This document shows positions 1 to 64,000 of a DNA stretch of 64,000 nt, piece by piece. Source of the stretch: Candidatus Syntrophocurvum alkaliphilum (GTDB taxonomy: Bacteria; Bacillota; Syntrophomonadia; Syntrophomonadales; Syntrophomonadaceae). Every line of letters begins with the position of its first letter. Within the stretch, counting starts at the first letter, position 1. Location of the stretch: NCBI RefSeq assembly GCF_009734445.1, contig NZ_CP046457.1, forward strand, positions 124,001 to 188,000, written 5' to 3'. The notes beneath the pieces are model-generated. The model had not been told where the DNA came from and did no database searches. It saw only the letters and a program-made list of their open reading frames with translations. Made by a program: the position numbers and the translations under genes.

Positions 1-290
1 ACAGCTAAACGCTTAAACCTCATGTTATCAACTCCAGCCAAAAAGGCTAGTTTGTCTTGGTATTTTTCTTGACCCAAAAGTGCACAAGCACCAACTTGTG
101 CCATGGACTCTATCATCAGTACTCCAGGCATAATAGGTCTACCGGGAAAATGTCCTGCAAAAAAAGGTTCATTTATAGTCAAATTTTTAATCCCTACCGC
201 TTTTTCACCAGGAACTAATTCTATTATTTTGTCAACGAGAAGAAAAGGATAACGATGTGGAAGTATTTCCATTATTTTATTTATATCCAT
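1..290 (-). CDS. fabZ: 3-hydroxyacyl-ACP dehydratase FabZ (3' end beyond window)
   Basis: Dehydrates (3R)-hydroxyacyl-ACP to trans-2-enoyl-ACP in the elongation cycle; cytosolic. Translating leftward from the ATG at 290 gives [16 protein letters not shown] and then the family signature [12 protein letters not shown], whose histidine is catalytic, followed by an IESMAQVG helix. About 96 codons are present and the C-terminal part lies off the window edge, so it is partial rather than broken. It starts 11 bp after the fabF stop and is the last visible gene of the fab operon. The identification is secure. Confidence 0.95.
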
Positions 291-301
291 TTATAACTCC
301 C

Positions 302-1546
302 TTACTGAACAAATTTTTTAATGGCTACAACGGCATTATGCCCTCCAAATCCTAAAGATTGAGAGATAGCTGAAGTAATACTTGTTTGTTTAGATTCATT
401 TTTAACATAATTTAAGTCACATTCTGGATCTGGATTATCTAAATTTAATGTTGGGGGAACTAAATCATTTTTACATGATAAAACAGTAGCAAGTAATTCA
501 ATTGCTCCTGCGGCTCCCATCATATGTCCGGTTGCTGCCTTTGTTGAACTTATTGCCATATTATAACTATGTTCTTTAAAAACAGTTTTTATTGCTTTGG
601 TTTCCACAATATCATTGAAATGAGTACCAGTGCCATGAGCATTAATATAATTAACATCTTCTGGATTTAAATTTGCATCATTAAGTGCCATTGTCATAGC
701 ACGAGCAGCTCCTTCTCCTTCAGGATCAGGTTGCACCATATGATTCGCATCTGAACTACTGCCATAACCAATTATTTCAGCATAAATTTGTGCACCTCTA
801 TTTAAGGCATGTTCCAATTCCTCAATAATAAAAACTGCAGACCCTTCTCCCATAACGAATCCATCTCGGTCAACATCAAAAGGGCGACATGCCTTTTCTG
901 GTTCGTCATTGCGAGTAGATAATGCTTTCATTGAGCAGAACCCTGCAATACTTAAAGGCGTAATAGGTGCTTCAGTACCTCCACATATCATTACATCAAC
1001 TGAATTGTTTTGAATTAGTTTAAAGGCATCTCCTATTGAATTTGTTGCTGTTGCACATGCAGTTACAGAACAACTGCTTGGGCCTCGAGCTCCAAACATA
1101 ATAGATATTTGACCTGAAGCCATATTAGGTATAAACATAGGAATAAAAAATGGACTTATACCACCTACTCCTTTTTTTTGCAGTATTGAATGCTGTTTTT
1201 CTAAGGCTTCTAAGCCTCCTACACCTGCTCCTACTAAAACACCAGTACGATTTGGGTCGAATTTATCAGAGTTTAGATTAGCGTCTTCTAATGCTAGTCG
1301 AGTACCTGCACAAGCATATTGGATAAATAAATCCATTCTTCTAGCTTCTGTTCTTGGCATATATTCTTTCGCATTAAAATCTTTTACTTCGGCTGCAATT
1401 TTGGTTGGATAGTCTGTTGTATCAAAGCGCTCAATTAAACCAATCCCAGTTTTTCCTGCAGTTAAATTGCTCCAAAAATCTTTTAAATTGCTTCCAATAG
1501 GGCATATGGTTCCTAAGCCAGTGATAACAACTCTACGATTATTCAA
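302..1546 (-). CDS. fabF: beta-ketoacyl-ACP synthase II (FabF)
   Basis: Condenses malonyl-ACP with a growing acyl-ACP, adding two carbons per cycle. The 414 residues match the usual length. The thiolase-fold triad is visible: Cys in VTACATATNS, His in NAHGTGTHFND and His in TKAATGHMMGAAG, with the C-terminal SQSLGFGGHNA loop. It lies 11 bp downstream of acpP, the common acpP-fabF arrangement. FabF rather than FabB is chosen from the neighbourhood and because Gram-positive bacteria usually have only FabF. Confidence 0.97.
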   Translation of the reverse strand: MNNRRVVITGLGTICPIGSNLKDFWSNLTAGKTGIGLIERFDTTDYPTKIAAEVKDFNAKEYMPRTEARRMDLFIQYACAGTRLALEDANLNSDKFDPNRTGVLVGAGVGGLEALEKQHSILQKKGVGGISPFFIPMFIPNMASGQISIMFGARGPSSCSVTACATATNSIGDAFKLIQNNSVDVMICGGTEAPITPLSIAGFCSMKALSTRNDEPEKACRPFDVDRDGFVMGEGSAVFIIEELEHALNRGAQIYAEIIGYGSSSDANHMVQPDPEGEGAARAMTMALNDANLNPEDVNYINAHGTGTHFNDIVETKAIKTVFKEHSYNMAISSTKAATGHMMGAAGAIELLATVLSCKNDLVPPTLNLDNPDPECDLNYVKNESKQTSITSAISQSLGFGGHNAVVAIKKFVQ

Positions 1547-1557
1547 ATTATCACCTC

Positions 1558-1791
1558 TTATGATACTTGTCCTTCAATATAATCAACTACGTCTTTTACA
1601 GTTTTTAATGTTTCAGCAACATCTTCAGGAATTACGATGTCGTATTTTTCCTCTAATAGCATTATCATTTCTACTACATCTAGAGAATCTGCTTCTAAAT
1701 CCTCTTCAAATTTAGATTCTAAAAGAATCTTTTCAGTTGGAATATCTTTCACCTCTACTATTACTTCTTTAACTGTTTCAAATATTGACAT
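1558..1791 (-). CDS. acpP: acyl carrier protein
   Basis: A 77-residue acidic carrier that holds fatty acyl intermediates on a phosphopantetheine arm. The attachment serine is in the DSLDVVEM motif at about residues 36-43. The start follows a GGAGG ribosome site. The AcpS that would load the arm is encoded in this window at 24783-25154. The roughly 108 bp gap to fabG is the longest in the operon and could hold an internal promoter giving extra ACP, but I see no clear one. Confidence 0.97.
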   Translation of the reverse strand: MSIFETVKEVIVEVKDIPTEKILLESKFEEDLEADSLDVVEMIMLLEEKYDIVIPEDVAETLKTVKDVVDYIEGQVS

Positions 1792-1899
1792 TGAAAATAC
1801 CTCCTTAATAATTTTTAATTTAATAAATTTTTACTAATATGAGTATAACCAAGTTTTAATATATTTTAAAATTAAAAAATATTATGTAATCTAATACAA

Positions 1900-2643
1900 C
1901 TAAAAAGACAACCCTCCATCTACTTGAATGCTCTGTCCGTTTATATAAGAAGCCTTTGGTGATACTAAAAATGCGACTAAATTTGCAACATCTTCTGGTT
2001 TTCCTAACCTACCAACCGGAATCTTCTCTATTAATTTTGAGCTTGCTTCTTCAGGTATATTTTTAGTCATATCACTTTCTATATATCCTGGTGCTACTAC
2101 ATTAGCTGTGATTCCACGGGGACCGTATTCTTTAGCTAGTGAATACGTAAATCCTAGCAATCCGGCTTTAGAAGCAGCATAATGAGATTGCCCCACATTG
2201 CCAGATAAACCAACAACAGAAGAAATATTTATAATTCTACCAAATCGCTTTTTCATCATATGCTTTATAACTGCTTTTGTACAGTAAAATGCTGAGGATA
2301 AATTAGTATCAATAGTTTCCTTCCATTGCTCTTCAGTCATTCTTAAAAATAGTTGATCTTTTGCTATACCTGCATTATTTACTAATATATCTACACTTCC
2401 AAAACTATCAATAGTTTGGGATACCAGTGTTGAAGCTCCCTCGGCTGTAGCTACATTTGCTTCACATAGTAAACCCTTACTACCAGTATTTTCAATTTTC
2501 TTTAATACTTCTTTAGCTTGTTCAATATCATTACTATCTTTGTAGTTGACTACTACTTGGTAACCATTAGAAGCTAAATTAATAGCAATAGAACGTCCAA
2601 TACCTCTTGAACTTCCTGTTACTATTGCAGTTTTTGTGCTCAT
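1900..2643 (-). CDS. fabG: 3-oxoacyl-ACP reductase FabG
   Basis: NADPH-dependent short-chain dehydrogenase that reduces 3-oxoacyl-ACP. The N-terminal nucleotide motif is [10 protein letters not shown], then NNAG near residue 90, the catalytic Ser in NISSVVG and the YAASK motif. The C-terminus has [11 protein letters not shown], typical of FabG. Length is 247 residues. Its start overlaps the fabD stop by 4 bp, implying translational coupling. General SDR enzymes look similar, but position within the fab operon settles the role. Confidence 0.96.
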
Positions 2644-3563
2644 AATTTACCAATCCTTTCCAATGTCTTTTCAAGAGATTTCAAATTATTAATTTGACCT
2701 AAAACTATGTTCTTATCTATTTTTTTAATTAGACCTGAAAGACTAGAACCTGGTCCAATCTCTACAATGTAATCAATATTTTTCATCATATTACGTATAC
2801 TTTGTTCCCAAAGTACAGGACTATAAAGTTGTTGAGCCAAAATATCTACTAAATCAGAATTAGAATTTGTACTAGCATTAACATTAGAAAAAACCATAGT
2901 TGATGATTCTTTAAATTTAACTGTATTTAACTCTGCTTTAAAATCTTCTGAGCATTGTTTCATCAAGGGGCTGTGTGAAGGAACACTTATGCTTAGTGGC
3001 CTAATTCTACCCCCATTATCTTTGAGTAAGCTTGATACTTCGTCAATAGCTTCTTTTTCGCCAGATAAAACCAGTTGTTTTGGACAATTATAATTAGCAA
3101 TTTGAACTATGCCTGTAGTATTATTACAAGCTTCTTCAACTATATTGATATCTAAACCCATAACAGCAGCCATTGCTCCTTTTCCTTCTGGTACAGCTTT
3201 TTGCATTAATTGAGCCCTTTTCATTACAAGTGGTAAAGCTTCTTCAATAGTTAAAGAGCCGGAAGCTACTAGAGCAGTGTATTCTCCTAAACTAAGTCCA
3301 GCCATTGCCTGAGCTGATAATCCATGTTTTTGAGCCACAGCTAAACAAGCTAGGCTGGTCACAAGAATTGCTGGTTGTGAATACTCAGTTTGGTCTAATA
3401 ATTCTTGTGGTCCATCAAAACATATAGAACTAATCTTATAAGGAGCTAATTTATCTGCTTCTGTATATATTTTTGCAGCTTCTTCAAAATTATCAGCAAG
3501 TTCTTTTCCCATACCTGTAACTTGTGAACCTTGTCCTGGAAAAACAAACCCTAATTTTACCAT
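2640..3563 (-). CDS. fabD: malonyl-CoA:ACP transacylase FabD
   Basis: Transfers malonyl from CoA to ACP, supplying the extender unit. The N-terminal FPGQGSQ motif and the nucleophile motif AGLSLGEY are present, with the catalytic His in SVPSHSPLM. Length is 307 residues, as expected. Its stop overlaps the fabG start and its start shares a base with the fabK stop, so fabK-fabD-fabG are tightly packed and probably translationally coupled. Confidence 0.97.
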
Positions 3564-4504
3564 TAAAATTCACCTAATTTCGTTAATAATTCTTTACTTT
3601 CTTGAATTATCTCTTTTACAACCTCTGAACTTGGCTGTATTTCTTTTACTAAAGCTGAAATTTGGCCTGCTAGAATAGAACCTTGTTCTACATCTCCGTC
3701 AACTGCAGCAAGAGGATATCTACCTTTTCCAAGGGTTTGTAGTTCTTCTTTACCTATGCCATCTTTTTCAGCTTTTATAAATTCTCTACTAAAATTATTT
3801 TGTATTGCTCTTACAGGATGACCAGTACCTTGACCACATATTACTGTAGAGCGATCTTTAGCTTTAATAACTTTATTTTGATAAGCTTGGTGTACCTTTG
3901 CTTCTGGTGTACATATAAAACGTGTACCTATTTGTACACCTTGAGCTCCTAGTGCTAAAGCAGCTACTAAACCTCTTGCATCAAAGATACCACCAGCGGC
4001 AATAATAGGAATTTTAACCTCATCAGCTACCATTGGAACCAAACACATGGTACTCATTTCGCCTATATGTCCACCTGATTCTGCTCCCTCAACTATCAAT
4101 GCATCAGCTCCTAAGCGTTCAAGGCGTCGAGCAAGTGCTACTGAAGCTACAACAGGTATAACTTTAATTCCTGCTTCTTTAAATGTTTTCATATATAATC
4201 CAGGATTTCCGCCACCTGTAGTAACAACAGGTATTTTTTCTTCAATAGTAAGCTGTAAATTTTCTTCTAGATAAGGACTAGTTAGCATTAGATTTACTCC
4301 AAAATTTTTGGAAGTAGATTCTCGAGCAACTTTTATTTCCTCTTTTAACCAAGAAGCTGGTGTATTTCCACTACCGATAATTCCAAGACCACCTGCTTCT
4401 GATACTGCTCCAGCAAGGCGTCCGCCGGCAATCCAGGCCATTCCACCTTGTAAAATTGGATATTGAATGTTAAGTAAATCACAAACCTTTGTATTTAATT
4501 GCAT
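3563..4504 (-). CDS. fabK: FMN-dependent enoyl-ACP reductase FabK
   Basis: Last reductive step of elongation, by the FMN TIM-barrel type of enoyl reductase used by streptococci and many clostridia instead of FabI. Visible motifs are QGGMAWIAGGRLAGAVSEAG near the N-terminus, EGAESGGHIGEM in the middle and IAAGGI with GVQIGTRF, which form the flavin phosphate site. I chose the ATG at 4504 (313 residues) because AGGGG lies just before it inside the end of fabH. A start at 4540 would add 12 residues and overlap fabH. No fabI is seen in the window. Confidence 0.95.
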   Translation of the reverse strand: MQLNTKVCDLLNIQYPILQGGMAWIAGGRLAGAVSEAGGLGIIGSGNTPASWLKEEIKVARESTSKNFGVNLMLTSPYLEENLQLTIEEKIPVVTTGGGNPGLYMKTFKEAGIKVIPVVASVALARRLERLGADALIVEGAESGGHIGEMSTMCLVPMVADEVKIPIIAAGGIFDARGLVAALALGAQGVQIGTRFICTPEAKVHQAYQNKVIKAKDRSTVICGQGTGHPVRAIQNNFSREFIKAEKDGIGKEELQTLGKGRYPLAAVDGDVEQGSILAGQISALVKEIQPSSEVVKEIIQESKELLTKLGEF

Positions 4505-4505
4505 T

Positions 4506-5498
4506 TTAATTACCCCTCCAGCGAAGCAGTGTACCCCCATAAGTTAGTCCAGCTCCAAAACCAACCAATAAGAGTATATCACCTTTTTTTATAAGCTGCC
4601 TTTCTTCTGCTTCCGCAAGTGCTACTGGTATTGAAGCAGCAGACATATTAGCACAGCGATCAATATTTATAAATGTTTTGTGTTCAGGTATATTTATTCG
4701 CTTCATAGCAGTTTTGATAATCCTAATATTAGCTTGATGAGGAATGAAAAGATCTACTTGCTCAGGTTTTAAATTTGCCATATCCAATAACTTTGTACTT
4801 ACATCAACCATTACTTTAGTAGCAAAGCGAAATACTTCATTCCCATTCATTTTCATATAGTGAAGTCGGTCATTTATCGTTTCATTGCTTGCGGGCAAAG
4901 CTGAACCGCCTGCAGGAAGGTGTAACAGACCATGACCGCTACCATCGGAACCTATGTAACTTTGTAAAATACTATTATCATCTGTACCTTTAGATTTTCC
5001 AATTACTGCAGCACCAGCTCCATCCCCAAATAAAATACTTACATTTCTTTCCGTATAGTCTAAAACTTTGGATAAAGCTTCTGCTCCAATAATTAATATG
5101 TATGAATGATCTGGTGATGATAAAAACTTTTCGGCAACTGTTAATGCATATATAAATCCAGTACACGCTGCACTTAGATCAAATGCTGCTGCATTAGATG
5201 CCCCTAAGCGATCCTGTAAAATACAAGCAGTAGAAGGAAAAAGCTTATCTGGTGTAGCCGTTGCACAGATAATTAAATCCAACTGCATAGGATCAACATT
5301 TGCTTTTGATAAAGCATTCTGAGCAGCTAAAAATGCTAAGTCAGATGTAGCTTGATTATCATCAGCAATTCTTCGTTCATGAATTCCTGTTCTCTCAACT
5401 ATCCAGGATTCACTTGTATCTAACATTTTTTCTAAATCTTTATTATTTAGTATTTTATCAGGTAAATGGTAACCTATACCTAAGATTTCAGCTCCCAT
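4506..5498 (-). CDS. fabH: beta-ketoacyl-ACP synthase III (FabH)
   Basis: Starts fatty acid synthesis by condensing an acyl-CoA primer with malonyl-ACP. The Cys-His-Asn triad is visible: Cys in SAACTGFIYAL, His in PHQANIRI, and Asn in the downstream region. The ATG at 5498 follows GGAGG at normal spacing and gives 330 residues; a GTG 12 bp upstream is possible. It is the first gene of the operon. Upstream on the minus strand there is a TATAAT at 5546-5551 without a convincing -35, and I see no FapR or FabT site. Confidence 0.96.
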   Translation of the reverse strand: MGAEILGIGYHLPDKILNNKDLEKMLDTSESWIVERTGIHERRIADDNQATSDLAFLAAQNALSKANVDPMQLDLIICATATPDKLFPSTACILQDRLGASNAAAFDLSAACTGFIYALTVAEKFLSSPDHSYILIIGAEALSKVLDYTERNVSILFGDGAGAAVIGKSKGTDDNSILQSYIGSDGSGHGLLHLPAGGSALPASNETINDRLHYMKMNGNEVFRFATKVMVDVSTKLLDMANLKPEQVDLFIPHQANIRIIKTAMKRINIPEHKTFINIDRCANMSAASIPVALAEAEERQLIKKGDILLLVGFGAGLTYGGTLLRWRGN

Positions 5499-5782
5499 CA
5501 GAACCTCCACCCTCCAATTTATTGGGTTTTTAAAAAAACTTCCAAATTATAACATATTTGACTTTGAACGTTACCCTTTATTTTTACACGAGACATAATA
5601 CCATGTCAACAAATTTTCAGAATATTTTGCTTATTAGGGCAATTGAGATATAAAAAGGAAATGGGCGAAAAATAACAAAAAAACTAATTAAAAAGGTTAA
5701 AAAAATACAGTATTATTTGTTATTTATTATTGAATTTGTTATTATTTTAAGGAATGTAAAGACTTTGAAAAGGGGATATAGT

Positions 5783-6868
5783 ATGAATTTTTTAGAAGGA
5801 CTAAAAATAGGAGATATAAAAACAAAAATTCCAATTGTACAAGGAGGAATGGGGGTAGGGATTTCTTTATCTGGTTTAGCTTCCGCTGTAGCTAAAGAAG
5901 GAGGAATTGGGGTAATTGCAGCAGCAGGAATAGGGATGCTTGAACCTGATGGACATTCAAATTATATTGAAGCTAGTATAAGACGTCTTAGAAGTGAAAT
6001 ACGCAAAGCTAGAGAAATCTCTGATGGAGTCATTGGAGTTAATATTATGGTAGCCTTATCTAACTTTTCTGATATGGTAAAAACCTCCATAGAGGAAGAG
6101 GTAGATGTAATTTTTGCAGGTGGCGGACTTCCACTTACTCTTCCACAATATTTAAAGGGAAGTACAGGTAAAACTAAACTAGTGCCTATAATATCCACAG
6201 CACGAGTTGCAAGTCTTATTTGTAAAAGATGGGTAGAAAAGTATGATTATCTCCCAGATGCCATAGTGGTTGAGGGGCCAGAAGCTGGTGGTCATCTAGG
6301 GTTTAAACAAGAGGAAATTGATAACCCTAACTATAGCCTTGAAAAATTAGTTCCTGAAGTTGTAAAAGATGTTAAGAATTACGAAGAGAAATATAACAAA
6401 TCTATTCCAGTAATAGCTGCTGGAGGGATTTATTCCGGAGAAGATATTGCAAAGGTATTACAATTAGGTGCTTCTGGTGTACAAATGGCCACTAGATTCG
6501 TAACTACACACGAATGTGATGCAGCTACCGAGTTTAAAGAAGCTTACATAAACAGTACAGAAAATGATACTGTAATTATTAAAAGTCCAGTAGGAATGCC
6601 TGGAAGAGCTTTAACAAATAAATTTATTGAGGATGTCAATAAAGGAGTGAAAACACCTTTCAAGTGTCCATATCACTGTATTAAAACATGTGACTACCAA
6701 AATAGTCCTTATTGTATAGCTATAACTTTGATTAATGCCCAAAGAGGAAAATTTAAATATGGATTTGCATTTGCAGGAAAAAATGCTTACAAAACTAATG
6801 AAATAATATCAGTTAAAGAATTAATGGAAAATCTTGTTAGTGAGTATAAAAATGCTGTAAGTCAATAA
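5783..6868 (+). CDS. FabK/nitronate monooxygenase-like FMN oxidoreductase with C-terminal Cys cluster
   Basis: TIM-barrel flavoprotein of the nitronate monooxygenase/FabK superfamily (361 residues). Motifs are IPIVQGGMGVGISLSGLASAV, VVEGPEAGGHLG and IAAGGIYSGEDIAKVLQLGA. A C-terminal extension holds four cysteines in CPYHCIKTCDYQNSPYC, absent from the FabK next door; it could bind metal or iron-sulphur, which is inference. The ATG at 5783 is preferred over one 66 bp upstream because AAAGGGG precedes it. It diverges from the fab operon. The substrate cannot be told from sequence. Confidence 0.82.
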   Translation: MNFLEGLKIGDIKTKIPIVQGGMGVGISLSGLASAVAKEGGIGVIAAAGIGMLEPDGHSNYIEASIRRLRSEIRKAREISDGVIGVNIMVALSNFSDMVKTSIEEEVDVIFAGGGLPLTLPQYLKGSTGKTKLVPIISTARVASLICKRWVEKYDYLPDAIVVEGPEAGGHLGFKQEEIDNPNYSLEKLVPEVVKDVKNYEEKYNKSIPVIAAGGIYSGEDIAKVLQLGASGVQMATRFVTTHECDAATEFKEAYINSTENDTVIIKSPVGMPGRALTNKFIEDVNKGVKTPFKCPYHCIKTCDYQNSPYCIAITLINAQRGKFKYGFAFAGKNAYKTNEIISVKELMENLVSEYKNAVSQ

Positions 6869-7197
6869 TAATCAGCAAGGGCTTTTAACAAAGATTATCT
6901 AGTTTTAATAAAAAAGGCATGTATTTTAATGTAAGAGCATGGATTATGCATTTTTACATTAAAAATACATGCCTTTTTTAGTTCATTTATTTAAATTTAA
7001 TAATATTAATTTGTTGTAACTATTTTTTGCAGTTGAATTAAATGGATATTTTTAACTTAGAAAAAATTACTAATTTTATTTAGCAATATTTAATTCTACT
7101 TTTTTGATTTTATATATATTTATAATTAATTAAATATTTTTCATTCTAAGGGGTAAAATATTTAAAGTGATTATTGCAATTATAAAAGGAGGTCAAC
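6869..7197. other. intergenic gap
   Basis: A 329 bp gap without a supportable gene on either strand. It holds the terminator of the upstream flavoprotein gene at 6911-6979. The rest is very AT-rich and presumably carries the promoter of the L,D-transpeptidase gene, but no convincing -35/-10 pair stands out. Confidence 0.7.
6911..6979 (+). terminator. intrinsic terminator after the flavoprotein gene
   Basis: An inverted repeat of about 24 bp (arms 6911-6934 and from 6954 on), with one bulged base and a loop of about 20 nt, ends in a run of T. It would stop the transcript of 5783-6868. Confidence 0.85.
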
Positions 7198-8130
7198 ATG
7201 GCTCGTTTAATAACTGCTATAACAATAGCTATATTATGTACATTCATTTTTATAAATGACAGTCATGCTCAAGCAATTGATAGAACAGATTTTCCAGTAC
7301 TTTCAATAGCAGAACCAGCAATGCAAGGTGATGCTGTATTGTTATTACAAGAAAGGCTAAGTGAGCTTGGTCACGATATTAAACCAACTAGTGTTTTTGA
7401 TAGTAAAACAAAGGAAAGAGTTAAACTTTTTCAAATAGCTAACTCAATAGAAGCTGATGGTATAGTAACTCAAGAAGTTTGGGAATTAATGTTTGAAAAA
7501 TCAATGCAACCAAGTGCTGTAATAGCCAGTGATAATATTGAAGAAGAACAAGCAAAAATGCTAATTGAGATTGATACAGTTCATAAAACATTAACAGTTT
7601 ATAAGAATGGAGAATTTTTTAAAAAATATCCATGTGCAGTAGGAAAAAGCAAGACTCCATCACCCCTTGGAGAATGGAAAATAGTACACAAAGGATTAAA
7701 CTGGGGAAGCGGATTTGGAACTAGATGGATGGGCTTAAATGTCCCCTGGGGCATATATGGAATTCATGGTACCAATAAACCAGGCTCAATAGGAACAGCT
7801 GCATCACATGGTTGTATTCGTATGTTTAATCGAGATGTAGAAGAATTATATCCACAAATACCTTATGGTACAAGAGTTAGAATAGTAGAAGATGGCAAAC
7901 TTTTTCCTGGAGATTTTAAGCCTAGGAAACTAACTAAGAAAATGTCAGGTCAAGATGTGGTTTACGTTCAAAGTCAATTAAAAGAATTAGGATATGTATT
8001 TGATAATGCTGATGGCAGATTTGGAAACATGACAGAATTCACAGTAAAATACTATCAAGCATGGAATGGATTAGATATAACAGGCGAAGTAACAGAAGAA
8101 ATGTATCGTTCAATGGGAATGATAGACTGA
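7198..8130 (+). CDS. secreted L,D-transpeptidase with two peptidoglycan-binding domains
   Basis: Forms or modifies peptidoglycan cross-links outside the membrane. The order is a signal peptide (about residues 1-25, ending in SHAQA), an N-terminal PG_binding_1 domain (about 35-100), a YkuD catalytic domain with IHGTN and the nucleophile motif SHGCIRM, and a second PG_binding_1 domain at the C-terminus. The start has AAAGGAGG at ideal spacing. The stop codon overlaps the hairpin at 8129-8184. In a spore-former it might act in cell wall or spore cortex, which is inference. Confidence 0.93.
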   Translation: MARLITAITIAILCTFIFINDSHAQAIDRTDFPVLSIAEPAMQGDAVLLLQERLSELGHDIKPTSVFDSKTKERVKLFQIANSIEADGIVTQEVWELMFEKSMQPSAVIASDNIEEEQAKMLIEIDTVHKTLTVYKNGEFFKKYPCAVGKSKTPSPLGEWKIVHKGLNWGSGFGTRWMGLNVPWGIYGIHGTNKPGSIGTAASHGCIRMFNRDVEELYPQIPYGTRVRIVEDGKLFPGDFKPRKLTKKMSGQDVVYVQSQLKELGYVFDNADGRFGNMTEFTVKYYQAWNGLDITGEVTEEMYRSMGMID

Positions 8131-8184
8131 GACAAGGTGACGCCAGACCGAGACAAAGGGGACGGTCTGGCGTCACCTTGTCTC
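8129..8184. repeat. GGGGACG-family hairpin, copy 1 (bidirectional terminator position)
   Basis: A perfect 22 bp inverted repeat (8129-8150 and 8163-8184) around a 12 nt loop. It contains AAAGGGGACGGT on the plus strand. It fills the whole space between two convergent genes, overlapping the transpeptidase stop by 2 bases and touching the regulator stop at 8185. It could terminate both transcripts. It belongs with the hairpins at 13039, 14139, 18051 and 32666. Confidence 0.85.
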
Positions 8185-8904
8185 TTATTTATCTAAATTT
8201 ATATCAAGTTGAATTCCGGATTCTATGTTGTTAATATGTTCTAACATTTTTTGTCTTGCTTTTTCGGCTTTTCTTTCTTTAATAGCTTGAAGTATTTCAT
8301 GGTGTTCACTAATTATTTTTGGTGCATGTCCTTGTTTGGCATATAGTTTTTCTCTGTTGGTTCTAAAAGTATTGTGCATTAAATCAGCAATTGTATTCAT
8401 CATTCTTAAGAGAATAGTGTTTTGTGTTGCCTCTGCAATAGCAAAATGAAATCGCAAATCGAAAGCTACAGCTTCAGTAACAGTTTTTGCTGATTTCATT
8501 TTTTCAAGACTATCAGAAATATTTTTTAAGTTTTCTTCAGTTGCTCTTGTAGCCGCTAAAGCAGCACATTCTGTTTCTAAAACTCGGCGGACTTCCATCA
8601 TTTGAGCACCTGGATTTTGTTCTACAGCAAGTACTAATGCAAGTGGACCAAATGTTTCAGAATTACTTGTTTGTCTTACAAAAGTACCTTCTCCAGGTCT
8701 TATATCAAGAATGCCTATAGCTTCAAGTGAGGTTAAAGCTTCTCTAACTGAAGCACGACTTACACCCAGAGATTCAACCATTTCTCGTTCTGATGGCAGT
8801 TTATCCCCAGGTCTAAGTTGCCCCATGGTTATCATAGCTTTTAACTGTTCAACTATCTCTTCATAGATTTTTTTGGTTTTTATAGGTTTAAAGCTTATGA
8901 TCAA
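8185..8904 (-). CDS. FadR-family (GntR) transcriptional regulator
   Basis: A 239-residue DNA-binding regulator. The N-terminal GntR winged helix (about residues 10-75) carries LRPGDKLPSEREMVESLGVSRASVREAL, here noted only by its key motif LPSERE. The C-terminal helical FCD ligand domain (about 100-225) has typical Arg/His metal-ligand positions such as RFHFAIAEAT. The start is TTG with AGGTG upstream. It is the last gene of the VOR operon, and a perfect FadR-type palindrome, TGGTCAGACCA, lies before that operon at 12301, so autoregulation in response to a 2-oxoacid or related acid is likely. Confidence 0.9.
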   Translation of the reverse strand: MIISFKPIKTKKIYEEIVEQLKAMITMGQLRPGDKLPSEREMVESLGVSRASVREALTSLEAIGILDIRPGEGTFVRQTSNSETFGPLALVLAVEQNPGAQMMEVRRVLETECAALAATRATEENLKNISDSLEKMKSAKTVTEAVAFDLRFHFAIAEATQNTILLRMMNTIADLMHNTFRTNREKLYAKQGHAPKIISEHHEILQAIKERKAEKARQKMLEHINNIESGIQLDINLDK

Positions 8905-8934
8905 ACACCTGCTTTATGTTATATTTGGGATCAT

Positions 8935-9498
8935 TTAAACAGCTATGTTTTTTTCTTTGAATTCTTTTACATACTTCATTCCTGCTTCTATAGTTGCCAT
9001 GTTAAGAGGCATTTTGTCAAGATATTTTCCTTTAAATGTCTTAATGAGATAATCATGAATGTTTTCATTATTAATTATATTATTAAGATGAAGTAATGCA
9101 CCTAGCATAACCATATTTGAACCACGAGCAAGCCCAGCTTCTGAAGCTAATTCTTGTGTAGGAATCATCAAAGATGTTATATCATTTCTTTCAACTTCTC
9201 TCTTAACAAGAGATTTATTCACTAGTAAAAGTCCACCTTTTTTTACCTTTGGTTCAAATTTTTCTAAAGATGGATGATTCATTGCTACTACTATTTCTGG
9301 ATAAGCAACAACAGGAGAACTAATTTCCTTATCAGAAATTATAACAGTACAGTTTGCTGTACCTCCTCGCATTTCTGCACCATATGCTGGTACATAAGAA
9401 ACCTTTTTCTTTTCACTCATTCCAGCATTAGCTAAAAACAATCCCATTGTTAGAACGCCTTGACCACCAAAACCAGCAAAAGTAATTTCTTTTTTCAT
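8935..9498 (-). CDS. vorC: 2-oxoacid:ferredoxin oxidoreductase gamma subunit (VorC-like)
   Basis: The gamma subunit of a ferredoxin-dependent 2-oxoacid oxidoreductase, which binds the CoA part of the reaction. The motif FAGFGGQGVLTMG at the N-terminus and the ready-made signature PAYGAEMRGGTANCTV are typical of PFOR gamma domains. The ATG at 9498 is preferred because AGAGGTG lies at good spacing; it gives 187 residues. It follows the TPP subunit by about 26 bp in the order D-B-A-C. Valine-type versus oxoglutarate-type substrate cannot be proven here. Confidence 0.92.
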   Translation of the reverse strand: MKKEITFAGFGGQGVLTMGLFLANAGMSEKKKVSYVPAYGAEMRGGTANCTVIISDKEISSPVVAYPEIVVAMNHPSLEKFEPKVKKGGLLLVNKSLVKREVERNDITSLMIPTQELASEAGLARGSNMVMLGALLHLNNIINNENIHDYLIKTFKGKYLDKMPLNMATIEAGMKYVKEFKEKNIAV

Positions 9499-9524
9499 AC
9501 TTTTCACCTCTTATTTATTACATA

Positions 9525-10273
9525 TTATTTATTTTCTTTCGCTGGGATTTTAAATTCTCCCAGAGGGTATACAGGTACCATGTTTTCTTCAACATGTTTA
9601 ATTGCCTTTAATGGGTTCATGCCCCAGTTAGTAGGGCAAGTTGATAATATTTCAACCATACTAAATCCTAGTCCAGCCATTTGTGCTTCAAAGGCTTTTT
9701 TAATAGCTCTTTTGGTTTTTGTAACTTGAGCAGGACTATATACTGCTGTACGTGCAATATATGCTGAACCATCTACTGTAGCTAACATTTCAGCAGCTTT
9801 GAGTGGGTATCCAGCTTGCTCACGAGTTCTACCTCTAGGTGTAGTTGTAGTTACCTGACCCATTAAAGTAGTTGGGGCCATTTGACCACCAGTCATACCA
9901 TAAACAGTTTTATTACAAATATTATAGTTATGTTCTCACCTCTAACTGCAGAGTGAACCATTTCAGTTGTGCCTATTGCGGCAAGGTCACCATCACCTTG
10001 ATAGGTGAAAACTAATTTATCAGGATGAACTCTTTTTACACCAGTTGCTACTGCAGGGGCTCTGCCATGAGAGGGTCCAATGCCATCAAAATTAAAATAA
10101 TTATATGAAAATACTCCACAACCAACAGAGCCTACACCAATAGTTGTTTTTTGCATTCCCATTTCTTCTACTACTTCGGCACATAAACGATGTATTATTC
10201 CATGATTGCAGCCAGGACAAAAGTGCCATGGTCTGTCTATTAATGTGGATGGTCTCTTATATCCTTTTGCCAT
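9525..10273 (-). pseudogene. vorA: 2-oxoacid:ferredoxin oxidoreductase TPP (beta) subunit, split by a one-base frameshift
   Basis: The thiamine-diphosphate subunit, which should be one protein of about 249 residues. The N-terminal piece (9893-10273) has CPGCNHG and the TPP motif start GDGD. The C-terminal piece (9525-9896) begins at [10 protein letters not shown]. Near 9912 the run after GTA is one A short; restoring it gives [12 protein letters not shown], which rejoins both frames. As read, the Mg-binding Asn after GDG is lost. The second piece starts in an ATGA overlap, so reinitiation is conceivable, but there is no ribosome site. Sequence error or recent mutation is more likely than a real split. 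Confidence 0.88.
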
Positions 10274-11334
10274 TACTTTAGCACCTCCCCGGCTTGTTTC
10301 TTAATAAATTCAAATATTTCGTCAGGAGTAGGTACCTGACCTATACGATTAAATAATTCAATAGGTATTTGATTACCTAATGTTAATCGAACATCTTCAA
10401 TCATTTGACCCATATTTATTTCAGAACTAATTACAAGCTTTGCATTTTTAGCAGCATTTTTTAATGCTTCATCAGGAAATGGCCAAAGAGTAATAGGTCT
10501 AAATAGCCCTGCTTTTATACCATTTTCGCGTGCCATTTCTACTGCTGCCTTTGTAACTCTGCTAGCAATGCCAAAAGAAACTAATAATATCTCCGCATCT
10601 TCTGTAAAGAAATCTTGTGATCTTTTTTCTTCTTGCTCAATTACCTGATATTTATCAAAAAGCATATTACAATGATCTTCTAATTGCTCAGTTGGCAAAT
10701 AGAGAGTATGAACAATATTAGGTTTATCTCTATCTCCCATACCTGTAGTTGCCCAAGGTCTATCTATTGGAACAGGCTTTATTTCAGGTATTACCACAGG
10801 CTCCATCATTTGCCCAAGCATACCATCTCCAAATAAAACTACAGGTGTACGATATTTTTCTGCTAACTCAAATGATAGTATAGTAAAATCTATAAGTTCT
10901 TGTACTGAAGATGGAGCTAGCACTATTAGTTTATAATCTCCGTGACCTCCACCTTTAACTGACTGGGTATAATCAGCTTGTGAAGGATGTATTCCACCTA
11001 AACCCGGAGCACCTCTCATTATGTTTACAATTACTGCTGGCAATTGTGCAGAAGCTATATAGGAAATACCCTCTTGCATTAATGATATACCGGGACTTGA
11101 TGATGCAGTCATAACTCTTGCTCCAGCAGATGCTGCGCCAAATACCATATTTATAGCAGATATTTCACTTTCTGCTTGAACATAAGATCCACCTTCTTCA
11201 GGAAGTCTACGTCCTAAGTGTTCAAGTACTTCAGTTTGTGGTGTAATTGGATATCCAAAGAAGTAACGACAGTTAGCCTTTATGGCAGCTTCGCCGATAG
11301 CTTCATTTCCTTTCATCAATACTAATTCACTCAT
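10273..11334 (-). CDS. vorB: 2-oxoacid:ferredoxin oxidoreductase alpha subunit (VorB-like)
   Basis: The alpha subunit (353 residues) with PFOR domains I and II. It has [15 protein letters not shown] at the N-terminus, YPITPQTE, and [14 protein letters not shown], all matching the bacterial VorB group. With the beta, gamma and ferredoxin subunits it would oxidise branched-chain or other 2-oxoacids to acyl-CoA and CO2, reducing ferredoxin, or run in reverse. Its stop shares a base with the beta subunit start. Naming it VOR instead of KOR rests on family resemblance and is tentative. Confidence 0.92.
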
Positions 11335-11337
11335 TTG

Positions 11338-11544
11338 TTAATCCCCCTCTACCTCAATAATTACATCTGGACACATCAATGCACATATAGCACATCCATT
11401 GCATAACTCCATGTCTTCAACAACAGGGAAATTATAACCCAGACTATTCATTTCATCACTTAGGGAGATAATTTTCTTTGCACAGTACTCTACACAAAGC
11501 CCGCAACCTTTACAGCGTTCAATTTGAAATTTTACTTTTGCCAC
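11338..11544 (-). CDS. vorD: 4Fe-4S ferredoxin-type subunit (VorD-like)
   Basis: A 68-residue delta subunit that carries electrons from the TPP subunit to external ferredoxin. It has two CxxCxxCxxxC clusters: CKGCGLCVEYC at about residues 11-21 and CNGCAICALMC at about 48-58. It sits 3 bp before vorB in the usual D-B-A-C order. Confidence 0.93.
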   Translation of the reverse strand: MAKVKFQIERCKGCGLCVEYCAKKIISLSDEMNSLGYNFPVVEDMELCNGCAICALMCPDVIIEVEGD

Positions 11545-11551
11545 TAGACTT

Positions 11552-12265
11552 CTAATCCTCCTTTAACTGTTTCACTAACCATTGTGGTGATAAATATATT
11601 TCTATGGGCTTTATATCAATATCCATTCTATCTAATTCACTAGAATGTTTTTTATAAAGCTCCTTAAAAATAGCTAATTCATATACTGGTAAATTAAAAT
11701 TTTTTCCAGCGTCTATTACTACTTGGTGTTTATCTAAAATCTGCTCTAGTTTAGTACCTGGTCCTATATTAGGGTTGCTTATTAGACCATGAATCTTTAA
11801 TCTAGATGAGTACTCAATATCAACTATCATTTGCTCTATACCTTTTATATCCTTAGTAAAAGGCCTAAATGGATTAACAACCATAAGCATAAGGTGCTCA
11901 ATTCTGCTAATATCCTCACAATAACTGGCTAATGCAGTAGCTCCCATATCATCTCCACCAACATCCAGTATTAACCGGTTATCAGTATTTTTTATTGTTT
12001 CCCTAACACCGGGACCGGCAATAGGTAGATCTGAAAAGAAAACATCATCAGAGGGAACTAAAGCGTTAACTCCATGTTTTGCAAGTAAATCTTTAGCCTC
12101 TCGACTTCTAAAATAGGCATTTACCAAATCTAAATCCACTATTGTAGTTTGCAGATCATCTATAGATGCACTTTCAAGCGCTAGGTTTATTGCATACTCA
12201 CTTTTACCACTACCAAAACCACCTGTTATGATAATTGCTCTGTTGTTGGCTAAAACTGAATGCAT
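11552..12265 (-). CDS. P-loop ATP/GTP-binding protein of the VOR operon
   Basis: A 237-residue cytosolic P-loop protein. The Walker A motif is GGFGSGKSE at about residues 15-23; DLDLVN and LDVGGDDMGA look like the switch/Walker B parts of a SIMIBI-class (MinD/CobQ-like) NTPase. I chose the ATG at 12265, which has GAGG at correct spacing, over a TTG 18 bp upstream. It is the first gene of the VOR operon, 7 bp before vorD. Its role is unknown; cofactor or cluster insertion into the enzyme is a guess from context. Confidence 0.75.
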   Translation of the reverse strand: MHSVLANNRAIIITGGFGSGKSEYAINLALESASIDDLQTTIVDLDLVNAYFRSREAKDLLAKHGVNALVPSDDVFFSDLPIAGPGVRETIKNTDNRLILDVGGDDMGATALASYCEDISRIEHLMLMVVNPFRPFTKDIKGIEQMIVDIEYSSRLKIHGLISNPNIGPGTKLEQILDKHQVVIDAGKNFNLPVYELAIFKELYKKHSSELDRMDIDIKPIEIYLSPQWLVKQLKED

Positions 12266-12300
12266 TCTTGACCTCACTTTCAACTAAATAGATGTCCTGA

Positions 12301-12311
12301 TGGTCAGACCA
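12301..12311. promoter_or_regulatory. candidate FadR-family operator
   Basis: TGGTCAGACCA is a perfect palindrome with a central A, and it fits the FadR/PdhR consensus TGGT-N3-ACCA. It lies 36 bp before the first gene of the VOR operon, whose last gene encodes a FadR-family regulator. A TTGTCA on the minus strand just upstream could be the -35 of the controlled promoter. Confidence 0.75.
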
Positions 12312-12447
12312 CCTATGACAAATTTTTATTCGCTATTTATTAATAAATTCCTCTTTTTTTCAAGACAATTTATAAAAATCATTATTGTTATTTTAAATGA
12401 AATATGACCGTTTGTGTTAAACTAATTACGATAAGGGGTGAAAAGTT

Positions 12448-13029
12448 TTGAAAATAACTGTAGATGCAAGAGGGCTATCATGTCCACAACCCGTAGTATT
12501 AACCAAAAAAGCCCTTGAAGATAGTGGGACAGAAGAAATAATAACAATTGTTGATAATAAAATTGCATTAGAAAATGTAACAAAATATATAAATAGCTTA
12601 AATTTAACAAGTGAAATAAATGAAAAAAGTGGAGAGTATTATATTAACATATTGAAAGAAGAGTTTTCAGCTACTACTGATATGGATGAAATAAGTAATA
12701 CTGTCATACTTATAACTAGTAATGTTTTTGGAAAAGGTGATGATGAATTAGGGAATATACTAATGAAAAGCTATATGTACTCACTATCTCAAATTGCTAA
12801 TGAAATAAAGTGCATAATCTTTATGAATAGTGGAGTGCTTTTAACTACGGAAGGTTCTGATTTAATTAAAAACATAGAAATAATGGAAGATCAAGGTGTA
12901 GAAATAATTTCTTGTGGCACTTGCTTAGACTTCTATAAGCTTCAGGATAAATTAATGGTCGGAAATATAGGCAACATGTACACCATTTCAGAAAAAATGA
13001 TAACCGCAGGTAAGGTTATAACAATATAA
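12448..13029 (+). CDS. yedF: YedF-like sulphurtransferase-like protein (TusA + DsrE-like domains)
   Basis: A 193-residue protein with an N-terminal TusA/SirA domain (about residues 1-70, with CPQPVV) and a C-terminal DsrE-like domain (about 90-190). This two-domain form matches the family called selenium metabolism protein YedF. The start is TTG with AAGGGGTG upstream. A Cys pair in SCGTCLDF (about 170) may be redox-active. No selD or other selenium gene is seen nearby, so the selenium link comes only from the family name. It diverges from the VOR operon. Confidence 0.85.
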   Translation: MKITVDARGLSCPQPVVLTKKALEDSGTEEIITIVDNKIALENVTKYINSLNLTSEINEKSGEYYINILKEEFSATTDMDEISNTVILITSNVFGKGDDELGNILMKSYMYSLSQIANEIKCIIFMNSGVLLTTEGSDLIKNIEIMEDQGVEIISCGTCLDFYKLQDKLMVGNIGNMYTISEKMITAGKVITI

Positions 13030-13038
13030 GTCAAAGGC

Positions 13039-13067
13039 GAGTCAAAGGGGACGGTTCCTTTTGACTC
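13039..13067. repeat. GGGGACG-family hairpin, copy 2
   Basis: A 29 nt quasi-palindrome with arms GAGTCAAA(A)GG, one bulged A and loop GGACGGTT. It is the exact reverse complement of copy 3 at 14139-14167. It lies between convergent genes, and its last bases hold the stop codon of the membrane protein gene. A partial arm copy, AGTCAAAGG, precedes it. Confidence 0.85.
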
Positions 13068-14019
13068 AGTTTTTGGAATCATTTATTTTTGTAATTAAAA
13101 GTCCTCCAAAGATTAGTATTATCCCTATTATCACAGTAGAAAGCGGTATGGCATAGATGTTATTAACAGTATAATTTATAGTATTTATAAGTGCATCTGT
13201 ACTAATTGGGCTTTCAATACTATGAAAGGTAACTTGCTCTACAACTACGTTTCTAAATAGCATTACTCCTGTAACAAAAATTACTGCTGATATTATAGCT
13301 AATGTGCCAAACCATGTTAATACCCTAGGAAAACCTACTATTAGATATAAACCTGCTATAATCAAGGCAAAGAGAATATATGGAACAAAGTTAAAACCAC
13401 TTTTAAAAAGCTGTACTTTAGATATGGCTTCATTAGCTTCTTGTGTCATACCTTGAGCTTCTATTACCTCACCTAGTACAATCTCATCAGGGATTTCTAC
13501 AAAAATGTCTTCCACCATATATTTAACCATTTCTGGTTGCATTTCCATTTGTTTAAGTTGCTCAGGAGGAATCTTTTCTAGGTATTGGACCAGGTGTGGC
13601 CCCAATTGTTCCTTACCCTCACTTATGCTAATTACAGCTGCTATCTCTTCTTGCTCCCCTTTTATTAAGGCTAACACATCATTTATTACTATTAATAATT
13701 GTTCTTCTAACCATTTTTCATCGAATACCTGGGCAAAACCTTGTACTATTATTGAAAGACGTTCTTTTGTTTCTGCTACCATTTCCTTAGATATTTCTTC
13801 ATTAGCTTCTTCATGCATGCCTTCAAGCATCATTTCTGGCATTACTTCCTGTAAGCCTTGATGAATATGAGAAGAAAGTTGTACTTCATTATTTAGGTTA
13901 TGATAATAATTAATGTTAAGTACTGTTCTCTCTATTCCCATACCAAGCTGATAAAAAAAGCCGGTTACAATTAAGGTGACAGACATTATCAATAAGGCAA
14001 ATATTTTTAAAACCCTCAA
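13066..14019 (-). CDS. uncharacterised membrane protein between inverted hairpins
   Basis: A 317-residue protein I do not recognise. A hydrophobic N-terminal segment (about residues 5-25) is followed by a long, acidic, helical region outside or inside the membrane (about 30-200), then three predicted membrane segments in the last 110 residues (near 210-230, 235-255 and 290-310). The start is TTG with a G-rich ribosome site. It stands alone, bounded by two exactly inverted 29 nt hairpins about 1.1 kb apart. Function cannot be inferred. Confidence 0.75.
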   Translation of the reverse strand: MRVLKIFALLIMSVTLIVTGFFYQLGMGIERTVLNINYYHNLNNEVQLSSHIHQGLQEVMPEMMLEGMHEEANEEISKEMVAETKERLSIIVQGFAQVFDEKWLEEQLLIVINDVLALIKGEQEEIAAVISISEGKEQLGPHLVQYLEKIPPEQLKQMEMQPEMVKYMVEDIFVEIPDEIVLGEVIEAQGMTQEANEAISKVQLFKSGFNFVPYILFALIIAGLYLIVGFPRVLTWFGTLAIISAVIFVTGVMLFRNVVVEQVTFHSIESPISTDALINTINYTVNNIYAIPLSTVIIGIILIFGGLLITKINDSKN

Positions 14020-14138
14020 CTCTATTTCCCCCCCTTCTGGTGTTATTATATATTTAAGATTTGGATTTAATTTAAATTTAATTATAAACCATCTATATTT
14101 ATAATATAGATATTTATTTCATTTAGTGCTTTTATGCT

Positions 14139-14167
14139 GAGTCAAAAGGAACCGTCCCCTTTGACTC
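14139..14167. repeat. GGGGACG-family hairpin, copy 3 (inverse of copy 2)
   Basis: The exact 29 nt reverse complement of copy 2. It lies upstream of the minus-strand membrane protein gene and about 83 bp before gerKA, so it separates divergent genes; a terminator role is less obvious here than at the other copies. Confidence 0.85.
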
Positions 14168-14250
14168 GTTTTGTCTCTCTAGTTATTTATTACTCCACAT
14201 AAACTATCAATTTTTGGGGAAATATAAAAAAAACTTCTAGGGAGATTTTT

Positions 14251-15810
14251 ATGCGTAAGTTAGGCAAAAAGAATGCAAAAAACCAGCAAGATAATAATAC
14301 TGATATTATGTTATCTAATGAAGAGATTAAGTTGCCTCTTCCTTTAAATGAAAAATTAGAATTACTAAAACCGTATTTAGAAACTAACCATGATATTATA
14401 TATCGTGAGTTATATATTAAAGCATTCAATATAAAGGCAGTTATTATTTATATAGAAGGGATAGCAAATGATCAATATCTCCACGACAATATAATTAAAC
14501 CTTTAATTTTAAACAATAGCTACCAAACACCACTGGATAAAACAATTATAGATCAAATTTCTCATACCACTATAGCGGTAGGAAATATACAAAAGTCTAA
14601 TAACTTACAAACTATAATTAATCATATATTTGATGGAATGACAGTTCTGTTATGTGATGGACTTGACGAAGCTTTGGTTTTTGATATTCATGGTGGCGAG
14701 TTTCGGGGAATAGAAGAACCTACTACAGAAAAATCCTTACGAGGTAATAAAGAAGGGTTTTCTGAAATTCTTGATATAAGCTTACCACTTATCAGAAGGC
14801 GTTTAAAAGATCCTAATTTAGTTGTGGAAAAAACCATAGTAGGACAACGTAGCCGGACCCAAGTAGCTATTTTATATATTAAAGACATAGCTGATCCTAA
14901 AATAGTAACAGAAGTAAAAAAACGCATTAACAATATTGATATAGATAATGTTTTTGAAGGTAGTTATATAGAACAAATGATAGAAGATAATTCATATTCA
15001 CTTTTTGCTCAAATAAGAACTACTGAACGACCTGATAAAGCAGCTGCATTACTAGCAGAAGGACGTATAGTTGTATTAACAGATGGTTCACCAACAGCTT
15101 TATCTATGCCTAGTTTATTTATAGAATATTTTCAAGCATCTGAAGATTATTATGAAAGAACTTTAGGCGGATCTTTTACACGACTAACTCGTATTTTTGC
15201 ATTTTTTATTGCTATATCTTTTCCAGCAATATATGTTGCATTAACAGCTTATCACCCTGCATTAATACCTGATGGCCTTATTGTCCCTCTTATTCAGGCT
15301 AGAGTCCAAGTTCCTTTTCCTGTTCTTTTAGAACTACTTATTTTTGAACTAATAATACAACTAATAATAGAAGCAGGATTACGAATGCCTACTACTGTTG
15401 GGCAAACAGTAGGTGTTGTAGCCGGTATTATTTTAGGGCAAGCCGCTATAGCTGCTAATTTAGCTAGTCCAGCGGTAATTATGGTAGTGGCAATAACTGC
15501 TATTGCTACATTTGCTTTACCCACCGGTAGCTTAATATTAGCTAGTCGTATTATAAGACTACCTTTTTTGATACTCTCTTCTTTTTTTGGTATCTTAGGT
15601 TATTCTTTGGCTATGTTTCTAATGATAGCTCACCTTATGAGTTTAAATAGTTTTGGGGTTCCATATCTATCACCTATAGCTCCTACCCGCTATAGAGATT
15701 TGAAGCAAGATACTTATATTCGTAATTTTATTTGGAGCATAAAAAAGCGTCCTGTAACAATACCTCACCAGGATATAAATGATATAAGAAATAAAGGTAG
15801 GGATAAATAG
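14251..15810 (+). CDS. gerKA: spore germination protein, GerA family A subunit
   Basis: The A subunit (519 residues) of a nutrient germinant receptor in the spore inner membrane. The large N-terminal hydrophilic domain (about 1-310) is followed by several membrane segments from about residue 315, including ALTAYHPALIP and LRMPTTVGQTVGVVAG, which are typical of GerAA/GerKA proteins. AGGGAG precedes the ATG. It abuts gerKB. Assignment to gerK rather than another gerA paralogue is nominal. Confidence 0.94.
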   Translation: MRKLGKKNAKNQQDNNTDIMLSNEEIKLPLPLNEKLELLKPYLETNHDIIYRELYIKAFNIKAVIIYIEGIANDQYLHDNIIKPLILNNSYQTPLDKTIIDQISHTTIAVGNIQKSNNLQTIINHIFDGMTVLLCDGLDEALVFDIHGGEFRGIEEPTTEKSLRGNKEGFSEILDISLPLIRRRLKDPNLVVEKTIVGQRSRTQVAILYIKDIADPKIVTEVKKRINNIDIDNVFEGSYIEQMIEDNSYSLFAQIRTTERPDKAAALLAEGRIVVLTDGSPTALSMPSLFIEYFQASEDYYERTLGGSFTRLTRIFAFFIAISFPAIYVALTAYHPALIPDGLIVPLIQARVQVPFPVLLELLIFELIIQLIIEAGLRMPTTVGQTVGVVAGIILGQAAIAANLASPAVIMVVAITAIATFALPTGSLILASRIIRLPFLILSSFFGILGYSLAMFLMIAHLMSLNSFGVPYLSPIAPTRYRDLKQDTYIRNFIWSIKKRPVTIPHQDINDIRNKGRDK

Positions 15811-16914
15811 TTGTTGAAAAAATCAGATTTTGTTATAACAAGCAAACAATTAATTTTTATTATTATTGGTTGCATGGTAACTACGGTAAATTACAATCTA
15901 CCCCAAGTAACATCTACTGAAGTAGGACAAGATGCTTGGATTCCCGTAATTATAGGTGGCCTTGTTCCCTTATTTTCAATTTTTATGATAGAAAGATTAC
16001 ACCGCAACTTCCCTACTCAAAGTTTTGTTCAAATGACTTTTTTAATTTTTGGAAAATGGTTAGGAAATGTAATTATATTGTCTTTTATATTATATATAAT
16101 TTGTTTACAAGCAATTGTTTTGCGTATTTGTTCCGAAATTACCACAACATTTATTTTACCTCAAACGCCGATTTGGGCCCTTTCTTTATTATTTATCATT
16201 GTATCTGGATATGTCGCAATAAAAGGAGCTAAAGTAGTTGGCAGAATGAATGAATTTCTATTTTATTTATCCTTAATAGCATTAATCATGATTATTTTAC
16301 CAGTTTTTGAACATTCAAATTTAACTAATCTTCTGCCTGTTGCAGAAGCTGATATTAGTGATTTGGTATTAGCTGCACGTGTAACTCTATACTCATATTT
16401 TGGTGTAGAAATTCTATTTTTAATTTATTCTATGGTTACAAGAAAGGACGAAGTGTTAAAAGCAGCATTTACTGGTATAACTATAACAATATCTTTTTAT
16501 ATTATAGTGGTTTTAGCATGTCTATTAGTTTTTGGAGCTGAAACCATGCAAGCTTTAATATGGCCAGTAATGATACTTCTAAAAGTTATTAATATTCCGG
16601 TTTTCGAACGATTAGAGTTATTTTTTCTTGTTATATGTATGTCTGTGGGAATTCGTGCCATATTTAATTTCGGCTTTGCTGCATCGTTTTCAATAGCTGA
16701 TTTATTAAACAAAATAAAACTTTATCCTTATATAATAGTAGGCTATTGCTTATTTGTGTATATAGGTGCACAAATTCCCGAAAATATAATAGAAATTCTT
16801 AACTGGGCTTATTATGGAGGCTATTTGTTTTTATTTTTTGGTATTGGTTATCCTATTTTATACCATGTAGTTTATGGAATTCGCAAAGAAAAGGTGATGA
16901 AAGGTGTACAGTAA
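15811..16914 (+). CDS. gerKB: spore germination protein, GerA family B subunit (permease-like)
   Basis: The B subunit (367 residues), an APC-superfamily-like protein with about ten membrane helices that forms the germinant-sensing membrane part with the A and C subunits. It starts with tandem TTG codons at 15811 and 15814 right after the gerKA stop; either could be used. It overlaps gerKC by 11 bp. Confidence 0.93.
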   Translation: MLKKSDFVITSKQLIFIIIGCMVTTVNYNLPQVTSTEVGQDAWIPVIIGGLVPLFSIFMIERLHRNFPTQSFVQMTFLIFGKWLGNVIILSFILYIICLQAIVLRICSEITTTFILPQTPIWALSLLFIIVSGYVAIKGAKVVGRMNEFLFYLSLIALIMIILPVFEHSNLTNLLPVAEADISDLVLAARVTLYSYFGVEILFLIYSMVTRKDEVLKAAFTGITITISFYIIVVLACLLVFGAETMQALIWPVMILLKVINIPVFERLELFFLVICMSVGIRAIFNFGFAASFSIADLLNKIKLYPYIIVGYCLFVYIGAQIPENIIEILNWAYYGGYLFLFFGIGYPILYHVVYGIRKEKVMKGVQ

Positions 16915-18007
16915 GTTATTAATTTGTATAATGTTGCCCGCATTTATCTTTCTCAGTGGATGTTGGGATTATAAAGATTTAAATGAAGCAATAATTCCTA
17001 TTGTTGCCGCCTATGATATATCTGAGGATAAACGTTTTAATTATACTGTTACAACATTTTCCCCTAATATTGAGCCTGAAGCAGAAAGAGATAATATTAT
17101 AATTAGTAAGGACTTTTTAAATGCAGGCGAATTTAGACAAAGATTAGCTCACACCTCAGGGCGTAACTATGTTTTAGGACGACTTGAAACAATAATAATA
17201 AGTGAAGAACTAGCAAGAAAAGGTGTAGGTGATGTATTTGATACTTTGTTTCGTACTCCCCAAATAAGATATTCCCTACTGTTAGGTGTAGTTGAAGACC
17301 GAGCTGATGAATTTATGCATTTTGAAGAGAAGGAAGAAAAAAGTTTAGGAAAGCTTTTAAGTTTAATGTTAAGTGTAAGTCAAATGCATTCTTTTATACC
17401 AACTACTACTTTACATGAGTTGGGAATAGGTATTAATGATATAGGTTATAACCCTGTCATACCAACATTAAAAGTACAAAATAATCGGGTAGTTTTATCT
17501 GGTGTTGCAATTTTTAAAAGTGATAAACTAATAGACAAAATTGATATGGATGAGACACGATCACTGTCTCTTTTACGTGGTATAGATACATTTGGATATA
17601 TACGTTTTGTAGTAAAAGAAGATGGCAAAATTATTGATACTGGTACTGTCCGAGGCCAAAATTCAAGAAAAGTTTCAGTAAAACGAAAAGATGATACCTT
17701 TATTTTTACTATTGATATTGATTATGAAGAAGCTGAATTAATTGAACATACTGGTACACAAAAGATAAATGAAGAACATTTGCAAAAAATTGAAAAAAAT
17801 TTAGCTGCTGATATAAAGGAAGAATGTGAACAGTTTATAAAAAAAATGCAAACCGTATATAAGTTTGATTGTATTGATATAACCCGATTTGCTCAGGCAA
17901 AATGGCGCAAAGAAATTCGTGACAAGATTGATAATGGTTTTATAGAAGATGCAAAAATCAATGTAAATGTTTCGGTCGATGTACAGCTAAAAGGTGAAAC
18001 ATATTAA
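16904..18007 (+). CDS. gerKC: spore germination lipoprotein, GerA family C subunit
   Basis: A 367-residue lipoprotein subunit of the receptor. The lipobox LSGC puts the lipidated cysteine at residue 20, followed by the family signature CWDYKDLNE. The rest is the Ger(x)C fold. The start is GTG inside gerKB. The Lgt that would lipidate it is encoded at 37225-37974. Confidence 0.94.
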   Translation: MYSKLLICIMLPAFIFLSGCWDYKDLNEAIIPIVAAYDISEDKRFNYTVTTFSPNIEPEAERDNIIISKDFLNAGEFRQRLAHTSGRNYVLGRLETIIISEELARKGVGDVFDTLFRTPQIRYSLLLGVVEDRADEFMHFEEKEEKSLGKLLSLMLSVSQMHSFIPTTTLHELGIGINDIGYNPVIPTLKVQNNRVVLSGVAIFKSDKLIDKIDMDETRSLSLLRGIDTFGYIRFVVKEDGKIIDTGTVRGQNSRKVSVKRKDDTFIFTIDIDYEEAELIEHTGTQKINEEHLQKIEKNLAADIKEECEQFIKKMQTVYKFDCIDITRFAQAKWRKEIRDKIDNGFIEDAKINVNVSVDVQLKGETY

Positions 18008-18050
18008 AACAAATCTAGAAATAAGATTTATGCTATAATATTTTTAGATT

Positions 18051-18109
18051 TAAGGCAGGGGACTTAGCCTTAGAACAGAGAACCGTCCCCTGTTCTAGGT
18101 CCTGTTCTA
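18051..18109. repeat. GGGGACG-family compound hairpin, copy 4
   Basis: Two adjacent hairpins. The first has arms TAAGGC/GCCTTA around a loop with GGGGAC. The second has arms TAGAACAG (18071-18078) and CTGTTCTA (18090-18097) around AGAACCGTCCC. A third arm copy, CCTGTTCTA, follows at about 18101. It lies between gerKC and the first DUF1538 gene and may act as a terminator, but it lacks a T run. Confidence 0.75.
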
Positions 18110-18131
18110 TAGGTAGGGAGGAGTAGGTTAG

Positions 18132-18827
18132 TTGCTGGGTGATATTAAGGATACGGTTTTTGAAATTGTTCAGGCTGTTTTGCCTGTTACTATAGTAGTT
18201 ATAATACTGCAGTTTTCTTTAATAAGTATGCCAATGGATGTTTTTTTACACTTTTTGGCTGGTACAGTTATGGTAACTATTGGTCTTATACTATTTATGT
18301 TAGGAATAAAAATTGGATTATTACCTTTAGGGGAGACAGTTGGAGCAGAAATACCTAAATGGGGTTCAGCAGTTATAGTAATAGCAATAGCTTTTATATT
18401 AGGATTTGCAGTAACAGTAGCAGAACCTGATGTAAGAATTTTAGCTGACCAAGTGGAATTTGTTTCTCAAGGTGATATTTCAAAATCAATATTAATCTTT
18501 ATGGTTGCTTTAGGTGTAGGTATATTTGTAGGTTTAGCAATGTTAAGAATAATTTTAGGTATACCATTAGCATATCTCTTAGGAGCAGGCTATGTTTTTG
18601 TTTTACTATTATCTTTTATAGTGCCATCAAATTTTGTGCCAATAGCATTTGATGCTGGAGGGGTTACTACTGGTCCATTAACAGTTCCCTTTATATTAGC
18701 ATTAGGTATAGGAGTAGCATCTGTTTTAGGTGGTAAATCAACTTTAGGAGATAGCTTTGGATTAATTGGTTTAGCTTCAATAGGGCCTGTTATAGCAGTT
18801 ATGCTTCTGGGGGTGATTCTTCAGTAA
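18132..18827 (+). CDS. DUF1538 membrane protein, first copy
   Basis: A 231-residue protein with six or seven predicted membrane helices. It has the conserved motifs of the DUF1538 family: AEPDVRILADQVE near residue 98 and AFDAGGVTTGPLTVPFI near 173, the latter possibly a re-entrant or substrate-binding loop. The start is TTG after GGGAGGAG. It lies one base before a second copy and three bases further from a PII-like gene. A transport function is suggested by topology and the PII partner, but no substrate is known to me. Confidence 0.82.
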   Translation: MLGDIKDTVFEIVQAVLPVTIVVIILQFSLISMPMDVFLHFLAGTVMVTIGLILFMLGIKIGLLPLGETVGAEIPKWGSAVIVIAIAFILGFAVTVAEPDVRILADQVEFVSQGDISKSILIFMVALGVGIFVGLAMLRIILGIPLAYLLGAGYVFVLLLSFIVPSNFVPIAFDAGGVTTGPLTVPFILALGIGVASVLGGKSTLGDSFGLIGLASIGPVIAVMLLGVILQ

Positions 18828-18828
18828 T

Positions 18829-19551
18829 ATGGATATACAAATTTTTACTGGTTTTGACCATGTGTTACTAGAAGTGTCACAAGCTTTAGCTCCATTAGTA
18901 GTGTTGTTTTTAATATTTCAATTTGCTTTTCTTAAGTTAGAAAGAGAACAAATATATAGGATAATAATAGGGCTTATATTAACATTTTTCGGATTAGCCT
19001 TTTTTCTACAAGGTGTTTATGTTGGATTTCTTCCTGCAGGTAGGGAGATGGGTACTGTATTAGGTGGATTTGAAAAGTTATGGATAATAATACCTATAGG
19101 ATTTGTTTTAGGGTTTGTTGCCACGATAGCCGAACCTGCGGTTAGGGTTTTAAGCTACGAAGTTGAGAAAACATCAAGTGGTTATATAAAGGAAATGGTT
19201 ATTTTGTTAACCCTTGCCTTAGGTGTAGGTGTATTTGTAGCTTTAGGTATGGCAAAGATAATTTATGGTATACCTTTTTATTATATTATTATACCGGGAT
19301 ATTTAATTGTATTATTAATGTTAAAGTTTTCAGCTCCAGAATTTACTGCCATTGCCTTCGATTCTGGTGGGGTTGCTACAGGACCAATGACAGTAACATT
19401 TATTATGGCAATGGCTATAGGAATAGCAGATACTATGCCAGGTAGAGATGCAGTTATAGATGGATTTGGTCTTATAGCATTAGTAGCTTTAGCTCCTATA
19501 ATAGCTGTTATGGCTTTAGGGCTATTATATAAAGATAAGGAGGAATTATAG
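18829..19551 (+). CDS. DUF1538 membrane protein, second copy
   Basis: A 240-residue paralogue of the previous gene, sharing AEPAVRVLSYEVE and AFDSGGVATGPMTVTFI. The pair probably forms a heteromeric unit, since some DUF1538 proteins have both halves in one chain (family knowledge, not checked here). The ATG follows the previous stop by one base, which suggests coupled translation. The gene ends in an AAGGAGG site that serves the PII-like gene. Confidence 0.82.
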   Translation: MDIQIFTGFDHVLLEVSQALAPLVVLFLIFQFAFLKLEREQIYRIIIGLILTFFGLAFFLQGVYVGFLPAGREMGTVLGGFEKLWIIIPIGFVLGFVATIAEPAVRVLSYEVEKTSSGYIKEMVILLTLALGVGVFVALGMAKIIYGIPFYYIIIPGYLIVLLMLKFSAPEFTAIAFDSGGVATGPMTVTFIMAMAIGIADTMPGRDAVIDGFGLIALVALAPIIAVMALGLLYKDKEEL

Positions 19552-19553
19552 AA

Positions 19554-19895
19554 ATGCCATATAATAGTCATGATTTAATAGTTACTATCGTTAAAAAGGG
19601 CTGGGCAGACAAAGTGGTTAAAGCCTCAAAACAGGCTGGGGCTGAAGGTGCTACTGTAATTTATGGCAGAGGTACTGGTATTCATGAACAAAAAAAATTA
19701 TTAGGTCTTTCCATTGAACCTGAAAAGGAAATGGTATTAACAATAATATTAAAAGAAGAAACAGAAAAGGTATTAAAGGCTATAGAGAAAGGTTGTAGCT
19801 TAGATAAACCAGCAACTGGTATAAGCTTTGTGATTGAACTAAAGAAAGTTGTAGGTATAGTACACCTGTTAGAGCAACTAGGAGTAGATGAATAA
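19554..19895 (+). CDS. PII-like signalling protein
   Basis: A 113-residue protein of the PII (GlnB/GlnK) fold. The B-loop region is KPATGISFVIELKKVVGI. The T-loop region around GRGTGIHEQKKLLG lacks the tyrosine that is uridylylated in classical GlnB, so nucleotide binding without that modification is likely. It is cotranscribed with two DUF1538 membrane proteins, much as GlnK is with AmtB, so it may gate them in response to adenylate nucleotides (inference). Confidence 0.85.
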   Translation: MPYNSHDLIVTIVKKGWADKVVKASKQAGAEGATVIYGRGTGIHEQKKLLGLSIEPEKEMVLTIILKEETEKVLKAIEKGCSLDKPATGISFVIELKKVVGIVHLLEQLGVDE

Positions 19896-20251
19896 TCAGA
19901 AAGAATACACTGTAAAGTACTTACTAGGAAATAAAAGACATGTTACTATAATTATATAAAAATATAAAAATAACCCTTAAATTTAATTAAAAGGGTTATT
20001 TTTTTGTCTAAGATTCTAATCTAGTGACTAAACCCATAAAGGCAAATTTAAAATTATCCAATATTATATTACCTTACCTATCTACAGAGATTGAGTTCTC
20101 TACTACGTTGTTTAGATTAGTTGGTTCATTCTCTTACTAACTTTTATAAGATATGATAAATAACCCTTAAGTAAATTTTTAAGTATTGTTTAAAGAAACA
20201 CACTTTTGCAAAACATAGTAAAAACTTTTGCGCCACTAAAGGGGGGAAAAT
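19896..20251. other. intergenic gap before mgtE
   Basis: A 356 bp gap. It holds the terminator at 19968-20005 and a short AT-rich stretch before the mgtE ribosome site. I looked for a magnesium (M-box) riboswitch and did not find its conserved core. No small ORF has a good ribosome site. Confidence 0.65.
19968..20005 (+). terminator. terminator of the DUF1538-PII operon
   Basis: Arms AAATAACCCTT (19968-19978) and AAGGGTTATTT (19991-20001) form an 11 bp stem followed by a T run. Confidence 0.88.
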
Positions 20252-21592
20252 ATGCAAGATTTTAAAAATGAAATTAGAGAACTTATAAAAAATAAAGATT
20301 TTAATGGGATTAGAAATCAAAATTGGGAAGAATGGCAGTTGGCAGACTTAGCTGATTTATTGCTAGGGTTGGAAAATCCTAATAGGGCAATTTTATTTAG
20401 ACTAATGCCTAGAAATATTTCTGCTAATGTTTTTGCTTATTTTGATAAAGAACATAAAAATAGCCTACTTAAGGACTTAACAGATGAAGAAACCAGGCAT
20501 CTTTTAGCAAATCTAAGACCTGATGATAGAACATCCTTGTTTGAGGAAATGCCTGGGCAGATTACACAGAGATTATTAAACCTATTAAGCCATGAGGATT
20601 TAAAGGAAACTAGGTTTTTACTTGGTTACCCAGAAGAAAGTGTTGGGCGTTTAATGACCCCAGAGTATGTAGCAGTTAGACCTAACTGGACTGCGGAACA
20701 GGCATTAGAACATATTAGAATAAAGGGTAAAGATAAAGAAACACTTAATGTAATCTATGTAATAGATGATAATTGGAAACTAATTGATGGTCTAGAAATT
20801 CATAAATTTATTTTGGCTAATCCTAATGATAAAGTAGAAGACATAATGAATCGTTCTTACTTTGACTTATCGGCTTTTGATGACCGAGAAAAAGCGGTCT
20901 GGATGATGCAAAGATATGATTTGTTTGCATTACCTGTTGTTGATTCAGATGGAGTTTTAATTGGTGCTGTAACATTTGATGATGTTTTTGATGTTGCTCA
21001 AGAAGAGGCAACCGAAGATTTTCACAAGGGTGCTGCTGTTGCACCATTAAAAACGAGTTACCGTGAAGCTACTGTTTGGGAGTTATTTAGAAAAAGAGTC
21101 GGTTGGCTTGTAGTATTAGTCTTTGTAATGTTAGTAGCCTCAGAGGTTATTGCATCATTTGAAGAAGTGCTTGCCTCAGTTATTGCATTGGCTTTCTTTA
21201 TCCCACTTCTCATAGATGTAGGTGGTAATACTGGTGCACAATCTGCTACCTTAATGGTTCGCGCTATTGCAACTGATGATATAAAAACTAAGGAATGGGC
21301 TGGCCCCTTTATGAAGGAGATTAGTGTTGGTGCAGCTTTAGGTATAACAATGGGATTAATAGTTTATGCATTTGGACTATGGCGAGGCGGAATTGAAATT
21401 GCAATGATAGTTGGTTTGTCGATGATTGCTATTGTTATTGTAGCTAACCTAATGGGGGTTATACTGCCGTTTATATTATCAAAATTCAATGCTGATCCCG
21501 CGGTAGCAAGCAGTCCATTGATTACTTCTATAGTTGATATAACTGGACTATTGATATACTTTGGTATAGCAGCAAGTATTTTAGGTTTTTGA
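20252..21592 (+). CDS. mgtE: magnesium transporter MgtE
   Basis: A Mg2+ channel of 446 residues. The order is an N-terminal superhelical MgtE_N domain (about 1-125), a CBS pair (about 130-255), a plug helix and a five-helix membrane domain (from about 280) with DVGGNTGAQSATLMVRAIA, the pore signature. The cytosolic domains normally sense Mg2+ and close the pore. GGGGGG precedes the ATG. It is monocistronic. Confidence 0.95.
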   Translation: MQDFKNEIRELIKNKDFNGIRNQNWEEWQLADLADLLLGLENPNRAILFRLMPRNISANVFAYFDKEHKNSLLKDLTDEETRHLLANLRPDDRTSLFEEMPGQITQRLLNLLSHEDLKETRFLLGYPEESVGRLMTPEYVAVRPNWTAEQALEHIRIKGKDKETLNVIYVIDDNWKLIDGLEIHKFILANPNDKVEDIMNRSYFDLSAFDDREKAVWMMQRYDLFALPVVDSDGVLIGAVTFDDVFDVAQEEATEDFHKGAAVAPLKTSYREATVWELFRKRVGWLVVLVFVMLVASEVIASFEEVLASVIALAFFIPLLIDVGGNTGAQSATLMVRAIATDDIKTKEWAGPFMKEISVGAALGITMGLIVYAFGLWRGGIEIAMIVGLSMIAIVIVANLMGVILPFILSKFNADPAVASSPLITSIVDITGLLIYFGIAASILGF

Positions 21593-21626
21593 TGTTTGAA
21601 TAGTAAAAAAATTGATAATAATTATG

Positions 21627-21666
21627 AAAACAAGACAACAGATATAGTTCTGTTGTCTTGTTTTTT
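21627..21666 (+). terminator. terminator of mgtE
   Basis: A perfect 12 bp stem, CAAGACAACAGA with its complement at 21649-21660, extends by A-T pairs into a T run. Confidence 0.92.
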
Positions 21667-21877
21667 GAATATTAGGCAAAAAGCCGTATCAATAAATAAA
21701 CAATTTACAGGTCTTTAGTCTATTTTTAATTAATTTTTATTAATTAAAAAGGACTTATTAATAAAATATGTAAATCTTACAAGAAAAGATATATAAAATC
21801 CCATAAAAAAGTATACATTATCATATACATATGTTAATATTTACCATAAAAGAATATATACTAGTAGGAGGGGAATA

Positions 21878-23800
21878 ATGGATGTAAAAAATATACCTTT
21901 TAAAGTAGAATACTATTCTCCATTGCCAGATGTACTAGATAATTGTTTTATAATCATACAAAATGAAAAGATTGTATTTGCCAATGATGCGGCAGCAGAT
22001 TTATTAGGCTATAAAAAAGAAAGTTTATTAGAAATCGATTTTTGTGAACTAATAGCTCCTTATCATATTGACATGTTTAATGAAATGTATTTATTAAAAG
22101 GTATGGAAGATAAAATCCATAGTTTTTGTGAGCTTGACCTAATTAAGAAAGAAAACAATATAATAACCACTGAACTTTCGGTGACTCCAATATTATACAA
22201 AGATATATTTGCCCTTCAAATAATAATAACAAAGACAACTGAAAAAAAGGGATTAGAAGAAAAGCAAGAGGAGTTGCAGTATGGCTTATTATCTAAAATA
22301 AATGAATGTATTATAGTTGCTGATAAAGATTTTAATATTTTGTTTTGGAACAATGGTGCAGAAAAAATATTTGGTTGGAAACCATATGAGGTCATAAATA
22401 CCAAATTAACTGCACTTTTTTATTTAGAAAACCTAGATTTTTCAATGCTTTTAAAAACTAATAATGGTTACTGGGAAGGTAAATTAGATGGGGTTGACAC
22501 TCAAAATGGTGAAAAGAAAGCCGTTAATTTATCACTTACTACAGTTAATGATGAAAACCTAAATGTTAAAAAAATTATTGCTATTGTGATTGATATTACA
22601 GAAGTTGTACATTCACAGCAAGAAGCGAGAAAAGCTAATCGTGCTAAAAGTGAATTTTTAGCTAATATTAGTCATGAGATGAGAACTCCACTAATGGGTA
22701 TTATGGGATTTTGTGAGATTTTAAGTAGTGAAAGCCTTAATAATCAAAATGTAGAACATGTTATAACAATTCAACAATGTGCTGAACAATTATTAGAGTT
22801 AGTAAATAATATGTTAGACCTTTCGAAAATTGAAGCACAGCAGGTGGAAATAAGAAACAAAAAATTTAACTTACACCAAATGATTAAAACTACTATTCAG
22901 TACTTGAGACCTCTTATGCAAAAAAAGGGGTTAAAATCGCATATACATATTTCTTCAAATGTACCTATTATGATATTAGGGGATGAAGGTAAACTTAAAC
23001 AGGTTTTAACTAATATAGTTTGTAATGCTTTCAAGTTTACACCAGAGGGTGAAGTGAATATATATGTGTCAAAACATAGCCGCGAATATGCTAATTCGTT
23101 ATTTCCCCTAAAAATATCAGTTTACGATACAGGAATAGGAATAGATCAAGAAAAATGTAATGAAATTTTCGAGCCTTTTATTCAAGCAAAGAAACCAAAA
23201 ATCAAAGGATACGAAGGAACAGGTCTAGGTTTAACAATTAGTAAGCAGTTAATAGAATTAATGGGAGGTTATATTTGGTGTAAGCCAAATGAACCTAAAG
23301 GATCGGTATTTTCAATAGTAGTTCCAGTAAAAGAAATAACTAATGTGGATATGATTGCAGAGCACAAAAAAGATTATGATGTAAATAAACAAGAAAAAAC
23401 AAATATTTTTAAGAATGGCATAAAAGTATTACTAGCTGAGGATATAAAGGTGAATCGCAAGTTAATTTCCCATATGCTCTCTGACTTAGGGTATGATGTT
23501 TATGCAGTGGCTAATGGTGAAGAATGTGTAAAAGCAACTACAAAATGGAAACCAGATGTTATTTTAATGGATATGCAAATGCCTATTCTCGATGGGTATG
23601 AAGCTACTAAAGTGATTCGTCAAAACAGAGAATTAGAATATATACCAATCATAGCTCTTACTGCGTATGCCATGAGTGGTGATATAGAAAAATGTATGCA
23701 GGCAGGATGTAATAGTTATTTAAGCAAACCGTTTTCAAAAGAGCAGTTACATCTGACCATTAGACAGTCATGCAGTAAAATCAAAACTGATATTAAGTAG
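21878..23800 (+). CDS. cytosolic hybrid histidine kinase (PAS-PAS-HisKA-HATPase-REC)
   Basis: A 640-residue two-component sensor. Two PAS domains (about residues 15-130 and 135-245) precede the H-box FLANISHEMRTPLMG with the phospho-accepting His near 269. The HATPase domain has N-box NIVCNAFKFTP and G-boxes DTGIGI and GTGLGLTI. The C-terminal receiver (about 520-635) has the acceptor Asp in LMDMQMP and Lys in YLSKPF. No membrane segment is seen, so it senses an internal signal. No output regulator is adjacent. The last 8 bp overlap the convergent copper-chaperone-like gene. Confidence 0.92.
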   Translation: MDVKNIPFKVEYYSPLPDVLDNCFIIIQNEKIVFANDAAADLLGYKKESLLEIDFCELIAPYHIDMFNEMYLLKGMEDKIHSFCELDLIKKENNIITTELSVTPILYKDIFALQIIITKTTEKKGLEEKQEELQYGLLSKINECIIVADKDFNILFWNNGAEKIFGWKPYEVINTKLTALFYLENLDFSMLLKTNNGYWEGKLDGVDTQNGEKKAVNLSLTTVNDENLNVKKIIAIVIDITEVVHSQQEARKANRAKSEFLANISHEMRTPLMGIMGFCEILSSESLNNQNVEHVITIQQCAEQLLELVNNMLDLSKIEAQQVEIRNKKFNLHQMIKTTIQYLRPLMQKKGLKSHIHISSNVPIMILGDEGKLKQVLTNIVCNAFKFTPEGEVNIYVSKHSREYANSLFPLKISVYDTGIGIDQEKCNEIFEPFIQAKKPKIKGYEGTGLGLTISKQLIELMGGYIWCKPNEPKGSVFSIVVPVKEITNVDMIAEHKKDYDVNKQEKTNIFKNGIKVLLAEDIKVNRKLISHMLSDLGYDVYAVANGEECVKATTKWKPDVILMDMQMPILDGYEATKVIRQNRELEYIPIIALTAYAMSGDIEKCMQAGCNSYLSKPFSKEQLHLTIRQSCSKIKTDIK

Positions 23801-24002
23801 TTATAACTTCAAAACCTAAATCATCGATTAATTCTATAATTTTTTCAATTGATATTTCTTGTTCATTATAACTTATTTCAACAAGCTTGTTATCAAGGTT
23901 AACAAAAACTTGGTTAATTCCCTCTAATTTATTTAAAGTAGATTCTATATTTGCTTTACAATGGTTACAACTCATTCCTTCAACAGTCAGTTCTTTTTTC
24001 AT
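23793..24002 (-). CDS. heavy-metal-associated (CopZ-like) protein
   Basis: A 69-residue HMA-fold protein with the metal motif MSCNHC at residues 10-15, which binds Cu(I) or a similar soft metal. AAGGAGG lies at ideal spacing. There is no copper ATPase or CsoR next to it. It overlaps the 3' end of the kinase gene by 8 bp on the other strand. Confidence 0.88.
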   Translation of the reverse strand: MKKELTVEGMSCNHCKANIESTLNKLEGINQVFVNLDNKLVEISYNEQEISIEKIIELIDDLGFEVITT

Positions 24003-24224
24003 GGTATTTATACCTCCTTAAATATATATGTACTAGATTATTTGGTTTGTATATTATATAACGAAAATGCATTTTAGAGAAATATATGGCAAAATATGAT
24101 TTTATCTTAAAATAGGACCATATTATAGAAAATACTATGTTATTATAAGGTAAAATAATATATAGGTAAAAGCAAGTTTTTAGTAGTAAAATTAGCATAA
24201 TTTACTGGTAAAGGAGGGTAAAAT

Positions 24225-24704
24225 ATGGCTGAGGAGATTCAACTAGTAGTTTTTACTCTTAAAACAGATGATATGGTCTGTGAATATGGAGTGCCTATTA
24301 CTAAGGTTCAGGAAATAATTCCAATGATGACTCCAACGCGTTTACCTCAGGTACCTGATTTTGTCGAAGGAGTTGTAAATCTTAGGGGTAAAATAGTACC
24401 AATTATAGACTTGAAAAAACGTTTTAACATAGGGGCTACAGAGATAACTAATGATACCCGCAGTGTAGTTGTAGAGGTTGATGGACAAACGGTAGGTATT
24501 ATTGTTGATGAAGTAAGTGAGGTTTTATTGCTGTCTGATGAAAATATTGAGCCTCCCCCTGCAGTAGTAGGTGGCATTACAGCTGAATATCTGACTGGGG
24601 TAGGTAAATTACAACAACGATTGTTAATACTATTAGATATGGATAAGATCCTAAGTGATACAGAAAAAGCAAACTTAGCAACTGTGAGTGAGTTAGAAAA
24701 CTAA
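24225..24704 (+). CDS. cheW: chemotaxis coupling protein CheW
   Basis: A 159-residue SH3-like adaptor that joins chemoreceptors to CheA. Typical features are YGVPITKVQEII, PDFVEGVVNLRGKIVPIIDLKKRF (shown here only as NLRGKIVPIIDL) and a GIIVDEVSEVL strand. It follows a strong AAAGGAGGG site. It stands alone, with no receptor, CheA or motility gene in the window. Confidence 0.93.
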   Translation: MAEEIQLVVFTLKTDDMVCEYGVPITKVQEIIPMMTPTRLPQVPDFVEGVVNLRGKIVPIIDLKKRFNIGATEITNDTRSVVVEVDGQTVGIIVDEVSEVLLLSDENIEPPPAVVGGITAEYLTGVGKLQQRLLILLDMDKILSDTEKANLATVSELEN

Positions 24705-24717
24705 TATAATTTTTGTA

Positions 24718-24753
24718 GCCCTGAGATCTTTATGGTTTCAGGGCATTATTTTT
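24718..24753 (+). terminator. terminator of cheW
   Basis: Arms GCCCTGA (24718-24724) and TCAGGGC (24738-24744) form a 7 bp GC-rich stem followed by a T-rich tail. Confidence 0.8.
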
Positions 24754-24782
24754 AGTGACATTAAAATTATGAGGTGAATAAA

Positions 24783-25154
24783 TTGCTAATAGGGATAGAT
24801 ATAGTAGATATACAAAGAATAAAAGAAGTAGTTATTAGAACACCTAGGTTTTTGAAAAGAATATATACTGAAGCTGAACTTGATTATTGTTTATCAAAAT
24901 CCAACCCTTATCCTTCTTTGGCTGCTAGATTTGCAGCAAGGGAGGCTTTTAGAAAACTAGATTATACTTTTCAAAAAGGTGTAGGGTTTCGTGATGTTGA
25001 AGTAAAAATAGATGAATTTGGTAAGCCTTATTTATATTTAAGCAAAATAGTGATTGAAAAATGTGAACACAAAAAAATAAAGGAAATAAATATAAGTCTA
25101 TCCCATTCAAAAAATCAGGCAATTGCAGCTGTTGTTGCTACAAGGGAGGATTAA
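24783..25154 (+). CDS. acpS: holo-[acyl-carrier-protein] synthase AcpS
   Basis: Transfers 4'-phosphopantetheine from CoA to the ACP serine. It has IGIDIVDI near the N-terminus and RFAAREAFRK, the two Mg/CoA-binding motifs. I chose the TTG at 24783 (123 residues) because GAGGTG lies ahead of it; a GTG 9 bp upstream is the alternative. It begins the acpS-nnr-CBS-alr-ndoAI-ndoA group, an order also known around alr in bacilli. Confidence 0.94.
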   Translation: MLIGIDIVDIQRIKEVVIRTPRFLKRIYTEAELDYCLSKSNPYPSLAARFAAREAFRKLDYTFQKGVGFRDVEVKIDEFGKPYLYLSKIVIEKCEHKKIKEINISLSHSKNQAIAAVVATRED

Positions 25155-25155
25155 A

Positions 25156-26703
25156 ATGAAGCTACTTACTGCTGATGAAATGAAAAATATAGATTTGCGA
25201 GCTAGCAACGAATATTATATACCTAGCATTATTCTTATGGAAAATGCGGGTTTAAGAGTAGTAGATTTAATAGAAGAATTATTAGGAGATGTACAGGGAA
25301 AAAACATAACAGTAATAGCTGGAAAAGGTAATAATGGTGGTGATGGTTTAGTAGTTAGTCGTCATCTTATTAACCTTGGGGCTAATGTGGATACTTTTTT
25401 AATGGGAAAAGCTTCGGAATTGACTACTGACACACTAACTAATTATAAAATTCTTGATAAGATAAGTAATAGAATATACCCATTATTAAATGAAGAAGAC
25501 CTAGATAATTTGCTAACTATTTTAATGCGTAGTGATGTGGTTATTGATGCTATATATGGTATAGGTTTTAAAGGCAATCTTAATGAATTAGATGCAAAAA
25601 TAGTAAAAATGATAAACTGGTGTAAAGCTTCAGTTATTGCAGTTGATATTCCATCAGGAGTTGAGGCTGACACAGGCAAAGTGCATGGTGAAGCGGTTAT
25701 GGCAACAAATACTATAACCTTTGCTCTTCCTAAAATAGGTATGATAATGTATTCTTGTCGAGATTACATAGGTCAATTAACGGTTGCAGATATATCTATA
25801 CCATTAGCATTGTTAGAAGATAATACTATTAAAAACAACTTAATAACTAATGATATGGTAAAACACTTGGTATTGCCACGTGATCCGGAGTCACATAAGG
25901 GGACATATGGTCATGTATTGGTAGTAGGTGGTTCTATAGGGCTTACGGGTGCTGTGGTTTTGACAGCAAATGCTGCATTAAAAACAGGGGTGGGTTTAGT
26001 TACTGCTGCACTTCCAGAATCTTTGTTACCAAATGTAGATAATCAGCTTATAGAGGTTATGACTATTCCTTTAGTAGAGACAGGTCATTCCACTATAGCT
26101 CTTGAATCTATTCCAGCTATTGAAAATATGCTTGGCACAAGTTCAGTATGTGCAATAGGACCGGGTATGTCTAGATATAAGGAGGCTAATGCAGTTCTTA
26201 GTGCAGTTCTTGAAAGATCTGGGATTCCATTAGTAATTGATGCAGATGGTTTAAACGCCCTAGAAAATGATATTGAAGTACTAAAAAATAGGCAGGTGCC
26301 AATAATTCTCACACCTCATCCTGGTGAAATGGCACGTTTAACGGGTAAAACAATTAAAGAAATTCAAGCAAATCGTATTGAGATAGCTCGTAATTGTGCA
26401 ATTGAATGGGGAGTAATTATAGTATTAAAAGGAAATAGAACAGTGATAGCAACTCCTGATGGAGAAGTCTATATAAATATTACGGGTAATCCTGGGATGG
26501 CTACTGCTGGCAGTGGTGATGTATTATGTGGAATAATTGCTGGTTTTATTGCACAAGGGCTAAATAGTAAAAATGCTGCTATAACTGGTGTTTATTTACA
26601 TGGTTTAATTGGAGATCGGGTTAGTGAGTCAAAGGGACAAAGAGGATTAATTGCCGGAGATTTAATTTATGGAATTCCGGATATTTTAAAGCAGTTTGAA
26701 TAA
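25156..26703 (+). CDS. nnrD: bifunctional NAD(P)HX epimerase/dehydratase
   Basis: Repairs hydrated NAD(P)H. The N-terminal YjeF_N epimerase domain (about residues 1-215) has GKGNNGGDGLV; the C-terminal ADP-dependent dehydratase domain (about 225-510) has TPHPGEMARLTG and GSGDVLCGIIAG. The ATG at 25156 sits one base after the acpS stop with GGGAGGA ahead, and gives 515 residues. The fused form may also be named nnrE/nnrD. Confidence 0.94.
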   Translation: MKLLTADEMKNIDLRASNEYYIPSIILMENAGLRVVDLIEELLGDVQGKNITVIAGKGNNGGDGLVVSRHLINLGANVDTFLMGKASELTTDTLTNYKILDKISNRIYPLLNEEDLDNLLTILMRSDVVIDAIYGIGFKGNLNELDAKIVKMINWCKASVIAVDIPSGVEADTGKVHGEAVMATNTITFALPKIGMIMYSCRDYIGQLTVADISIPLALLEDNTIKNNLITNDMVKHLVLPRDPESHKGTYGHVLVVGGSIGLTGAVVLTANAALKTGVGLVTAALPESLLPNVDNQLIEVMTIPLVETGHSTIALESIPAIENMLGTSSVCAIGPGMSRYKEANAVLSAVLERSGIPLVIDADGLNALENDIEVLKNRQVPIILTPHPGEMARLTGKTIKEIQANRIEIARNCAIEWGVIIVLKGNRTVIATPDGEVYINITGNPGMATAGSGDVLCGIIAGFIAQGLNSKNAAITGVYLHGLIGDRVSESKGQRGLIAGDLIYGIPDILKQFE

Positions 26704-26734
26704 ATTAAAAATATATCATGAAAGAGGGTATTAA

Positions 26735-27190
26735 ATGTTAGCGAAAGATATAATGACTACAGAGGTTATTACTGTAGGTCCAGAAGAAAAAATAGATACA
26801 GTTGCTAAACTACTTATAGATAACAAGATAAGCGGTATACCAGTTGTTGATGAACAGAGAAAGCTTTTAGGTATAATAACTGAAAATGATTTAATGGTTA
26901 AAGCTAGTGAGTTAAAAGTACCTTTTTATCTTACTTTATTTGACAGTTTTATTTTTCTTGAAAATCCCATAAGATTTAATAATAGTCTTAAGAAATATGT
27001 TGCTTCGTTAGTTAAAGATGCAATGACCAAGAAGGTATATGCAGTAGAAGAAAACAAAGATGTGAAAGAAGTTGTTGAAATAATGCAAAAAAGGCGTATC
27101 AACCGTGTGCCAGTTGTAAGAGATGGGGAGTTAGTTGGTATTGTTACCAGAAATGACATTTTGAAATCGTTGGTGAGTAATAATGGATAA
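26735..27190 (+). CDS. CBS-domain protein
   Basis: A 151-residue protein made of two CBS domains (about 5-60 and 95-150), with KDIMTTEVITVG and KDAMTKKVYAVE as the domain starts. Such pairs bind adenosyl ligands and often regulate a partner. It overlaps the alr start by 8 bp. The role is not known. Confidence 0.9.
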   Translation: MLAKDIMTTEVITVGPEEKIDTVAKLLIDNKISGIPVVDEQRKLLGIITENDLMVKASELKVPFYLTLFDSFIFLENPIRFNNSLKKYVASLVKDAMTKKVYAVEENKDVKEVVEIMQKRRINRVPVVRDGELVGIVTRNDILKSLVSNNG

Positions 27191-28307
27191 TTTAAAATTA
27201 ACTTGGGTGGAAATAGATTTAAGTGCAATAAGGCATAATATAAATGAAGTGAAAAGTTTGCTTAAGCCAGAAACTAAACTTATGGTAATTGTAAAAGCTA
27301 ATGCTTACGGACATGGTATGCTTGAAGTAACAAGAATTTGCCTAGAAGAAGGTGTTGATTATTTAGGTGTTGCATCACTTGATGAAGCTCTCACATTAAG
27401 AAAAGAAGGTATTAAATCACCAATATTAGTATTAGGATATATTCCTAATGGCACTGCAGAAACAATAATTGATAATAATATAATACCTAGTGTATTTACA
27501 ATTAGCTTAGCCGAAGAGTTGTCTAAGGTAGCTGTTAGCAAAGGAAAAGAAGTTAATGTTCACTTAAAAGTTGATACCGGTATGGGGAGATTAGGAATTG
27601 TAGTTGAATCCCGTGCTTCAGAATTAGTTGAAAGAGTTAATTTGCTGCCTGGAGTCAACATAGAAGGCATTTTTACACATTTTGCTGTAGCAGATGCAAA
27701 AGATAAAACATACACTAAAAAACAGATTGAAGTTTTTAATGAATTTCTAAAAAACTTAGAGGAAAAAGGAATACATATACCGATTAAGCATAGTTCTAAT
27801 AGTGCTGCAATTATGGATTTACCGGAAGCTCATTATGATATGGTAAGAGCTGGAATAGTAACTTATGGACTGTATCCTTCTGATGAAGTAGATAGAAAAA
27901 AAATTGATTTAATACCAGCTATGACCTTAAAAAGTAAAGTAAGTTTTGTAAAAACATTATCTAAGGGTAGTTCAGTAAGTTATGGTAGAACATTTATTGC
28001 TAGTAAAAATACTGTTGTTGCAACTGTACCAATAGGATATGCTGATGGTTATACTAGGCTATTATCCAATAAAATTTGGGCTTCAATAAAAGGGAAGAAA
28101 GTGCCTTTAATCGGTAATGTATGTATGGATCAATGTATGTTTGATGTTACAGGGGTAGATGGAATAAAAGATGGTGAAGAGATAATCTTATTTGGGAAGC
28201 CTGAATTTGGTATTACAGCTGATGATATAGCAGATACATTAGGTACAATAAATTATGAAATAGTTTCTGCGATTAGTTCTCGGGTTCCTCGGTTATATAT
28301 AGGTTAG
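27183..28307 (+). CDS. alr: alanine racemase
   Basis: PLP enzyme interconverting L- and D-alanine for peptidoglycan. The PLP lysine is in VKANAYGHG near residue 39 and the second catalytic base, Tyr, in SYGRTF near 265. Length of 374 is usual. It is placed before ndoAI-ndoA, as in Bacillus. Confidence 0.96.
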   Translation: MDNLKLTWVEIDLSAIRHNINEVKSLLKPETKLMVIVKANAYGHGMLEVTRICLEEGVDYLGVASLDEALTLRKEGIKSPILVLGYIPNGTAETIIDNNIIPSVFTISLAEELSKVAVSKGKEVNVHLKVDTGMGRLGIVVESRASELVERVNLLPGVNIEGIFTHFAVADAKDKTYTKKQIEVFNEFLKNLEEKGIHIPIKHSSNSAAIMDLPEAHYDMVRAGIVTYGLYPSDEVDRKKIDLIPAMTLKSKVSFVKTLSKGSSVSYGRTFIASKNTVVATVPIGYADGYTRLLSNKIWASIKGKKVPLIGNVCMDQCMFDVTGVDGIKDGEEIILFGKPEFGITADDIADTLGTINYEIVSAISSRVPRLYIG

Positions 28308-28344
28308 TTTAAGACTCATTGAAATTATTGGATTTGCGAGTATA

Positions 28345-28390
28345 TATAAATATATATATAATAGATATATCTATTGTATATATAATGGAG
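28345..28390 (+). promoter_or_regulatory. candidate ndoAI operator
   Basis: AATAGATATATCTATT (28360-28375) is a perfect 16 bp palindrome, extended by TATATA on both sides. It ends 23 bp before the ATG of a ribbon-helix-helix antitoxin, a class that usually represses its own operon through palindromes. AT richness raises the chance of coincidence. Confidence 0.45.
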
Positions 28391-28398
28391 GTGCTCGC

Positions 28399-28668
28399 AT
28401 GCCATCCTCTAGAAGGATAATAATAACAGTTCCTGAGAATCTCCTGTCTGAGGTAGATAACGTTATGGCTGATGAAAGCAAAAATCGTAGTGAGATAGTT
28501 AGAGAAGCTATAAAATTTTATCTTGGGGAGCGTAAAAAAAATTTGATGAGAGAGCAAATGAAAAAGGGTTATTTAGAAATGGCAGAAATAAATTTAAATA
28601 TAGCAACAGAGAATTGTTGTGTTGAAGAAGAGGCTTTAGTAAACAGTATAGAAAAATTGTTGGAGTGA
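28399..28668 (+). CDS. ndoAI: antitoxin EndoAI (ribbon-helix-helix)
   Basis: An 89-residue antitoxin of the MazF-type EndoA toxin. The N-terminal RHH DNA-binding fold ([19 protein letters not shown]) is followed by a helical toxin-binding tail. GGAGGTG precedes the ATG. It overlaps the possible GTG start of the toxin gene, so the two are coupled. Confidence 0.92.
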
Positions 28669-28676
28669 TAGCATAT

Positions 28677-29024
28677 ATGATTAAAAGGGGTGAAATTTAT
28701 TTTGCCCAACTTAACCCGGTTATGGGTTCAGAACAAGGTGGTATGCGACCGGTATTAGTTGTGCAGAATGATATAGGAAACCAGTATAGTCCTACAACAA
28801 TTGTGCTGGCAATAACCTCACAAATTAATAAAGCTAAACTTCCCACTCATGTAGAGCTTAAATCTAAAATTTACGGTCTAGAAAAAAATTCAGTAATTTT
28901 AGCAGAGCAAATTAGAACAATAGATAAAATGAGATTAAAACAAAGATTAGACATATTAAATGAGGATATGATGGAAAAAGTAGATAAGGCTCTAGCAGTA
29001 AGCATGGGGTTAGCCGAAATTTAA
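28677..29024 (+). CDS. ndoA: mRNA interferase EndoA (MazF family)
   Basis: A 115-residue sequence-specific endoribonuclease. The start [20 protein letters not shown] closely follows the Bacillus protein, so the ATG at 28677 is preferred over a GTG 12 bp upstream. [12 protein letters not shown] contains the conserved catalytic-site arginine. It is the partner of ndoAI. Confidence 0.94.
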
Positions 29025-29041
29025 TATACATAAACAATAGG

Positions 29042-29067
29042 ACAGGTCTTAAAAAAGGCCTGTTTTT
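29042..29067 (+). terminator. terminator of the alr-ndoA operon
   Basis: Arms ACAGGTC (29042-29048) and GGCCTGT form a 7 bp stem with one G-U pair, followed by a T run. Confidence 0.8.
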
Positions 29068-29087
29068 TAATGGGGGGAGGAAACAGA

Positions 29088-29771
29088 ATGAAACCAATTA
29101 TTGGGGTTACAGGTAATTTTATTGAGGCAGATAGAAACTTTGCTTTAAGAGATTATTATATTGATTCTGTTAGTCGTGCTGGGGGTATTCCTATAATACT
29201 GCCACCATGTGAATCCGAATTATATATTAAAAGATATGTAGATTTATGTAATGGAATATTAATATCTGGTGGTGGTGACATAGACCCAGTTTATTGGGGT
29301 GAAATTCCCGTAAAAGAATTAGGTGAAATTACACCTATAAGGGATGTTTTCGAGATAAAGATGGCCCAGTATTGTATGATGAAAAACATACCTACTTTAG
29401 GTATTTGCAGAGGGTGCCAAGTATTAAACACAGCTAGTGGTGGTAGTATTGTACAAGATATTAAAACTAATATGTGTCATACACAGAAAGCTCCCAGAAA
29501 TTATGCATTTCATGATATATTTATAAAAAAGGATACTATTTTGTACAATATATTAAAATCTGAACGTATAAGAGTAAATAGCTTTCATCATCAAGCGGTT
29601 AATCAACTAGGAAACAAAATGGTAGTAACAGCGTATTCACCAGATAGAACAATAGAAGCTATAGAAAGTACAAAACATCGCTATTTTATTGGTGTTCAAT
29701 GGCATCCAGAATGTTTAACAGATGAGTATTCTGCATTATTATTTAAAAGTCTAGTGGATTTTTCGAGTTAA
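29088..29771 (+). CDS. class I glutamine amidotransferase-like hydrolase (peptidase C26)
   Basis: A 227-residue gamma-glutamyl hydrolase of the PuuD type. The nucleophile is Cys in GICRGCQ, and the His-Glu pair is in QWHPE. The ATG at 29088 follows GGGGAGG. Substrates of this family include gamma-glutamyl-GABA and similar amides; which one applies is not visible. It lies before an amidohydrolase gene, perhaps in the same unit. Confidence 0.85.
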   Translation: MKPIIGVTGNFIEADRNFALRDYYIDSVSRAGGIPIILPPCESELYIKRYVDLCNGILISGGGDIDPVYWGEIPVKELGEITPIRDVFEIKMAQYCMMKNIPTLGICRGCQVLNTASGGSIVQDIKTNMCHTQKAPRNYAFHDIFIKKDTILYNILKSERIRVNSFHHQAVNQLGNKMVVTAYSPDRTIEAIESTKHRYFIGVQWHPECLTDEYSALLFKSLVDFSS

Positions 29772-29856
29772 ATTGGTTACTTGTGGCTAGGGTGGAAGAT
29801 GATTTAGAGAACAGTAATAATACATCATTCATATTATATCTTAGAGGAGGATTTAC

Positions 29857-30993
29857 ATGTTTGCTATTAAAGGTGGAAAAGTACTTACTTTAGACGATAC
29901 TGGGGTTGTTGAAGATGCAGTTATATTAATTGAAGGAGATACTATAAAGGCTGTAGGGAAAAATATTGAAATTCCCCAGGGGTATAAAATTATAGATGCT
30001 TATGGTAAATATATTACTCCAGGTTTTATTGATACTCATACACATGTTGGGTTAGATGAAGAAATATATAGAGTTGAAGGTGATGATGTTAATGAAATTA
30101 CAGATCCTATCACACCTCAGCTAGAAGCTTTAGATGGAATTAATTTATTAGATTTAGGTTTTAAAGATGCTTTGCGTGGGGGAGTAACTAGAATAATGAG
30201 CATGCCTGGTAGTGCTAATATTATAGGTGGGCAGGCGGTTTTTTTAAAAACCCATGCTTCTTCAATAAAAAATATGATTTATAAAAATCCTGCTGGTCTA
30301 AAAGCAGCATTAGGAGAAAACCCTAAACGGGTTTATGGAGATCAAAAGAAAACTCCAAGAACTAGAATGGCTAATGCAAGTTTATTAAAGGAAGCTTTCT
30401 ATATAGCTGCAGGATATCTAGAAAAAGATAAAATTGAACCTAAAGAAAAATTTAAGTATAACCCATTAATAAAAGTTTTAAAAAAGGAAATGCCATTATT
30501 ATTACATGCCCATAGAGCTGATGATATAATGACAGCTTTACGCTTAAAAGATGATTTTGACATAAACTTAGCTATTCAACATGGGACAGAAGCCCATTTG
30601 ATTAGTGATGAGTTAGTAAAAAGGGATGTAGCCGTATTTTTAGGACCCTTATTAGTAAATCGAGCAAAGGTGGAAATGAAAGAAATATCCTTTAAAAATG
30701 CAGATATGCTAGCTGAAAGAGGAGTGAAATTTAGTTTCATATCAGATCATCCAGTTACACCAGTTGAACATTTAAGAGTTTATGCAGCTCTAGCTGTAAG
30801 AGAAGGACTTAATGAAAATATAGCATTTCAAGCCTTAACAACAGTTCCGGTTGAAGTGTTACAGGTAGAGCATGAGTTAGGCACTATAAGAAGTGGTAAA
30901 CGTGCAGATTTAGTTATACATGATGGCCACCCTTTTGATTTCTCTACTAAAACAGTGCAGACCTTTGTAGACGGAGAATTTTTGGGGGGATAG
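29857..30993 (+). CDS. imidazolonepropionase-like amidohydrolase
   Basis: A 378-residue metal hydrolase. The motif HTHVG near residue 61 and later histidines in LLLHAHRADD, IQHGTEAH and the Asp in SDHP form the metal centre. The C-terminal RSGKRADLVIHDGHP is typical of the COG1228 group. GGAGGA precedes the ATG. The substrate is unknown. A 63-residue gene starts 2 bp after its stop. Confidence 0.88.
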   Translation: MFAIKGGKVLTLDDTGVVEDAVILIEGDTIKAVGKNIEIPQGYKIIDAYGKYITPGFIDTHTHVGLDEEIYRVEGDDVNEITDPITPQLEALDGINLLDLGFKDALRGGVTRIMSMPGSANIIGGQAVFLKTHASSIKNMIYKNPAGLKAALGENPKRVYGDQKKTPRTRMANASLLKEAFYIAAGYLEKDKIEPKEKFKYNPLIKVLKKEMPLLLHAHRADDIMTALRLKDDFDINLAIQHGTEAHLISDELVKRDVAVFLGPLLVNRAKVEMKEISFKNADMLAERGVKFSFISDHPVTPVEHLRVYAALAVREGLNENIAFQALTTVPVEVLQVEHELGTIRSGKRADLVIHDGHPFDFSTKTVQTFVDGEFLGG

Positions 30994-30995
30994 AA

Positions 30996-31187
30996 TTGAA
31001 TAGGGGAGATACCTTTAATGTTCATGTTGATGGTAAGGTGCTTACTGTATGTGTATTAGGATTTTATAATGAAGAATACTCGGGAGAGGAAATGGTAATC
31101 TTAGCGGTTGTTAATCAGGATAACCTTGTTCATGTACCTCTAGATGACATAAATGCCATTATCCCTCAGAATAAATTTCTAAATTAA
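30996..31187 (+). CDS. small protein coupled to the amidohydrolase
   Basis: A 63-residue beta-rich protein starting at TTG, whose GGGGGGA ribosome site lies inside the end of the amidohydrolase gene. It ends before a good terminator. I do not recognise it. Its placement makes it likely to be translated with the amidohydrolase. Confidence 0.65.
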   Translation: MNRGDTFNVHVDGKVLTVCVLGFYNEEYSGEEMVILAVVNQDNLVHVPLDDINAIIPQNKFLN

Positions 31188-31199
31188 AGTCTAATTACC

Positions 31200-31224
31200 A
31201 AGAACCTAACGGTTCTTTTTTTTT
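31200..31224 (+). terminator. terminator after the amidohydrolase unit
   Basis: Arms AAGAACC and GGTTCTT with a TAAC loop, followed by a long T run. Confidence 0.92.
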
Positions 31225-31302
31225 GGCATTATTTACTTCAAGGAGGTTTGTGGATTAGTTAGAATAAGTAAATATTTAATAAATTTGTAGGAGTGTTTTG
31301 TA

Positions 31303-32658
31303 ATGAGAAAAAAAGTGTCCCTGTTATTGATTTTATCTCTAGTATTGTTAAGCTTTGCTATTACAGGATTTATAAACCCTGGACCCTCTATAAATATAAA
31401 TGGTGAGCAAAGAAGCTACGATCTTCCTAACCATATTGTAGATAATAGAACAATGGTACCGGTTAGATTTTTTGTAGAAGACAAAGTTTTTGATGGTAAG
31501 ATAGAGTGGAATAATGAGTTAAGAAAAGTAGATATTCAACTTCAAGATACTATCATAGAGTTAATAGTTGATAACAAAAATGCTAAAGTTAATGGAAAAA
31601 CTATAAACCTTGATGTAGCCCCATACATATTTCAAAACAGAACTTATGTACCTTTAAGATTTATATCAGAAGCCGTAGAAGCAGAAGTAGGGTGGAATGA
31701 TAGTAAGCGGGAAGTAACCATAGATTTTGAAAATAAATCTAATAATCCAATGGTATTTGCTTATTATTACTTTAGAGCATTTGAAGAGTACAAAGAAAAT
31801 GCCCACTTATTTACTGATGTGGCATTTAGGTGGTTAGAGACCAATGGTCGAGGAGATCTTTTTTATGAGTATCAAGATGATTATGAGGAAATACTACAAT
31901 TTTCACATGAACAAGGGATAAATACTCATGCAAGTGTAATGCTTTTTGATCCAGATCAACTAAATCAATTACTTAGAAGTCCAGAAAATAGAGCTAGATT
32001 AATTAACAACTTAATTCAAGAAGTGCAAAGTTATAATTACGATGGTGTAAATATAGATTTTGAGTTTCTAAAGCCTGAAGATGCACCTTACTTAAACATA
32101 TTTTTAGAAGAACTAAAATACAGATTGCCTGCAGATAAAACATTATCTGTTGCTGTATTTGGTAGAACTGCTAATGATAGATGGCCAATAGGTTATGATT
32201 ATCAAAGGATAGGTGAAATTGCTGATTTAGTTGCAGTAATGTCATATGACTACAGATATAGAACAAGTGAACCTGGACCAGTAGCACCTCTTTGGTGGGT
32301 AGCTGAAAATATTTCGTATTTTTCTTCAATTATGCCTGAAGAAAAAATACTCATAGGTCTAGCAACTTATGGTTATGATTGGGGAGCAGGTCAACCTAGA
32401 GCCAATGTTGTAAGTGCAAATAGTATGACAGAACTTAGAAGCCAGTATTATATTACTGAGCACTTTAGTGAGGAACACTACAGTCCGTATTTTACATACC
32501 GTGACCATAACAATGTCTCACGTCAAATATGGATGGAAAACGAAAGAAGCCTACAAGCAAAATATGACCTAGTAATGGATAATGACCTAGCAGGAGTAAT
32601 GTTCTGGAGAATTGGTACAGGCTTTACGGACTTATATAACATGCTCGAGAAAAACTAA
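31303..32658 (+). CDS. secreted glycoside hydrolase family 18 with copper amine oxidase-like N-terminal domains
   Basis: A 451-residue exported glycosidase. After a signal sequence (about 1-24) come two stalk domains of the Cu_amine_oxidN1 type (about 30-145; NRTMVPVRFF and NRTYVPLRFISE). The GH18 barrel (about 150-448) has the catalytic strand DGVNIDFE, where Glu is the acid. This layout resembles the spore cortex hydrolases YaaH/SleL, so a spore or wall N-acetylglucosaminidase is likely. Confidence 0.88.
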   Translation: MRKKVSLLLILSLVLLSFAITGFINPGPSININGEQRSYDLPNHIVDNRTMVPVRFFVEDKVFDGKIEWNNELRKVDIQLQDTIIELIVDNKNAKVNGKTINLDVAPYIFQNRTYVPLRFISEAVEAEVGWNDSKREVTIDFENKSNNPMVFAYYYFRAFEEYKENAHLFTDVAFRWLETNGRGDLFYEYQDDYEEILQFSHEQGINTHASVMLFDPDQLNQLLRSPENRARLINNLIQEVQSYNYDGVNIDFEFLKPEDAPYLNIFLEELKYRLPADKTLSVAVFGRTANDRWPIGYDYQRIGEIADLVAVMSYDYRYRTSEPGPVAPLWWVAENISYFSSIMPEEKILIGLATYGYDWGAGQPRANVVSANSMTELRSQYYITEHFSEEHYSPYFTYRDHNNVSRQIWMENERSLQAKYDLVMDNDLAGVMFWRIGTGFTDLYNMLEKN

Positions 32659-32665
32659 TAATTGC

Positions 32666-32705
32666 ATATCATTGGGGACGCGGTATGCCGCGTCCCCAAT
32701 GATAT
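32666..32705. repeat. GGGGACG-family hairpin, copy 5 (convergent terminator position)
   Basis: A perfect 18 bp stem (32666-32683 and 32688-32705) with TATG loop. The core GGGGACGCGG is in the stem rather than the loop, unlike the other copies. It lies 7 bp after one stop and 5 bp before the convergent gene's stop. Confidence 0.85.
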
Positions 32706-32710
32706 ACCCC

Positions 32711-33520
32711 TTATTTTATTATTCTTACCTTAGTTCCTATTTCTACCATATCATATAGTTCATTAATTGATTTATTATACATGCGTATGCAGCCACCGGA
32801 TTGATGAGTTCCTATGGTGCTTTCATCATTGGTTCCGTGGATACCGTATTTGTCTCCCTTAGGAGCTCTAGAATCAGGGCCACCGTCATCTTTATTTCCT
32901 CTTTTATCTTTATCACATGGTACTTTTAAACCCATCCATCTTGAACCCATGGGTGCATGTTCGTCTTTTCCACCAGGGTATTTTGTTTTATTATCTATTA
33001 CAAAAATTCCTTCGGGTGTATAATCAGGTTTTTCACCAGTTGCAACCTTATAACGCTTTACTAATTCACCTTGATCATAAAAATACAGTTTATTTTCAGA
33101 CTTACTAATAATTATATAAGGTTTTTCCACGTCTACATTAGGATAAGTAAGGCTTATCTTTGTTTCTGGTTTTATTTCTACTAAATAAGAAAGTTTTTCT
33201 CCTTTTAAAATATATGCTTTTTTTATGTTTCTATCTATAAAAGGAGGCTCATTTTCAGGTTTATCAGAAATAACTTTTACTAACATTAAAGATTCCTCAG
33301 AAATAGAAACAGTTTGACTTAAACCTGTAGTTTTATTTACTATATAAAGCCGATTATTATTAAAATTTATTATATGCTCTTCATCTTCACCTAAATTTTC
33401 ACCCAAAATTGTTTCATCAGGTATAGGTCTAGCCGGTGGACTATCATTATAAAAAAATATTTGGTAACTTGCAGTTACAATTATTAACCCTAAAAGAAAA
33501 ATTGAAGCATAACGAATCAT
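32711..33520 (-). CDS. membrane-anchored L,D-transpeptidase
   Basis: A 269-residue YkuD enzyme. An N-terminal membrane anchor or signal (about 1-22) precedes a beta-rich region and the catalytic domain (about 135-269) with GIHGTN and SGGCIRM, whose Cys is the nucleophile. Unlike the enzyme at 7198, it has no PG_binding_1 domains. It is convergent with the GH18 gene and reads as a second, separate transpeptidase. Confidence 0.9.
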   Translation of the reverse strand: MIRYASIFLLGLIIVTASYQIFFYNDSPPARPIPDETILGENLGEDEEHIINFNNNRLYIVNKTTGLSQTVSISEESLMLVKVISDKPENEPPFIDRNIKKAYILKGEKLSYLVEIKPETKISLTYPNVDVEKPYIIISKSENKLYFYDQGELVKRYKVATGEKPDYTPEGIFVIDNKTKYPGGKDEHAPMGSRWMGLKVPCDKDKRGNKDDGGPDSRAPKGDKYGIHGTNDESTIGTHQSGGCIRMYNKSINELYDMVEIGTKVRIIK

Positions 33521-33708
33521 AAGAAAACCTCCTTAAATATCTTCTATTATTATATTGTGCTTTTTCATTAAACTTTTTTCTGGATATAATTACCACATGC
33601 TAAAAAAATGCTAATAGATAATGTCTGTTTATATAATATTTTCTAATATATAATGTTTTTATAGAATTTTTAGGCAAAAAAGACTAGAATTGAGCGGGAG
33701 GGGAGAAA

Positions 33709-34395
33709 ATGTCTAAAGAACAACCAAATTTATTTTTTGATACTGACTCTAAAAATGAAAAAAATAATTCAGAAATGAATGAAACAATAGCGTATACTCC
33801 TTTTCTTCCTAGTATTAAAAGTCATGAAGCATTTTTAGATATTAACTCTTATGACGAACTAAAGAAAATAGCTAACAAATGTGAAAATTGTGGTTTAAGA
33901 AAAGGTTGTAAGCAAGTAGTTTTCGGTGATGGAAATAATAAATCAGATATTATGTTTATTGGGGAAGGTCCGGGGCAGGATGAAGATAATCAGGGAATAC
34001 CATTTGTGGGTCCTGCAGGACAACTTTTAGATAGAATACTTAATGCAGCTGAAATAAATAGAGAAGCAGTTTATATAACTAATGTAGTTAAATGTAGGCC
34101 ACCTAGTAATAGACTCCCTAACCCAGAAGAGGTTAAAGTCTGTCGAGGATACTTAGAGGCTCAAATAAGGATAATAAACCCTAAAATTATTGTTTGTTTA
34201 GGTTCAAAAGCTACCCAGGTAGTCATAAATTCTAAGGCTAGAATTACTAAAATGAGAGGCCAATGGATTCTTCGCAATGGTATTAAGATAATAGCCACTT
34301 TTCATCCAGCTGCACTATTAAGAAATGAAGAATATAAAAGACCAACTTGGGAAGATTTTAAGAAAATTAGAGATGAATATAAAAGTTTAGGTTGA
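33709..34395 (+). CDS. type 4 uracil-DNA glycosylase (4Fe-4S)
   Basis: Removes uracil from DNA. It has the family motifs GEGPGQDED (catalytic site) and HPAALLR, and four cysteines for the iron-sulphur cluster: CENCGLRKGC (outer pair of relevance), VVKCRPP and VCRGYL. A roughly 40-residue N-terminal extension precedes the domain; total length is 228. It leads the tsaE-tsaB-rimI-tsaD genes. Confidence 0.93.
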   Translation: MSKEQPNLFFDTDSKNEKNNSEMNETIAYTPFLPSIKSHEAFLDINSYDELKKIANKCENCGLRKGCKQVVFGDGNNKSDIMFIGEGPGQDEDNQGIPFVGPAGQLLDRILNAAEINREAVYITNVVKCRPPSNRLPNPEEVKVCRGYLEAQIRIINPKIIVCLGSKATQVVINSKARITKMRGQWILRNGIKIIATFHPAALLRNEEYKRPTWEDFKKIRDEYKSLG

Positions 34396-34410
34396 TAATG
34401 AGGTGATTAT

Positions 34411-34878
34411 TTGGAATTGATTATTACAAGTGATGAAGAAATGCAGGTTTTAGGGGAAAATTTATCATCTATCTTAAGTGAAAATGATATAGTTTTTTTA
34501 ATAGGTGAGCTTGGTGTTGGTAAAACAACACTAGTTAAAGGTTTAGCTAAAGGATTGAATTATAAAGAAAATGTTAGTAGCCCAACCTTTAGTTTAATGA
34601 ATATTTATGAGACTTCACCTAAGATTTATCATTTTGATTTTTATCGTTTAGAAGGATGTGAAATAACAGATATTGGTATAGATGATTATTTACACAATGA
34701 TGGTATTGCCATAATTGAATGGGCAAATATCGGAGGTGACCAGCTTCCTGAAGCTGATTATTTGTTATATATTGACCTAATTGATGATGATTATGATAAT
34801 CCTCGTAAGGTAACAATTAAGGCAAATTCCCAAAAAATTGAGGAGTTGAGTGATATTGTTAGTGTTAGCGGTAGATAG
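34411..34878 (+). CDS. tsaE: tRNA t6A biosynthesis ATPase TsaE
   Basis: ATPase of the TsaBDE complex that makes N6-threonylcarbamoyladenosine in tRNA. The Walker A motif is GELGVGKTTL near residue 36, and SSPTFSLMNIY and HFDFYRL are typical. The start is TTG with GAGGTGA ahead. It overlaps tsaB. Confidence 0.95.
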   Translation: MELIITSDEEMQVLGENLSSILSENDIVFLIGELGVGKTTLVKGLAKGLNYKENVSSPTFSLMNIYETSPKIYHFDFYRLEGCEITDIGIDDYLHNDGIAIIEWANIGGDQLPEADYLLYIDLIDDDYDNPRKVTIKANSQKIEELSDIVSVSGR

Positions 34879-35572
34879 TGCCACACCTACACAAGGAGTT
34901 GCATTATTTTATGATAATAGACTTATAAAAGAGGAATTTACTAATATTAAAAAAACTCATTCAGAAACACTTATGTTAGTAATAGATAGAGTGTTAAATG
35001 AATGTAGTTATAAGGTGGATGATTTAGATGCTATTGCTATAAGTATAGGTCCAGGCTCATTTACAGGTTTAAGAATAGGATTAGCTACTGTAAAAGGCTT
35101 ATGTCAAGGTGCTAATATATCCCTTATAGGAATTCCTACTCTTGATGCTATGGCTGAAAATGTTTATTCCGATAATGCTTTAATATGTCCACTTCTTAAC
35201 GCGAGAAAGCAAGAAGTATATACAGCAATTTATACTTCTGATTCTTATCGTAAAAACAAAATTACAGATTATATAGCTGTTTCTCCAGAGAAATTATGTG
35301 AGATTATACAAAACCAACTCCATAATTATAATAAAGATAAAGTAATATTTTTAGGTGATGGATATGAGCCTTATAAAGAAGTTTTTCAACAAAAATTAGA
35401 TAAAAAGGTGATGTGTGCTCCACTGCATATGATGTATCCTAGAGCTTCCTCTATGGGAGCTATAGCTATAGATAAATATAATAAACAAGAGTTTGATGAC
35501 CCCTTTGCTATTCGTCCCCTTTACTTAAGGTTATCTGAAGCTGAAAATAGGCTAGGAAGAGGAGCGTTATAG
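34856..35572 (+). CDS. tsaB: tRNA t6A biosynthesis scaffold TsaB
   Basis: Inactive ASKHA-fold partner of TsaD. The TTG at 34856 gives MLVLAVDSAT; a GTG at 34850 is the alternative. GPGSFTGLRIGLATVKGL is the family signature. It overlaps tsaE by about 23 bp, so translation is coupled. Confidence 0.94.
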   Translation: MLVLAVDSATPTQGVALFYDNRLIKEEFTNIKKTHSETLMLVIDRVLNECSYKVDDLDAIAISIGPGSFTGLRIGLATVKGLCQGANISLIGIPTLDAMAENVYSDNALICPLLNARKQEVYTAIYTSDSYRKNKITDYIAVSPEKLCEIIQNQLHNYNKDKVIFLGDGYEPYKEVFQQKLDKKVMCAPLHMMYPRASSMGAIAIDKYNKQEFDDPFAIRPLYLRLSEAENRLGRGAL

Positions 35573-35575
35573 TAA

Positions 35576-36028
35576 GTGTTAAATCAGGATTTTCTTATTA
35601 GGAAAATGACAGAAGCCGATGTTGATAGTGTTAGAAAAATAGAACTAGAATCGTTTACTGCTCCATGGTCTAGGGAGTCATTTCAATTAGAGCTTAATAA
35701 TAAATTTGCCACTTATTTTGTATGTGACTTTGAAGGAGAAATTATGGGGTACGGAGGCATTTGGATAGTTTTTGAAGAAGCTCACATTACTAATGTAGCA
35801 GTTTCTTCTATTTATCGTAAGAAGGGTGCTGGAAAGGCTTTATTAACCCAATTAGTAGAAATTGCTCGCAAAAAAAAGGCTACTCATATTTTATTAGAAG
35901 TTAGACCGTCAAATGAACCGGCCTTTAATATGTATAAAAATTTTGATTTTATACCCACGGGAATTAGACATAATTATTATTCAGATAATAATGAAGATGC
36001 AATAATTATGACTAAATATCTAACTTAG
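35576..36028 (+). CDS. rimI: ribosomal protein S18 alanine N-acetyltransferase RimI
   Basis: A 150-residue GNAT acetyltransferase. The CoA-binding region is YRKKGAGKALL, and LEVRPSNEPAFNMYKNFDF is a typical RimI C-terminal part. It starts at GTG three bases after the tsaB stop. Placement between tsaB and tsaD is the common order. Confidence 0.92.
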   Translation: MLNQDFLIRKMTEADVDSVRKIELESFTAPWSRESFQLELNNKFATYFVCDFEGEIMGYGGIWIVFEEAHITNVAVSSIYRKKGAGKALLTQLVEIARKKKATHILLEVRPSNEPAFNMYKNFDFIPTGIRHNYYSDNNEDAIIMTKYLT

Positions 36029-36054
36029 ATTATTGATTTAGAAGGTGTTAATTT

Positions 36055-37065
36055 ATGAATGACGTCGTAATTTTAGGTATTGAAACCTCATGTGATGAAA
36101 CAGCAGCAGCAGTAGTGAAGAATGGTAGAGATGTAATGTCCAATATTATTAACTCCCAAATAGATATCCACAAATCCTTTGGGGGGGTAGTTCCTGAAGT
36201 AGCTTCCCGTAAGCATATAGAAAATATATCAATAGTTGTAGAAACCGCATTAGAGGAAGCTAATGTAACATATAATGATCTTAATGCAGTAGCGGTTACT
36301 AATATGCCGGGGTTAGTTGGAGCATTGCTTGTAGGTATTTCTTTTGCTAAATCATTTGCCTACTCAATAAATAAACCCTTGATTGCAATTAACCATATGC
36401 ATGGACATATATATGCTAATTTTATGGAACATGATTCAATAGAATTCCCTGCTATATGCTTAGTTGTTTCAGGTGGCCATACCAGCTTGCTATTAATGGA
36501 AGACATCAATAATTATAAAGTTATTGGGGAGACTCGTGATGATGCAGCTGGAGAAGCCTTTGATAAGGTTGCACGTTTTCTAGGGTTAGGTTATCCAGGA
36601 GGCCCAGTTATTCAAAATGCCGCTGAAAAAGGACAAGCAGGCAATTTAAAATTACCAAGGGTATTACTGGATAAAAATGACTACGAATTTAGTTTTAGTG
36701 GTTTAAAAACAGCTACTATGAACATGTGGAAAAAACTGGAGAAAACCGGTGGGCAAAATGTATACGATTTAGTTGCAGAGTTTCAAGCAGCAATTGTAGA
36801 AGTTTTAGTAGCTAAAACTGCTTTAGCAGCAAAAAAACATAATGCAAAAAGCATACTTATGGCTGGAGGAGTAGCAGCAAATAGTCAACTTAGAAATGAA
36901 GTGCAAAATGCTGCAAATGATTTGGGTATTAATGCCTATTACCCATCTTTAAAACTGTGCACTGACAATGCTGCCATGATAGCTGGGAGTGCATACCATG
37001 ATTACCTAAATCAAAAATTCGCTTCACTTAAACTAAATGCACATGCAAATATAATAAAACTGTGA
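36055..37065 (+). CDS. tsaD: tRNA threonylcarbamoyladenosine transferase TsaD
   Basis: Catalytic subunit that moves the threonylcarbamoyl group to A37 of tRNA. The metal site HMHGH is near residue 111 and the nucleotide loop is SGGHTSLL. The N-terminal GIETSCDETAAAVV is typical. Length of 336 is usual. Downstream lies a DnaA-box cluster. Confidence 0.97.
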   Translation: MNDVVILGIETSCDETAAAVVKNGRDVMSNIINSQIDIHKSFGGVVPEVASRKHIENISIVVETALEEANVTYNDLNAVAVTNMPGLVGALLVGISFAKSFAYSINKPLIAINHMHGHIYANFMEHDSIEFPAICLVVSGGHTSLLLMEDINNYKVIGETRDDAAGEAFDKVARFLGLGYPGGPVIQNAAEKGQAGNLKLPRVLLDKNDYEFSFSGLKTATMNMWKKLEKTGGQNVYDLVAEFQAAIVEVLVAKTALAAKKHNAKSILMAGGVAANSQLRNEVQNAANDLGINAYYPSLKLCTDNAAMIAGSAYHDYLNQKFASLKLNAHANIIKL

Positions 37066-37073
37066 AAAATATA

Positions 37074-37200
37074 TGTGGATAATGTGGAAAAGTCTGTTGA
37101 TAATTATTAGACCGAGGTTTTAAAAATTTTTAGTAAATTGATAAGGAATTAAACAATAGGGTGAACTCCCAAAATCATGCAACATTCAAGTTGTGGATAA
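37074..37200 (+). promoter_or_regulatory. DnaA-box cluster downstream of tsaD
   Basis: Two perfect DnaA boxes, TGTGGATAA (37074-37082 and 37192-37200), plus the near-matches TGTGGAAAA (37083-37091) and TGTTGATAA (37095-37103), all in the same orientation. The first two are directly adjacent. The cluster lies between tsaD and lgt. From memory, B. subtilis has a DnaA-binding cluster at gcp-ydiF, and gcp is tsaD. There is no sign of an origin here. Confidence 0.7.
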
Positions 37201-37224
37201 CTATGTAAGAAAGGGATGATATAT

Positions 37225-37974
37225 ATGCAGCCGGTTTTATTCGAAATAGGTAGTGTTGAAGTTTATGCATGGGGGACAATGCTTGCAATAGCAGTAATAA
37301 TTGGAATTACGGGAGTACGCAAGTTATTTGAAAAAGAAGGTCTTGATAAAGAAATAGTTATTGATATGGTAATTGTCATGGTTGTTGCTGGAATAATAGG
37401 TTCACGACTAGGATACATTTTACTTTATGAACTAGACACTTTTTTAGAAAACCCATTAATGTTTTTTTATCTTAGTAGTGGTGGATTAATATGGTATGGA
37501 GCTTTAATTTTTGGGTTTTTAGCTTTCCTATTCTTTATTATAAGAAAAGGATTAGACTTTTGGAAAACAGCAGATATTTTTGCTCCATTTGTAGCCTTAG
37601 GTTATGCAATTGTTAGAATAGGGTGTTTTTTAAATGGTTGTTGTTATGGAGAGGTGACAGAATCAGCTTTAGGGGTAGTTTTTCCATTTGTTGATAATCT
37701 TTTGAGGCATCCAACACAGCTTTATGCAACAGTATTAAATTTAATACTATTTTTATTTTTAATTTGGTTTTATCCACGTAGAAGATTCTCAGGACAAGTA
37801 TTTTTACTTTATCTAATAGGATATTCAATTTATAGATTTACTGTGGATTTCTATAGATTTAACCTTATTGAATATGGAATTTTATCCTTAGGTCATATAT
37901 ATGTTATTTTAATGTTTGTTGTTGTAGTAGGTGTTTACTATGTTAAAAGTATACGTCATAAAGAGGGAGATTAA
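37225..37974 (+). CDS. lgt: prolipoprotein diacylglyceryl transferase
   Basis: Membrane enzyme that lipidates the lipobox cysteine, first step of lipoprotein maturation. It has about seven membrane helices, a conserved arginine in YAIVRIGCFLNGCCYG and RHPTQLYATV. I chose the ATG at 37225 (249 residues) because AAGGG is well spaced; another ATG lies 9 bp upstream. Its 5' flank holds the DnaA boxes. It overlaps fau by one base. Confidence 0.95.
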   Translation: MQPVLFEIGSVEVYAWGTMLAIAVIIGITGVRKLFEKEGLDKEIVIDMVIVMVVAGIIGSRLGYILLYELDTFLENPLMFFYLSSGGLIWYGALIFGFLAFLFFIIRKGLDFWKTADIFAPFVALGYAIVRIGCFLNGCCYGEVTESALGVVFPFVDNLLRHPTQLYATVLNLILFLFLIWFYPRRRFSGQVFLLYLIGYSIYRFTVDFYRFNLIEYGILSLGHIYVILMFVVVVGVYYVKSIRHKEGD

Positions 37975-38567
37975 TGGTGTTAAATATAAACAAAAATTTA
38001 GAACAAAAACAACAAATAAGAGATGAGATGATAAAAAAAAGAAATCGTCTATCAAATGAAGAGGTTGAAGAATATAGTGCGAACATAAGAAATACTTTAA
38101 AAGAATTAGAACCTGTAAGAAAAGCCCAAAATATAATGCTTTTTTCCAACATTAAAAGTGAAGTTAATATAAGACCACTAATAGAGGAATTGAGTACACA
38201 AAAAACTGTTCTTTTGCCTAGAGTAGAGAAAAACGGTAATATGGTTGCTGTTGGCTTCACAGGTTGGAAAAATATGAAAAATGGTCCTTTTAGCATAAAA
38301 GAACCTATAGGTGAGCCTTTTTTGCCGGATCAAATAGACGTAGTAATAGTACCAGGACTTGCTTTTGACGATAGCGGTAACCGGATAGGATATGGTAAAG
38401 GATACTATGATAGATTTTTAAAAAGGGTTAGAGAGGATACCTTTTTGTGTGGTGTTTGTTATGAGTTTCAAGTTGTAGAAAAATTATATCCACAAGAAGC
38501 AGATGTACCAGTACATTGGATTGTAACCAATCAATCAGAACTAGTTATAGATTGGGATTATTTCTAA
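37974..38567 (+). CDS. fau: 5-formyltetrahydrofolate cyclo-ligase
   Basis: A 197-residue ATP-dependent enzyme that returns 5-formyl-THF to 5,10-methenyl-THF. It has GYGKGYYDRFL, the ATP-binding signature, and VPGLAFDDSGNRIG. It overlaps the lgt stop. Confidence 0.93.
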   Translation: MVLNINKNLEQKQQIRDEMIKKRNRLSNEEVEEYSANIRNTLKELEPVRKAQNIMLFSNIKSEVNIRPLIEELSTQKTVLLPRVEKNGNMVAVGFTGWKNMKNGPFSIKEPIGEPFLPDQIDVVIVPGLAFDDSGNRIGYGKGYYDRFLKRVREDTFLCGVCYEFQVVEKLYPQEADVPVHWIVTNQSELVIDWDYF

Positions 38568-38593
38568 TTATGTTCATTCCAAAAAAAAGGCAA

Positions 38594-38622
38594 TTGTGAC
38601 AAGCACTAATTAGTTGTATAAT
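38594..38622 (+). promoter_or_regulatory. promoter of the moa operon
   Basis: TTGTGA (38594-38599) and TATAAT (38617-38622) are separated by 17 bp. Transcription would start near 38629, just before the riboswitch. Confidence 0.75.
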
Positions 38623-38644
38623 GTATGGAGCAAATTAAATATAA

Positions 38645-38742
38645 ACTCCGATTTAGTTTAACCTAAGGTATTAAATAGATGCTATGGAAACTAAACGATA
38701 GGGTTTATGGGGAAACCGATAGGCCTCCTGGTGGAAAGGAGT
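38645..38742 (+). ncRNA. candidate molybdenum/tungsten cofactor riboswitch
   Basis: The closing stem pairs ACTCC (38645-38649) with GGAGT (38738-38742). Inside are a stem TTTAGTTT/AAACTAAA, a hairpin GGTTT/AAACC with a loop of ATGGGG, and the run GGCCTCC then GGTGGAAAGGAG, which I recall as typical of the Moco RNA motif. A terminator follows immediately, and the operon makes Moco. Moco versus Tuco cannot be told by eye. Confidence 0.7.
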
Positions 38743-38760
38743 AATACAGTCTTTTTGGCT

Positions 38761-38798
38761 AAATAAACACCCTTTCTAACGGTGTTTATTTTTTTTTT
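38761..38798 (+). terminator. riboswitch expression-platform terminator
   Basis: Arms AAATAAACACC (38761-38771) and GGTGTTTATTT (38781-38791) end in a long T run, 14 bp before the first ATG. Position after the aptamer suggests ligand-induced premature termination. Confidence 0.88.
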
Positions 38799-38812
38799 GA
38801 AGGAGGAGAATA

Positions 38813-38986
38813 ATGGACAAAGCTAAGATTGTAGAAAAAGTTAAAGAAATTGCAACATCTGGGAAGATAAGCTGTAGTGATGCTAGAAAATTAGCCAAAG
38901 ATTTAAAGGTTGAGCCCAACGTTGTTGGTGAAGCTTGTGATGAAGCTAATATAAAGATATGTGCATGTGAATTAGGATGTTTTTAA
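38813..38986 (+). CDS. small Cys-rich-tail protein of the moa operon
   Basis: A 57-residue protein translated from an ATG with AAGGAGGAG ahead. It is helical (MDKAKIVEKVKEIA) with an EACDEANIK turn and the C-terminal end ICACELGCF, which gives CxC and a final GCF. I recall similar small proteins with a final GCF near clostridial moaA genes but know no function. It may carry metal or act as a sulphur or cofactor helper, which is speculation. Confidence 0.75.
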   Translation: MDKAKIVEKVKEIATSGKISCSDARKLAKDLKVEPNVVGEACDEANIKICACELGCF

Positions 38987-39039
38987 TCATTTAAGCAAAG
39001 ACTTAATAAAGCGTGGGCATTAGGGGAGAGGTGGAAGAT

Positions 39040-40020
39040 ATGGCTGATACTTACGGAAGAGAAATAAATTATCTAAGAATTTCAGTAACAGATAGGTGTA
39101 ATCTAAGATGCAGATACTGTATGCCCGAAGAAGGAATTGATTTAAAAAATAATAATGGAATTTTATCTTTTGAAGAGATTTATAGATTAGTTAAAATAGG
39201 TGCTGAGCTAGGCATTCGCAAGGTTAGGTTAACCGGAGGCGAACCTCTAGTGAGAAAAAATTTAACTAAATTAATTAAAGATATAAATAAACTACCACAA
39301 ATAGATGATATTGCGATTACAACTAATGGAGTACTATTTGCTGATTTAGCTGAAGAATTAAAGCATTCGGGATTAAACCGTGTTAATTTTAGTGTTGATA
39401 CCTTAGCTGCAGACAAGTTTAAATATATTACTAGGAGAAATGCTTTTGATAAGGTGAAAGATGCACTTAAAAAAGCTATAGAACTTAAAATGGATCCTGT
39501 GAAAATTAACACAGTTGTTATAAAAGGTTTTAATGATAATGAAATTAAAGACTTTGTAACATTAGCATATGAATATCCTTTCCATGTTCGATTTATAGAA
39601 TTTATGCCTATTGGAGATTTATTGTTCTGGCAGAAAGATAAAATGATGACTAATAATGAAATAAAGGACAATATTAAACAAGATTTTGATATAGCACCTG
39701 CAAAACAGGTTAGAGGTAATGGACCTGCACAGTATTATGATATTGAAGGTGGCAAAGGAACTATTGGGTTTATAAGTCCAATGAGCAACCACTTCTGTAG
39801 CTTATGTAACAGATTAAGAATGACAGCTGAAGGAAAACTAAGAGGGTGCTTGTATGATAAGAGGGAAACCGATTTGAAATCAGCACTACGTACAGGTGTA
39901 AGTGATGAAGATTTAAAGCAATTATTTTTAAGAGCTATAAATCTAAAACCAGAAAAACATCAACTTAATTCTGGCTGGGGTTCAGAAAACAACCGCAAAA
40001 TGTATCAAATTGGGGGTTAA
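39040..40020 (+). CDS. moaA: GTP 3',8-cyclase MoaA
   Basis: Radical SAM enzyme for the first step of molybdopterin synthesis. It has CNLRCRYC near the N-terminus, the second cluster CSLCNRLRMTAEGKLRGC near the C-terminus, and the functional GG tail. I chose the ATG at 39040 (326 residues) after GAGGTGG. It is followed by moaC. Confidence 0.95.
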   Translation: MADTYGREINYLRISVTDRCNLRCRYCMPEEGIDLKNNNGILSFEEIYRLVKIGAELGIRKVRLTGGEPLVRKNLTKLIKDINKLPQIDDIAITTNGVLFADLAEELKHSGLNRVNFSVDTLAADKFKYITRRNAFDKVKDALKKAIELKMDPVKINTVVIKGFNDNEIKDFVTLAYEYPFHVRFIEFMPIGDLLFWQKDKMMTNNEIKDNIKQDFDIAPAKQVRGNGPAQYYDIEGGKGTIGFISPMSNHFCSLCNRLRMTAEGKLRGCLYDKRETDLKSALRTGVSDEDLKQLFLRAINLKPEKHQLNSGWGSENNRKMYQIGG

Positions 40021-40023
40021 ATA

Positions 40024-40500
40024 ATGGAGTTTACTCATATAAACGAACAAGGACGAGCACGGATGGTTGATGTTACTGATAAAAATGATTCAGATAGGGT
40101 AGCTTATGCCCAAGCAGTTGTTTGTATGCAACCAGAAACTTTAAAGGCTATTAAAGAAGGAGCAGTTAAAAAGGGTGATGTGTTGGCAGTTGCACAGACC
40201 GCAGGTATAATGGGTGCCAAAAAAACTCCCGATGTAGTGCCAATGTGTCATCCTTTAATGTTAACAGGTGTTGATATATCATTTGATTTTGATGAAGACA
40301 AATCAACGATATCTGTTTTTGCTGAGGTAAGAACAACAGGAAAAACAGGGGTGGAAATGGAAGCTATAACAGCAGTAAGTATAGCAGCTATTACTATCTA
40401 TGATATGTGTAAAGCTACTGATAGATGGATGGAAATTACCGATATAAGGCTTAATGAAAAAATCGGTGGAAAAAGTGGACATGTAAAAAGAGATTTTTAA
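40024..40500 (+). CDS. moaC: cyclic pyranopterin monophosphate synthase MoaC
   Basis: Converts the MoaA product to cPMP. It has MCHPLMLTGVDI and KTGVEMEAITA, with the catalytic DMCKA near the end. Length of 158 is usual. It lies 3 bp after moaA. Confidence 0.96.
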   Translation: MEFTHINEQGRARMVDVTDKNDSDRVAYAQAVVCMQPETLKAIKEGAVKKGDVLAVAQTAGIMGAKKTPDVVPMCHPLMLTGVDISFDFDEDKSTISVFAEVRTTGKTGVEMEAITAVSIAAITIYDMCKATDRWMEITDIRLNEKIGGKSGHVKRDF

Positions 40501-40514
40501 ATGGGGGAAGGAAA

Positions 40515-40955
40515 ATGTCACAAAAGGGAACACTTTATTCTATATGTATAAGTGAAAAAAGAGGAGAATTAAAACACCCTGTTCAAGAAGCTAAAGTAAT
40601 AGAAAACTTTGGAATAGAAAATGATGGACATGCAGGTGATTGGGATAGACAAGTTACATGCTTGGATGCTGCTAGTGTGAAAAAATTAAGCCAAGATAAT
40701 AACTTAGAGCTTGGACCAGGTCAATTAGCTGAAAATTTATTAATTGAAGGTATTGATTTAAAAAATATTAAACCAGGCCAGAAAATAAAAATAGGTAATC
40801 AAGTTATTATAGAAATCGTTCATATAGGTAAAGAAGATCATCCTAGTGTAGTTACTAAGACTTTTGGAGTAAGCTTATTACCTTATGAAGGATTATTTTG
40901 CAAAGTGCTAAAAGGGGGAGAAATAAAACCAGGTAATATTGTAGAGGTGATGTAA
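40515..40955 (+). CDS. MOSC-domain protein
   Basis: A 146-residue MOSC domain, a fold linked to sulphur carriage and Moco. It has ENDGHAGDWDRQVTCLD and GPGQLAENLLIEGIDL. In this operon it is probably a cofactor sulphuration or handling protein. It overlaps the mogA start by one base. Confidence 0.9.
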   Translation: MSQKGTLYSICISEKRGELKHPVQEAKVIENFGIENDGHAGDWDRQVTCLDAASVKKLSQDNNLELGPGQLAENLLIEGIDLKNIKPGQKIKIGNQVIIEIVHIGKEDHPSVVTKTFGVSLLPYEGLFCKVLKGGEIKPGNIVEVM

Positions 40956-41452
40956 TGTTTCGTGTAGGAATCTTAGTTATGAGTGACAAGGGGTCACAAG
41001 GTGAAAGAGAAGATTTAAGTGGCAAGGAAATAATTGAAATTTTAAAACAACAAAATATTTACACCATAGAAAAATATGAAATAATACCGGATGAACAAGA
41101 TATTATTAGTGATAGATTAAAAAAATTTAGTGATGAAGTTGGATTAGACGTTATTTTAACTTCTGGAGGAACTGGTTTTTCTATGCGTGATGTAACTCCA
41201 GAAGCTACTCTTGCAGTATTAGATAAAAATGCCCCGGGAATTGCAGAAGCGATACGCTATTATGGGTTAAGCAAAACCCCAAAAGCAATGTTATCACGAG
41301 GAGTTGCTGGTATACGTAAAAGTACTCTAATAATTAATTTGCCAGGTAGTATTAAAGGTGTAAAAGAGTCACTAGAAGCAATACTTCCTGCTTTAGGTCA
41401 TGGTATAGAAATTTTAAAAGGTTCAGCAACTGAATGTGGCGAATCTAATTAA
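40955..41452 (+). CDS. mogA: molybdopterin adenylyltransferase-like protein (MogA/MoaB)
   Basis: A 165-residue MoCF-domain protein that adenylates molybdopterin. TSGGTGFSMRDVTPEAT is the signature. MogA versus MoaB cannot be settled by eye. It is the last gene of the operon; moaE, moaD and moeA are not in the window. Confidence 0.9.
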   Translation: MFRVGILVMSDKGSQGEREDLSGKEIIEILKQQNIYTIEKYEIIPDEQDIISDRLKKFSDEVGLDVILTSGGTGFSMRDVTPEATLAVLDKNAPGIAEAIRYYGLSKTPKAMLSRGVAGIRKSTLIINLPGSIKGVKESLEAILPALGHGIEILKGSATECGESN

Positions 41453-41550
41453 AAAAAAAAGAAATTTTAAGGTATATTGAGAAAATAGATGGTACATAAT
41501 ATTTAACAAAAATATTAAGGAAATTTTAGCAAGTATTTTAATTTGAATAC

Positions 41551-41580
41551 TTGCATTATATTGCCTAATAATATTATTAT
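41551..41580 (+). promoter_or_regulatory. candidate groESL promoter
   Basis: TTGCAT (41551-41556) and TATTAT (41575-41580) with an 18 bp spacer, immediately before the CIRCE element. Confidence 0.5.
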
Positions 41581-41584
41581 TATA

Positions 41585-41611
41585 TTAGCACTCAACAACA
41601 GTGAGTGCTAA
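41585..41611. promoter_or_regulatory. CIRCE element (HrcA operator)
   Basis: TTAGCACTC (41585-41593), a 9 bp spacer and GAGTGCTAA (41603-41611): a perfect match to the CIRCE consensus. HrcA would repress groESL here until heat shock. Confidence 0.97.
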
Positions 41612-41645
41612 TAAAAAAGAAATATAAATTAAAGGGGGTATAACC

Positions 41646-43587
<1,942 letters not shown>

Positions 43588-43612
43588 CAAATAAAAACAA
43601 GACTATATAAAC

Positions 43613-43644
43613 AAACCCCTCTAAGAGATTCCTTAGAGGGGTTT
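43613..43644 (+). terminator. groESL terminator
   Basis: A perfect 13 bp stem (43613-43625 and 43632-43644) with a short loop. Being a stem followed by TTATTTAT, it may serve both groEL and the convergent glnA. Confidence 0.85.
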
Positions 43645-43683
43645 ATTTATGATCAAATTAGTTTTACTAAATTTCTTATAAGT

Positions 43684-45117
43684 TTATAAATCGTAGTACA
43701 ATTCAAATTCTTTGGGGTGAGGAATTTCTTCTACTGAATTGGCTTCTTTGCGCTTGGTTTCAATCCATATTTCAATTAACCTTTTGGGGAATACTCCACC
43801 AGCTAATAAAAATTCATGATCCTTTTCAAGTGCATCTAAAGCTTCATTAAGTGACTTTGGTAGAGCTTTTACTTTTGCTTGTTCTTCAGGAGTTAAATTG
43901 TATAAATTAACGTCATAAGGCCCAAAGCCTTCTTTCATTGGATCTATTTTATTTTTTATACCATCAACCCCTGCCATCAACATAGCAGCAAATGCTAAGT
44001 ATGGGTTACAGGTGGCATCAGATGATCTGAATTCAAAGCGTTTATGCTCAGGAGCCTTTGCATATGCAGGAATTCTAATTACTGCACTACGGTTAGAAGT
44101 GGCAAAACAAATGCTAACAGGTGCTTCATAGCCGGGAACTAACCTCTTATATGAATTTGTACTTGGATTAGTAAGAGCTAGAAGAGCTGGAGCATGTTTA
44201 AGTAAACCACCTATAAAATATAATGCTTCTTTACTTAAGTTTGCATAACCGTTTTTATCATAAAATATTGGTTGTTTGTTTTTAAATAAATGCATATGTA
44301 CATGCATGCCATTGCCAGCCTCTTGATAAAGTGGTTTAGGCATAAAAGTAGCTGTTTTCCCTTCAGAAAATGCTATATTTTTAATTAAATACTTAGCCAA
44401 CATAGTTTTATCGGCCATTTCTCTTAATCTACCTAATTCTACTTCGATCTCGACCTGACCTGGTCCACCTACTTCATGGTGATGATACTTTACTGGAATA
44501 TTATTTTCTTCAAATAATAAACACATACGAGATCTAAGGTCGTATAAAATGTCTTGAGGTGGGGCTATGTGATATCCACCTTTACGTGGAATTTTATATC
44601 CTAGATTTTCATATTCAGTTTCCCCACTATTCCATATAGCTTGTTCTGCATCAATTGAAAAATTAGTTTGTTGAGGTTTACACTCATAGCTTACATTATC
44701 AAATACATGAAACTCGTATTCAGGTCCAATAATCATTTCATCCGCTATACCTGTTGATGTTAAATATTCTTCAGCTTTATTGGCAATAGTTCTAGGATAT
44801 TGATCAAATGGGTAATTATCAGGTTCAGCTATAATGAAAACATCACCTATCATACTTAATGTAGGAACTTCAGAAAAAGAATCAAAGACTGCAGTAGTTA
44901 TATCAGGAATAAATACCATGTCGCTTTTTTCTATTGGAGCATATCCATAGTTTGAACCATCAAATCCAATCCCATATTTTAAAGTGTCTGGGGTAAAGCG
45001 GGATGCAGGAATAGTTAAGTGTCTCCATCTGCCGAGCAGATCAATCATTTTAAAGTCAATCATTTGTACTTGTTTTTCTTGACAAAAGTTTATTACTTCT
45101 TCGTAGTGCTTAAACAC
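43684..45117 (-). CDS. glnA: type I glutamine synthetase
   Basis: Makes glutamine from glutamate and ammonia. It has FDGSNYGYAPIEKSDM, EAGNGMHVHMHLF and the arginine-binding NRSAVIRIP. The 477-residue length is longer than the short Gram-positive GSI-alpha type. A Tyr in NLYNLTPEE aligns near the adenylylation region of GSI-beta, but the surrounding motif differs, so modification is doubtful. It is convergent with groEL. Confidence 0.95.
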   Translation of the reverse strand: MFKHYEEVINFCQEKQVQMIDFKMIDLLGRWRHLTIPASRFTPDTLKYGIGFDGSNYGYAPIEKSDMVFIPDITTAVFDSFSEVPTLSMIGDVFIIAEPDNYPFDQYPRTIANKAEEYLTSTGIADEMIIGPEYEFHVFDNVSYECKPQQTNFSIDAEQAIWNSGETEYENLGYKIPRKGGYHIAPPQDILYDLRSRMCLLFEENNIPVKYHHHEVGGPGQVEIEVELGRLREMADKTMLAKYLIKNIAFSEGKTATFMPKPLYQEAGNGMHVHMHLFKNKQPIFYDKNGYANLSKEALYFIGGLLKHAPALLALTNPSTNSYKRLVPGYEAPVSICFATSNRSAVIRIPAYAKAPEHKRFEFRSSDATCNPYLAFAAMLMAGVDGIKNKIDPMKEGFGPYDVNLYNLTPEEQAKVKALPKSLNEALDALEKDHEFLLAGGVFPKRLIEIWIETKRKEANSVEEIPHPKEFELYYDL

Positions 45118-45302
45118 AAATACTCCTCCTATTCTTTAATAACGTGGCAATTATAGCAAAACACTCCTTTTAAGTAAAGTATTTTTAAATAGGACATAAT
45201 GTATTCTATTGGAATAAACTTCTTGCGAAGATATGAGAATATAATAACAAAACTAATAATACAATGTACTACTCAAGTAAAAAAAGAATAATTCCATAAG
45301 GG

Positions 45303-45998
45303 GTGAGAGGGATAACTAGGGGCAAAATATTAATTGGTATACTTATAGTTTTAATTATAGGTGGACTATTGTCTGGTCAACGTATCCACGATTATTATGT
45401 TAAATCACAACTTGATGCAGCCATAGAACTTGAGGAAACGATAAAAAATATGGCCGCGGTTAATGATTATAAATACAACATAACATCAACATTTATAGTT
45501 GATGGTCGTAAGGAGGTGATCAGTCAGGTAGAAGGTGAGAAATCAGGTGACAATACACACATAAGGGGGGAGATGGTTAACACACCGATTGATATTTATT
45601 ACTACGATGGGACTATCTACAACTATGATTCCTATTCAGAAAAATGGTTAGTAATAGAAAGTGATACTTCCAATGCTGAGGAACTCCTGATATCAGAACT
45701 CAACCCTTTGTCTAATTTGAAATTTAAAGATTTAGGCAATGTTGAAAAACTTGGTTTTGAAGGTGTAGATGGAAAAGAATGTTTAGTAGTAAAGTGTACC
45801 CCTTCGATTGAAAGTCAACTATTAGAAAATCTCTGGAAGGACTTTCAATATGAAATTTGGATAGATTATAAAAAACGTTATGTTAAAAAAGCAACACTAA
45901 ACGCCACGAATATAAACAATGAGAAAACACAGCTAGAAATTTCTTTATCCTTTAAAGATATAGGTAAAAAAACAAATATAAAACCACCAGATAACTAA
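45303..45998 (+). CDS. uncharacterised membrane-anchored protein
   Basis: A 231-residue protein with an N-terminal membrane segment (about residues 8-25) and a beta-rich outer domain (YYYDGTIYNYDSYSEKW). The fold pattern recalls LolA/LppX-like lipoprotein domains, but the N-terminus has no lipobox, so this is weak. The GTG start has an unusually short ribosome spacing. Function is unknown. Confidence 0.72.
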   Translation: MRGITRGKILIGILIVLIIGGLLSGQRIHDYYVKSQLDAAIELEETIKNMAAVNDYKYNITSTFIVDGRKEVISQVEGEKSGDNTHIRGEMVNTPIDIYYYDGTIYNYDSYSEKWLVIESDTSNAEELLISELNPLSNLKFKDLGNVEKLGFEGVDGKECLVVKCTPSIESQLLENLWKDFQYEIWIDYKKRYVKKATLNATNINNEKTQLEISLSFKDIGKKTNIKPPDN

Positions 45999-46006
45999 CA
46001 AATTGT

Positions 46007-46038
46007 AAAAGGGGCCTTGAATAAAAGGCCCCTTTTTT
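46007..46038 (+). terminator. terminator of the anchored-protein gene
   Basis: Arms AAGGGGCCTT and AAGGCCCCTT, then a T run. Confidence 0.93.
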
Positions 46039-46245
46039 AAATGGGAAAGCTGTTATTATTTTTAGAAATGTATTTGTAATAAAATGAGATTAGTTTAAAA
46101 TAAGGTAATGATGTAAAACTAAACTATTATTCTAAAGATATTTTAATATTGTTAATTATTGGTAAAAATATTTGTGTATAATAAAATTAAAAATAATTAG
46201 TAAATTATGCTTTATAGTATAAGGTTTTATTGAGGGGGTAGTACT

Positions 46246-46785
46246 TTGGTATCTAGAGATGTGGACATACTATTTTCTAAGGAAGAGGTTGAAAATAAGG
46301 TTGCCGAATTAGCTAAAAAAATAAATGAAGATTATAAAAGTGAAAATCTTTTGGTGGTTGGCATATTAAAAGGTGCGTTTGTTTTCATGGCTGATATAAT
46401 AAGGAAAATGGATATAGCTGTTGAAGTAGATTTTATGGATGTATCTAGTTATGGTGCATCATCTGTCTCATCAGGTGTAGTTCGTATAGAAAAAGATTTA
46501 GATAGTTCTATAGAAGGCAAAAATGTATTAATTATTGAGGATATAGTCGATACTGGTTTAACATTGGAATATATAGTAGAAGTGCTAAAAAGGAGAGGTC
46601 CCAAAAGTGTTAAGGTTTGTTGCTTGTTGGACAAGCCAGCACGCAGGAAAAGCAACATTGATCCTGATTACATAGGTTTTTCAATTCCAGATGAATTTAT
46701 TGTTGGTTATGGTTTAGACTATGCGGAAAAATATAGAAATCTTCCAGATGTATGTATATTAAAACCATCAGTATATAAGGAGTAG
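46246..46785 (+). CDS. hpt: hypoxanthine phosphoribosyltransferase
   Basis: Purine salvage enzyme, 179 residues. PRPP-binding motif LIIEDIVDTGLT is near residue 97, with GFSIPDEFIVGYGLDYAE following. The start is TTG after GGGGG. It precedes guaA by 12 bp. I saw no purine riboswitch upstream. Confidence 0.94.
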   Translation: MVSRDVDILFSKEEVENKVAELAKKINEDYKSENLLVVGILKGAFVFMADIIRKMDIAVEVDFMDVSSYGASSVSSGVVRIEKDLDSSIEGKNVLIIEDIVDTGLTLEYIVEVLKRRGPKSVKVCCLLDKPARRKSNIDPDYIGFSIPDEFIVGYGLDYAEKYRNLPDVCILKPSVYKE

Positions 46786-46797
46786 AGGTGTAAAATA

Positions 46798-48330
46798 TTG
46801 AATAAAGAATTAGTATTAGTTTTAGACTTTGGTGGACAGAATAATCAATTAATTGCTCGTAGGGTTAGGGAGCTTTCAGTATATAGTGAAGTGGTACCTT
46901 ATGATATAAAATACGAAGAGATTATAGCAAAAAACCCTAGTGCATTAATATTAACTGGAGGTCCATTAAATATAATGGCCGAGGATGCTATAAAATGTGA
47001 TCCTCGAATTTTCGAGATGGAAATCCCTATACTAGGCATCTGTTATGGTATGCAACTTCTAACTGAATATTTCGGTGGAGAAATAAACACAAGTATAGCT
47101 AATGAATATGATATTAGTGATTTAAATATTTTAGTAAAAGATAAATTATTGGATGGACTAGAAAACGAGTTCTCAGTTTGGATCAATCAAAGTGATTCTA
47201 TTATTTCAGTACCGGAAGGATTTATTGTTACAGCTTCTAGCAGTAGCAGTAAAATTGCTGCCATAAATGATTCGAAACGTAAAATTTACGGGGTTCAATT
47301 CCATCCAGAAGTAAAGCACACCAACAATGGTACACAAATATTAAAAAACTTTTTATTTAAAATTTGCAATTTAAAAGGAGATTGGAACTTAGCCGATTTT
47401 ATAGATGAAGTAGTAGATGATGTTCGTAAAAAAGTAGGTAATAAAAAAGTTCTGTGTGGACTTAGTGGCGGAGTAGATTCTTCTGTTGCTGCTGCCTTAG
47501 TTCATAAAGCTATTGGTGATCAGTTAATATGTGTATTTGTAAACAATGGGTTAATGCGTAAAGGTGAAATAGATGATGTTGTTGTAACCTTTAAGGATAA
47601 AAAGGAGATGAATTTAGTTTATGCTGATGCTGAGGAGAGATTTTTATCTAGGCTAAAAGGTGTAAATGACCCTGAAACCAAAAGAAAAATAATTGGTGAA
47701 GTATTTATAAGAGTCTTTGAAGAAGAAGCAAGCAAACTAGGACAAATTGATTACTTAGTTCAGGGTACTGTATATTCTGATATTATAGAAAGTGGTACTA
47801 AGACCAACCAAACTATAAAGAGTCATCATAATGTTGGTGGGCTTCCCGATGATATGCAATTTGATTTAATTGAACCTCTGCGCTTGTTATTTAAGGATGA
47901 GGTAAGAGTAATTGGTGAAAAGCTAGGTTTACCCGAAGAAATAGTCTGGAGACAACCATTTCCTGGTCCAGGTTTAGGGGTTAGAGTACTTGAAGAAGTA
48001 ACCAAAGAAAAGCTTGAAATATTAAAAGAAGCAGATGCAATAGTTAGAGAAGAAATAAAAAATGCAGGATTAAATAAGGATATTTGGCAGGCTTTTGCGG
48101 TTTTGCCTCCGGTTAGAAGCGTAGGTGTTAAAGATAGTGCTAGAACATATGCTTATCCTATCATAATTCGTGCAGTAACTAGTGAGGATGCCATGACAGC
48201 TAAGTGGGCTAGGTTACCGTATGAACTATTAGATACAATGGCTAGGAGAATAGTGAATGAAGTAGATGGAATTAACAGAGTAGCATACGATATCACTTCA
48301 AAACCTCCCGGAACTATTGAGTGGGAGTAG
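46798..48330 (+). CDS. guaA: GMP synthase (glutamine-hydrolysing)
   Basis: Converts XMP to GMP. The N-terminal amidotransferase domain has the Cys in GICYGMQL and [10 protein letters not shown]; the ATP-PPase domain has [11 protein letters not shown] and the C-terminal dimerisation part [16 protein letters not shown]. Length of 510 is usual. The start is TTG. Confidence 0.97.
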
Positions 48331-48388
48331 AAAAAGCAGTGTAAATAAAAATAGATTTAAATACTATTTTTAAAGTTTAAAGTCATTA

Positions 48389-48425
48389 AATAAAACCGTT
48401 ATTTATTAATAATAGCGGTTTTATT
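48389..48425 (+). terminator. terminator of hpt-guaA
   Basis: Arms AATAAAACCG and CGGTTTTATT enclose a secondary TTATT/AATAG pairing. The downstream tail is TTATTTG rather than a pure T run. Confidence 0.78.
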
Positions 48426-48553
48426 ATTTGAAAAATAACCTACATCTTTTACTATATTAATTTGTTGCCTATACAAAAATAACGTTATAATAAATTATAG
48501 AACGTAATAATTAACAATGAATTTTAGATTCCGTGGAGGAAAGGGGTTGTATA

Positions 48554-50437
48554 ATGCAAACTATCAAAATTATTGAAATAAATCTTAGTACTCATAATTC
48601 AAAAGTATATTATTTAAACCAAGAACAAAGTAAAAGAACTTTAGGTGGTATGGGGGTAAATGCAGAGCTCATTTATGAACGTTTAAAAAATAAAGCTGTG
48701 GACCCATTAGGACCAGAAAATATCTTGGTTTTTTCTGCTGGCACCCTAACTGGGACAGGATTTCCAACGGGTTCACGTACCGAAGCATCAGCTAAATCTC
48801 CTCTTACAGGACGTTTTGGCACTTCTAATTCTGGCTTTTTCTTCGGAGGAAATCTAAAAAGGGCTGGTTATGATACTATTGTACTTACTGGTCAGTCAGA
48901 TCAACCAGTTTATTTAGTCCTTTCTGAACAAGATGTGCAATTCAAGGATGCTACTAAACTTTGGGGAATTGACGCTTGGGAATGTACGGAATTATTAGAA
49001 ACTGAATATCCGAAGTCTTCAATTGCAACAATTGGAAATGCGGGTGAGAATTTGGTCCGATATGCCTCAATTCAGAATGGTCGAAATGATGCTTGGGGGC
49101 GAACCGGATTGGGTGCTGTGATGGGATCAAAAAATTTAAAAGCAATTATTGTTAATTCTAATAAAAAAGTTAGCACTGCTGATCCTGATAAATACAAAAA
49201 TATTTGCAAAACTGCTCGTCAAATGGTACGAAATTCACCTTTTCATAAACCATTTAAACAGTTTGGAACTCTTGGTGCATCAGCAGCTTATGGAAAATTT
49301 GGTGCCTTACCAACGCGCAATTTTTCGGGGCAAACTATTCCGGAATGGGCTGAAAAATACGGTAAAAATTTACTAGAGCTCTATAGTCGAAGTCATATGA
49401 CTTGTGAGTCCTGTTGGATTGCATGTGGACATATGGTTGATATTAATAAGGGTAAATATCAAGGTGATCAGCTTAAAGCACTTGAGATTACCCCTACCAT
49501 TACCTTTTGTGCACAATGTAGTTTAAGTGCTGAAGCTAGTTTCAAAGCTACTGAACTATGTCAGCGTTTTGGAATGGATATGGTTAGTGCAGGAAGCACT
49601 GTGGCCATGGCATTTAATCTTTATGAAGACGGAAAGTTGAGCAAAGAAGAGATTGGTTATTCTTTACAATGGGGTGATGAGGAAGCATTTATCCAATTAC
49701 TTACGGATATTGCTTTGGGTAATGGTATTGGCAAAATTCTTGCAAAGGGATCTGCAGAGGCAGAGAAATTATTAAATAGTGATGGATATGCTATGCAGAT
49801 TAAAAATTTAGAGATTCCCATGATAGACCCACGCGGGCGCTGGTCTACTTATAGCTTTGGTATGTTGAGTAATATTCGTGGTGGTGACCATCTGCGGTGT
49901 AGAAACCCATTTGAAAACCTTCGGTTTAATCTTACCTCTTCAGATATGTTATGGGAAGCATTTAAATTCCCAGTAGAATATTATGAGCAAGCAGATATAG
50001 TTCCTGCTAGTTTAAAGAAAGAAATTATTGATCTTGAAAACAGTAGGGTAAACATTCCTAAAATGGGAAAATGGTCTGAAGACTTGATTACCGTCTTTAA
50101 TAGTTTAGGGATTTGTATCCGACCTCCTATTTTAAATGCCATGGGGCCCACTTTTTTGGCTGAAGCTTATTCAGTTGCGACTGGCATTGATATGAGTCCT
50201 ATTGAACTAATGCAGAGTGGAGAAAGAACATGGAACCTAATAAAACTCTATAATTTAGCAGAAGGGGAACATCCAGATGACTCTAAATTTCCTAAGAAGT
50301 TTTTTATACCCGCAGATGGAGTTAAAGATCTAGATGAATCAACGGTCGAAGCGGCACTTAAGAGCTATTATGCAATTAGAGGATGGGATGAGCAGGGGGT
50401 TCCTCAACAAGATAAGCTTTCATCATTAAATATTTAG
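48554..50437 (+). CDS. aor: aldehyde:ferredoxin oxidoreductase (tungsten/molybdenum) family
   Basis: A tungstopterin or molybdopterin enzyme that oxidises aldehydes to acids with ferredoxin, or the reverse. It has FPTGSRTEASAKSPLTGRFG near the N-terminus and the cluster motif CESCWIAC (CxxCxxxC) near residue 290, with the last Cys in NSLGIC. The usual acidic residue before SLG is Asn here, so it is a divergent member. The ATG at 48554 gives 627 residues. Cofactor genes lie at 39-41.5 kb. Confidence 0.9.
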   Translation: MQTIKIIEINLSTHNSKVYYLNQEQSKRTLGGMGVNAELIYERLKNKAVDPLGPENILVFSAGTLTGTGFPTGSRTEASAKSPLTGRFGTSNSGFFFGGNLKRAGYDTIVLTGQSDQPVYLVLSEQDVQFKDATKLWGIDAWECTELLETEYPKSSIATIGNAGENLVRYASIQNGRNDAWGRTGLGAVMGSKNLKAIIVNSNKKVSTADPDKYKNICKTARQMVRNSPFHKPFKQFGTLGASAAYGKFGALPTRNFSGQTIPEWAEKYGKNLLELYSRSHMTCESCWIACGHMVDINKGKYQGDQLKALEITPTITFCAQCSLSAEASFKATELCQRFGMDMVSAGSTVAMAFNLYEDGKLSKEEIGYSLQWGDEEAFIQLLTDIALGNGIGKILAKGSAEAEKLLNSDGYAMQIKNLEIPMIDPRGRWSTYSFGMLSNIRGGDHLRCRNPFENLRFNLTSSDMLWEAFKFPVEYYEQADIVPASLKKEIIDLENSRVNIPKMGKWSEDLITVFNSLGICIRPPILNAMGPTFLAEAYSVATGIDMSPIELMQSGERTWNLIKLYNLAEGEHPDDSKFPKKFFIPADGVKDLDESTVEAALKSYYAIRGWDEQGVPQQDKLSSLNI

Positions 50438-50471
50438 AAAGCTTATCACTTTACTTATTTGCAGCAGAACC

Positions 50472-50517
50472 AAACCCTTAATATATGTTTACAACATATG
50501 TTAAGGGTTTTTATTTT
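50472..50517 (+). terminator. terminator of the aldehyde oxidoreductase gene
   Basis: Outer arms AAACCCTTAA and TTAAGGGTTT with an inner ATATGT/ACATAT pairing, then a T-rich tail. Confidence 0.9.
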
Positions 50518-50694
50518 CCCTTATTAGTATATTTTTTTAGAACTTAAGTTTGTAGTGCTATATGGAATATTTTATTCGTCAATAATTAAACAGTCCCTTT
50601 CTAGACAGATTTAGTAATATGTAATAACCTTTTTATAAATATTTTTAAATCAGGTAAATTTAAAGGTGTTTTTTGTTGGTTTGGAGGGCAACTT

Positions 50695-53556
50695 ATGAAA
50701 CCTCTTTACATCCGGATATATGGACTAGTTTTATTATGGACATTTTTAACTATTTTACTGGGTCTGTTTTCACCTGATATTGACATGTTAGTTAGAAAAC
50801 ATGGACAATTTATAATACCCGAAGATTATCCAACACAAATTGCCGATAATTTACTACAAGACAATGAAGGTTTCTCAGGGGAAGAAATACTTTTAGTTTA
50901 TAAACACGAAAATAATGCTTTAGATTATAAAGATGAAATAGAAAAAACTTTAAGTGATTTAAACCAAGCAGAGTTTCTAGATATTCATAGTATAATCTCT
51001 CCATTTGAAGGACAAACCCAAAAAAAATTACTGGTCTCAGAATCACAAAATTTTCTAATTGTAATAATTGAAGTAAATATGGAAACAAGTGAGATTTCTT
51101 TTATAAGAGATGATTTAGAAGGTATAAGTCAAATAGATGACTTGGAGCTCTATATTACTGGTTCAACAATTATTGATGATGATGTTTTATCTACTACTGA
51201 AGATAGATTAGGTGCTATTGAATACTTTACAGTAGCTTTAGTGTACATAGTTTTATTAATTGTTTTTCGCTCTCCTATTGCCCCCTTAATACCCTAATCA
51301 CTCTAGGAGCTTCATATTTTTTTAGTGTTTCAATTGTAGCATTACTTATAGAAAATTTTAGTTTTCCTGTATCTAATTTTACTCAAGTATTTATTTTAAC
51401 TATAACTTTTGCTGTTGGTACTGACTATATAATCTTACTAATGAAACGCTACCAAGAAGAGTTATCTAAAAACAATTCTGACTTTAAAGCCATGCAAAAA
51501 ACCTTTAAGTATACTAGAAGTACTATACTTTCAAGTGCTTTTACTGGTTTTGTGGGGTTTTTGGCAATAGGTTTAGCTGATTTTAACCTCTACCAATCTG
51601 GAGTTGGAGTAGCTATAGCAATTGTCTCATTAGTCATTGCCATTTGGATATGGCTACCTTTTTTCTTAGTTATATTCGGTAAAAAAGTATTTTGGCCAGC
51701 AAATGCACAAAAACAAAATATTAACCATAAGCTGTGGGGACAAATTGGTGCATTCTCTACTTCTCAACAATTAAAATCATTAATTATTATAACTATAGTA
51801 ATAGTACCTTTATTTATAGCTTTTGATAATGAGAGGTCTTTTCATGTTTTAGATGAATTAAACAAAGATTATGCATCAGTAAAGGCTTTTGATCTAATTG
51901 AAGACGCTTTTGGAAAAGGGGATTTCTTTTATTCTACTTTATTAGTTGAAGCTAAAAATCCAACATGGGATGATTCAGAACGAATTTCTTATGTAGAGCT
52001 TATATCTGAAAATTTGTTAAAGATTGATGATGTTGAAGAAGTTAGAAGCCTTACTAGATTTGAAGGGGAAAAGATAGAGGAACTACAAACAACTTATCAT
52101 GCTAAAGAAATAGCGAATGAATTAGACTTAATAAAAGATGGGATTCATGAAAGTAGAAATGCTGTTTATAAAATTTCGCAAGAATTAGAGACAGCTGTAG
52201 AAGATATAAAAGTCGGTGAAAAAAATCTAAAAAAAATGTTAGAAGGCACTCAAGAAATAAAAAAAGGAAGCCACGAGATAACAAAAGGAATTGCTGAAAC
52301 TAATGAAGGAATAGAAGTAATAACAGATGAAATAAAACAAGTTAACAAAGAAATTGAATATTATTACCAAAAAATAGATAAAATAAATAGCATTTTAAAT
52401 ACTATTGCAAACATTATACGTGGAGAAGATAATGAACTTTTAAATCCGTTATTAGAAAAACTAGAAGAGTATTTGTATGAAACTGAAAAATTAGTTGAAG
52501 GATTAGAGGAGATTTCTCAAGGGCTAGAAGAATTAGAAGAAGGAACTAAAAAGATAAATCAAAACATTAAAAAATTAATTGAAGGTCAGGAAAAATTAAT
52601 TCAAGAATACCAAGAACTAATAATAGGTTTAAAAAATATGAAAAATGCATTAAATGAAATAAAAACGGGGTTAGATGAAATTAATTTAGGTCTAAATATG
52701 TTACAAGATTATATATTAGAAATTTCTAACCAAAAAGAGAATGTATTAGCCGGCTTTTTTGTTCCTGAACAAATATATAAAGAGGATTTCCCTAGTGCTT
52801 GGAATGATTATGGGACTCCTAATAAAAAAGTAACTATGTTTCATATTATAAGTGATACTAATCCCTATGAAGAAAGATCTATGGAAATAGTAGATGAAAT
52901 TGAACAGGTAGCTACATTTACTCTAAAAAACACACCATATGAAAACAGTCAAATTGCAGTAGATGGACTACCAAGCAATAATAGAGATTTGAAAAATTTA
53001 TCAAGTGAAGATTTTTTAAAAACCTCAATTTTTATGCTTATTGGAATTTTTATTGTACTATCTGTATTATTCAAGTCCTTTATAATGCCGATTTACGCTT
53101 TAATTTCATTAGGTGTAACTTATATAGCATCTCAAGCAGTTGTTGAATTTTATTTTTATAAACATCCTTGGTTATCCAGGTATAATGTGGTCGGTACCTT
53201 TCTTTGCTTTTGTTATGTTAATGTCACTAGGGGTAGATTACTCAATATTTTTAATGTCAAGATTCAATGAAGAAATAACTAAGCAAGATAAAATAACTAA
53301 TGAGAATGTTAAAAAAGCAATGTTAATTTCCATGAAAAGAGTAGGTAAACCTGTTTTTTCAGCTGCTACAATTTTATCAGCTAGTTTTGCTGCAATGATG
53401 CTATCAGGAATACTATCTTTATTACAAATAGGTGCATGGATTATAATTGGCCTAACATTATATACAATAATATTGTTACCTGTTTTTATCCCTGCAGTTG
53501 CAACTTTACTTGGAGAAAATAATTGGTGGCCATTTAATCTAATAAGCAAAAAATAA
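50695..53556 (+). pseudogene. MMPL/RND-family exporter, broken by two compensating frameshifts
   Basis: Should be one protein of about 953 residues. The pieces are 50695-51297, 51441-53270 and 53140-53556. At about 51293 a C run is one base short (restoring it gives IPLITLGASYFF); at about 53148 a T run is one base long (removing it gives EFIFINILGYPGIMW). The signs cancel, so the total stays in frame. The middle has a coiled-coil-rich outer domain of about 250 residues. Motifs SLGVDYSIFLMSRF and the parallel VGTDYIILLMKRY mark the two RND halves. It is probably an intact transporter misread or recently mutated. Confidence 0.85.
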
Positions 53557-53688
53557 TTAAACCACATAACACTAAGAAGAAACTATAATTCCAACAAAAC
53601 ATGCAAGAATTTTTGGTTTGGAACGCACTTTCTACATTTATGTTATATCTACAAAGAACATATTATAAAGAAAAAAGCGTCTTTATTT

Positions 53689-54440
53689 TTACCTGTCTTC
53701 ATCAGTAATTACTACAGAGATATCTGATACAAAAGGATTAGTGCGGATTGCTAGTGAAAACATATAATCAAAATTCTGATTCAAATGTTCAAGATAATTT
53801 AACCATACAAAAAGAACAGATATGTAAGCTCTTTTTATATCATTTTCCAAATGTTTTATATCACTTTCAGGTAATTGTTCTAAATTTACTCGATAACCAA
53901 GCTCTTCAACCAAATGGTATAACGAGCGAAGCATAAGCGAAAAACTATCATGTTCAAACAAATTAGGGTTTTCTAAAAATCTCTGTAAATGCGGTCTATT
54001 AGCATGTAAAAAATCTTTTAAATCCTTTAAGTTTTCTACATTAATATCTACTGGAATGTTGCTGCCTTTTATTTCTCTTCTCACTTTTGTAAAATCACTG
54101 CTCTGCCAAGATTTGTTTAAACGAAGTTTTTTTCTAGTTCTTCAGAATTTAAATCAAATTTAGTAAAATGACGTAATAAATCTGTACCTATATCACTAAA
54201 AAAAACACCAATTAAAGTGTTTAGTTTTAGAGTCTTTTCCTTATTAGCTATATAAGTCAATAGACGTTCTAAAACAATAGTAAATAGCAAAACACTAATT
54301 GATAGGAATCCTAGCTCTACTAGGATAAAACTATAAATAAATTCTAAATCTTTAAAGATTATATAATTTAAAGAAAAGAAAAAAATAGATAACAGAATTA
54401 AAAATACTGATAGCCAAAATAGCCAACCTAATTTTTGCAT
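53689..54440 (-). pseudogene. uncharacterised two-helix membrane protein, broken by a one-base frameshift
   Basis: The N-terminal part (54117-54440) has two membrane helices; the C-terminal part (53689-54084) is a soluble helical domain. An A7 run (T7 at 54127-54133 on the plus strand) becomes A8 in a restored frame, giving SEELEKKLRLNKSW and then RREIKGS without interruption, about 250 residues in all. I do not recognise it. As with the exporter, homopolymer error is the simplest cause. Confidence 0.7.
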
Positions 54441-54778
54441 AAAAACCTCCTAAACATAAGCTCACTGTATTTCCTTATTTTAATATTTAACAAAGCGGTT
54501 GCCAATTTTTATTTTACATGGTCAAATTCTGTCTATATAACAATTAGCAAATTATCAAGCCAATATTCGATACTAGAAACAGAACTTTTCTAATGTTACA
54601 TAGCAATAAGCCTATATATTTATTGATATATAGATATAGATGCAGCTTTTTCAGTTAGGAGAAAAGAATAAGTAGATAATTACAAGGTTGAAATTACATA
54701 CACTAGAGGCGTTTTTTCTGCGATATAGAGTAATTAGAGATACATTAATTGTATAGAAGAAGTTAAAGGGGGGTTAAT
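54441..54778. other. intergenic gap
   Basis: A 338 bp AT-rich gap upstream of the minus-strand membrane gene and of the glycine-rich mini-ORF. I see no gene, repeat or strong promoter. The first 40 bp hold the ribosome site of the minus-strand gene. Confidence 0.55.
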
Positions 54779-54863
54779 ATGGCTTGAGGTTTAGAAAAAA
54801 GTATAGGGTTAGGTAAAGGCGCACGGATTTAAAAAAGGTTTAGGTATTAGTGGTGGTGTTTAA
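54779..54863 (+). pseudogene. decayed glycine-rich mini-ORF
   Basis: A strong AAAGGGGGG site precedes ATG GCT TGA, so the frame stops at codon 3. Beyond it come GLEKSIGLGKGA and, one base out of frame, GFKKGLGISGGV and a stop. The two halves match in style, pointing to a short Gly/Lys peptide of about 28 residues with one nonsense and one shift change. Function is unknown; a peptide or RiPP precursor is only a thought. Confidence 0.4.
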
Positions 54864-54964
54864 GGCTTTAGAGTAGATAGTTCCTTAAGCTTTACTTGGA
54901 CGTCTTCTACACTACGACATCCATTAGCAAATTCTTTTAAATTCATGTCTTTAGATTCCATCAT
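54860..54964 (-). mobile_element. probable IS256-family transposase N-terminal remnant
   Basis: A 34-residue ORF reads MMESKDMNLKEFANGCRS and VEDVQVKLKEL before a stop. The GCRSVEDVQVKLKEL part resembles the N-terminus of some mutator-type (IS256) transposases, which continue into a conserved EAEMDEHLGY stretch that is absent here. Evidence is short and rests on memory of the family. Confidence 0.4.
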
Positions 54965-55054
54965 AAATGACCAACTCTTTTTTGTTAATTGATGTCATTT
55001 ACACGGAATCTAAAACATTCTCGAAAAAGTAGGTTTATTCAAAATAAACACTTC

Positions 55055-56269
55055 TTAAGTATAATGCTTATCGAAAGCCTTTAAAAATGCTTGCTGTAAA
55101 TCCTTCCTATGGCCTAAGCTACTGCAGGCACCACATTGTGTTTGAATATTATGAACCAACTCCGGATTCTCTGAATATATCATTCGTAAAGCTTCGCCTA
55201 TAGCTATATTTTTAATTCCCGTATGCCTCGATAGTACTAATAATGAGTGATAAACATTTCTTGTTAAGCTAAAATTCCCATCGTTACTTGGGTTATTAAT
55301 TCCGTCTATAATAGATACTAGAGATTCTTCATAAACATCACCTACTGGATAAGCATGATTCCCGCATGTATATACTATTCCATCATAATCTATAAATAAA
55401 TCACCATGATGTTTTCCATCATCATATGCTTTCTCTCTTGGAATAAAATGTGGACATTGAATATCAAATAATTTTTCACCTTTTTTATTCTCTAAAATAT
55501 TATCATCAAAGTTTTCTGCATCTCCTAGACTAGCTACATTTAAACGTCTTAAGAAGACTTGTCCCTTTTCATTTTTATAAATACTAGCATTAACAGATAA
55601 TTCTTCTTTCAATTTTAATCCTACTTTACGCATTACATCTTCAACAATTTTATTTGTTGGTTTAGTTAACAAACCACTTGAAGTTGCTGTTACTCTTAGT
55701 TGGTGACCAATTGCATCTAAATTATGTTTTTTACCATACCCCTCATCTAGAAAAGCAATTATTGCTCTAGATACAGCTTCTGTAGGAACAACATTATATA
55801 CATCAGAATAAACACTTTCTAGTGTTGTATGACTACTATCTATACTAAAATACACCCTTATAATACCTGAATCTTTTAATGATTTAACTATCTGACTAGT
55901 ATCTAAGTCAAACAAACCAGCTTTATTAAGTAGCATCTGATTTTGTTTTTTATAATTGCCATAAGCTCCAATAAGGCCACCATTGGTTATAACTGTTGGA
56001 AGTAAACCTTTTTTAGACGAATACTCAGATAAATGTAATAAGTTTTTATACTCCATGAGAGGCTCACCGCCAGTCCAATAAACACCAACCATCCCTATAT
56101 CAGAAGCTTCATCAATTAATTGTCTTATCTTATTTACTGAAAGGCGCCTATTTGTTTCATCATTCCTAGTTCTTGTCGTTTTATTAAGGCAAATTGGACA
56201 ATCATTATTGCATTCAGGTGTCAACGATATTTTAAGTTGTGCTGTAGGTCTAAATAGTTCATGTAAAAT
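55055..56269 (-). CDS. radical SAM protein with C-terminal Cys motifs; possible AUU start
   Basis: The cluster motif is CNNDCPIC (CxxxCxxC) near residue 20, followed by GGEP, and extra Cys groups near the end (QCPHF, TCGNHAYPVGDV, CGACSSLG), as in SPASM/twitch proteins. The strand AQLKISLTPEC lies upstream of the first conventional start (TTG 56224), so that start is too late. A GAGGTGAT ribosome site stands 3-7 nt before ATT at 56269, giving 404 residues. A missed base in a T run is the alternative. It follows murC by 37 bp. Substrate unknown. Confidence 0.85.
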   Translation of the reverse strand: MLHELFRPTAQLKISLTPECNNDCPICLNKTTRTRNDETNRRLSVNKIRQLIDEASDIGMVGVYWTGGEPLMEYKNLLHLSEYSSKKGLLPTVITNGGLIGAYGNYKKQNQMLLNKAGLFDLDTSQIVKSLKDSGIIRVYFSIDSSHTTLESVYSDVYNVVPTEAVSRAIIAFLDEGYGKKHNLDAIGHQLRVTATSSGLLTKPTNKIVEDVMRKVGLKLKEELSVNASIYKNEKGQVFLRRLNVASLGDAENFDDNILENKKGEKLFDIQCPHFIPREKAYDDGKHHGDLFIDYDGIVYTCGNHAYPVGDVYEESLVSIIDGINNPSNDGNFSLTRNVYHSLLVLSRHTGIKNIAIGEALRMIYSENPELVHNIQTQCGACSSLGHRKDLQQAFLKAFDKHYT

Positions 56270-56306
56270 ACTATCACCTCTATAAAATACTTTGAAATTA
56301 ACTACT

Positions 56307-57704
56307 TTAATTAGTCTTATTATTTAAGAACATTTCTCCAACGTTGTAGATATCCCCAGCGCCCATTGTAATTATTACATCACCTGGAGATACATTATGT
56401 TGTAGATACTTAACTATTGAAGCAAAGTCGGATATGTATGTTGACTTATTGCCCACTAAATTAATCTTATTAGATAATGTACTTGAATGAATATCGCCTG
56501 GGTCCTGTTCTCGAGCTGCGTAAATATCAGATACTATAGTTATATCAGCATCACTAAATGATTCTGAAAAATCATCTAAAAAAGCTTTCGTTCTCGAATA
56601 AGTATGGGGCTGAAATACACACCAAATTGTTGAATCACAAAAATTTCTAGCAGCATTTAATGTTACCTTAATTTCAGATGGATGATGAGCGTAATCGTCA
56701 ATAACTTTAATATCATTTATAACTCCTTTTATCTCCAACCGTCTATTAGCTCCTGAAAACTTTAATAACCCTTGCTTAATATATTCAACATCACAACCAA
56801 GCACATCTGCTGCAGAAATGGCAGCTAAACTATTGCTCACATTGTGTAATCCAGGTACATTCAAATTAATATTAGTAATCATTGTATTGTTTTTAACAAG
56901 ATTGAAGCTAGCACAACCCTTGTCATTAAACTTTATATTTGAAGCAGTCCAATCTGCATTTTTAGACTTTATTCCATAAGTAATTACATTGCAAGGTAAT
57001 TCTTTTAAAATTGAGGCTGTATTATAGTCATCAATACATGCTATAAGATAGCCATTTTTTGATATTTGTAAGGCAAACTTAATAAAAGTATTTTTTATTT
57101 CTTCTATATTTTGAAAAAAGTCAGGATGCTCGTTCTCAATATTTAGAATTAAACCTATATATGGATCTAGTTTTACAAAACCCTCATTATATTCACAGGC
57201 TTCAGTCACAAAATACTTATTACCACCCATCTTGGTAGTGCCATCAATTAAATTTAGTTCGCCTCCTATATGTATAGTAGGATCAAATGAAGCTTCCAAT
57301 AATATAGTTGCTATCATTGAAGTTGTTGTAGTTTTACCATGTGTACCAGAAACAGCAATATTCAAATCATAATTTTTTGATAACTCTCCTAGTAAAACAC
57401 TACGCTCAATAGTAGGGATTTTTAACTGTTTTGCCTTTAATAACTCAGGATTATTTTCTTTAACTGCAGCTGTATAAACAACCAAATCAGCTTCTTTAAC
57501 ATTATCTTCACTATGTGATATATAGACCTTTATACCTTTTTTTTCAAGCTTTTCAGTAATATCAGATTTTTTAATATCAGAACCTGATACTGTATAGTTT
57601 GAATCTAACATTATTTGAGCTAAACCACTCATGCTAATGCCACCTATTCCTATAAAATGCAGGTGTTTTATCTGTGATGTTTCAAAAATACTTATTTCTT
57701 CCAA
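56307..57704 (-). CDS. murC: UDP-N-acetylmuramate:L-alanine ligase MurC
   Basis: Adds L-Ala to UDP-MurNAc in peptidoglycan synthesis. It has HFIGIGGISMSGLA, the ATP loop SGTHGKTTTTSMIA, EACEYNEGF, and DDYAHHPSEI. The TTG at 57704 follows GGAGG and gives 465 residues. A start at 57794 adds 30 residues without a ribosome site. It stands apart from any mur cluster and is linked with a radical SAM gene. Confidence 0.9.
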   Translation of the reverse strand: MEEISIFETSQIKHLHFIGIGGISMSGLAQIMLDSNYTVSGSDIKKSDITEKLEKKGIKVYISHSEDNVKEADLVVYTAAVKENNPELLKAKQLKIPTIERSVLLGELSKNYDLNIAVSGTHGKTTTTSMIATILLEASFDPTIHIGGELNLIDGTTKMGGNKYFVTEACEYNEGFVKLDPYIGLILNIENEHPDFFQNIEEIKNTFIKFALQISKNGYLIACIDDYNTASILKELPCNVITYGIKSKNADWTASNIKFNDKGCASFNLVKNNTMITNINLNVPGLHNVSNSLAAISAADVLGCDVEYIKQGLLKFSGANRRLEIKGVINDIKVIDDYAHHPSEIKVTLNAARNFCDSTIWCVFQPHTYSRTKAFLDDFSESFSDADITIVSDIYAAREQDPGDIHSSTLSNKINLVGNKSTYISDFASIVKYLQHNVSPGDVIITMGAGDIYNVGEMFLNNKTN

Positions 57705-57869
57705 TTTGACCTCCGTATATTTGTTTTTACAAAATATTTTCTTAATGCTTATAGTTTCATTATATTTTAATAAAGTATTCTTATCAAAATTCATATAATA
57801 TGTTGATTTAACATACTTGGATGAAGATAGGTAAAGTAGACATATTTAATTCCATTTGACAACCATAAA

Positions 57870-57948
57870 CCAAACAACAATCTTAAAAATTTCAAAAGGT
57901 TTGTTTGGCCTAACCTTACTTTTGTCAGGTCAAACAAACCTTTTTTTA
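57870..57948 (+). promoter_or_regulatory. candidate transcription attenuator before the ABC operon
   Basis: A strong terminator stem pairs AAAGGTTTGTTTG (57895-57907) with its complement at 57931-57943 and ends in a T run, just 48 bp before the ATG of an ABC gene. A second segment, CCAAACAA (57870-57877), can pair instead with TTGTTTGG (57901-57908), which would break the terminator. No upstream plus-strand gene exists for it to terminate. Confidence 0.55.
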
Positions 57949-57995
57949 TTTTATTGTTTATTTAAAGAAGTTAACAAGAGAAAGGAGTGTGAAAT

Positions 57996-58703
57996 ATGGC
58001 AAATGAGTTATTGAGGGTAAAAAACATTAAGAAGAAATATAAGATGGGTGAAGTAGAGGTTTATGCTCTAAGAGGGGTTGATTTTACACTATATGATGGT
58101 GAACTTGTTGTTGTTTTAGGTCATAGTGGTTCGGGAAAAAGTACTTTAGTAAATATAATTGGTGGAATGGATAAACCAAGTGCAGGTGAGGTTTACTTTG
58201 GTGATTTAAAGCTTCATAAAGCTAGTGATGATCAACTTATTCAGTATCGACGTAATGAGGTTGGCTTTATTTTTCAATTTTATAATTTAATGCCTAACTT
58301 AACAGCTGAGGAAAATGTGAATTTATCAGTTCAAATTTGCAAAGATCCGCTTGATATAAAAGAGTTGCTAGAAAAAGTTGGGCTAAGCGAACGTGGAGAC
58401 CATTTTCCTTCACAGCTTTCAGGGGGAGAACAACAAAGAGTAGCTATAGCAAGAGCATTAGCTAAAAATCCCACACTGCTGTTATGTGATGAGCCTACAG
58501 GTGCTTTAGATTTGCCTACTGGAAAGCAGATTTTAAAGATACTACGTGACTTTTGTAATATTTATAATAAAACAGTTGTTATTATTACTCACAATGCCGA
58601 TATTAGTCAGATGGCAGATCGGGTGGTGTACTTAAAGGATGGATTGATTGAATGGGTGAAAGTGAATGAAGAACCCATTGATCCGGAGAAGGTGAGCTGG
58701 TAA
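57996..58703 (+). CDS. ABC transporter ATP-binding protein (MacB/LolD type)
   Basis: A 235-residue ATPase with Walker [10 protein letters not shown], signature [15 protein letters not shown] and Walker [20 protein letters not shown] precedes the ATG. It overlaps the permease gene by one base, so it powers that permease. Confidence 0.93.
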
Positions 58704-61081
58704 TGTTTTGGAAAAAAATGTTTCGCGATATTTTAAGCAATAAAGGTTCATATATAGCGTATTTAGTGCTTATTGTTATTGGTCTTATTACTTTTATGGC
58801 ATGTTCTATTGCTACTGAAAATTTAAAAATTGCAAAAAACGAATTATATGAAGAACAGAATTTTGCAGATGGTTTTATAGAATTATCATCTATGCCTAAA
58901 AGTAATTTAGAAAGACTTTCACGGATAGAAGGAATTGAAAATGTAAGTGGTAGGGTAGTAAAGGAGATCAGACTTAATGAGGATAGTGATAGAAATATAT
59001 ATCTTAGATTAGTTTCTTTAAACCTAGATGCTACCTATAGGCTTAATGATGCTAGGCTACAAAAGGGTGAGAACATTGTAAACAGACAACCATATGTTTG
59101 GTTAGATACTGCTTTTGTGAAGGCTCATGAGTTAAAAATAGGTGATAAGTTAAATATTATAACAGGTGGCAGAAACCAAGAAATTATTTTTAATGGTATA
59201 TCACTAAGCCCAGAGTTTGTCTACATGATAAGAACAGAAACTGATTTACTACCTAATCCGGAACAGTTTGGAGCAGCACATATACCACTAGAAACAATGT
59301 GGAGTATGTTTCCTGATACTCAGGGTAGAGTTAATGATGTGGTATTTACTCTAGAACCGGGTGCTGATTTTGATACAGTAAAAGATAAATTGGAATTAGA
59401 ACTCGAGGCCTATGGGGTAACAAATATTTATCCACGCGCAGATCATACTAGTCACTTTATGCTAATAGAAGAAATAGAAGTTATAGAGTCACTAGCTACA
59501 TTTTTCCCGCTGGTTATATTTTCAATAGCTGGATTCATCATCTTTATTTTATTAAAGCGTTTAGTTGAACAACAACGTGTACAAATAGGGATTATGAAGG
59601 CTTTTGGTTATACAAATCGTGAGATTTTTACTCATTACCTTTCATACGCTTTAGTTTTAGGTTTTGTCGGAGGCCTCATTGGTGGTTTGTTAGGAATGTG
59701 GCTTGCTAATCCATTAACTACATTACTATATGACTTTTTCTACTTGCCAGAAATCTATGAAGGGTTTTCTTTATCATATTTATTTATCGGTATTCTTTTT
59801 TGTTTGATAGTATTGGGTTTTGCAGGGTATATTGGTTGTAAAAATGCACTTGAGCTAGAGCCTGCGGAGGCAATGAGACCACCTGCACCAGTATCAGGTA
59901 AAAAGAACTTTTTAGAAAAACTAAACTTTTTCTCTGAAATGCTTACTATTCAGGGCAAAATGGCAATTAGAAACTTAGGTAGAAGTCGTAGTAGGAGTGC
60001 TCTTATTTTTATCGGTATTATGGTTAGTACAGCACTAGTAGCTTTTACTTGGTCATTAGCATTTGATGCAATGCCTAGATTTTTATTCTATCAGTATGAA
60101 GAGGTAGAGGTTTATGATGCTAAAGTAAGTTTGGTTAATCCACTAGAAAGAAAAACAGTGCAGCAAGAACTAGAACTATACAATGGGATTACCCTAGTAG
60201 AACCGTTAGCTGAGGTGCCAGTTACATTATCTAATAAATGGTTTGAAGAAGATATCCTTTTACTAGGAAATACTAGTGATAGTCAGTTATACAATATTAG
60301 GGATTCTGATAAAAATCGAATATATCTAAAAGAGAATGATTTTATTATTTCCGAACGCTTAGCTAGTAATTTGGGATTAAAGGTAGGGAGCACCGTTAAA
60401 CTTGAAAGTCCATTTATGAGAGATGTTGATGAGTCCGTAAAAATAAGTGTAACTAAGATAATACCTCAATATATAGGCATGAATGCATATATGGAATTAT
60501 CTGAATTAGAGCAATTAATGGGCCAAGGAAGTTTTGCTACATCATTTATGATTAAGGTTGATGACAGTGAAAAGCAAGTAATATCTAGTCTGCGTAATAG
60601 TTATAGGGAAAGTGATTTTATTGCTGGTATAGATACTAGAAGTGAATTAATTCAAAGTTCACATGATACTTGGGAAGCTGCTGGAGGAATTATTTATTTA
60701 TATGTAATGCTTGGAATGATATTTAGTTTTGCTATTGTTTATATTTCTAACTATATTATTCTTTCAGAACGTAATAGAGAATTAGCCTCAATGAAGGTTT
60801 TAGGAATGACCAACAAAGAGGTATTATCAGTTATATCTTTTGAACAGTGGTTTTTAAGTTTCTTTGCAATGCTTGCAGGAGCACCATTAGCTAAATTGCT
60901 TCAGGCAGGGTTTGCTACAGAATTTAGTACTGATATGTATGCTATGCCTACAGATATATCTATACAAGCGATTGCAATGGGGATATTGCTAACTGTGTTT
61001 TCTATATGGTTTGCACAGCGATTTGCTTTAAAGAAGATAAAAGAGTTGGATTTGGTTGAAGTTTTAAAATCTAGAGAATAA
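58703..61081 (+). CDS. FtsX-like ABC permease
   Basis: A 792-residue permease with FtsX domains in two halves: an N-terminal helix, an outer domain, membrane helices at about 255-380, a second helix near 430, and final helices at about 660-790. The layout matches MacB-type exporters with two permease halves in one chain. It is coupled to the ATPase and followed by an HlyD-like gene. Confidence 0.9.
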   Translation: MFWKKMFRDILSNKGSYIAYLVLIVIGLITFMACSIATENLKIAKNELYEEQNFADGFIELSSMPKSNLERLSRIEGIENVSGRVVKEIRLNEDSDRNIYLRLVSLNLDATYRLNDARLQKGENIVNRQPYVWLDTAFVKAHELKIGDKLNIITGGRNQEIIFNGISLSPEFVYMIRTETDLLPNPEQFGAAHIPLETMWSMFPDTQGRVNDVVFTLEPGADFDTVKDKLELELEAYGVTNIYPRADHTSHFMLIEEIEVIESLATFFPLVIFSIAGFIIFILLKRLVEQQRVQIGIMKAFGYTNREIFTHYLSYALVLGFVGGLIGGLLGMWLANPLTTLLYDFFYLPEIYEGFSLSYLFIGILFCLIVLGFAGYIGCKNALELEPAEAMRPPAPVSGKKNFLEKLNFFSEMLTIQGKMAIRNLGRSRSRSALIFIGIMVSTALVAFTWSLAFDAMPRFLFYQYEEVEVYDAKVSLVNPLERKTVQQELELYNGITLVEPLAEVPVTLSNKWFEEDILLLGNTSDSQLYNIRDSDKNRIYLKENDFIISERLASNLGLKVGSTVKLESPFMRDVDESVKISVTKIIPQYIGMNAYMELSELEQLMGQGSFATSFMIKVDDSEKQVISSLRNSYRESDFIAGIDTRSELIQSSHDTWEAAGGIIYLYVMLGMIFSFAIVYISNYIILSERNRELASMKVLGMTNKEVLSVISFEQWFLSFFAMLAGAPLAKLLQAGFATEFSTDMYAMPTDISIQAIAMGILLTVFSIWFAQRFALKKIKELDLVEVLKSRE

Positions 61082-61104
61082 CAGACGAAAGGGGAGGTTT
61101 AATT

Positions 61105-62265
61105 ATGAAAACTAAGTGGAAAGTTGTTTTGGGGATAATAGTAGGGGTGGTGTTTGTAGCTATTATTGTAGCTCAGGTGACACAGGGGATAAATGTAGAT
61201 GTTCAAAAAATTGAAAGTGGCGATATAGATGTAAGTTTTAATGAAACTGGAGAATTAGTATCAGAAGATAAAAGAAATATCTACTCAATGTATAGTGCCA
61301 CCATAAATAATATTATGGTGGCAGAAGGCTCAAAAGTAAGTAAAGGTGAGCTTTTAGCAACATTAGAGGATACAGAGCTAAATTATAAGTTGAATGAATT
61401 AGAATCTAATCTTAGATCTATTAGTAATAAAAAAGAATTAAACACTAGGATATTAGAAAATAACTTAGATGTTGCTGAAAAGAATTATGAAAGGATGAAA
61501 GCTCTATATGAGAAAGGGGCTATTCCTACTGTAGAAATAGAGGAAGCAGAAGAGGCTTTAAAATTAGCCGAATTTGATTTGAAGCAGAATACAGTGTCTT
61601 TAGCCAATGAAAAAGAAGCTATTATAGCAAGAAAAAACATGCTTTTACACCAAAAGAATTCTCATAATATTTATGCTCCTATAGATGGAGTCATAGCAAG
61701 TGTAGATGTAAAAGAAGGTGAGATTAGTAATCCACAAACTGCAATTATGAAGCTATTGCCTATTGATGGTCATAGTGAATTGCTAGTGGAAAGTACAGTT
61801 CTTACCCAGGATGTAAATGATTTATATAATGGTTTATCAGTAAATCTAACTTTTGAACGTAGGAATGAGGATTTAGTTTTTGCTGGTAAAGTAATTGGAA
61901 TATCTCCATATGCCAAAGAGAGCTACTCTCCACTTGGACTTGAAGAAGAAAGAGTGAAAATAACAATATTACCAGACATTCCAGAGGGAGCAAACTTAGC
62001 ACCTGGATATAAGCTAGATGTAGAGTTTATTACCAAGGAAGAATCTGATGTATTAGCAGTTCCTAAAAATGCTTTATTCACGTACGAAGGAGAAGATGCC
62101 TTGTTTATAGTGGATAATAACCGAGCTAAGGTGCAAGAAGTTATTACTGGTATCGAGAGTAGAAGAGATGTGGTAATTAAGGAAGGATTAAGTAAAAATG
62201 ATTTAGTAATAACAAATCCCCAAGTAGATGGTCTTAGTGATGGTAGCAGAGTTTCTTATGAATAA
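61105..62265 (+). CDS. HlyD/RND-type periplasmic adaptor-like protein
   Basis: A 386-residue membrane-fusion protein: an N-terminal membrane anchor (about 5-25), a biotinyl-lipoyl-like region, a coiled-coil hairpin (about 95-190) and beta-barrel domains. In a Gram-positive it would sit outside the membrane with the FtsX permease. GGGGAGG precedes the ATG. The exported substrate is unknown. Confidence 0.9.
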   Translation: MKTKWKVVLGIIVGVVFVAIIVAQVTQGINVDVQKIESGDIDVSFNETGELVSEDKRNIYSMYSATINNIMVAEGSKVSKGELLATLEDTELNYKLNELESNLRSISNKKELNTRILENNLDVAEKNYERMKALYEKGAIPTVEIEEAEEALKLAEFDLKQNTVSLANEKEAIIARKNMLLHQKNSHNIYAPIDGVIASVDVKEGEISNPQTAIMKLLPIDGHSELLVESTVLTQDVNDLYNGLSVNLTFERRNEDLVFAGKVIGISPYAKESYSPLGLEEERVKITILPDIPEGANLAPGYKLDVEFITKEESDVLAVPKNALFTYEGEDALFIVDNNRAKVQEVITGIESRRDVVIKEGLSKNDLVITNPQVDGLSDGSRVSYE

Positions 62266-62294
62266 TTGGGGATAACTGAAATGGAGGTTTGATT

Positions 62295-62534
62295 ATGGAT
62301 ATCAATGAAGATAAAGAACAATATGCTTGGAAAGTATGTTTGCAAATAAAAGGGCATATTGACTCCTGGATGTTTGATTATTATGAGGGGTTAGATATAA
62401 AATATAAAGACGAGGGTAATACCCTCATCGAAGGAAATTTATCAGATATTTCCGCTTTATATGGAATGATATTATACTTAAGGGATACTGGTTTGGAGCT
62501 ATTATTCTTTAAAGCGGAAAAAGTAGTGGTATAA
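62295..62534 (+). CDS. small uncharacterised protein after the export operon
   Basis: A 79-residue protein with no membrane segment and an acidic, mixed alpha/beta look. The ATG at 62295 has GGAGG 7 nt ahead. It follows the adaptor gene by 29 bp and is probably its last partner. I do not recognise it. It is convergent with the regulator gene. Confidence 0.65.
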   Translation: MDINEDKEQYAWKVCLQIKGHIDSWMFDYYEGLDIKYKDEGNTLIEGNLSDISALYGMILYLRDTGLELLFFKAEKVVV

Positions 62535-62542
62535 ACTATTAT

Positions 62543-64000
62543 TTATTCAGATGATATTAAGTTTAATTCTCGAGCTCGGGCTACTGCCTGAGTTCTGTTT
62601 TTTACTCCTAATTTTCCATAGATATTGCTAGTATGCCACTTAACTGTCCCTAGCGAAAGGTGTAATTTATTAGATATATCCTGATTAGAAAGTCCTGAGT
62701 TTAAAAGATTTAACACCTCTAATTCTCTCGAACTTAATTCTTCTATTAGCAAATTTTTATGCTTTGATTTTATATTATCTGAATCATTGCTGTTAGTATT
62801 ACTTTGATTTTCGCGTTTTAAGTGGTTTAATATTTTTTGAGCATATATTAGCAATTCATAGTCATTATCTATCTTATCAACAACTCTATCTAAAACAGGT
62901 ATTAGCAAAGCTCCTTCATCTATGAAAGTTTGAAAATAACCACATTCTATTCCTATTTGTAAAGCATTTTCTAGATAAGATTCTGCTTTTATTGTTTTTT
63001 TTAATAATTCTTCTAAACATGCTTTTAATAATATCGTTTCAAGTAATAATCCTTTTCTATTTCCAAAAGAAGCATGTTCTTTAATTTGGTTTAAAATTTC
63101 ATTAGCATTATCATAATTTTTTTCTTTTATTAAAATTCGCGATAATACTAAGTGTCCACATTCTTGTCCACCATAATTTACAGTGCTTTGCAAGATATTA
63201 TTATCATATATATTTTCTTTTGCTTTATCTATTTTATCCATATCAATTAAAATTCTGGATTTCCATGTAAAAGCAGTAGAAGTTATAAACACTGGTAAAT
63301 TTACCTCTTGATTGATAATTTCAATATGGTCAATAACCTCTAAAGCCTTTTGATATTCTTTATTTGAATAATAAAATTTGCATAAATGCATATAACTCCA
63401 GCCGAATGTAATTTTTTCTGCTTCAGCTAAGGAAATTGCCCAGTCTATATAATCCTTTGCATCATTTAATTGACCTTTTTCACGCAAAAGTTCCCCATAT
63501 AAAGTCCACGCATAAGCTACTTTAGGTATTTTTGAAAGACCACTATCTTTAGCTAGTCGTAATAGTTTTTCAGTTAGTTGTTCAGATTCCTTTAAATTTC
63601 CTTGAGTCCATAAATTAACTATAACCTTTACTCCATTAGATAAAGTAACATAGCTATTATTAAAACTTTGGCCATCTTCATAAGCTTTTTTATAGTATGG
63701 GTATGCATTTTTAGGATTGCCAGAAAACTGCTTGGAATCACCTAAAAAGATAGTTGCGCCAAGTCGCCAATAAGTATCAGACTCAGATAGTAACTGTAGT
63801 GCTTTTTCTGCATTTTCAAGAGCAGCAGGTATATTGTTAGAATAAGAGAAGTAATATGCTTTTACTACAGCTACAATTCCTAGAAAATATTCTTGTTGAA
63901 TAGGGTCTTCATAGCTTTTAGTTTCAACTAATTCTATACAAGCTCGTGCTTCATCAAGACCTTCTTTTACTAAAAAAATAAATGCTTTATATAATAATAA
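62543..64000 (-). CDS. MalT-like LuxR-family regulator with TPR repeats (5' end beyond window)
   Basis: The frame stays open from 62543 to the window edge, at least 485 residues, although no in-frame start lies upstream of the TTG at 63487; reading leftward from 64000 gives LLLYKAFIFLVKEGLDEARA and continues without a stop. The C-terminal LuxR helix-turn-helix has LSSRELEVLNLLNSGLSNQDI and LGVKNRTQAV. The rest is TPR-type repeats, as in MalT. The N-terminal ATPase part would lie beyond the window. It is next to the ABC export operon and may control it. Confidence 0.9.
   Translation of the reverse strand, partial: LLLYKAFIFLVKEGLDEARACIELVETKSYEDPIQQEYFLGIVAVVKAYYFSYSNNIPAALENAEKALQLLSESDTYWRLGATIFLGDSKQFSGNPKNAYPYYKKAYEDGQSFNNSYVTLSNGVKVIVNLWTQGNLKESEQLTEKLLRLAKDSGLSKIPKVAYAWTLYGELLREKGQLNDAKDYIDWAISLAEAEKITFGWSYMHLCKFYYSNKEYQKALEVIDHIEIINQEVNLPVFITSTAFTWKSRILIDMDKIDKAKENIYDNNILQSTVNYGGQECGHLVLSRILIKEKNYDNANEILNQIKEHASFGNRKGLLLETILLKACLEELLKKTIKAESYLENALQIGIECGYFQTFIDEGALLIPVLDRVVDKIDNDYELLIYAQKILNHLKRENQSNTNSNDSDNIKSKHKNLLIEELSSRELEVLNLLNSGLSNQDISNKLHLSLGTVKWHTSNIYGKLGVKNRTQAVARARELNLISSE

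Follow-up and report, generated by a model that had tools for sequence, protein, structure and literature searches.

The only characterised pair of DUF1538 proteins is UmpAB of Halomonas zhaodongensis, which was reported to act as a heterodimer in Na+(Li+,K+)/H+ antiport, measured in vesicles (PMC5484666). E. coli KNabc became tolerant of NaCl, LiCl and alkaline conditions with umpA and umpB together but with neither alone, and the two proteins co-precipitated (PMC5484666). The antiport claim comes from one report by one laboratory on one pair; that report does not mention a PII protein, and the cloned fragment that worked carried no PII among its listed ORFs (PMC5484666). In addition, DUF1538 belongs to a set of protein families from which optimal growth pH can be predicted (PMC13255231). 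Two further systems are relevant because a PII-fold protein serves a membrane transporter: GlnK-AmtB, and SbtB-SbtA, in which a PII-like protein regulates a Na+/bicarbonate transporter and structures are known (PMC8352866).

We analyzed a 64,000-nucleotide stretch of the Candidatus Syntrophocurvum alkaliphilum genome (the window), in which two DUF1538 genes and a PII-like gene form an operon. Its three ORFs, all on the + strand, are nearly contiguous: protein A (231 aa, TTG start, 18132..18827), protein B (240 aa, ATG start, 18829..19551) and the PII-like protein P (113 aa, ATG start, 19554..19895). The span given by the original prediction, 18132-19895, is exact. One base separates the stop of A from the start of B, two bases separate the stop of B from the start of P, and a Shine-Dalgarno-like AAGGAGG for P can be read within the 3′ end of B (approximately 19541..19547, + strand). 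A probable intrinsic terminator, an AT-rich hairpin followed by T7, lies at 19966..20006 (+ strand); the hairpin with its T-run (19973-20005) is strong (-13.6 kcal/mol versus -5.3 in shuffles, z -3.8), and a scan for GC-rich terminators 3′ of P did not pick it up. On its 5′ side, the operon is separated from a GerAC-type gene by a gap of 124 bp.

Several neighboring features were also noted. A gerAA/AB/AC-type spore germination operon (14251-18007) lies immediately 5′ of the DUF1538 operon, and the organism is therefore probably a spore former. The leader region contains, just 5′ of A, a copy of a dispersed repeat (18053..18098, + strand; GAACCGTCCCCTGTTCT core at 18080-18096), of which 14 exact copies were found in the genome and none for reversed-pattern controls. 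Several copies are arranged in head-to-head pairs 33-57 bp apart, forming a dispersed palindromic repeat, which is probably not specific to the A-B-P system. The leader of A-B-P folded no better than shuffles, and Rfam gave no match at the window locus. The MgtE gene adjoining the operon was rejected as a conserved partner: it was present in 5 of 132 loci, including the window, and the others had none within 500 bp.

The order A-B-P recurs far beyond chance. DUF1538 loci were gathered from relatives, from the phylum and from named genomes of several phyla, and were searched with profiles grown from P and B of the window. Among 188 non-redundant DUF1538 units, 178 were followed directly by one or two PII-like domains; five of the remaining ten end at a contig edge and five lack P, so that the order was found in 178 of 183 scorable loci, distributed over several bacterial phyla and archaea. 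The loci included those of Clostridia, Bacilli, Enterococcus, Balneolaceae, Desulfovibrio, Aminicenantes, spirochaetes, Actinomycetota, Caldiserica and methanogens, and identical gene order was observed on alphaproteobacterial and clostridial plasmids. The non-edge loci without P were L084, L090, the second pair of L129, L164 and L146 (a 65-aa fragment), and no recognizable remnant of P was detected in the four of these that were rechecked. No other gene recurred next to the DUF1538 pair. Across 398 genomes of the phylum, DUF1538 was detected in 138 and the PII-like family in 139 (E<=1e-8): both occurred in 136 genomes, DUF1538 alone in 2, the PII-like family alone in 3 and neither in 257 (Fisher p about 1e-100, with genomes counted as independent). 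This near-obligate association, together with the PII fold of P, gives good support to the original prediction of a membrane transporter regulated by a PII protein. Searches of the literature outside subscription journals found no paper linking DUF1538 to PII, and the pairing appears to be new to the literature. Viral contigs scanned for P and for DUF1538 contained neither.

The number of PII-like domains varied with the form of the DUF1538 unit. Two adjacent DUF1538 genes, as in the window, were followed by one P gene in 41 cases (the window form), by a tandem fused P protein in 32 and by two P genes in 12. Fused DUF1538 pairs were accompanied by a tandem P protein (80) or by two P genes (4) and never, in our sample, by a single P, and all six single-gene DUF1538 units had a single P. 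In the tandem proteins (e.g., L003:2114-2881), the T-loop of the first domain is degenerate; the second domain keeps the family signature.

The original prediction had described A and B as two paralogous membrane proteins with conserved motifs, which was borne out. Both matched Pfam DUF1538 (PF07556) over their full length (250 bits for A and 257 bits for B; cut-off 22.6), and they share 40% identity over 221 residues with no gaps (E 6e-56). The motifs AEPDVR/AEPAVR and AFDAGGVTTGPLT/AFDSGGVATGPMT are present in the pair and lie in some of the most conserved DUF1538 columns. In NCBIfam, the UmpA and UmpB models were the sole matches of A and B, at full length and with 115-137 bits; these scores are far below the cut-offs of the two equivalogs, NF041627 and NF041628 (137/119 bits for A and 116/115 bits for B, versus 490/500). 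The window pair is like UmpAB in its adjacent homologous DUF1538 genes, with 7 TM in each protein and the same gene order. UmpAB is a heterodimer, and A and B, encoded by adjacent genes and assigned to separate clades, are predicted to form one as well; the differences are the weak match and the PII-like gene, which does not figure in the UmpAB paper. A DUF1538 profile search of PDB sequences gave no match, and Foldseek and VIA searches with a model of a fused DUF1538 pair gave none at E<=0.001 (best Z 5.4), although this does not indicate a new fold because the fused-pair model exceeds 400 residues.

Dual-topology families such as EmrE/SMR, CrcB/Fluc and DUF606 occur as single, paired or fused genes. 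DUF1538 follows the same pattern, with little charge bias in single-gene members, opposite bias in pairs and fusions also present, but its proteins are larger (about 7 TM), are unrelated in sequence and have a PII-like protein alongside. In an AlphaFold2 model of one fused pair (pLDDT 90, pTM 0.90), each half contained about seven transmembrane segments, including two that break at the AEP and FDxGGxxTGxxT motifs, and the linker had no helix; given an odd number of crossings per half, the second half would be inverted. With loops assigned from this one predicted model, the set of loops enriched in Lys and Arg in half A of 67 fused pairs was the opposite of that enriched in half B. Among 84 separately encoded pairs, the K/R bias was above zero for A in all 84 and below zero for B in 80, the window values being +3 for A and -2 for B; the six single-gene proteins ranged from -1 to +4. 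In a phylogenetic tree, the A and B clades, to which the window proteins belong respectively, were split with 100/100 support, and the single-gene proteins formed a third clade between them. An opposite positive-inside bias in paired homologs together with a bias near zero in single-gene members is the pattern of an inverted pair with a dual-topology ancestor. From this we infer that A, the predicted N-in/C-out member, and B, the predicted N-out/C-in member, form an antiparallel heterodimer that arose from such an ancestor via one duplication; fusion came later, probably once. Opposite subunit orientation, as predicted for A and B, is not discussed in the UmpAB paper. Five loci with a single DUF1538 gene of little charge bias and a single PII-like gene (L155, L168, L179, L195 and L197) encode candidate dual-topology homodimers.

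Members of the PII-like family were also detected away from DUF1538. In G352, G380, G400, G460 and G489 they lie beside a MamN/ArsB-like (CitMHS) permease of the ion-transporter superfamily (L236, 1834-3717; L237, 3479-5355; L239, 3149-5089; L277, 333-3107; L278, 2553-4294), and their T-loop lacks the GIHE motif. In G144 (L238:408-3547), a PII-like gene of the DUF1538 type directly follows pntB, which encodes the beta subunit of the proton-translocating transhydrogenase; the same genome has a second PII-like copy, with DUF1538. A different, distant PII family is encoded immediately 5′ of a CPA2 antiporter-like gene in G046 and G093 (L252:1468-3152 and L256:193-1860; the Na_H_Exchanger domain, PF00999, was assigned for L252 of G046 only), and this looks like another PII-antiporter pair. 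Whatever their substrates, the partners found here share an antiporter-like or proton-coupled theme that fits the activity of UmpAB. In addition, the leader of a DUF1538-DUF1538-PII-PII operon in G224 consists of a c-di-AMP (ydaO) riboswitch (L149:5071-5198, - strand; 74.9 bits) and a terminator-like hairpin, the riboswitch ending some 20-70 nt before possible start codons. This links at least one DUF1538-PII operon to the osmotic/K+ signaling network; the riboswitch is not in itself evidence that P binds c-di-AMP. No such leader was detected at about 90 other loci scanned, including the window, although the window organism has two c-di-AMP riboswitches elsewhere in its genome. A c-di-AMP riboswitch at L037 was not counted as it lies downstream of the operon, before an asparagine synthase-like gene.

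We consider it reasonably probable that A-B-P is a PII-regulated, antiparallel DUF1538 cation/proton antiporter. As members of the DUF1538/UmpAB family, A and B would constitute a secondary transporter built as a heterodimer of inverted topology and, by extension from UmpAB at the family level, may exchange protons against the monovalent cations Na+, Li+ and K+. P would be its dedicated cytosolic PII-like protein, binding a small ligand in the inter-subunit clefts, with an adenine nucleotide or c-di-AMP as the best guess, and could use its highly conserved T-loop to dock on A/B from the cytosolic side. As P almost always accompanies the exchanger, it probably switches the exchanger on or off; docked P may act in either direction. 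The scores of A and B far below the UmpA and UmpB cut-offs count against this proposal, as do the absence of a riboswitch in the window and the finding of a c-di-AMP leader at only one of about 90 loci scanned. It is also weakened by the dispensability of P: UmpAB was active in E. coli from umpAB alone, which indicates that P is not essential for transport.

The substrate is where an alternative carries the most weight. A/B might be a secondary transporter or channel for another solute, such as a different ion or an organic acid, with P as its gate and UmpAB activity not extending to this branch. The weak match to UmpA and UmpB would allow this, DUF1538 has no close match in sequence or fold among transporters of known substrate, and the superfamily that includes the MamN/ArsB-like partners of the sister PIIs handles many substrates. 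However, all experimental data on the family concern Na+(Li+,K+)/H+ exchange (PMC5484666), most of the other PII partners resemble antiporters or are coupled to protons, and c-di-AMP controls one of the operons. We regard another solute as doubtful, if still worth keeping in mind, and the "unknown substrate" of the original prediction as too pessimistic a description when the sole characterised DUF1538 pair is an antiporter.

P itself belongs to Pfam P-II (PF00543; 35.4 bits, cut-off 25), with no other Pfam match, and to a DUF1538-associated subfamily (153 bits with its own profile, A2). Its AF2 model (pLDDT 87.5) has a PII fold, with Foldseek matches to PII proteins at E 1e-7 and a VIA match to a PII at Z 11.8 (rmsd 2.6 over 91 residues). 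SbtB matched the model about as well (Z 10.8) and offers a precedent for a PII-like protein that serves a single Na+-linked transporter, if A/B is indeed cation-linked; by sequence, however, P is a P-II member and not SbtB, and A/B is unrelated to SbtA. Single and second P domains share the signature GRGTGIHExxKL(L/F)GIxIEPEKE, followed by L(D/N)KPGxGIAFV. Compared with classical PII, the T-loop is shortened by about five residues and lacks Tyr51, a missing Tyr that the original prediction had noted for P (Tyr occurred in the loop of 0 of 41 single-copy family members). The phosphate-binding residues K90, R101 and R103 of classical PII are replaced, with I90 and G101, neither K nor R at these positions anywhere in the family, and no Arg at the R103 equivalent in P, whereas K58 and the cleft glycines are kept. 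This replacement counts against the proposed reading of A-B-P, and, judged by these residues, it is unlikely that its ligand is held as ATP is in GlnB.

Such losses, together with the near-obligate association, might instead suggest that P serves chiefly in the structure or assembly of the A/B complex, with no small-molecule signal. Yet UmpAB works in E. coli without P, the sister PIIs serve unrelated transporters, and conservation in P is highest in the T-loop and the cleft (G40, G42, H44, E45, K58 and G89), as expected for a ligand and partner site; we think a purely structural role improbable. That P is an ordinary nitrogen-sensing GlnB/GlnK, located beside the pair by chance, agrees with its P-II match and PII fold but is already contradicted, and is scarcely credible, because P lacks equivalents of Tyr51, K90, R101 and R103 in a genome without an Amt gene (PF00909), canonical PII proteins score just 24-26 bits on the P-family model, and P-type proteins accompany DUF1538 so consistently. 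P is the sole PII of the genome, which also has no PstA/DarA (PF06153, CdAMP_rec), a family to which P does not belong.

The proposed parallel with AmtB-GlnK therefore stands in part. As in GlnK-AmtB, a PII-fold, T-loop-bearing cytosolic partner is encoded directly with a membrane transporter, and gene order and fold both agree. The ligand site, with neither the uridylylated Tyr nor the ATP-binding basic residues, does not; on the transporter side, A/B is of another family and probably an antiparallel pair rather than a trimeric channel.

Regulation of a cation/proton antiporter by P could be one case of a broader theme, since related PIIs occur at several unrelated antiporter-like families. 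We tentatively suggest, at somewhat less than even confidence, that DUF1538 proteins are antiparallel, dual-topology-derived antiporters gated by their own PII class, that related PIIs were recruited to MamN/ArsB-like, CPA2 and transhydrogenase partners, and that such "antiporter PIIs" parallel GlnK-AmtB, possibly reading c-di-AMP or adenylate charge. With the inverted A/B pair, the few transporters known to derive from dual-topology ancestors would be joined by a 7-TM family, one in which single-gene, paired and fused forms are all extant. About one third of the sampled genomes of the phylum encode DUF1538 transporters, which are also found in methanogens, halophiles and gut anaerobes. Should almost all of them be under dedicated PII-like control, ion and pH homeostasis would join nitrogen and carbon uptake as processes switched by PII proteins.
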